A stretch of 21,896 bases of DNA from a virus. A program made the translations under genes and the position numbers. The DNA lies in IMG/VR virus record IMGVR_UViG_3300037503_000028, positions 1 through 21,896 of that record; one strand, written 5' to 3'. Numbering within the stretch: the first letter of the stretch is position 1; every line of letters begins with the position of its first letter. The notes below the pieces were generated by a model that did no database searches, was not told the origin of the DNA, and worked only from the letters and a program-made list of their open reading frames with translations. This document shows positions 1 to 21,896 of the stretch, piece after piece.

Positions 1-204
1 ATGAACCGAAAGGACACGCGAACACTGCCGCCTCAGAAGCTTCATATAAACCTGCAACTTCAAGGTGATGAAGTAATCCGCTTCCTTGAATACAAGGAAG
101 GCCAATTCCTCAGAAATAACTCTGAGGCTGGGCGAAAGCTGCTCTTAGAGCGACTACATGAAGTCGAGCCCGCGCCCGAGGCCGAGGCGGCGGGGACGCG
201 CTGA
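1..204 (+). CDS. Small ribbon-helix-helix-like protein
   Basis: A 67-residue ORF begins with ATG at the first base of the window, so its ribosome binding site and any longer upstream start cannot be seen. Residues 14-20 (LHINLQL) alternate hydrophobic and polar side chains like a beta strand. They are followed by two predicted helices ending in SEAGRKLLLERL. This is the order seen in Arc/CopG-type ribbon-helix-helix DNA-binding proteins, where the strand enters the major groove as a dimer. The tail is Ala/Glu-rich and probably disordered. A position ahead of regulators and a replication gene fits a phage early-region transcription factor. The fold is inferred from pattern only and no residue is diagnostic. 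Confidence 0.6.
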   Translation: MNRKDTRTLPPQKLHINLQLQGDEVIRFLEYKEGQFLRNNSEAGRKLLLERLHEVEPAPEAEAAGTR

Positions 205-228
205 AGCCCGCACACAGCCCGGCACTCT

Positions 229-249
229 AGCGCCCGAAGGGAGGGCGCT
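229..249 (+). other. Short GC hairpin after first ORF
   Basis: AGCGCCC at 229-235 is perfectly complementary to GGGCGCT at 243-249, with a 7-base loop. It lies 25 bases after the stop of the first ORF. No T-run follows, so it is at best a weak or factor-dependent terminator, or an mRNA end structure. Confidence 0.35.
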
Positions 250-312
250 GTCAGTACCGCCACAACCTTTTTCGGAACAACTGGGCAGGGGAAAGAAGAT
301 GGTCCTACTCAC

Positions 313-774
313 GTGCTCACCACCGTCGAGGCCAACGCGCAAGCCGCGCGCGGCCACTCCGCCTCACTCGCCCGCGCCCTCAAGCGGCTCGGCATGCGGC
401 GCTGCTCCGAGCGGAGCGTGCGCTACCAGTCCGAAGAGGGCGCCGGCCGCCCGTCCTGGTACTGCTGCTTTTGGCGCTGGTTCCAAGCCCTTTGGCTGGT
501 TAACCGGAAGGGCGCGGAGTTTCTTTACGAAGACTTCCAAGCCCGCGTCGAGGCTCTTCGCGCGGCTGAGGCTTCGGAGGCTCCGGCGCGCGACTGGCTC
601 GAACAGGTCGCCCTCTGCGCCCGCGAGCACAGCGAGGCCATCGCCGAGGCCATGCTCCGCCGCGACGAGCGGGCGATCCGCGCCGAGGTGACGGACGAGA
701 TCCGCGAGCTGCGCCGGCTGCTCGCGATGCTTTCCCGCCCCGCGCCGGAGTCGGCGCGCGCCGAGGCGGCCTGA
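313..774 (+). CDS. Phage regulator-like helical protein, 153 aa
   Basis: The ORF starts at GTG 313; no in-frame ATG lies upstream, and a purine-rich stretch (GGGGAAAGAAG) ends about 13 bases earlier. Residues 16-40 contain an Ala/Leu/Arg helix pair ending in SERSVRYQS that could be a helix-turn-helix of the kind seen in phage CII-like or early regulators. A striking aromatic segment follows at 49-63 (WYCCFWRWFQALWLV). The C-terminal half is amphipathic helix rich in Glu and Arg, ending around residue 143. It sits directly ahead of an excisionase-like gene with a 9-base gap, so the two are probably co-transcribed. A regulatory function is inferred from position and helix content; I do not recognise a named family. 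Confidence 0.6.
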   Translation: MLTTVEANAQAARGHSASLARALKRLGMRRCSERSVRYQSEEGAGRPSWYCCFWRWFQALWLVNRKGAEFLYEDFQARVEALRAAEASEAPARDWLEQVALCAREHSEAIAEAMLRRDERAIRAEVTDEIRELRRLLAMLSRPAPESARAEAA

Positions 775-783
775 AGAGAGACG

Positions 784-1065
784 ATGGTCGTCATTCAACT
801 CATAGTCCTGCCCCCCGCGCCGGAAGAGCGCCCCGACGACCTGGTGGACGCCTCCTACGTCGCGCGCCGCTTCGGCTGCTCGCCGCGGAGCGTCTACGCG
901 GGCAGGTGCGGCACCGGCGGCATCACGCCCGTCTCACGCGACCCGTGGAGGGCCACGCGCGCGCAGGTCGAGGCCGAGCACGCGAAGCTCGTCTCGACCG
1001 CGACGGCCGCGCGGACGGAGCCGAAGAAGCGGCTGAGTCTCGTGAGGAGAAAGAGGAGCGCCTGA
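784..1065 (+). CDS. Excisionase/MerR-type winged-helix protein
   Basis: A 93-residue protein with ATG at 784 preceded by GAAGAGAGA. Residues 20-55 (LVDASYVARRFGCSPRSVYAG followed by a variable wing and WRATRAQVEAE) match the pattern of small excisionase or MerR-like winged-helix proteins: an initial aliphatic-Asp-Ala step, a helix-turn-helix with GCSPRSVY as the recognition turn, and a wing ending in a fixed Trp-Arg. Such proteins bend DNA during phage excision or act as repressors. An integrase is encoded 2.2 kb downstream on the same strand, so a recombination directionality role is plausible but not shown. The Lys/Arg-rich tail (KKRLSLVRRKRS) may add DNA contacts. A strong hairpin follows the stop codon. 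Confidence 0.7.
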   Translation: MVVIQLIVLPPAPEERPDDLVDASYVARRFGCSPRSVYAGRCGTGGITPVSRDPWRATRAQVEAEHAKLVSTATAARTEPKKRLSLVRRKRSA

Positions 1066-1073
1066 AAGTTTCG

Positions 1074-1108
1074 GGGCGGGCCGGGTAACTCGCCCGGCCC
1101 GCCCGTTT
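1074..1108 (+). terminator. GC-rich terminator-like hairpin
   Basis: GGGCGGGCCGGG at 1074-1085 pairs perfectly over 12 bases with CCCGGCCCGCCC at 1093-1104, leaving a 7-base loop. It begins 9 bases after the excisionase-like gene ends and is followed by GTTTG, only a short T-tract. It is likely an intrinsic terminator or partial attenuator separating the regulators from the SWIM-like gene. Confidence 0.65.
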
Positions 1109-1190
1109 GACGCGGCAGGAAATGCGCGGGACCGCCCCGACGGCCGAATCGGCGGGCGGCCCCCGGAGAGAAGTAAAGGGGACTTTCTCT

Positions 1191-1610
1191 ATGTCTTTGA
1201 TGATACCCGTCCACCTTATCGGCGGTAAACAATTTATCAAGGCCCGCACCCTGATGGCGGAAGTCGTCTTCGACGGCTCCGTCTTCCGGATGCAGTCGTC
1301 GAGCGGCGGCGAGGAGGATCACCTCGTCCGCTTCGACAGCCTGGAGAGCCCACTCATCTGCTCCTGCACCTGCAAGGCCGGCCGCACCGGAACCCCCTGC
1401 TGGGCGATGGCGCGGGGCCTCGACGCGCTGGCGCACCTGTCCATCGGCAGAATTCACGTACGCACGACGGGGGCGGTGCCCGCGGCCGCCCCCGTCGTCG
1501 TCGGGCCGCCGTCCCGGACGATGGCGGCCGGGATCAGCGAGCGGGGTGAACTGGTGCTGATGACGAGGTCCGCGACGCCGCTGGCGGGGATGGTTCTCAA
1601 CGTCCCGTAG
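1191..1610 (+). CDS. SWIM-like zinc-binding protein
   Basis: The start is placed at ATG 1191 because AAAGGGGA sits about 8 bases upstream; a longer in-frame reading from 1107 lacks such a site. The product is 139 residues. The central motif is C57-S-C59-T-C61-KAGRTGTP-C70-W-A72. This resembles the SWIM finger (CxC...CxH) of small phage and plasmid proteins with a typical CTCKAG...PCWHM core, but the expected His after C70 is Ala, with Cys61 as a possible extra ligand. The N-terminal half is beta-rich (SVFRMQSSSGGEEDHLVRFDS). SWIM domains bind nucleic acid or protein. The gene lies between a strong hairpin and the replication gene, so it belongs to the early module. The exact role is unknown. 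Confidence 0.65.
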   Translation: MSLMIPVHLIGGKQFIKARTLMAEVVFDGSVFRMQSSSGGEEDHLVRFDSLESPLICSCTCKAGRTGTPCWAMARGLDALAHLSIGRIHVRTTGAVPAAAPVVVGPPSRTMAAGISERGELVLMTRSATPLAGMVLNVP

Positions 1611-1654
1611 GGGCACACACGCCACTCACCGACTCCCGGAGAAGGAGCACACGT

Positions 1655-2596
1655 TTGGCTCAGGACGCGAAGGCACCCGAACCGCAATTCACGGTCGTCA
1701 CGGACAGGCGGACGGCGTCGGCGGCGGTAAGGTTCTACCGCATCCGCGACTTCGAGAAGTTGCAGCACTACAAGGACCGGGCGCTCGTCTGGGTGAAGCT
1801 CTACGTCGAGCAGCTCGACGACTATGAGTTCATACAGTTGCCGGACGCGGTCAAGTACCACGTCCACGCCCTGATGCTCCTCGCCGCACGCTCGGGCAAC
1901 AAGATCCCGAACGACCCCCTGTGGGTGGCGGCCCGCATCGGCGCGAGCGACCCCGTGGACCTCCAGCTCCTCTTCGCGCGCGGCTTCCTTGAGGAGTGGA
2001 GGCCGCGGCCGCAGGACGCGTACGAGCCGGGCGAGCAGTTGGAGCTTCCGGCCGACGGGCAGGCCCCGACCCCAGCCGCAGCCGGGCCGAACCCTTCCCC
2101 GCCGGCCGCTTCCGGGCCTGATAGCAACTTGCTAGCAACTTGCTATCAAGTTGCTAGCAAGTTGCTAGCACAGAACAGAACAGAACAGAGCAGAGAAGAC
2201 ACAGATACAGACACGGCGCCCGCTAGCGCGGAGCGCCTGTGTGAGTGCTGCGGTGTCGGTGTGCGCTCTGAGTTCTCGTTGCCGGAGGCCGCGGAACTGG
2301 TGAGGCACTGGAAGGCCGAGGGGCGGAGGGTCGGCGGCCGCCCCGTCGAGAACGTCTACGGGCTGGCGCGGACGATCCATCGCGAGGGGACGGCCGACGA
2401 CGAGCTGAGGCTGCTCCTGCGGCCGCCCCCGCGGCGCCCGTTCGCCGACGAGCCGTGCCCGACCTGCTTCGGCGGGAAGCTCTACACGCCGGAGCCGGGC
2501 AAGGGCGCCAAGCCGTGCCCGGACTGCGTTGACGAGACGGGCAGGCGGACGGGCAGGCGCGCGCTGGACACCGACGCGGCCGGGCGGCCGCCGTGA
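1655..2596 (+). CDS. Phage replication initiator/replisome organizer-like protein
   Basis: The 313-residue ORF starts at TTG 1655, six bases after a perfect GGAGAAGGAG site. Residues 25-118 resemble the winged-helix N-terminal domain of phage replisome organizers: FYRIRDFEKLQHYKDRALVWVK, then VKYHVHALMLLAARSGNKIPND, then the DLQLLFARGFLEEW helix. A low-complexity Pro/Ala linker (about 125-155) follows, then a segment whose DNA holds an 11-bp iteron array. The C-terminal part has CECC near 194 and a zinc ribbon at 267-291 (CPTC...CPDC). Placing an origin inside the initiator gene follows the phage lambda O plan. It probably melts the origin and recruits a host or phage helicase. No separate helicase gene is visible in the window. 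Confidence 0.72.
   Translation: MAQDAKAPEPQFTVVTDRRTASAAVRFYRIRDFEKLQHYKDRALVWVKLYVEQLDDYEFIQLPDAVKYHVHALMLLAARSGNKIPNDPLWVAARIGASDPVDLQLLFARGFLEEWRPRPQDAYEPGEQLELPADGQAPTPAAAGPNPSPPAASGPDSNLLATCYQVASKLLAQNRTEQSREDTDTDTAPASAERLCECCGVGVRSEFSLPEAAELVRHWKAEGRRVGGRPVENVYGLARTIHREGTADDELRLLLRPPPRRPFADEPCPTCFGGKLYTPEPGKGAKPCPDCVDETGRRTGRRALDTDAAGRPP
2122..2170. repeat. Iteron array, candidate replication origin
   Basis: Four tandem 11-bp units lie head to tail: TAGCAACTTGC at 2122 and 2133, TATCAAGTTGC at 2144 and TAGCAAGTTGC at 2155, then a partial TAGCA at 2166-2170. Each unit has a near-palindromic GCAAsTTGC core, and the first two units are the reverse complement of the last two, so the array is also one large inverted repeat. 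The 11-bp period is not a multiple of three, so conservation acts on DNA and not on protein. The site lies within the replication-initiator coding sequence. Confidence 0.75.
2171..2214. repeat. CAGAA-type purine-rich repeat beside iterons
   Basis: Directly after the iterons the top strand reads CAGAA, CAGAA, CAGAA, CAGAG, CAGAG, then AAGACACAGATACAGACAC. It is almost free of T and much less GC-rich than its surroundings. Next to iterons, such asymmetric tracts often form the unwinding region of an origin. This role is inferred. Confidence 0.5.
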
Positions 2597-2606
2597 GGGT
2601 GCGGGG

Positions 2607-2849
2607 ATGGCGGCATTAACGCCGGGGGTGAGGGCCGACGCACGCAGGGCGCTCTCGCGCGTCGTCTGCCTCGGCTGTAACAAGGCGAAGCCGGCGGGGC
2701 ACGTCTTCTGCCGACCCTGCTTCTGGAAGCTGACGCCGGGGCAGCAGAAGGCGCTTTACACGTTCCACGAGTCCGAGGCTTTCGCGGAAGCCTTCGCGGG
2801 CGCCCTGACGACGCTGCGGCCGCGCGCAATCGTCTACGAATTAACTTGA
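2607..2849 (+). CDS. Small zinc-ribbon protein, 80 aa
   Basis: The start is set at ATG 2607, just after the replication gene and preceded by GGTGCGGGG. A longer in-frame reading from 2529 would lie inside the upstream gene and is Arg/Gly-rich noise. The product carries CLGCNKAKPAGHVFCRPC, a four-Cys zinc ribbon (CxxC-x10-CxxC), followed by FWKLTPGQQKALYTF and an Ala-rich helix. Small ribbons of this shape are common beside phage replication genes and probably bind nucleic acid or a replication partner. The tight gap to the upstream gene suggests one transcript. No specific function can be assigned. Confidence 0.7.
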   Translation: MAALTPGVRADARRALSRVVCLGCNKAKPAGHVFCRPCFWKLTPGQQKALYTFHESEAFAEAFAGALTTLRPRAIVYELT

Positions 2850-2882
2850 GCGGCCGGCGGCCGCGGCAGGAGGTGACGGCGC

Positions 2883-3206
2883 ATGACGCCGCTGATCACG
2901 CCGGAGAAACGTGAGGCCATCGTGCGGCGCGCGGCCGAGGCGATGTGCGCGATGACGGAGCCGGTGCTGTTCGAGCTGGACCCGGTGCTCGCCGTCGGGC
3001 TCGTCGGGCAGCTCCAGATCGCCTTCCGCCACCCCGCCAACACGGGCGAGACGCGCGAGAGGTTGGAGCAGTTCGTGCGGGACCTCATCGAGCGGCTCGA
3101 CCCTGCGCACGGCGACCTCCACGCGCTGCTGATGATGGGCTTCGACGCGCGGTACGACGCACCGGAGGGGGCCGATTTTCAATCCGAGCAGGTGTCAGAA
3201 CGGTGA
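2883..3206 (+). CDS. Hypothetical helical phage protein, 107 aa
   Basis: ATG 2883 has an excellent ribosome binding site (GGAGGTGA, 8 bases upstream). The protein is almost wholly alpha-helical, with helices around 7-30 (EKREAIVRRAAEAMCAM), 33-50, 55-74 (TGETRERLEQFVRDLIERL) and 78-90, and no Cys cluster or membrane segment. I do not recognise the family. Its stop overlaps a GTG at 3203 that is in frame with the integrase gene, so translation may be coupled. It sits between replication and integration genes and is probably an early-operon accessory protein. Confidence 0.65.
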   Translation: MTPLITPEKREAIVRRAAEAMCAMTEPVLFELDPVLAVGLVGQLQIAFRHPANTGETRERLEQFVRDLIERLDPAHGDLHALLMMGFDARYDAPEGADFQSEQVSER

Positions 3207-3274
3207 AAGCGCCGCGCCGCGGAAAACTCAGTAAAAATGCGGGTCCGGCGGGCGGCGGGGGCGTCGTGTCGCTT

Positions 3275-4327
3275 ATGAAAACGCCGATTATAGAAAGCGA
3301 CCGAACGGAGCCCCCGGCCCGGCCCCGCATCGCGCTCGTCCCGCCCGGCGCGGCCGCGCTCGACCGGCTCGCCGCGCTCGACACCCTGAACCCCGCGCGC
3401 CGCTACCTGAACACGCTCTCCGGCCCTTCCCGGCGGAGTATGCGCTCCAACCTCCGGAGGGTCGCGCGACTCCTCAACTGCCGCCTCGACGAAGTCCCCT
3501 GGGAGAGGTTGCGCGCCGACCACCTCAAGGCGCTCAGGGCCGCGATGACCGACCAGGGCCTTCTGCCCGCGACCATCAACGTGACGCTGGCGGCCTTGAG
3601 GGGTGTGGCCCGGCAGGCTTACGAGATGCGCGCGATGGAGCCGGAGGACTACCGGCTGGTCGCGCGCGTGGGGAACGTCCGCGGGGGGCGCGTCTCGGGC
3701 GCGGCCCGCGCGCTCGACGTGCGCGAGGTGGGCGCACTCCTAGAGGCGTGCGCCGCCGACAAGACGCCCGCGGGCGCGCGCGACGCCTGCCTCGTGGCGC
3801 TCCTCGCCGGGGCGGGCCTGAGGCGCGCCGAGGCCGTCGCGCTCCGCCTCGAAGACTGGAGGGCGCGCACGCACACGCTCAGGGTGCTGGGGAAGGGGAA
3901 CAAGGAGCGGCTCGTCTACCTCGAAGACGGCGGGGCGCGCCGCGCGCTCCTGGACTGGCTGAAGGTGCGGGGGCGGGAGCCCGGCGCGCTCCTCGTCCCC
4001 GTGGCCGCCGGCGGCCGGCTTGAGCTGAGGCATCTGACGGGGCAGGCCGTCTACGACGCGGTCCGCAAGCGGAGAGCCCAGGCGAGCATCCGCCGCCGCT
4101 TCTCGCCCCACGCCCTGCGCCACTTCTTCGCCGACCAGGCCATCCGCGAGGGCGGCGAGGTCAAGGCCGTGTCGGAGCTTCTGGGCCACGCCTCGGTGCA
4201 GACGACCGAGATTTACTACCACGGCGGCGAGCGGGCCAAGCGGCGGGCCGCGGCGACCGTCAGGCTGCCGTATGGGGCCGGGCGCGGCCGCCGGAAGAGG
4301 AGGCGCAGGCGCAGGCGCCGTTCGTGA
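3275..4327 (+). CDS. int: Tyrosine recombinase / phage integrase
   Basis: Site-specific recombinase for phage integration and excision. From ATG 3275 it is 350 residues. It has a core-binding SAM-like domain at about 36-125 (NPARRYLNTLSGPSRRSMRSNLRRVARLL) and a catalytic domain at 145-330. Visible catalytic residues are R183 in GAGLRRAE, K207 or K210 in GKGNKER, H279-x-x-R282 in HALRH, H305 in LLGHAS and Y314 in TTEIYYH. The start is uncertain. GTG 3266 and GTG 3203 (overlapping the stop of the upstream gene) are in frame, and ribosome binding sites are weak for all three. The C terminus is odd, ending in an Arg tail (RKRRRRRRRRS). The gene lies inside the early operon and not at an outer edge. 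Confidence 0.93.
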   Translation: MKTPIIESDRTEPPARPRIALVPPGAAALDRLAALDTLNPARRYLNTLSGPSRRSMRSNLRRVARLLNCRLDEVPWERLRADHLKALRAAMTDQGLLPATINVTLAALRGVARQAYEMRAMEPEDYRLVARVGNVRGGRVSGAARALDVREVGALLEACAADKTPAGARDACLVALLAGAGLRRAEAVALRLEDWRARTHTLRVLGKGNKERLVYLEDGGARRALLDWLKVRGREPGALLVPVAAGGRLELRHLTGQAVYDAVRKRRAQASIRRRFSPHALRHFFADQAIREGGEVKAVSELLGHASVQTTEIYYHGGERAKRRAAATVRLPYGAGRGRRKRRRRRRRRS

Positions 4328-4369
4328 ATCGCGGACCGTGAAACTTTGACGACTGGAGGGCCGAGCGGC

Positions 4370-4657
4370 ATGCGACAGAGCCGGGAAAGGAACAGGGCGC
4401 GAATGTTCAGAACGGCGCTTGAGGTCTTGCGCGACAACGCGGCCGAGATGGTAGCCCACGCGAAGTACGAGGGCGAGCCGTACAGCGACGAGGCTCAGAA
4501 GCGGATGGAAGAGAAGCACGCCCCACTCACCGAGGCCCTCGCATCTTTCGACGACGCTCTTCAGGCGGCGGTCGCGGCGCGGAATGAGTTCGTCGAGGCG
4601 CTGGACCTGGAGGCCGACTTCATCCTTTTCAACCACTCGAAAGCGAAGGTGCGCTGA
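4370..4657 (+). CDS. Hypothetical coiled-coil protein, 95 aa
   Basis: The start is set at ATG 4370 with GGAGGG 9 bases upstream; the in-frame TTG at 4346 lacks such a site. The protein is highly charged and helical. Residues 1-25 are basic (MRQSRERNRARMFRTALEVLR), and 45-87 form a long Glu/Ala helix (EEKHAPLTEALASFDDALQAAVAARNEF, continuing). There is no Cys cluster or membrane segment. Its stop overlaps the next ATG (TGATG), showing translational coupling with the tiny membrane protein that follows. The family is not recognised. Confidence 0.62.
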   Translation: MRQSRERNRARMFRTALEVLRDNAAEMVAHAKYEGEPYSDEAQKRMEEKHAPLTEALASFDDALQAAVAARNEFVEALDLEADFILFNHSKAKVR

Positions 4658-4764
4658 TGAGTAAAAAGGAATGGGCGTGGTGGGCCGTGGCGGCGCTGCT
4701 CCTGCTCCTGCTCTTCGAGCCGGCGACCAGGCTCTGCGACCTCATAGTGGGGGGGCGTCGATGA
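4657..4764 (+). CDS. Tiny single-pass membrane protein, 35 aa
   Basis: The ATG at 4657 overlaps the preceding stop, and the TGA at 4762-4764 overlaps the next ATG at 4761, so it is locked into a coupled operon. The peptide reads MSKKEWAWWAVAALLLLLLF then EPATRLCDLIVGGRR: a Lys-tagged cytoplasmic end, a Trp/Ala/Leu membrane helix at about 6-22 and a short tail. It is too short for most gene finders. The overlaps on both sides support real translation. The role is unknown; small phage membrane peptides may act in exclusion, lysis timing or host membrane modulation. Confidence 0.6.
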   Translation: MSKKEWAWWAVAALLLLLLFEPATRLCDLIVGGRR

Positions 4765-4955
4765 AGGCCGACGAGTTAGACCGGCTCATAGACGCCCTGC
4801 GGGGCGAGCACTCGGCGGAGATAGAGGGCGGCGGCGGCGAGCCTTACGTCGTCACGTTCAAGCCCCGGACCGGCCCACGCGCCAGACACCGGCTCGAAGC
4901 GGAGACGGACGCGGAGGCCGTGCTGGAGGCGTACGCGTTTCTGAACGGAGAATAG
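4761..4955 (+). CDS. Hypothetical small protein, 64 aa
   Basis: ATG 4761 overlaps the stop of the membrane peptide in the ATGA arrangement and has a G-rich run upstream. Residues 1-20 form a helix (MKADELDRLIDALRGEHSAE), a Gly-rich turn follows, then beta-like YVVTFKPR and a helix DAEAVLEAYAFLNGE. The alternation suggests a small alpha/beta fold. No known motif is seen. It is probably co-expressed with its coupled neighbours. Confidence 0.6.
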   Translation: MKADELDRLIDALRGEHSAEIEGGGGEPYVVTFKPRTGPRARHRLEAETDAEAVLEAYAFLNGE

Positions 4956-4962
4956 GAGGTGT

Positions 4963-5262
4963 ATGGGCGAGAGGGTATGTCTCGTGAGCGGCAAGGCGTG
5001 CGCCTTCAGCCGCGCCGGGGAGATTCACGGGGACAGCGACTGGGTCGTTGACGAGGGGACGCTCCTCACGAGGGCGAACAACCTGCGGCACGGCGTGGAG
5101 CGCCACAGGCGGGACGCGGCCGAGCACAGGCGGCTCGCGGAAGGCTCCGACCGTCTGGCCGGGGAGTTTGAGTCCCAGCTCGAAAACGTGCTTAGGGTCG
5201 CCAGCGAGCGCGGCATCCGGGTAGAGGGGGCCGGCGCCGAACTGGAGCGTGAGGGCGAATAG
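4963..5262 (+). CDS. Hypothetical protein with coiled coil, 99 aa
   Basis: ATG 4963 follows a perfect AGGAGGTG site 7 bases after the upstream stop. Residues 1-35 include two Cys (CLVSGKAC) and a DSDWVVDEGTLLT segment. Residues 38-85 form a charged heptad-like helix (LRHGVERHRRDAAEHRRLAE, then LAGEFESQLENVLRVASERG). The N-terminal cysteines are too few for a clear metal site. It is the last gene of the plus-strand early operon, ending 6 bases before a 50-bp palindrome. The family is not recognised. Confidence 0.62.
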   Translation: MGERVCLVSGKACAFSRAGEIHGDSDWVVDEGTLLTRANNLRHGVERHRRDAAEHRRLAEGSDRLAGEFESQLENVLRVASERGIRVEGAGAELEREGE

Positions 5263-5268
5263 GGGGGC

Positions 5269-5318
5269 TTATCAGACATCCTTATAATTTAACGTATAAT
5301 TATAAGGATGTCTGATAA
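5269..5318. repeat. 50-bp near-perfect palindrome
   Basis: The arms at 5269-5289 (starting TTATCAGACATCC) and 5298-5318 (ending GGATGTCTGATAA) are perfect 21-bp reverse complements. The middle ACGT at 5292-5295 is also symmetric about the same centre, so only two base pairs (5290/5297 and 5291/5296) break a 50-bp palindrome. It is very AT-rich in a GC-rich area and sits between convergent genes, exactly where composition drops. It has no T-run on either side. It could be a bidirectional terminator, a recombinase or resolvase site, or an element end. Confidence 0.8.
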
Positions 5319-5335
5319 TGGGCCTTATGGTATCG
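5308..5335 (+). repeat. Left dif-like direct repeat
   Basis: ATGTCTGATAA, six bases TGGGCC, then TTATGGTATCG. The invariant part CTGATAA-N6-TTATGGTA recurs in the same orientation at 7381-7401. The ATAA-N6-TTATG layout is that of XerC/XerD dif sites. It overlaps the right arm of the palindrome. Confidence 0.5.
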
Positions 5336-5402
5336 AAGACGCCCTTAGTTCGTCGTCCTCGTCAACGAGCGGCACAGTCCCCTCCTAGCGCCCGGTAGAC
5401 CT

Positions 5403-7241
5403 TTATCCCTGTAGCTGCTCCATGATGTCTGCGAGTTCACGCGGAATGAGACGCACCCTTTGCAGGCTTCTACGAAGGCGGTGTGGATAGATGACATTCT
5501 GTCCGCCTAGAGCCTGCTGGTACAAAGGCATCAAGTGATGACCGTTGCGGTCTATCATCCATCTAGGATACTCAACTACCTTCCCGTTTGTGAATGTAAC
5601 TGCATGAGGCGTTGTTTCCCCTGCCGTTAGCCCGGTAATTAGGGGTTCTACCTGTGACCGGATTGTGCTCGCGATAGACTGTAGTTCTGTTTCAGACAAT
5701 GTACGTATAACATGTTCATTCCCCAGTGAAATGCTCACTCCCGGGACCGGCGGGGCCGTGCCTTGCTCAAGCAGCACTCCGAAGACCACGAACGGGTCGA
5801 GCAGATAATTTTCAATGTTGTATCTGCTCAAGACGTATACCCGCGGCGCAGGGGTGTTGTTAGTGTCGTGATCAATAATTCCCCGAAATAATTGGTCTAA
5901 AGGCTCCTGGTCGAACTTCTCAACCCATTGAGTGACTACGCTCATTCCTCCTCCGACTTTCCCCCGTCCCCTGCCTCGTGACGCCGGCATGAAGACAATG
6001 CTTGGCGACGGCTTTATCGCTCTGGGGTCACGACTGGGGCCGTAATCAGACAGGATGTCTCTGATGGCGCTGTAAAAGTCAACGTCATCCTCATCCTCCA
6101 CGAGCACATAACGAGTGCCGGGAGAGACGATGACCATCCCGGCCGTGAGTAGCCCAATGGCATGCGCCTTTGATTTAGCTTGGGATATCCGCGGTGCGGT
6201 CCGCGACATCTCGAACACTGATCCCTCGGGCGCCAACGCCACGGTCGAGGGGGAGTGCGTCGTCATGATGACTCTGATTTTGTACTGGTCGACGAATACT
6301 TCCTGTATGACATTCATGAACTGGCGCGCCATCGAAGGGTGGAGGTGGGCGTCCGGCTCGTCGAGAAGAAATAGGCGGGGAAAATGGCCGTGATTCTGCG
6401 AGTTGTACAGCCAAAGGAATAACCTGAGTATCAATTTTTCTCCTGAAGAAAGTTCCACCGGTAACAGCGGTATTCCTGTCCGCGTGTCTTCCAAGCGAAA
6501 AACGTATCCCTGCTCAAGTTTCGTCCCTTGCGGAGAGATCGCCCGATAGGGGAACTCTGCGGCTTGCAGGGTCTCATTTAAAACATCCCAGGGGGCGGGT
6601 GGGAGAGTGGTAGTAACCTCTTCGTTCAAGTCTTTTCGCTCAAGCTCTTCCATTAACCTTAATCTGTGGGCGAAGAAGACGTAGGTGATGCCCGAGATCA
6701 CATCTACCTCCTCAAGCATGAAAGAGAAATCATCAGGCAGCTTCTCTAAGACCTGATTTAAGGTCACATTGCCGATTGGTGTGGCTGCTAGATTGAGTGG
6801 GGCTCCTACTAAGCGTTCTAGCCGCGCCCGTTTGGAGCTTATGGTCAGACTGTTTCGGCTTTGCAGATTACTGACCAGATTTACCTTTGTCCGCTCTAGT
6901 TCTGAAACCCCGACTCCCGTAGTGCTCTTTATATCCCACTCATCCGACAAGTAAGCGACTTCATCCGGGCCAAATGTGTCGCCGGTAACTGTGAAATGCA
7001 TCTGATTAATTATGTGAGAGTGGTGCTCGTGCGCCGTGTTAGTGAGCTTATATGCCAGTAACTCAAGCAGTTGGGTCTTGCCGGACCCGTTTACTCCCGT
7101 CAGCACAGCAAGAGGCGGGATGTCCTTCCAGACAATATGGTTGATAGACTTGTAGGCTACCGAGTCGGGGCCGCCGATTTCTATGGTTAACGGGGTTAGA
7201 GAGGTGGTTGAAGTGGCAAGTGGTAAGTTAGGTGTAGTCAC
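5403..7241 (-). CDS. Fused ABC ATPase-DUF4435 protein, PARIS-like defence
   Basis: A 612-residue protein starting at GTG 7241. The N-terminal ATPase has Walker A GVNGSGKT at 49-56, an ABC signature LSSGE at 264-268, Walker B RLFLLDEP at 289-296 and an H-loop MTTHS at 326-330. The C-terminal half has VLVEDEDDVDFY at 379-390, IIDHD at 455-459 and YNIENYLL at 474-481. These are the acidic and IEN motifs of DUF4435, a Toprim-like nuclease fold. In PARIS, AriA (AAA_15 ATPase) and AriB (DUF4435) act together, AriB being released after AriA senses a phage trigger protein and then cleaving tRNA. Here both are in one chain. OLD-family ATPase-nucleases are the alternative. Codon use and GC are unlike the flanking phage genes, so it is transferred cargo. 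Confidence 0.82.
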   Translation of the reverse strand: MTTPNLPLATSTTSLTPLTIEIGGPDSVAYKSINHIVWKDIPPLAVLTGVNGSGKTQLLELLAYKLTNTAHEHHSHIINQMHFTVTGDTFGPDEVAYLSDEWDIKSTTGVGVSELERTKVNLVSNLQSRNSLTISSKRARLERLVGAPLNLAATPIGNVTLNQVLEKLPDDFSFMLEEVDVISGITYVFFAHRLRLMEELERKDLNEEVTTTLPPAPWDVLNETLQAAEFPYRAISPQGTKLEQGYVFRLEDTRTGIPLLPVELSSGEKLILRLFLWLYNSQNHGHFPRLFLLDEPDAHLHPSMARQFMNVIQEVFVDQYKIRVIMTTHSPSTVALAPEGSVFEMSRTAPRISQAKSKAHAIGLLTAGMVIVSPGTRYVLVEDEDDVDFYSAIRDILSDYGPSRDPRAIKPSPSIVFMPASRGRGRGKVGGGMSVVTQWVEKFDQEPLDQLFRGIIDHDTNNTPAPRVYVLSRYNIENYLLDPFVVFGVLLEQGTAPPVPGVSISLGNEHVIRTLSETELQSIASTIRSQVEPLITGLTAGETTPHAVTFTNGKVVEYPRWMIDRNGHHLMPLYQQALGGQNVIYPHRLRRSLQRVRLIPRELADIMEQLQG

Positions 7242-7376
7242 TTCTTTTAGCCCTCGATCGAGGCAGGCTCATACAACAAGGTGGATAGCAAAAGACGCGG
7301 GCGCGTATCATAGACCGTCTTAGGTCGCTTACTATACATCGTTAACGACCGCGTACGTACCACTACTTTGTAAAAC

Positions 7377-7404
7377 GCTACTGATAAGACCTTTTATGGT
7401 AGAG
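7377..7404 (+). repeat. Right dif-like direct repeat
   Basis: GCTACTGATAA, six bases GACCTT, then TTATGGTAGAG. CTGATAA and TTATGGTA match the left copy exactly with the same 6-base gap, while the gap sequence differs completely. The two copies lie about 2.07 kb apart and bracket the fused ATPase-DUF4435 gene. Confidence 0.5.
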
Positions 7405-7450
7405 GGGGCTTTACCCACAAGGTCAAAGTAAGCAGAGACCTTATATACCA

Positions 7451-7476
7451 CTTTATGGTCAGACTTTATGGTCAGG
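7451..7476 (+). repeat. Tandem 13-bp repeat
   Basis: CTTTATGGTCAGA at 7451-7463 is followed immediately by CTTTATGGTCAGG at 7464-7476, with one mismatch. A related CTTTTATGGTAGA lies at 7391-7403. This may be an operator pair for the divergent or downstream minus-strand gene. Confidence 0.55.
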
Positions 7477-7525
7477 CCGGAAGGGGGCGCGAAAAGTCTG
7501 TGCGCCGGTTCTGTGTGCTGCCCTT

Positions 7526-8311
7526 CTAATTCATGCTGTTGTTATTTTCACACGGGGCGAAGTGAGTCGAATAGGCTTGGTAAACAACGCAGTAGCTAGT
7601 CACATGTGCCTTGCCAAAAATGTCCTCGTATTGCAACACCCCCCACGCATACAGGTGCTTCTGTCCTTTGGAAACTGCTGCGAAGGTACTTTCATCCAGA
7701 ACCACATTCGATGGGGCGAAAGTGGCAACCTCAGCGTCCGGTGCGATGGTCGCGGCGCTCATGCTCCCCCGAACGGTAACGGAGGCACCATCGGGTACTG
7801 GACTATCTCTAATTTGAACCTCCGATGTGATACGGGCATTTCGGGCAGGGGTATTCCCCTTGTTCGCCATGATAAAATTTACTATTGGCATCTCACCGAC
7901 CTTCATTTCTTTAGCCATCTGAGCTCCGGTGACTATGACCCATGCACGGTTCTCAATTTCGCGGGTTTCTTTTGCGTCCTTGAGGCTTTCCATCACCGCC
8001 TGCCATTGCTTGGAAGAATAGTAAGTGGAAAAGGCGGTGAAAATGGCTACCGCGCCGCTAAAGATGAGCGTCAACACGATGTTGAGCTTGTCTATCTGCC
8101 AGTATGGGTTGGCCGGCTGCTGATAGTTCTCGCTGCGGTATGCGTGCTTTGCGGGCTGTAGTTTCTGCTCTTCTTCGGGCTGTAGGGGCCTGAGGTTGTC
8201 GGGCGTTGGGGCGTCGGTCCTAACCGTCTGACCGGCGGATGGCGTATGGCTCTGCTGCGGCTGGCGCTTGGCGTGGCGTTGCTTGTTCTTAGTTGGTCTT
8301 CGACTTGGCAT
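7526..8311 (-). CDS. Single-pass membrane protein of unknown function
   Basis: ATG 8311 has GAGG about 9 bases upstream on the minus strand, and the protein is 261 residues. Residues 1-70 are basic then Gln/Pro-rich and likely disordered in the cytoplasm. One membrane helix spans about 75-97 (LNIVLTLIFSGAVAIFTAF). A charged helix follows (KQWQAVMESLKDAKETREIE), then NRAWVIVTGAQ and a beta-rich domain including IMANKGNTPARNARITSEV. The AWV plus N-x-GNTPA pattern is shared by many hypothetical membrane proteins found in variable genomic islands. It lies upstream of the ATPase-DUF4435 gene in the same direction, separated by 284 bases. It may be a membrane partner of that gene, but no data in the sequence prove this. 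Confidence 0.72.
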   Translation of the reverse strand: MPSRRPTKNKQRHAKRQPQQSHTPSAGQTVRTDAPTPDNLRPLQPEEEQKLQPAKHAYRSENYQQPANPYWQIDKLNIVLTLIFSGAVAIFTAFSTYYSSKQWQAVMESLKDAKETREIENRAWVIVTGAQMAKEMKVGEMPIVNFIMANKGNTPARNARITSEVQIRDSPVPDGASVTVRGSMSAATIAPDAEVATFAPSNVVLDESTFAAVSKGQKHLYAWGVLQYEDIFGKAHVTSYCVVYQAYSTHFAPCENNNSMN

Positions 8312-8866
8312 GGCTTAGACCTCATTTGGGAGAGAAAGTAAAAATACTCGGCCCAAAACGTTGGCTCGATGCTGGGTTCATAGATGGATTGAATAAGGTA
8401 GCACACATTACGGCTCAGGATTTTGCACAGGACTTCACCAACCTGCGCCATCTCGCGGCTGTTAGATAATTGAAATGGAAGCACTGACACTTACTCAGCC
8501 TTAGGCGGCGTTGAAAGACTCGGACGGGGTTTGATGATTAGGGCGTTATGAGTTGATAGCCCTCGGGAGTTAACAGAAGGGGAGTATACTTTCCGTTCGG
8601 GGGCTCCTCAAGGCGCCAGTTATTAGTTCTGGTAACTTGCCCGGAACGTGCTGAATAGGTGAGGTCTTGCCGGCCACTCCGTCCCGGATCGGCCTCAAAA
8701 TTCTTCCCAACCCGAGCCCGGAAAAAAACTATTACTCGCCGTGATACAGTTCGGCGGACGATTCCGCGTTACCAGGTGGGAAGGATTTCGGTAAACTCGG
8801 GGCGGCCTCACCCGCGAGCGGGCGCCCCCGAAAGTAACCTCTTAGCAGTTATTAAGGAGAGTCATT
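8312..8866. other. 555-bp gene-poor stretch
   Basis: No supported gene lies here. A minus-strand frame from 8490 runs into the membrane-protein gene, but it lacks a good start signal and its second half is only the antisense frame of that gene. The first part (8312-8490) is AT-richer and may be decayed cargo sequence. Near the right end AAGGAGAG at 8854-8861 serves as the ribosome binding site for the next gene. No tRNA, CRISPR or obvious retron-type RNA is seen. Promoters for the divergent genes on either side must lie here, but no boxes are convincing. Confidence 0.5.
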
Positions 8867-9196
8867 ATGAGCGCAACCGCAACCGACAAAACGACCATCA
8901 GCCGCGACCAGTTCAAGCGCGTCGCCGAGAAGGTCGCGAAGGAGGCGCCCGCGATATTGAAGGCGCGCGACAAGTCCGACAAGGCGATGGACAAAAAGAG
9001 CGCCTTGCTACGGGCGCTCTACTTCAGTCTCCGCGAAAAGCTCGGCCTCCCGGCCGAGAAGTTGACCACGATGGGGTTCAAGACTTACGAGCGCGCCTAC
9101 CTTGAGGCCGTCTACACGCTCGCTTATGAGCGGGCGAAAGAACCCTTCGACTACGAAAAGGCGGTGGACGATTTTATGTCGAAGGCACTGCGCTAA
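8867..9196 (+). CDS. Hypothetical helical protein, 109 aa
   Basis: ATG 8867 follows TTAAGGAGAGTCATT, a strong ribosome binding site. The product is Lys/Ala-rich and helical: residues 10-40 (TISRDQFKRVAEKVAKEAPA and onward), 43-58 (KKSALLRALYFSLREK), then KLTTMGFKTYERAYLEAVYTLAYERAKEPFDYEKAVDDFM. No metal motif or membrane segment is seen. Its last 23 bases overlap the 3-prime end of the convergent secreted-protein gene. GC content is closer to the phage genes than to the cargo. The family is not recognised. Confidence 0.65.
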   Translation: MSATATDKTTISRDQFKRVAEKVAKEAPAILKARDKSDKAMDKKSALLRALYFSLREKLGLPAEKLTTMGFKTYERAYLEAVYTLAYERAKEPFDYEKAVDDFMSKALR

Positions 9197-9887
9197 GCCT
9201 TTCGAGTGCGACCCATTTCTTGCCGGCGTCGCACTCCTTCTTCGTCCCCTCGCACACCTCGAATCCCGTGACGGGGTGAACCTCCCAGGCGGTCGCCCTC
9301 GGCATATGTTCAAAATGGGCGTGCTGGCTGTCCCACATCAGCCAGCCCGTCACCCTCACGTAAGTCTTCGTTTTAGCCATTGTTTTGAGCCTCGGGAGTT
9401 TCCAATTCGCGTTGCGGGAGCGCGGGCTCATCTCGACCACCAGGGATTGCTCCATGTCGCCCGCCTTCGTGGCGACGATGTTAAGGTGGAAGTCGTTGTT
9501 TTCGTCGCCTTTTATACCGCAGTTGCAAGCTTCAGCGGTTTTGGTAACTGCGGCATGTATCAGGTAGCCTTTGATGGCGACCGCCGTCCCTTCCCCGATG
9601 TCTCTAAGCGGCTTACGGTCCGCGCCCATCTTCCACCTCTTAGGACTCTGTTCGTTCAGTTCTATCACGTCCGCAATAGACCACTCCTCGACGGCGGACG
9701 CCTTCGGGGAACGCGTCTGATTCTTGAACCTGTTGAGATTCGGGTCGCCGCCGCAGCCTTGCTCGGGACACTCGGCCAACGTTGCCACGCAGGGCGTTTT
9801 CTTACGTCTTTGGGCTTGCGAGTTTGTGTAGAGAAACGGCAGGACAAGGCAGAGCAAGAGAAGCGATAGGAGAACCCTTCTGTGCAT
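9174..9887 (-). CDS. Secreted protein with OB-fold-like core
   Basis: A 237-residue protein with a clear signal peptide at 1-26 (basic MHRR, Leu-rich core, SQA-Q cleavage), exported to the periplasm or outside. Five Cys occur after it before residue 125 (positions 33, 40, 45, 121 and 123) and two late ones (212, 219), which could form disulfides. Residues 98-206 look beta-rich with conserved-looking pieces: GEGTAVAIKGYL, EACNCG, NDFHLNIVA, LVVEMSPRSR, YVRVTGWLMWDSQH and TAWEVHPVT. The FHL and EVHP motifs suggest an OB-like fold and possible metal or nucleic-acid binding, but I cannot name the family. Its end overlaps the convergent upstream gene by 23 bases. It may be a lysogenic conversion factor, given its position among cargo. 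Confidence 0.72.
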   Translation of the reverse strand: MHRRVLLSLLLLCLVLPFLYTNSQAQRRKKTPCVATLAECPEQGCGGDPNLNRFKNQTRSPKASAVEEWSIADVIELNEQSPKRWKMGADRKPLRDIGEGTAVAIKGYLIHAAVTKTAEACNCGIKGDENNDFHLNIVATKAGDMEQSLVVEMSPRSRNANWKLPRLKTMAKTKTYVRVTGWLMWDSQHAHFEHMPRATAWEVHPVTGFEVCEGTKKECDAGKKWVALERLSAVPST

Positions 9888-10253
9888 ATTTCCCCGCTTT
9901 CCGACAGACCGCGTGAAGCCTTTGAAACGGGGCTGGTGTATGCTAAATTGCGGCAGTCAAGTGCTACACCGGGGCTGCTAAAACCGTTCCAGCGATCCGT
10001 CACAATCTCAGAACGAGTTAACAGCCCCACCCTTTACTTACTACCCACTTAAATATCACACCTTCAATAATCCGACAACGAAGAGCACATTCTATCGTAC
10101 CCCCGTTCCTAGATCGCCGCTCGCCGGAATTTAGGCTGCGGGACTGTTACTTTTTCACACGCTTCGGTATATTACTTGCCTGCACCCCTCACGCGGTCAG
10201 GCGGTGCGCAACTTTCCCCATGCTCATCTAACCGACAAGCGAAAGGACCTCTA
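9888..10253. other. 366-bp divergent intergenic region
   Basis: This gap separates the minus-strand secreted protein from the plus-strand zinc-ribbon gene and must hold both promoters. A TATATT at 10168-10173 with GTTACT 16 bases upstream could be the plus-strand promoter. On the minus strand TTGACT occurs near 9956, but a well-spaced -10 box is not evident. GGGGCTG occurs twice near 9931 and 9972, with CAGCCCC near 10021. A minus-strand frame to 10030 is judged non-coding. Confidence 0.4.
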
Positions 10254-10613
10254 ATGAGCAGCCGCAAGTGTCCTCAATGTGGACTCGTCAATTTTGCCGG
10301 CGAGCCGTCGTGTAAGCGGTGCGGCGCCGACCTTTCAGCGGCCGAGGCTGAACCCGAGAAGACGCCGGGGGCGGCCTCGGCCGCGGCGCGTAACCCGAGC
10401 CTCGACCCGTGCCCGGACTGCTCCTGGATGATCTCCCGCAAGGCTGAGGCGTGCCCGAGGTGCGGCCGCTTCATCCAGCGGCTCGGGGCCGTGACGGTGG
10501 ACCGCCGGGGCTGGGCCGGGACTATCGCCGCGGGCATCATCTTGATCGGTGTGCTATGGGCGCTGGTCGTCATCTTGCTCTTCGTCTTGGCCGGTGGGCC
10601 GGGGCGGTTGTAA
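10254..10613 (+). CDS. Double zinc-ribbon membrane protein, 119 aa
   Basis: The start is ATG 10254 with GAAAGGACC upstream; an upstream in-frame Met at 10176 has no such site. Two zinc ribbons are clear: C6-C9 with C20-C23 (CPQC...CKRC) and C53-C56 with C67-C70 (CPDC...CPRC). A Pro/Ala linker joins them and a membrane helix spans about 90-113 (TIAAGIILIGVLWALVVILL). Topology is probably zinc ribbons in the cytoplasm and helix at the C terminus. Such tail-anchored zinc-ribbon proteins are widespread with unknown roles. It is the first gene after the cargo zone, with typical high-GC codon use. Confidence 0.75.
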   Translation: MSSRKCPQCGLVNFAGEPSCKRCGADLSAAEAEPEKTPGAASAAARNPSLDPCPDCSWMISRKAEACPRCGRFIQRLGAVTVDRRGWAGTIAAGIILIGVLWALVVILLFVLAGGPGRL

Positions 10614-10698
10614 AGGGTCCAAAAATCTCCCGTTGATTAACAATGGGAAACAACGGAGGCCGTACTCACGCGGCATCTAAGCACCGGCGGAGGGGCCG

Positions 10699-10941
10699 AT
10701 GTCTGGACAAGATAATGGGGGGCGACGGGTAGGAGAGCGGCGACGCTCGACGGCCCGTGACGAAAATACGCGCCTGCGCGCTCTGGAGCGCGTCATGCGC
10801 GATTTCATCCTCTACGTGCGCGACAAGCCCCGTGATTTGTTCGCGCCGCGAACGCTGGCGATGGTGGACGAGTCTGAGATCATCGTCGGGGAACTTGACC
10901 AGTTACGATCCGAGGGGGGGCCGAAGCTTCCCGCGACATAA
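10699..10941 (+). CDS. Hypothetical small helical protein, 80 aa
   Basis: ATG 10699 has GGAGGGG 4-9 bases upstream. The N-terminal 20 residues are basic (GGRRVGERRRSTARDENTR). A helix LRALERVMRDFILYVRDK follows, then LFAPRTLAMVDESEIIVGELDQL. This looks like a small DNA- or protein-binding phage protein, but no family is recognised. It ends 10 bases before the first copy of the repeated promoter-like element. Confidence 0.62.
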   Translation: MSGQDNGGRRVGERRRSTARDENTRLRALERVMRDFILYVRDKPRDLFAPRTLAMVDESEIIVGELDQLRSEGGPKLPAT

Positions 10942-10950
10942 TTCTCCTCA

Positions 10951-10992
10951 TTTTCCTTAGTAAATAACGAAATCTCGCCCCCGCCATACTCT
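10951..10992 (+). promoter_or_regulatory. Repeated phage promoter-like element, copy A
   Basis: Core TTTTCCTTAGTAAATAACGA at 10951-10970, one base different from copies B and C, then 16 bases, then TACTCT at 10987-10992. It lies 92 bases upstream of the winged-helix gene start at 11084. Confidence 0.68.
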
Positions 10993-11083
10993 ACGTGTGG
11001 CCGGGAGGACTCTCTGGTCGAATACCTCTGCCTCGCCGTTCACGCCGCCATCCAGGAGTAAGAGCAAGGAGTATCCGCTGAAC

Positions 11084-11530
11084 ATGAGCGCCGTCGCCAT
11101 ACAGCAACCCGCCGCCGAGCAGGACGTAGCAAGCCACGTCATCCCCGCCGGCGTCCCCCATTTCAAATCCTTCGAGCACATCACCGACCCGCGCGTCCGC
11201 CGCGCGAAGGAATACGAGCAGACGCTAGAGATCGCGCTCGCGCTCGGCAATTGCCCGCCCGAGTATGCCGGCCGGCTGAAGAAGGAAATCGAATGGGCGC
11301 GCGCCGAGCAGACGCGCGACCAGAACGTTGACCGCGAGGCCATCTATCGGGCCGTGCAGTTCCCGCTAACGCGCTCTGAGATCGCCGAGGACACGGGCCT
11401 GCCCGCCTCGACCGTGTGGAAGCGGTTGCAAGAGCTGTTAGACAGCGGCCGCGTGCGTGAGACGAAGAGGCCGGTGCAGGGCAATAATAAATTCGTCCTC
11501 ATCTACTCCAAGAATCCCATCCTCCCCTGA
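11084..11530 (+). CDS. Winged-helix transcriptional regulator, 148 aa
   Basis: The start is placed at ATG 11084, with AAGGAG about 13 bases upstream; the longer GTG start at 10997 overlaps the leader. Residues 1-80 are a helical domain (RAKEYEQTLEIALAL...YAGRLKKEIEWARAEQ). Residues 86-130 are a winged helix-turn-helix: EAIYRAVQFPLTRSEIAEDT, GLPASTVWKRLQELLDSGRV, then the basic wing RETKRPVQG. This is the MarR/ArsR-type pattern. Position between copies A and B of the repeated element makes it a candidate regulator of the late genes, or of its own promoter. That link is inferred from position only. Confidence 0.75.
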   Translation: MSAVAIQQPAAEQDVASHVIPAGVPHFKSFEHITDPRVRRAKEYEQTLEIALALGNCPPEYAGRLKKEIEWARAEQTRDQNVDREAIYRAVQFPLTRSEIAEDTGLPASTVWKRLQELLDSGRVRETKRPVQGNNKFVLIYSKNPILP

Positions 11531-11540
11531 AGGGGCGCAG

Positions 11541-11580
11541 TTTTCCTCAGTAAATAACGACAGTTTTTCTCGCCTACTCT
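11541..11580 (+). promoter_or_regulatory. Repeated phage promoter-like element, copy B
   Basis: Core TTTTCCTCAGTAAATAACGA at 11541-11560, 14 bases, then TACTCT at 11575-11580. It is the only visible control element ahead of the head operon that starts at 11712. Confidence 0.7.
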
Positions 11581-11587
11581 CTTCGGT

Positions 11588-11686
11588 GTGAAGGGGGGCG
11601 GGCGCGCATGTGCTGAGCGGCAGTCCGCACGCCAACTATAAGCGGCAATGAAGACCGCAGCCGCGCCTGTCCCGCCCTCCCTTCAC
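11588..11686 (+). ncRNA. Structured leader of late operon
   Basis: GTGAAGGGGGGCGGG at 11588-11602 pairs with CCCGCCCTCCCTTCAC at 11671-11686 with one bulge, and CGCG at 11603-11606 can pair with CGCG at 11662-11665. Inside, GCGG/CCGC hairpins form at 11617-11628 (within a longer GTG...CAC stem) and 11642-11658. The result is a closed, multi-branched RNA between copy B and the first late gene. It is not a tRNA: there is no T-loop or CCA end. It may act in antitermination or translation control. Confidence 0.45.
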
Positions 11687-11711
11687 TAATCAGCTCGAAG
11701 GGAGTTCACCC

Positions 11712-12257
11712 GTGCGCAAGCTCATCACCGTCCTCGGCGTCATCGCCGCCGCCGCCCTCAGTCTCAATCCGAAAGACCTCCGCCGCGGCATCCCCGCCCG
11801 CGGCTCGTTCTCCGCGCGTAAGACGGTCCGGGGCCTCGCCTTCGTGGCGGCCGCCGGGCTCCTCTTCTCCGCGTGCGGCGAGAAGGAACTGCGGGCCGGC
11901 GCCCTCGCGCGCGGCCTGGCCGCGCGCGAGGGCAAGACCGAGCTGAGCGCCCTGGTGCGCGACCAACTCATCACTGGGGACGAGGCCGCGTCCGTCCGCC
12001 CCATCATCGAGCGCCTGGAGAAGACCTCGGAGTCGGCCGACCAGCGCCTCGTCGGCTTCGACCGGCTCGACGGCGCGGGCAAGCTCACGCTCGTCTCCGG
12101 CTTCGTTGACGACGGGGCCGAGATTGCCGCCGACTTCGACGCGCTCAAGATCAAGAACGAAAAGGGGCGGCAGCGGATTAACAGGATCGTCGGGCACGTG
12201 AGGCGGGCTAACGCCGCCTTCAGGATCGTCCGGGCGGCCATCCCCCCGAAGAATTAA
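11712..12257 (+). CDS. Putative phage-encoded lipoprotein, 181 aa
   Basis: GTG 11712 has GAAGGGAG about 8 bases upstream. The N terminus has two hydrophobic stretches, at 5-18 and 41-54, the second ending in LLFSAC-GE with Cys55, which resembles a lipobox. The N-terminal extension before it is unusual. The mature part is helical and charged (LRAGALARGLAAREGKTELS, then SVRPIIERLEKT, DQRLVGFDRLDGAGKLTLVSG and FDALKIKNEKGRQRINRIVG). As first gene of the late operon, ahead of two membrane proteins, it may be an outer-membrane spanin-like or superinfection-exclusion lipoprotein. Both ideas rest on position and the signal only. Confidence 0.62.
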   Translation: MRKLITVLGVIAAAALSLNPKDLRRGIPARGSFSARKTVRGLAFVAAAGLLFSACGEKELRAGALARGLAAREGKTELSALVRDQLITGDEAASVRPIIERLEKTSESADQRLVGFDRLDGAGKLTLVSGFVDDGAEIAADFDALKIKNEKGRQRINRIVGHVRRANAAFRIVRAAIPPKN

Positions 12258-12261
12258 GCCG

Positions 12262-12528
12262 ATGCCGGGCCAGAAGAAACAGCACTGGGTTATCGCGACC
12301 TTGCAATGGGCAGGGCCGCTCGTGCTGTCCTGCGTCGTCGCCTACGGCTCCGTGCAGTACGCCCAGGGCTCCAACGCGCAGCGGCTCGCCACCGTCGAGC
12401 GCGACATCCAGAAGGCCACGGCCGAGCACTCGCATTACGTCACGCGCGACGAGTTCAAGTTGATCCTCGAAGACCTGAAAGAGATCAAGTCGGACGTGCG
12501 CGAGGTCAGGCGTTCGTTAGCGAGATGA
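12262..12528 (+). CDS. Membrane-anchored coiled-coil phage protein, 88 aa
   Basis: ATG 12262 lies 4 bases after the preceding stop. A membrane helix spans about 9-33 (WVIATLQWAGPLVLSCVVAYGSV). Residues 37-86 form a charged coiled coil (NAQRLATVERDIQKATAEH, EFKLILEDLKEIKSDVREVR). This one-helix-plus-coil plan is shared by XhlA/hemolysin-type and inner-membrane spanin-like phage proteins. Together with the lipoprotein before it and the two-helix protein after it, it could make a small lysis cassette. No endolysin is visible in the window to support that. Confidence 0.65.
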   Translation: MPGQKKQHWVIATLQWAGPLVLSCVVAYGSVQYAQGSNAQRLATVERDIQKATAEHSHYVTRDEFKLILEDLKEIKSDVREVRRSLAR

Positions 12529-12544
12529 CTGAGGAAGTGAGCGA

Positions 12545-12778
12545 ATGAACCTCACGCGAAACATCATCATCTGGGCGACGGCCGGGCTCGTCGCCTATGA
12601 CGTTTGGGCCGCGGTCAACAACCGCGAGGGCGACACAATCTCGGAGGTCATCACCGCGGCCTCGAAGCGCCGACCCGTCATCGCCTTCGTCGCGGGCGGC
12701 TTGGCCGGCCACCTGTTCTGGAGTCAGGAAGGCCCCCGAGCGCCTCGCGCGGCGCCCGCCGCGCCTGACGTTCAGTGA
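12545..12778 (+). CDS. Putative holin-like two-helix membrane protein
   Basis: A 77-residue protein; ATG 12545 has GAGGAAG 8-14 bases upstream. Two membrane helices lie at about 5-23 (RNIIIWATAGLVAYDVWAA) and 43-59 (RPVIAFVAGGLAGHLFW), separated by a charged loop NNREGDTISEVITAASKRR. The tail is Pro/Ala-rich. Size and topology match class II holins, and similar short proteins (TISEVI...RRPVIAF...GHLFW) are common in phages of high-GC hosts. The assignment as holin is inferred; it may instead be a general phage membrane protein. Confidence 0.65.
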   Translation: MNLTRNIIIWATAGLVAYDVWAAVNNREGDTISEVITAASKRRPVIAFVAGGLAGHLFWSQEGPRAPRAAPAAPDVQ

Positions 12779-12792
12779 GGAGATGAGACGGG

Positions 12793-12999
12793 ATGCATGC
12801 ACCCAACGCCTGTGACGATTGCGGTAGGAAGAGCCCCACGCTCTACGAACGCGACCGCCTCCTCATCTGCATCTACTGCCTGCCCGACGAGGCGGTGATC
12901 GGCCTGGGCGCCCTCCGCTCCATCAAGGCGGCCGTGACGGGCGTCGTCAACATCGAGCGCCGTCGGCGCTCTCTGGCGGGAGGCCCTTCGAGGAAATGA
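12793..12999 (+). CDS. Small zinc-ribbon protein, 68 aa
   Basis: ATG 12793 has GGAG about 12 bases upstream. C7-x2-C10 (CDDC) and C26-x2-C29 (CIYC) make a four-Cys zinc ribbon of the kind found in many tiny phage proteins. The C-terminal part is a basic helix (SIKAAVTGVVNIERRRRS). Its stop overlaps the ATG of the metallopeptidase gene by four bases, indicating translational coupling. The function is unknown. Confidence 0.68.
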   Translation: MHAPNACDDCGRKSPTLYERDRLLICIYCLPDEAVIGLGALRSIKAAVTGVVNIERRRRSLAGGPSRK

Positions 13000-13565
13000 G
13001 CGGGCGGAAGGAATACGCCCGCGCGCCCGAGGTCGAGGCGATAGCCGAGGGGCTGATTGACCTCTGTCACCCGCACCTTCACGGCGTCCGCATCGAGTAC
13101 CTGTGGACGAACAAGCCGCCCGTCGTCGGCGGCCGGCCGCGAGCGGCGGTCATGCGCAAGGTCACGGGGCTCTATGCCTTCCTCGCCACGTCCGGCGCCG
13201 AGGGCGAGCCGCGGCCCTTCTTCGTGATGGAAGTCTGCCGGCCCATCTGGCTCGCCCGCTCGGCAGAGTGGCGGGTCGCGCTGGTGGATCACGAGCTGAA
13301 GCACGGCGGACACGACGAAGGGCGGGGCACTCTCTTCATCGTGCCGCATGACATCGAGGAGTTCGACGACGTGGCCGCGCGACACGGGGCCTGGGATGAC
13401 GGGCTCGTCAGTTTCGCCGCGGCGCTGGCCGCGGGCGAGGAGGGGAAGACGCCGCTGGCGTCAGACGCCCCGTTGAAAAACAATAGGTATCAACGCCATG
13501 CCGTTCAGACCGGGGCACAGCGGAAATCCGAATGGAAGGCCGCCCAAGTTCAGGGCGCTCACTGA
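12996..13565 (+). CDS. Putative phage metallopeptidase
   Basis: A 189-residue protein coupled to the upstream gene (ATGA overlap). The key motif is VALVDHELKHGG: H99-E100-x-x-H103, the zinc-binding HExxH of metallopeptidases. WLARSAEWRVALVDHEL is the pattern of the phage metallopeptidase family that often lies near terminase genes. Residues 1-90 include IDLCHPHLHGVRIEYLW and beta strands. The third zinc ligand is not clear; H106 in GGHDEG or a downstream Asp/Glu/His are candidates. Its last 68 bases overlap the next gene in another frame, so the C-terminal tail (APLKNNRYQRHAVQTGAQR onward) is coded by shared DNA. The natural substrate is unknown. Confidence 0.8.
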   Translation: MSGRKEYARAPEVEAIAEGLIDLCHPHLHGVRIEYLWTNKPPVVGGRPRAAVMRKVTGLYAFLATSGAEGEPRPFFVMEVCRPIWLARSAEWRVALVDHELKHGGHDEGRGTLFIVPHDIEEFDDVAARHGAWDDGLVSFAAALAAGEEGKTPLASDAPLKNNRYQRHAVQTGAQRKSEWKAAQVQGAH

Positions 13566-13893
13566 CCTCCTCAGCCTCCGCGGCGACGCCCAGGTCACTC
13601 TCGACGGCGAGAAGTTGAGCGGCGGCGAGCTGCTCGCGCGCCTCCTGTGGCAGATCGCGACGACGGGCAAGGCGAAGTTCCCCGACGGCACGGAGTTGAT
13701 CGTCGGGCCGAAGGATTGGCTGGAGACGGTGAAGTGGCTTTACGTCCACATAGACGGCCCGGCGCCGAAGCCCGAGCCGGAAGACCCCGACGACGAGTTG
13801 ACGGATGAAGACCTCGAAGCCATGTCGGACGCCGAACTCGAAGCCCTCATCAAGCGCAGGCAAAGGCGCAAAGGCGCCGGGCGCGGCAAGTAA
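13498..13893 (+). CDS. DUF5681-like protein, candidate small terminase
   Basis: ATG 13498 lies inside the metallopeptidase gene in a different frame with only a weak TAGG upstream, but the conserved motif FRPGHSGNPNGRPPK at residues 3-17 falls within the overlap, so the start must be near here. This is the N-terminal signature of DUF5681, often found directly before large terminases. The middle (LTDLLSLRGDAQVTLDGEKL) is followed by an acidic, helical C terminus (DPDDELTDEDLEAMSDAELE) and a basic tail. A role as small terminase subunit, binding DNA for packaging, fits size and position but is not proven. Its end overlaps the terminase start by 89 bases. Confidence 0.72.
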   Translation: MPFRPGHSGNPNGRPPKFRALTDLLSLRGDAQVTLDGEKLSGGELLARLLWQIATTGKAKFPDGTELIVGPKDWLETVKWLYVHIDGPAPKPEPEDPDDELTDEDLEAMSDAELEALIKRRQRRKGAGRGK

Positions 13894-15388
13894 GAGGCGG
13901 GGGCGTGCGCGGCCCCTCGACCAGTACGAGCGCGCGTCCGCGGCGGACATCGCGCGCGCGGTCCGGGAGCTGAGGCGGCGCCGCCGGAAGAAGAGCAAGG
14001 GCACTCGCTCTTTGACATTTATCGAGTTCGTTCAACTCGTTAAGCCTTCCTATCAGTGGTACAAGCACTGCCTCGTCCTGGCGGCGGTGCTTCAGAAGGT
14101 TGCCGACGGGAAGATCAAGCGGCTGATGATCTTCATGCCGCCCCGCCACGGCAAATCGGAGCTGGCCTCACGCCTCTTCAGCGCCTACTTCCTTTACCTC
14201 TACCCGGAACGCTTCGTCGGCCTCTCGTCTTACTCGGCCGGCCTCGCCAACACGCTCTCGCGCGCCGCGCGCGAGAACTACACGCTGGCCGGCGGCGGCC
14301 GCTCGGGCAAGGCGAACGCGGTCAAGCAGTGGGAGACGGACAGGGGCGGCGGCTTCTGGGCGACCGGCGTCGGCGGCGAGGCGACGGGCAAGGGCTGGCA
14401 CCTCGGGATAATTGACGACCCGCTGAAGAACGCCGAGCAGGCCGGGTCTGAGGTCATCCGGGAGAAGCAGCGCGAGTGGTACGCCTCGACGTGGTACACG
14501 CGCGAAGAGCCCTGGAGCAATAAGGACCCGCACGGCGCGCTCGTCGTCATCAACACACGCTGGCACGAAGACGACATCTCGGGCTGGCTGCTCGCCGAAG
14601 AGAAGAACGGCGAAGAGCCCGAGCGGTGGCACGTCGTCAGCTTCGAGGCGATTAAAGAGGCCGAGCCGCAGACGTTCCCCGAGACCTGCACGGTCGAGCC
14701 CGACTGGCGCCAAGCCGGCGAGGCGCTGTGCCCCGAGAGGCGCCCGCTCGACAAGCTCAAAAAGATTGCGGGGCGCGTCGGCGAATACTTCTGGAGCGCG
14801 CTCTATCAGCAGCGCCCCGGCGCGAAAGAGGGGACGAAGTTCAAGCGCGAGAACTTCGAGATTCTACCCGCGCCGGCGCGGGCCGAGTTCGTCTCATTCG
14901 TCCGCTACTACGACAAGGCGGGGACGAAGGACGCGGGATGCTTCACCGTCGGCGCGCTGCTCGGGAAGACGCACCAGGGCGTCTTCTGGGTCCTCGACGT
15001 GGTGCGCGGGCAATGGGCCGCACTGGAGCGCGAGGAGATCATCCTTAATACGGCGAAGGCCGACCGCGCCATGTATGGCCCCGGCGTCGTGACGTGGGTC
15101 GAGCAGGAGCCCGGCTCAGGCGGTAAAGAGTCGGCCGAGGCGACCGTCAGAAAGCTCGCGGGCTTCATCGCCTACGCGGAGCGCGTGAGCGGCGACAAAG
15201 CTTTCCGCGCCGAGCCCTACTCGGCACAGGTGGCGCGAAAGAACGTCAAGCTGGCCGAGGCGGCGTGGAACGGCGGCTTTATCACGAGGCACTGCGCCTT
15301 CCCGCGGGGGAAGTACAAGGACGAGATCGACGCCGCCGGTGGCGCCTTCAACAAAATCTGCGGCGAGCAGACGGTGGAATTTTACTGA
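13805..15388 (+). CDS. terL: Terminase large subunit
   Basis: The 527-residue packaging motor ATPase-nuclease. Walker A is MIFMPPRHGKS around 108-118, and Walker B is HLGIIDDP at 199-206. NTRWHEDDISGWLLAEE near 250-266 is typical for this terminase group. The nuclease part shows D370 in YYDKAGTKDAG, EQEPGSGGK at 433-441 and D509 in KDEIDAAGGAFN as likely metal ligands. The first 45 residues are Ser/Lys/Arg-rich and coded largely in DNA shared with the preceding gene; no later ATG or GTG is available before residue 45, but an internal TTG at 14010 could be the real start. Its stop overlaps the portal ATG (TGATG). Confidence 0.93.
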   Translation: MKTSKPCRTPNSKPSSSAGKGAKAPGAASKRRGRARPLDQYERASAADIARAVRELRRRRRKKSKGTRSLTFIEFVQLVKPSYQWYKHCLVLAAVLQKVADGKIKRLMIFMPPRHGKSELASRLFSAYFLYLYPERFVGLSSYSAGLANTLSRAARENYTLAGGGRSGKANAVKQWETDRGGGFWATGVGGEATGKGWHLGIIDDPLKNAEQAGSEVIREKQREWYASTWYTREEPWSNKDPHGALVVINTRWHEDDISGWLLAEEKNGEEPERWHVVSFEAIKEAEPQTFPETCTVEPDWRQAGEALCPERRPLDKLKKIAGRVGEYFWSALYQQRPGAKEGTKFKRENFEILPAPARAEFVSFVRYYDKAGTKDAGCFTVGALLGKTHQGVFWVLDVVRGQWAALEREEIILNTAKADRAMYGPGVVTWVEQEPGSGGKESAEATVRKLAGFIAYAERVSGDKAFRAEPYSAQVARKNVKLAEAAWNGGFITRHCAFPRGKYKDEIDAAGGAFNKICGEQTVEFY

Positions 15389-17670
15389 TGAAAAAGAAAT
15401 CTCTCAGGAGCCGGGCGGCGAGCGCCCTCAAGTCTTTCGTCTTCGACTCGGGGAACCCCGACCACTGGTCCTCGGGCGGCGGCGCCAACTGGCTGAAGAT
15501 GCCCGACGGCAACCTCAACACGGGGCGCGTCAACGTGTGGGCCAGCTCCCTCGTCGTGGCCTGCTTGGCGTGGGGCGCGCGCAACCTTCGCCAAGCGCAG
15601 ATCACGCTCCTTAAAGAGACGGCGCCGAAGAAATACGAGCAGATCGCCTCCCACCCGGCGCTCGACCTGCTGAAGCGCCCGAATCCTCACTACTCGGCGA
15701 AGGCCCTCTTCATCGGCGCCTACCTCTCATACCAGCTCGACGGCAACGGCTACATCATCAAGGTAAAGAACGCCCGCGGCTTCGGCCTGCCGGTCGAGCT
15801 GTACTACGCGCCGCACTGGTGTATGCGGCCCGTCTACACGCCCGGCAGCTCGACCTGGATCGACTACTACGAATACACCTTCGAGGGGAAGCTGTGGCGC
15901 TTCGCGCCCGAGGACGTGATCCACATCAAGCAGGGCGTGGACCCGTTCAACCCGCGCCTGGGCTACGCGCCGCTGAAGAGCGTGCTGCTGGAGATATTCA
16001 CGGACGAGGAGGCGGCGAAGTTTACCGCGTGCCTGCTGAAGAACATGGCCGTCCCCGGCCTCATCATCTCTCCCGACGGCGGCGCCGGCACCCAAGTCTC
16101 GATTCAGCCCGAGCAAGCTAAGAACCTCATCGAGAAGTTCAAGCGGCGCTTCGGCGGGAAGAATCGCGGCGAGCCCTTCGTCTCGACCGGCCCGATCAAG
16201 GTGCAGACCGTCGGCTTCACGCCCGACGAGCTGAACCTCGAAAGCGTGCGCAAAATCCCGGCCGACCGCGTCGTCGGCGTGCTGGGCATCCCCGGCGCCG
16301 TCGTGGGCCTCGGCTCGGGGAACGAGGCGGCAACCTATAACAACCTGCGCAGCTATCAGCGTCAGGCGTTCGAGCAGCACCTCGTCCCCGTGTGGGATGA
16401 CTTCGCCGAGGAGTTGACCGACCAGCTCCTGCGTGACTACGACGACGACCCGGCGCTCTTCTTCGACTTCGATACTTCGGAGGTGGCGGCGCTCAGGGAA
16501 GACGAGGACGCGATTCACAAGCGCGCGAAGGAAGCCCTCGACGCGGGCGGCATTACCGTCCAGCAGTATCAGTCCATGCTCGGCCTGCCGGTGGACCCTC
16601 TCGCCAACTATTACCTCCGCATCTCGTCTAAGGCCCCGGTAACTCCGGAGGGCGCGGCCGAGCAGGCGTCGCTCGGGCTCTTCTCGGCCTTCTTCACGAC
16701 GCAGGAGCGGCTCGGCGACGGGCAGGGGGCGCCGGGCGCTCAGACGCCTCAGCAGCTCGCGCAGAAGGCGCTGGCGGCCATCATGGCGGCTCAGATGAAG
16801 CGGCTGCCGCCTTCCCCGGCCGAGCGCACCGTCGCGGCCGGCGGCGCCTTCAAATCTCTGGAGGACGATGTCGAGCAGACGCAGAGCGAAGCCGCGCCCC
16901 TCTTCGCCGAGGCGCTGCGCGCAGCCTTCGTCGGCATGGCGGCCGACGTGCCCGCGGAGGTGGCCGCCGTCGGCGCCCTGACGGACGCGGCGAAGGCCGC
17001 CGAGATCATCGGCACCCGCGTCGTCGGCCGCCGCGTCGAGCTGTTCACGACGGCCTTCGGCGAGATGCACAGCCGCATCGAGGAAGAGGCCAAGGCGCAC
17101 GTCCGTCGCGGGCTCCAGACGGAGGCCGTGAACAACGACGCCTCCCAGGCGGGCATCGCCGGCAACAACGCCGCGCGCGTCGCGGCCTACACCTCAGACC
17201 TCAAGCAGCAGACCGTTACGGCCGTGAGGGAGGCAATCCTCGCGATGGAGGAGGGCGCCACCCACGAGCAGATCGTCAAGCGCATCTCTCAGCACGTCTC
17301 GGGGCGGCAGATGTATCCCGGCGTCTTCGACCAGGCGCGCAAGGCCGCGCTCGTCAACGGCGCGACCGAGGCCGCGGCGGACGCGGCCGGCGAGGAAGCC
17401 GCCATCCTGCACCGGGCTCAGCTCATCGCCGAGACCGAGACCCGCACCTGTGCGAATTATGACTTGATCGAGACGCTGGGCGCGGCCGGCGTGGAGAAGC
17501 TTCTCGTGCATGACGGGGCCGACTGTGGCTGGGAATACCACGACCAGGATAAGAAGGCTGATGGTATGATTGTGACGCTCGCCCAGGCGCGCCGCCACCC
17601 CCTCAGCCACCCCCGCTGCCGCCGCCGTTTCACTCCCCTGACGGACGGCGGACAACCGGCGAGGGCCTGA
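15388..17670 (+). CDS. Portal fused to Mu-F-like head protein
   Basis: From ATG 15388 (coupled to the terminase stop) the protein has 760 residues, much longer than a typical HK97-type portal of about 400-500. Residues 1-430 match that portal family: VNVWASSLVVACLAWGARNL, HPALDLLKRPNPHYSAKALF, GNGYIIKVKN, YTFEGKLWRFAPEDVIHIKQ, LGYAPLKSVLLEIFTDEEAA, GVLGIPGAVVGLG. Residues 490-760 form a second module with long helices and a C-terminal Mu gpF-like motif: IAETETRTCANYDLIETLGA, then DCGWEYHDQDKKADGM, then HPLSHPRCRRRFTPL. Mu-F-like proteins are minor head proteins needed for morphogenesis. The fusion provides the vertex ring and its partner in one chain. Confidence 0.9.
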   Translation: MKKKSLRSRAASALKSFVFDSGNPDHWSSGGGANWLKMPDGNLNTGRVNVWASSLVVACLAWGARNLRQAQITLLKETAPKKYEQIASHPALDLLKRPNPHYSAKALFIGAYLSYQLDGNGYIIKVKNARGFGLPVELYYAPHWCMRPVYTPGSSTWIDYYEYTFEGKLWRFAPEDVIHIKQGVDPFNPRLGYAPLKSVLLEIFTDEEAAKFTACLLKNMAVPGLIISPDGGAGTQVSIQPEQAKNLIEKFKRRFGGKNRGEPFVSTGPIKVQTVGFTPDELNLESVRKIPADRVVGVLGIPGAVVGLGSGNEAATYNNLRSYQRQAFEQHLVPVWDDFAEELTDQLLRDYDDDPALFFDFDTSEVAALREDEDAIHKRAKEALDAGGITVQQYQSMLGLPVDPLANYYLRISSKAPVTPEGAAEQASLGLFSAFFTTQERLGDGQGAPGAQTPQQLAQKALAAIMAAQMKRLPPSPAERTVAAGGAFKSLEDDVEQTQSEAAPLFAEALRAAFVGMAADVPAEVAAVGALTDAAKAAEIIGTRVVGRRVELFTTAFGEMHSRIEEEAKAHVRRGLQTEAVNNDASQAGIAGNNAARVAAYTSDLKQQTVTAVREAILAMEEGATHEQIVKRISQHVSGRQMYPGVFDQARKAALVNGATEAAADAAGEEAAILHRAQLIAETETRTCANYDLIETLGAAGVEKLLVHDGADCGWEYHDQDKKADGMIVTLAQARRHPLSHPRCRRRFTPLTDGGQPARA

Positions 17671-17722
17671 CAGGCGGCGCACCTCTCCGTCGAATCAAAC
17701 ATCTTTTCTTTAGGAGCTAACG

Positions 17723-18790
17723 ATGGACGAACTTCTGTATTTCGGCGACGCGGTGAAGGCCCTCGGCGGGGGCAAGGTGGGCGGCTACCTCGTTCGATTC
17801 AGCACGGCCAACGATCCCGACCTCGCGCGGGACTTCTTCACGCGCGAGACTGACTACGACCTCCAGCCCGAGACGAAGACGGCAATCTACTTCGACCACG
17901 GCCTCGACCCCGTCATCAAAAAGCGGGTGCTCGGCCGCGCCTCGATGAAGGTTGACGAGGTGGGCGTGTGGGTCGAAGGCGTGCTGGAGATGCGCGACGA
18001 CTACGAGCGCAGCATCTACGACCTCGCCGAGAAGGGGAAGCTGGGCTGGTCTTCGGGGACGGCGCCGCACCTGGTCGAGCGGAAGAAAGTGGGGGGCTCG
18101 AATCAGATCATCCGCTGGCCGCTCGGGCTCGACGCCAGCCTGACGCCGACGCCGTGCGAGTTCCGCAACGCGGCCGTCTCGCTCAAGCGGTACACCGCGG
18201 AGCGCGCCGTTAAGAACGTCTTCGAGCAGGCCGTCGAGGAGCGTTCTGAGTCATACGCGGAGAGGGCGCGCGACCTCTACTCGCTGACCGAGACGCTGCT
18301 CTCCCTGATGTATCAGCTTCAGTGGGTGGCGATGAGCGCCGAGGGGACGGACGTGCAGATCGACCTGGAGGGGAAGGTCGAGGAAATCCTCGCCGGCTTC
18401 GCGCCGGCCGCGCGCACGGCCGCGCTGCGCATGGTCGGCCTCGGCGGCGAGGCATCAGCAAAGTCGGCGGGCGCCGCTTCATCCACAAATAATTCTTATG
18501 GTAAGCTCGACGTGAGTTTACCTTTAGTCACCCACTCCAAAGCGGTTCGAGATGCCGCGCGTGGGCTACTTGTTCGCATGCAGGAATTGCACGAACAACG
18601 GCAACGCGAGGGCAAGAGCCGCACCTTGAACGACCACCACACTCAGACCGCGGAGGACATCGCCTCCGACCTCGAAGCGGCCGCGAAGGCGGCGCGGGGG
18701 CTGGCCTCTGACGTGAAGTCGCACGAGTCCATGCGGCGTGCCCGCGTTGAATATCAACGCACGGTGGCGCGCGCCCTGGGCGCGCGCTGA
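17723..18790 (+). CDS. Prohead protease with long C-terminal extension
   Basis: ATG 17723 has TTAGGAG 7-13 bases upstream, 52 bases after the portal. Residues 1-160 are the HK97-type prohead protease domain: GGYLVRFSTANDPDLARDFF, H59 in IYFDHGLD, then VWVEGVLEMRDDYERSIYDL and S110/S111 in GKLGWSSGTAPHLVER as the likely catalytic Ser, and WPLGLDASLTPTPCEFRNAA. It matures the prohead by cleaving scaffold or capsid delta domains. Residues 165-355 are helical and may act as internal scaffold. A low-GC patch (about 18481-18600) encoding STNNSYGKLDVSLPLVTHSK divides the extension. No separate scaffold gene is visible. Confidence 0.88.
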   Translation: MDELLYFGDAVKALGGGKVGGYLVRFSTANDPDLARDFFTRETDYDLQPETKTAIYFDHGLDPVIKKRVLGRASMKVDEVGVWVEGVLEMRDDYERSIYDLAEKGKLGWSSGTAPHLVERKKVGGSNQIIRWPLGLDASLTPTPCEFRNAAVSLKRYTAERAVKNVFEQAVEERSESYAERARDLYSLTETLLSLMYQLQWVAMSAEGTDVQIDLEGKVEEILAGFAPAARTAALRMVGLGGEASAKSAGAASSTNNSYGKLDVSLPLVTHSKAVRDAARGLLVRMQELHEQRQREGKSRTLNDHHTQTAEDIASDLEAAAKAARGLASDVKSHESMRRARVEYQRTVARALGAR

Positions 18791-18809
18791 CCGTCAGAGG
18801 AGACAGCCA

Positions 18810-20240
18810 ATGGCAACGAAACTTCAGCTCGCCATCAAGCGGCGCGACGAGTTACAGACGAAGGTCGCCACCGCCTTCAAACGCTACGACGATGCCGGTG
18901 AGAACGACGACACGTCGGCGGTCGAGTCGGAAATCACGGCCACCAACGCGGAACTGAAATCGGCTCAAGACGAGGTGGAACGCCTGACGCGCCTCGAAGA
19001 GATGCGCGTCGCCGAGGGCGACCAGACGAAGGGCATCACGCGCCCCGGCGCGGCCGGCGGCGTCGCGGCGCCCTCGGGCGGGGGCGCGAACGGCGGCGGC
19101 TCCGCCGAGATCAAGAGGCTGGTGAGCGCGTCGCGCGTCGGCTCCCTCAAGCACCTCTCCCGCCTCCCCGGCCTCGGGTCCGGCGAGGCTGACGAGTGGG
19201 CCTACAAGTTCGCCCGCTGGTTCCTGGGCTCCGTCGGCAACATGGCCTCGCACGCCGAGTGGGTCAAATCAATCGGCATCGAGATCAAGGCGCAGCAGGA
19301 GTCCATCAACACCGCCGGGGGCTTCCTCGTCCCGCACGAGTTCGGCACGCGCCTGATAGACCTCACGGAGCAGTACGGCGTCTTCCGCCCGAACGCCTAC
19401 CCCGAGCCGATGAAGCACGACACGAAGAGTATCCCGCGGCGCCTGGGCGGGACGCAGTTCTTCTTCACCGGCGAGGGGCAGGGCGGCCGTGAGTCGGAGA
19501 TGAGGGGCGACCGCGTCCAGCTCGTCGCAAAGAAGATCAAGGCCATCGTGCTGCGGTCTGACGAGGTGGACGAGGACGCGCTCGTGAACTGGGGCGATAT
19601 GCTGGCGGGTGACATCGCGGGCGCGGCCGCCGAGAAGGAAGACCTCTGCGGCTTCAACGGCGACGGCGCGAGCGAGGAATACGGGGGCATCGTCGGCGTC
19701 AGGTTCAAGCTCCTGAATATGTCCTCGAATCGCTCTCACATCGCCGGGCTCGTCGTCGGCTCGGGGCCGACGTGGGGCGATCTCGTCCTCGGCGACTTCA
19801 GCCGCCTCAAGGGCCGGCTCCCGGCTTACGCCTTCCGCCGCGGCACGCCGAAGTGGTACTGCTCCCAGACCTTCTGGTCGGAGGTGATGGAGCCGCTCGC
19901 GCTCGCCGCCGGCGGCACGACCGCGGCCGAGGTCCAGCGGGGCACCGACAAGATGTTCCTCGGCTACCCCGTCGAGACGGCTGAGGTCTTCCCGCAAGTC
20001 ACGGCGCCCGACGACATACCCGTCATCTTCGGGAGCCTCCTGCTGTCGAGCACCTTCGGCGACCGCCGCCAGATGACGCTCGCCACGTCCAACGAATACA
20101 AGTGGGCGGAGGACATGATCGCCATCAAGGCGACGGAGCGTTTCGACATCAATAACCACGACCTCGGGAACGCCGACGCCGTCGCGGAGAATCGCAAGGC
20201 TGGCCCCGTCGTCGGGCTCGCCACCGCCGCCGAAGAGTAA
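18810..20240 (+). CDS. HK97-fold major capsid protein
   Basis: The start is ATG 18810, with AGAGGAGA just upstream; an in-frame Met at 18738 lies inside the protease gene. The product has 476 residues. Residues 1-70 are a coiled coil (LQLAIKRRDELQTKVATAFK, then AELKSAQDEVERLTRLEEM), which serves as the delta (scaffold) domain, followed by a Gly-rich linker around 88-100, the likely cleavage zone. The core has INTAGGFLVPHEFGTRLIDL, GGTQFFFTGEG, DEDALVNWGDMLAGDIAGAA, KEDLCGFNGDGASEEYGGIV and LATSNEYKWAEDMIAIKATE, all typical of HK97-fold coat proteins. It follows the protease gene directly in an operon. Confidence 0.93.
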   Translation: MATKLQLAIKRRDELQTKVATAFKRYDDAGENDDTSAVESEITATNAELKSAQDEVERLTRLEEMRVAEGDQTKGITRPGAAGGVAAPSGGGANGGGSAEIKRLVSASRVGSLKHLSRLPGLGSGEADEWAYKFARWFLGSVGNMASHAEWVKSIGIEIKAQQESINTAGGFLVPHEFGTRLIDLTEQYGVFRPNAYPEPMKHDTKSIPRRLGGTQFFFTGEGQGGRESEMRGDRVQLVAKKIKAIVLRSDEVDEDALVNWGDMLAGDIAGAAAEKEDLCGFNGDGASEEYGGIVGVRFKLLNMSSNRSHIAGLVVGSGPTWGDLVLGDFSRLKGRLPAYAFRRGTPKWYCSQTFWSEVMEPLALAAGGTTAAEVQRGTDKMFLGYPVETAEVFPQVTAPDDIPVIFGSLLLSSTFGDRRQMTLATSNEYKWAEDMIAIKATERFDINNHDLGNADAVAENRKAGPVVGLATAAEE

Positions 20241-20275
20241 GCGCCACGCCCTTGTGGTTTGAGTCGAGACCTGGA

Positions 20276-20299
20276 GGGGTGCGGTTAAAACTGCGCCCC
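20276..20299 (+). other. Hairpin between capsid and next gene
   Basis: GGGGTGCGGTT can pair with AACTGCGCCCC in RNA using two G-U pairs, giving a 10-bp stem with a four-base AT-rich loop. No T-run follows, and AAAAGGAG lies 11 bases later. It may stabilise the abundant capsid mRNA or lower readthrough. Confidence 0.4.
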
Positions 20300-20320
20300 C
20301 CGTAGAAAAGGAGAACGCAG

Positions 20321-20773
20321 TTGATCGAAGCTCAAAACAATAAGGTCGTAATGATTACACCGTCGGCGGCCCCCGTGGACAACGGCGCCATCACGACGAC
20401 GGCGATTGACACGCTCGGCGCCGCCTACCTGACGGTCTACGTCGCGGTGCTCTCGATAGACGCCTTGATGACGGCGCTCAAGCTGAGGGAGTCTGAAGCG
20501 AGCGACCTGACGGGCGCCGTTGACGTGCCCGGCTCGATCTTCGGCGCGGCCGGGGCCCCGGCCCTGCCCGGCGCGGCCGACGACGGTAAGGTCTACGCCT
20601 TCCACATGGACCTGCGCGGCCGCCAACGCTACCTCGACCTGGTGGCGGGGGCGGGCGACGGCGCGGCGGGCACGTCCGTCTTCGCCTGGGCCGAGCTGTC
20701 GCGCCTGTCAGAGATGCCCTCGACGGCCACCCAGCGCGGGCTGGCCGGCGAGCTGTTCGTGCCGAAGCTGTAA
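20321..20773 (+). CDS. Virion protein, decoration candidate, 150 aa
   Basis: The TTG start at 20321 is supported by an excellent AAAAGGAG 8 bases upstream. The N-terminal half is beta-rich (NKVVMITPSAAPVDNGAITT, then YLTVYVAVLSID), with a helix LMTALKLRESEASDLTGAV and then KVYAFHMDLRGRQRYLDLVA and SVFAWAELSRLSEMPSTATQ. Small proteins of this look and length follow the coat gene in many siphophages and are structural. A capsid decoration or stabilising role is the simplest guess from position. The family is not recognised with certainty. A strong terminator follows. Confidence 0.65.
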   Translation: MIEAQNNKVVMITPSAAPVDNGAITTTAIDTLGAAYLTVYVAVLSIDALMTALKLRESEASDLTGAVDVPGSIFGAAGAPALPGAADDGKVYAFHMDLRGRQRYLDLVAGAGDGAAGTSVFAWAELSRLSEMPSTATQRGLAGELFVPKL

Positions 20774-20796
20774 CCCTTCCCCCACAGCGCGGCACA

Positions 20797-20846
20797 AGCA
20801 GGGGCCGGGCGAAGTTCAATCTTCGCCCGGCCCCTGCTCTTTTCCT
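20797..20846 (+). terminator. Strong intrinsic terminator
   Basis: A perfect 18-bp stem, AGCAGGGGCCGGGCGAAG at 20797-20814 with CTTCGCCCGGCCCCTGCT at 20821-20838, a 6-base loop, then CTTTTCCT. It ends the head operon 24 bases after the virion-protein gene and stands just ahead of promoter-like copy C. Confidence 0.9.
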
Positions 20847-20857
20847 AATTCCGCCTT

Positions 20858-20897
20858 TTTTCCTCAGTAAATAACGACAAAAAAATCCGCCTATCCT
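20858..20897 (+). promoter_or_regulatory. Repeated phage promoter-like element, copy C
   Basis: Core TTTTCCTCAGTAAATAACGA at 20858-20877, identical to copy B, 14 bases, then TATCCT at 20892-20897. It follows the strong terminator and precedes the connector operon, so it very likely restarts transcription. Confidence 0.72.
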
Positions 20898-20960
20898 CAG
20901 ACCGTCGAGAACGGCGTCCGCGCCGGTGTGTCACTTGAACTTCAAACCGAGGATTCCGAA

Positions 20961-21116
20961 ATGGTCAAAGTCATTTTAGAGAGGCCCTACAACCGGCTGA
21001 AGGAGGGCGACGCGATGACTGTCACGCGCGGCGTCGCCGAGCAGCTTATCAAGCGCAAGATCGCCCGCCCGGCCGAGGACGGCGACGGGAAGAAGGACAA
21101 GCGACCGCGCAAGTAA
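20961..21116 (+). CDS. Small basic phage protein, 51 aa
   Basis: The start is placed at ATG 20961 with GAGG 10 bases upstream; an in-frame GTG at 20928 lacks such a site. The peptide begins with a beta-like MVKVILERPYNRLKEGDAM and has TVTRGVAEQLIKRKIARP, a pattern typical of very small phage proteins encoded between coat and connector genes. The tail is Asp/Lys-rich (EDGDGKKDKRPRK). The function is unknown. It is the first gene after copy C. Confidence 0.65.
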   Translation: MVKVILERPYNRLKEGDAMTVTRGVAEQLIKRKIARPAEDGDGKKDKRPRK

Positions 21117-21150
21117 GCGGCGCCGGGTCTCTTCGGCTGGGAGTACTTGG

Positions 21151-21777
21151 ATGGATTACTGCTCACTAGATCAACTGGTCGGGAGGCTCGCGGAGGGCGA
21201 GACGGGGGAGATGAGCGGCTACCTGCCGCAAGCCTCGTCCGAAGAGGACAAGTCCGCGCTCGCCGAACTCATCACCCGCGTCTCGCGCCGGATCGACGCT
21301 TACGTCACCGACGCTCAGGCCGAGAACTTCTTCGCGCCGTCGCCGGCCGAGGCGAGCGAAGGGACCTTCTACGGCGACGGCTGCTCTTACCTCTGGCTCC
21401 CCGAGTTCGTGCCCGGCTCCGTCTCAAAGCTCGCCGGCCTGCGCGGCGTCGAGATCACGACGTTCGTCGAGCAGCCCACCGGGCTCCAGCTCGCCGACGC
21501 CGACGGTGTGCTGACGCGCGGCGCCGTCTTCGGCGACGGCGTTCCCTACAAGGTGACGGCGCGCTTCGGCTTCGCGGCAATCCCCGCGGACATCAACGAA
21601 GCTGCGCTTCAGCTCTGCGTGAGAACCTACCGGAGTAAGGACGAGGGCTTCTCGGGTGTGATCGGGTCCATGCGTAACGACGGCGCGATCATCGAGCGCG
21701 CGATGCCGGTCGCCGTGAAAGAAATCCTCGAAGTGCACCGGCGCAAGTACCGCGGCCGCAGGATCGACTTCGCCTGA
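21151..21777 (+). CDS. Head-tail connector / adaptor protein
   Basis: A 208-residue protein; ATG 21151 has GGGAG 10-14 bases upstream. The N-terminal part is helical (LDQLVGRLAEGE, then EEDKSALAELITRVSRRIDA and YVTDAQAENFFAP). The middle is beta-rich (TFYGDGCSYLWLPEFVPGSV, LRGVEITTF, PYKVTARFGFAAIPADINEA), and a C-terminal helix pair follows (ALQLCVRTYRSKDEGFSGVI, AVKEILEVHRRKYRG). The helical start with RIDAYV, the beta insert with P-x-DI-x-EA and the closing helices are the plan of gp6/gp15-type head-completion connectors that bind the portal ring. The family placement is by pattern and position. Confidence 0.78.
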   Translation: MDYCSLDQLVGRLAEGETGEMSGYLPQASSEEDKSALAELITRVSRRIDAYVTDAQAENFFAPSPAEASEGTFYGDGCSYLWLPEFVPGSVSKLAGLRGVEITTFVEQPTGLQLADADGVLTRGAVFGDGVPYKVTARFGFAAIPADINEAALQLCVRTYRSKDEGFSGVIGSMRNDGAIIERAMPVAVKEILEVHRRKYRGRRIDFA

Positions 21778-21896
21778 TGAGTTCACTGCGCGCCAGGGCG
21801 AGGCTCGCGTTGCGGGAGGCGGAAGTCGTCTTCGCGCAGGAGGTGGGCGCCGCCTTCACGCAACTCGGCCGCGACCTCGCCGAGCGCGTGCGCTCG
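21777..21896 (+). CDS. Start of next morphogenesis gene (partial)
   Basis: ATG 21777 overlaps the connector stop (TGATG) and the frame stays open for 40 codons to the window end. The visible part is a long amphipathic helix (MSSLRARARLALREAEVVFA, then FTQLGRDLAERVRS). Gene order suggests a head-closure or tail-completion (HK97 gp10-like) protein, but too little is visible to decide. Confidence 0.6.
   Translation, partial: MSSLRARARLALREAEVVFAQEVGAAFTQLGRDLAERVRS

Follow-up and report, generated by a model that had tools for sequence, protein, structure and literature searches.

An Origin within an Initiator Gene?

In the middle of a gene of a virus, a tandem array of short palindromes is followed at once by a strand-asymmetric tract of CAGAA-type units. 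This raises the question as to whether the DNA of this stretch is a replication origin carried within the coding sequence of its own initiator, a regulatory site, or merely the trace left by a repetitive peptide. The window, i.e., the whole stretch of DNA that was analysed, is a 21,896-bp IMG/VR virus record; it is a fragment, and it carries phage genes that include an integrase (3218-4327), a portal and a capsid gene. The element at 2118-2214 is most likely a theta-type phage replication origin located in the linker region of its initiator gene. The analysis shows that the DNA element exists, is conserved as DNA, is associated with replication initiators and, in some relatives, has helicase or loader genes as neighbours; initiator binding, strand opening, helicase loading and origin activity itself are inferred.

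The Initiator Gene

The open reading frame at 1655-2596 (plus strand, TTG start) encodes a protein of 313 residues made of an N-terminal domain, a linker and a cysteine-rich C-terminal domain. The N-terminal part matches phrog_26426 (“replication protein”) of the PHROG collection with an E-value of 3.5e-7, and no Pfam model matched the protein. Relatives of this protein carry annotations such as replication protein O or DnaD-like helicase loader; by homology, the frame encodes a replication initiator, a function that remains inferred. The N-terminal domain (1730-1990, plus strand), of the FEKLQHYKDR type and proposed to bind the iterons, is kept in about 160 unique relatives; it is 32-76% identical to that of 35 relatives and belongs with the FQHYKDR-type phage replication proteins (phrog_26426). 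AlphaFold2 models this domain well (pLDDT 87.7), and the linker appears in the model at low confidence and without secondary structure, so that it is predicted to be disordered. The C-terminal domain (2201-2596, plus strand), with its CxxC pairs, is modelled at low confidence and is common, among the compared sequences, to only two relatives (L008 and L009). The first-pass annotation of the locus had described the N-terminal domain as replisome-organizer-like; this likeness is supported by family annotation. A RepA_N or DnaD-like replisome organizer would be expected to combine a winged-helix N-terminal domain with a DnaD-like C-terminal domain; a Foldseek search of the PDB with the N-terminal domain returned no significant match, and the similarity to the RepA_N initiators 4pt7 and 5kbj (Z about 4) is tied with that to unrelated folds.

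No DnaB-type helicase was found in the 21.9-kb fragment. Elsewhere in the window, the minus-strand gene at 5403-7241 encodes an AAA_21-type ATPase similar to AriA and to ATPase-Toprim defence proteins; it sits in a stretch from 5.3 to 10 kb of about 50-59% GC, flanked by DNA of 60-70% or more, and might be defence cargo. The same low-GC stretch holds, between two minus-strand genes, a perfect 13-bp tandem duplication (ACTTTATGGTCAG, 7450-7475).

Five Palindromes and a Strand-Asymmetric Tract

The array consists of five 10-bp palindromes of the TTGCTAGCAA type, one every 11 bp with a 1-bp spacer, spanning 2118-2171. Iteron 1 (2118-2127, CTGATAGCAA) has two mismatches to this consensus, iterons 2 (2129-2138) and 4 (2151-2160) are exact copies of TTGCTAGCAA, and iterons 3 (2140-2149, TTGCTATCAA) and 5 (2162-2171, TTGCTAGCAC) have one mismatch each. 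The mismatch of iteron 3 is the T at 2146, which gives TATC for TAGC exactly where the consensus would make an in-frame TAG stop and thus avoids it. Read along the gene, the units appear as GATAGCAACTTGCTAGCAACTTGCTATCAAGTTGCTAGCAAGTTGCTAGCACAG and are then followed by a run of CAGAA/CAGAG units, the strand-asymmetric tract (2171-2214, plus strand), which is a local version of the (CAGAGA)n tract found in relatives; at the same position, the two nearest relatives carry CAGAA (L008) and CAGAGA (L009). Tandem Repeats Finder reports a period of 11 with 4.5 copies and 92% match for 2122-2170, followed by a 5-bp ACAGA tract (2170-2211).

The array is genuine, and chance falls far short of producing it. 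Within the whole window, the best self-match of 38 bp at a lag of 11 lies at 2122, with 35 of 38 positions matching against a maximum of 26 in 200 dinucleotide shuffles; when the encoded peptide was recoded with synonymous codons, the periodicity, observed at 30/33, reached at most 23 in 1000 recodings. The TTGCTAGCAA unit is absent from the rest of the window record. The GC content of the array is 0.43 compared with 0.64 for the window, and no stretch of the gene is lower in GC than the one that holds the array. The tract itself is about 50% GC, unlike the AT-rich unwinding elements of classical origins.

The first-pass annotation had reported an iteron-like 11-bp tandem array followed by a CAGAA-type tract within the gene, and this description holds. 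It had counted four 11-bp units; the number is corrected to five, and the register of the units is set to TTGCTAGCAA plus a 1-bp spacer because the core that the relatives keep is GCTAGC. Its claim that a combined direct and inverted symmetry makes these iterons unusual fails: palindromes repeated in tandem necessarily show inverted symmetry as well, so that the two symmetries are a single property; the lambda iterons are inverted repeats too (PMC5043065), and the “large inverted repeat” of the window array arises only from the spacer bases C, C, G and G.

Conservation as DNA among Relatives

Relatives were collected by protein-similarity scans from which the best 80 of 325 viral loci and 17 genome loci were retained; the titles of their records include alpha- and gammaproteobacteria, Gemmatimonadota, Nitrospira, Phycisphaerae and Saccharibacteria. 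Nearly all of about 160 relatives carry the two-part element, palindromes and then purine tract, in the linker directly behind the N-terminal domain. In 87 non-redundant linkers, the window included, GCTAGC occurs 151 times where 8.8 occurrences are expected from synonymous codon choice, an excess of about 17-fold, and 95% of these linkers have at least one such site. This null model conditions on each protein sequence; the relatives share ancestry, and the counts are not independent trials.

The distances between GCTAGC sites peak at 10-11 bp (185 compared with 22 expected), and again at 20-22, 30-33 and 42/44 bp, a spacing that follows the periodicity of the helix and not that of the codons. 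Exact sites occupy two codon phases, with 91 and 60 sites, respectively. In the third phase the core contains a TAG stop and no exact site is possible; 68 sites are nevertheless kept there with one substitution, most frequently as GCAAGC (34), followed by GCGAGC (8) and GCTATC (8).

The sequence of the units can change as a set. Xanthomonas phage PBR31 and Limnohabitans phage DC33 carry GATATC units at 11 bp, followed by an unchanged tract; at least 120 matches came from a scan for GATATC with the tract behind it, and the same N-terminal domain family was present in 74 of the 80 loci fetched. One further relative (L125) has GTWACG-type units. Such a concerted switch of the units, with spacing and tract held constant, is what co-evolution of an initiator with its iterons predicts, recognition of the units by the initiator being inferred.

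Two side observations concern the distribution of sites and the integrity of the linker. A second GCTAGC cluster lies inside the DNA encoding the N-terminal domain in 111 of 159 relatives (233 sites compared with 31.7 expected, under a codon model partly estimated from the same genes), often at the codons of the conserved protein motifs LPDASK and IWLLASR, about 32 bp apart; in L015, for example, such sites lie at about 117 and 149 bp from the start of the domain, and L020 also has the cluster. None of these sites occurs in the window, where the linker array is longer instead. Two relatives (L017 and L055) have an in-frame insertion of an HNH-endonuclease-like domain within the linker, at or near the array.

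The Tract as a DNA Signal

Codon usage within the tract departs strongly from that of the genes that contain it. In the protein-similarity set, threonine is encoded by ACA in 90% of cases compared with 25% elsewhere in the genes, arginine by AGA in 70% compared with 13%, and glutamate by GAG in 81% compared with 54%; the tract is thus kept as DNA and not as a peptide. In seven rows of the comparison (L035, L089-L091, L098, L113 and L122), the tract lies on the opposite strand, where it encodes SASASA, SVSVSV or similar peptides and not ETETET. A tree of tract strand needs five changes; it is weakly resolved, and its well-supported branches alone allow a single origin of the reversed form. In a pattern scan for reversed tracts, most of the 20 matches were due to chance or to the element read from the other strand; the matches in L113 and L122 are genuine.

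The first-pass annotation had argued that an 11-bp period out of step with codons points to selection on DNA, and had proposed aligning homologous initiator genes as a check. The comparative evidence supports this argument, and the outcome of the check favours it, as the DNA units persist while the protein varies.

Occurrence beyond the Family

A scan with CAGAGACAGAGACAGAGA only also recovers many initiator-like proteins that the model of the N-terminal domain misses. In 38 unique open reading frames selected by the tract, the DNA upstream of it matches itself at a lag of 11 more than the synonymous null does (0.399 compared with 0.314); lag 11 is the best lag in 16 of the 38, and the repeats vary, reading for example CGCAAACGGAT or GGCAAACCGAT. 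All ten tract-selected proteins that were tested match PHROG families of the replication initiation, primosomal, DnaD-like or O-like kind, and among 46 tract-selected frames the PHROG families matched most often are those of replication initiation, together with DnaD-like and primosomal ones. By comparison, a control hexamer of equal composition led mostly to structural and other genes, with 5 of 44 being DnaD-like. This comparison covers only genes that contain sites and not the frequency of sites. The ETETET stretch may aid some of the PHROG matches, but most matched stretches in the ten-protein test reach well past it. Exceptions exist among the tract-selected frames, e.g., L416 and L423, which encode low-complexity proteins.

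Several individual phages display variations of the arrangement. In Arthrobacter phage TripleJ, a member of an actinophage initiator group (L448, 1887-1960), the annotated gene stops after the N-terminal domain and GCTAGCA-like units recur every 11 bp in the non-coding DNA directly after the stop; ATTAACC repeats follow the array, and no CAGAGA tract was seen there. Microbacterium phage Dropshot gp42 (L447, 1492-2304) has GTCACG-type repeats followed by tandem GTCCC units, a purine tract on the other strand. The RepO gene of Pontimonas phage phiPsal1 (L449, 1057-1863) contains TTCCACTGTGG every 15 bp and then a purine-rich tract, all inside the initiator gene, which amounts to the same design with a different spacing. 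Beyond the near relatives, the exact 20-bp motif occurs in a single contig (L106), which was rejected as a homologue: it is a GCAA/TTGC-rich stretch by a terminase gene, where dense GCAA/TTGC and ATGTGCAA-type repeats and an exact TTGCTAGCAA lie in an open frame (600-900).

Genome Context

Cultured phages are among the relatives, with PhiPLPE gp04 (Iodobacter) and phiV208 gp43 (Vibrio) as examples. In cultured relatives, the gene that follows the initiator encodes a DnaC-like loader (Iodobacter phage PhiPLPE) or a replicative helicase (Cr-LKS3). Among actinophages whose initiator is related or similar, the next gene encodes a DnaB-like helicase (CheeseTouch), or a loader and a DnaB-like helicase follow (Dropshot). 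As a general rule, adjacency to a helicase loader does not stand, since just 4 of the 28 records from related phages contain an IstB/DnaC-like family. In each of six phages, the detrended cumulative GC skew reaches its minimum at a distance of 0.6-3.3 kb from the element; this is expected of an origin and equally of a nearby divergence of transcription, and lends only weak support. No plasmid record matched the N-terminal domain.

Comparison with Known Origins

An origin inside its initiator gene is not without precedent, since the lambda origin, SPP1 oriL and the pSK41 origin are all located in this way (PMC7466680, PMC5043065, PMC6316719, PMC5703833). With regard to the features of such origins, direct repeats are present within the initiator coding sequence of the window and, in the place of an unwinding element, a conserved strand-asymmetric tract adjoins the array, though it is not AT-rich.

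In phage lambda, the origin lies in gene O, where inverted-repeat iterons bind dimers of the O protein and are followed by a tract in which one strand holds nearly all the purines (PMC5043065, PMC7466680). The window shares this anatomy, with iterons of inverted symmetry placed centrally in the initiator gene and a strand-asymmetric purine tract immediately after them; however, the lambda iterons are about 19 bp long and the lambda tract is AT-rich, whereas the window has 10-bp palindromes every 11 bp and a CAGAA/CAGAGA tract that is not. The likeness is one of anatomy, and no homology of the window protein to lambda O is shown. In SPP1, oriL lies in gene 38 and its direct repeats are bound by the replisome organizer gp38 beside a DNA unwinding element (PMC6316719). 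The window likewise has direct repeats within the initiator gene, binding by the initiator being inferred in its case, but the SPP1 unwinding element is AT-rich, unlike the window tract, and a further origin, oriR, lies about 13 kb away in SPP1, whereas the window fragment showed no second site. In the plasmid pSK41, the N-terminal domain of Rep binds four Rep boxes central in rep, and the linker encoded by the origin is dispensable as protein (PMC5703833); repeats in the central linker of the initiator are common to pSK41 and the window, while pSK41 differs in being a plasmid, in belonging to Firmicutes and in the sequence of its iterons. The RepA-like gp95 of Gordonia phage CheeseTouch comes close to the window in having GCTAAGC/GCTAGC at 11-12 bp and a CAGAGA tract in its linker, but its N-terminal domain is of another family. 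The RepA of Mycobacterium phage Miko is sufficient for plasmid replication (PMC7157519); its gene was inspected as a possible direct experimental precedent and rejected, as the element is absent from it.

The first-pass annotation had called the array origin-like and had pointed to lambda O as a gene with an origin inside it. The second statement agrees with the literature (PMC5043065, PMC7466680), and the first is supported, origin function itself being inferred.

Proposed Mechanism and Alternative Explanations

In the proposed mechanism, the N-terminal domains of the initiator would bind the five TTGCTAGCAA units, which at a spacing of 11 bp lie on the same side of the helix; as the units are palindromes, the domains would probably bind as dimers. 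The resulting complex would strain the adjoining CAGAA/CAGAGA tract so as to open it or to offer one single strand. The C-terminal domain, together with a helicase or loader of the phage or of the host, would then load the replicative helicase at the tract.

The most direct objection is that selection acts on a flexible SNLLA/ETETET peptide linker and that the DNA repeat is a mere trace of it. In almost every relative the repeat is indeed translated, and the peptides of the linker look similar (DASxxLAxxxQxAS..ETETE). Against this stand the roughly 17-fold excess over a null model based on synonymous codons, a spacing of 10-11 bp that is no multiple of a codon, strand-reversed tracts that give different peptides, GATATC arrays that encode other residues and, in TripleJ, an array in non-coding DNA; taken together, these make the peptide explanation very unlikely. 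An operator or mRNA hairpin controlling the gene by autorepression or attenuation, with the origin located elsewhere, is unlikely too, if less decidedly so. Initiators often autoregulate, and the hairpin into which the RNA of the window folds is very stable (-38 kcal/mol, z -7.5). However, a hairpin beyond chance (z < -3) is found in only 13 of 83 relatives, arrays of a single unit are unable to form one, and a site in the middle of the gene with a conserved purine tract suits an origin better than an operator.

The element could also be a recombination linker, a conserved boundary at which N-terminal and C-terminal domains of initiators are exchanged. The C-terminal domains are highly variable behind a conserved N-terminal domain and element, the segment of pPR9 comprising the N-terminal domain and the origin differs from that of the otherwise similar pSK41 replicon (PMC5703833), and HNH domains have entered the linkers of L017 and L055. 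As an explanation of the element this is nonetheless very improbable, because it accounts neither for the 10.5-bp phasing nor for the palindromic units nor for the concerted switching of motifs; exchange at this boundary is compatible with a conserved origin and may be a side effect of it. The embedded origin thus remains the best explanation of the element.

Implications

In the literature searched, the two-part element is undescribed; the search covered full text, subscription papers lay mostly outside it, and absence from it is no proof. Origins within initiator genes are already known, and what appears to be new, as far as was searched, is an element conserved across a whole family. The element is a clear case of a DNA function overwriting a protein sequence: helically spaced sites cross the three codon phases and dodge stops by single changes, and inversion of the tract changes the encoded peptide completely.

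For most environmental and temperate phages the origin is unmapped. If the embedded-origin reading is true, a two-part DNA signature would predict the origin and its initiator in hundreds of phages, cultured ones included, of Proteobacteria, Actinobacteria and others. A bolder reading, put forward here as less likely than not, is that a (CAGAGA)n-type tract is near-universal in initiator-embedded phage origins across unrelated initiator families and hosts, reflecting a common factor (host helicase, primase or single-strand-binding protein) or a common mechanism of DNA opening, with upstream 11-bp iterons that are initiator-specific and exchangeable. A shared tract combined with exchangeable iterons would raise the question as to which factor reads the tract and how helicases are first loaded.

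Follow-up and report, generated by a model that had tools for sequence, protein, structure and literature searches.

What is the long gene that interrupts the phage genes of the window, the whole 21,896-nucleotide stretch of DNA analysed here, and why would a phage carry it? The window, a linear fragment of a virus recorded in IMG/VR, carries genes for an integrase, a terminase, a portal, a major head protein and a connector, and the phage is probably temperate because it encodes a tyrosine integrase. The gene very probably encodes a single-chain PARIS and serves this phage as a lysogenic-conversion gene. The features on which this reading rests are collected in Table 1.

Table 1. Features of the window, with strand and supporting detail.
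Feature	Coordinates	Strand	Remarks
Probable fused PARIS (AriA-AriB-like), single-gene ORF	5403..7241	-	612 aa, GTG start
ABC-type ATPase, AriA-like (AAA_21/AAA_15)	6132..7187	-	about residues 19-370; Pfam, PADLOC, PDB profile search
DUF4435/AriB-type Toprim	5406..6128	-	residues 372-612; E382, D457, D459; IENYLLDP; profiles and model
Perfect 21-bp inverted repeat, 8-nt spacer	5269..5318		left edge of low-GC block; probable attP core
Tyrosine integrase	3233..4327	+	Phage_integrase 99.9 bits
Terminase large subunit	13805..15388	+	start of late module
Portal protein	15382..17670	+	
Upstream ORF, 261 aa	7526..8311	-	likely transmembrane segment; no known family
Predicted secreted protein, 237 aa	9174..9887	-	in low-GC block; no family

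The reading frame runs uninterrupted through all 612 codons, and a weak ribosome-binding context lies upstream of its GTG. Every motif that the earlier note had named was found in it. Walker A (GVNGSGKT, with K55), the signature LSSGEK, Walker B (LFLLDE, with D294 and E295) and the H-loop (H329 in TTHSPST) are followed by VEDEDDVDFY (E382), IIDHD (D457/D459) and YNIENYLLDP. All 38 aligned relatives are invariant at G49, N51, G52, G54, K55, S265, G267, E268, D294, E295 and H329, and the Toprim acids E382, D457 and D459, putative metal ligands, are likewise invariant in the alignment. Because of this invariance, the motif set is not a product of chance.

The N-terminal half is an ABC-type ATPase. 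Pfam matches it to AAA_21 with 73.1 bits (cut-off 27) and to AAA_15 with 49.9 bits (cut-off 32.1), so that the AAA_15 call made earlier holds as a match above cut-off, with AAA_21 as the better one. The PADLOC model of AriA spans residues 44-334 with 79.6 bits, and a profile built from the 38 relatives retrieves the AriA chains 8ux9_B and 8v45_A from the PDB at 2e-11. The predicted model of the full-length protein (pLDDT 86.3, pTM 0.63) is less specific: its top matches are generic ABC heads (SMC) and retron ATPases (PtuA), and AriA and AriB are absent from the top 50 matches listed, which counts against PARIS. Class 1 OLD enzymes have a dimerisation domain inserted in the ATPase; in the window protein, residues 112-200 are mostly helical in this model, with low local confidence.

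Assignment of the C-terminal half to the AriB/DUF4435 or to the OLD type of Toprim was approached through profiles and fold. DUF4435 scores 20.7 bits in the full protein (residues 380-482) and 23.0 bits in the isolated domain, against a gathering score of 27, and its match encloses the IENYLLDP motif. DUF4435 aside, the isolated half has no Pfam match at E<=10, and OLD-like_TOPRIM (PF20469) is thus without a match even at this threshold. PADLOC, given the whole protein, places ATPase-Toprim_I-B (82.4 bits) 2 bits over AriAB (80.2 bits) and above AriA (79.6 bits), a ranking that counts against PARIS; given the C-terminal half alone, it returns AriB (27.9 bits, 5.6e-7) and AriAB and no other model. 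Across 32 C-terminal domains, that of the window protein and those of 31 relatives, PADLOC gives AriB for 17, AriAB for 14 and ATPase-Toprim_I-B for one, while Pfam finds DUF4435 in 11 and OLD-like_TOPRIM in two (best E 0.063).

A PDB profile search with the C-terminal domain alone gave no credible sequence match, and structure comparison was therefore used. The AlphaFold model of the domain (pLDDT 93.4, pTM 0.91) finds its best Foldseek matches in 8v46_D and 8ux9_A, from AriA-AriB complexes (prob 0.99, E about 1e-3); these chains are read as AriB because 8v46_A and 8ux9_B are listed as AriA. The next nuclease in the ranking is the OLD Toprim 6nk8 (prob 0.47). Over the whole domain the similarity to AriB is low (TM-score 0.36 by query length), which counts against PARIS. 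The match of the predicted model to AriB is remote, yet the ordering of AriB over OLD is clear. The earlier note had called for these profile and structure comparisons and had named an OLD-family C-terminal half as the result that would speak against it; neither the profiles nor the fold place the domain in that family. The DUF4435 domain is divergent, and its assignment rests on the combination of the sub-cut-off Pfam match, PADLOC, structure and the invariant acids. From its order in the DUF4435 match, E382 would be the equivalent of AriB E26, a known essential Toprim residue (PMC12409363). Both domains and their catalytic residues are established by these data.

The fusion is conserved among relatives. 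The four plasmid relatives that were fetched (27-31% identity) are all single genes with the same layout. A scan of viral contigs with the single protein found no relatives, and a scan with the alignment of these plasmid relatives gave 54 loci. Uninterrupted ORFs of 588-683 aa make up 45 of the 50 best viral relatives, with four others running off the contig end and one interrupted, a proportion that is no census of fused versus split forms, since the patterns used for scanning came from the ATPase half and fusions had made up the seed alignment. Among these 45 full-length single-gene relatives, three from unrelated phages are 33-50% identical to the window protein; the nearest relatives found, at 50% and 43% identity, both lie on uncharacterised phage contigs. 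A tblastn search of 50,697 phage records gave no match at 1e-5 and weak ATPase matches only at E<=1, so the branch was not seen in named phages there. In the tree, the window protein groups with L021 and L022 with full support, and viral, plasmid and chromosomal members are mixed elsewhere, as expected of mobile defence genes. The closest fusions belong to unrelated phages and occupy differing genome positions: between primase and terminase (L021), after the endolysin (L022), near terminase and primase (L023) and near tail genes (L024). Profiles, fold and conservation together bear out the fused AriA-like and AriB-like (DUF4435) architecture and the phage carriage put forward earlier. Relatives also have defence genes as neighbours: in Croceicoccus the neighbour is type I restriction, in Caballeronia a pair of TIR genes, in Cryobacterium an MzaC-like helicase and in Sphingomonas a DNA methyltransferase.

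A few relatives (L045, L063, L008, L012; L011, L013) carry other C-terminal motifs, and the ATPase has therefore been joined to Toprims of more than one type. The same ATPase is joined to a different Toprim-like C-terminus, with LFTEGITD ... FDFDxxGY in most, at L008 5947-7758, L012 5953-7704, L045 9771-11567 and L063 9263-11146. Their sequences suggest effector swapping.

The gene is cargo within its phage. It lies on the strand opposite to the phage genes, with a GC content of 0.52 and a GC3 of 0.59, whereas the phage genes on either side have GC3 values of 0.69-0.92, most of them 0.82-0.92. GC, GC3 and gene layout agree with the earlier description of low-GC cargo between the integrase/early and terminase/late modules. 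The gene itself is low in GC, as described; the unit is a larger block of 4.9 kb, from 5268 to about 10170, with about 50-60% GC in a phage that is otherwise mostly 65-70%. A sister phage, L077, with 94.7% identity in ORF 12996-13565 and 78% in portal, lacks this block and has different, high-GC genes between its integrase and the counterpart of ORF 10699-10941. This marks an exchangeable cargo position, in a sample of two phages. In the interval of L077 that matches the position of the fused gene, 1835-3718 encodes a 627-aa ATPase that is FtsK/HerA-like by eye. Neither an Rfam scan nor a tRNA scan of the window returned a hit.

The palindrome at the left edge of the block consists of the arms TTATCAGACATCCTTATAATT and AATTATAAGGATGTCTGATAA. 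A related repeat of L077 (1017-1057), 57 nt past the integrase, has the outer sequence and downstream flank (CTGATAATGGNNCTTATGGT) in common with it. A palindrome scan of viral contigs returned eight contigs, and the flank is held in common only with L077's own. The arrangement suggests that the palindrome is probably the phage attachment core (attP), in which case the cargo would adjoin attP. The position beside attP is a usual location of lysogenic-conversion genes. The heptamer TTATGGT occurs five times on the plus strand within 2.2 kb (window 5325, 6839, 7394, 7453 and 7466), an exact 12-mer, CTTTATGGTCAG, is found twice, at 7451 and 7464, and one of the TTATGGT set, inside the fused ORF, forms part of a 13-nt match, TTATGGTCAGACT. 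These copies are possible integrase arm sites or operators. As a cassette boundary they are unproven, with one copy within the ORF and no matching pair across the interval in L077.

Two neighbouring ORFs, 7526-8311 and 9174-9887, were considered as components of the system and rejected, since they have no family and no relatives beside other fusions; the latter has one weak plasmid match, in Gemmatirosa. No UvrD-like helicase gene of the kind that adjoins Gabija (Class 2 OLD) was found among the neighbouring ORFs scanned.

The main rival to PARIS is a Class 1 OLD-type enzyme, a single-gene ATPase-Toprim nuclease that acts on DNA, as P2 Old does, and stands outside the PARIS branch. It would have the same overall architecture in one phage-borne gene, and both the 2-bit lead of ATPase-Toprim_I-B and the place of 6nk8 directly after AriB among nuclease folds can be read in its favour. 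A review, moreover, leaves the border between fused AriAB and Class 1 OLD unclear (PMC10568477). The C-terminal domain nevertheless argues for AriB on each count: alone it matches only AriB and AriAB in PADLOC, its fold favours AriB, the DUF4435 match covers its motif IENYLLDP, and PF20469 misses it altogether and is weak in the two family members that it does match. An OLD-type enzyme is accordingly improbable.

Less probable again, and distinctly unlikely, is a phage gene of non-defence role, such as a Rad50/SMC-like ATPase with a nuclease in DNA repair or replication. The ATPase half does resemble SMC/Rad50 heads, but the gene is patchily distributed, moves horizontally as cargo and turns up in unrelated phages at differing places in the genome, differs from its own phage in GC and strand, and has relatives that adjoin known defence genes. 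Hardly any weight can be given to the view that the gene has decayed or is carried silently: the window is a metagenomic fragment and the context 5' of the GTG is poor, but the ORF is full-length with all catalytic residues intact.

The single-chain PARIS that is preferred here can be set against what is established for the system. A protein made by a phage is detected by an ATPase sensor, which then sets a Toprim tRNase to work (PMC12409363, PMC9122126), and AriB of the two-gene complex is released in order to act (PMC12409363). By analogy, the N-terminal ABC ATPase (the AriA part) would most likely form a multimer and bind a protein of an incoming, competing phage. This would switch on the C-terminal Toprim nuclease (the AriB part), which would cut host tRNAs through two-metal chemistry at E382, D457 and D459, so that translation stops and the infection is aborted. 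The triggers of two-gene PARIS are Ocr of T7 and Ptr1/Ptr2 of T5. A covalently attached effector cannot be released unless the chain is cut, and activation in place, by repositioning or dimerising the tethered Toprim domains, is therefore probable. A tentative extension is that in the phage-borne branch (L021, L022, the window protein and their kin) activation would proceed with the effector still attached, by rearrangement of tethered Toprim domains in the multimer, and that this branch may have another trigger or RNA target than E. coli PARIS. Phage carriage of PARIS is already established, and the example of PARIS on P2 and P4 makes a role in competition between phages plausible.

The fusion itself is not new. 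It was described with PARIS: the original paper gives two arrangements of ariAB, a cassette of two genes and a fusion into one, and used fusion profiles for detection (PMC9122126, Rousset 2022). A later paper repeats the statement (PMC12409363), and PADLOC has an AriAB model. The window gene is a divergent further case of known fused PARIS. The literature consulted yielded no experimental work on this branch. The window gene extends fused PARIS by a divergent branch that phages carry and shows the fusion as common cargo in unrelated phages, and such forms make it testable whether the AriB effector must be released or can act while tethered.

A comparison with known systems places the protein closest to the PARIS AriAB fusion (PADLOC; PMC9122126). 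Both join an AAA_21/AAA_15 ATPase to a DUF4435 Toprim in one chain and travel as phage or mobile-element cargo, but the window protein reaches only 80 bits with the PADLOC fusion model and its DUF4435 match is below cut-off, which sets it on a divergent branch. Two-gene PARIS (8ux9, 8v45-8v49) shares the AriB-like domain and the AriA retrieved by the family profile. Its effector, in contrast, is a separate protein, and its known activation, in which an AriB dimer is released, cannot carry over as it stands to a covalent fusion. Class 1 OLD proteins (P2 Old, T. scotoductus OLD 6p74) likewise combine an ABC ATPase and a Toprim in a single gene that can be phage-borne, whereas the window Toprim is of the AriB/DUF4435 type and lacks an OLD-like_TOPRIM match. 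Finally, HEC-04 and IbfA resemble the window protein in architecture, and these single-chain ATPase-TOPRIM proteins reduced phage productivity in experiments (PMC12111858).
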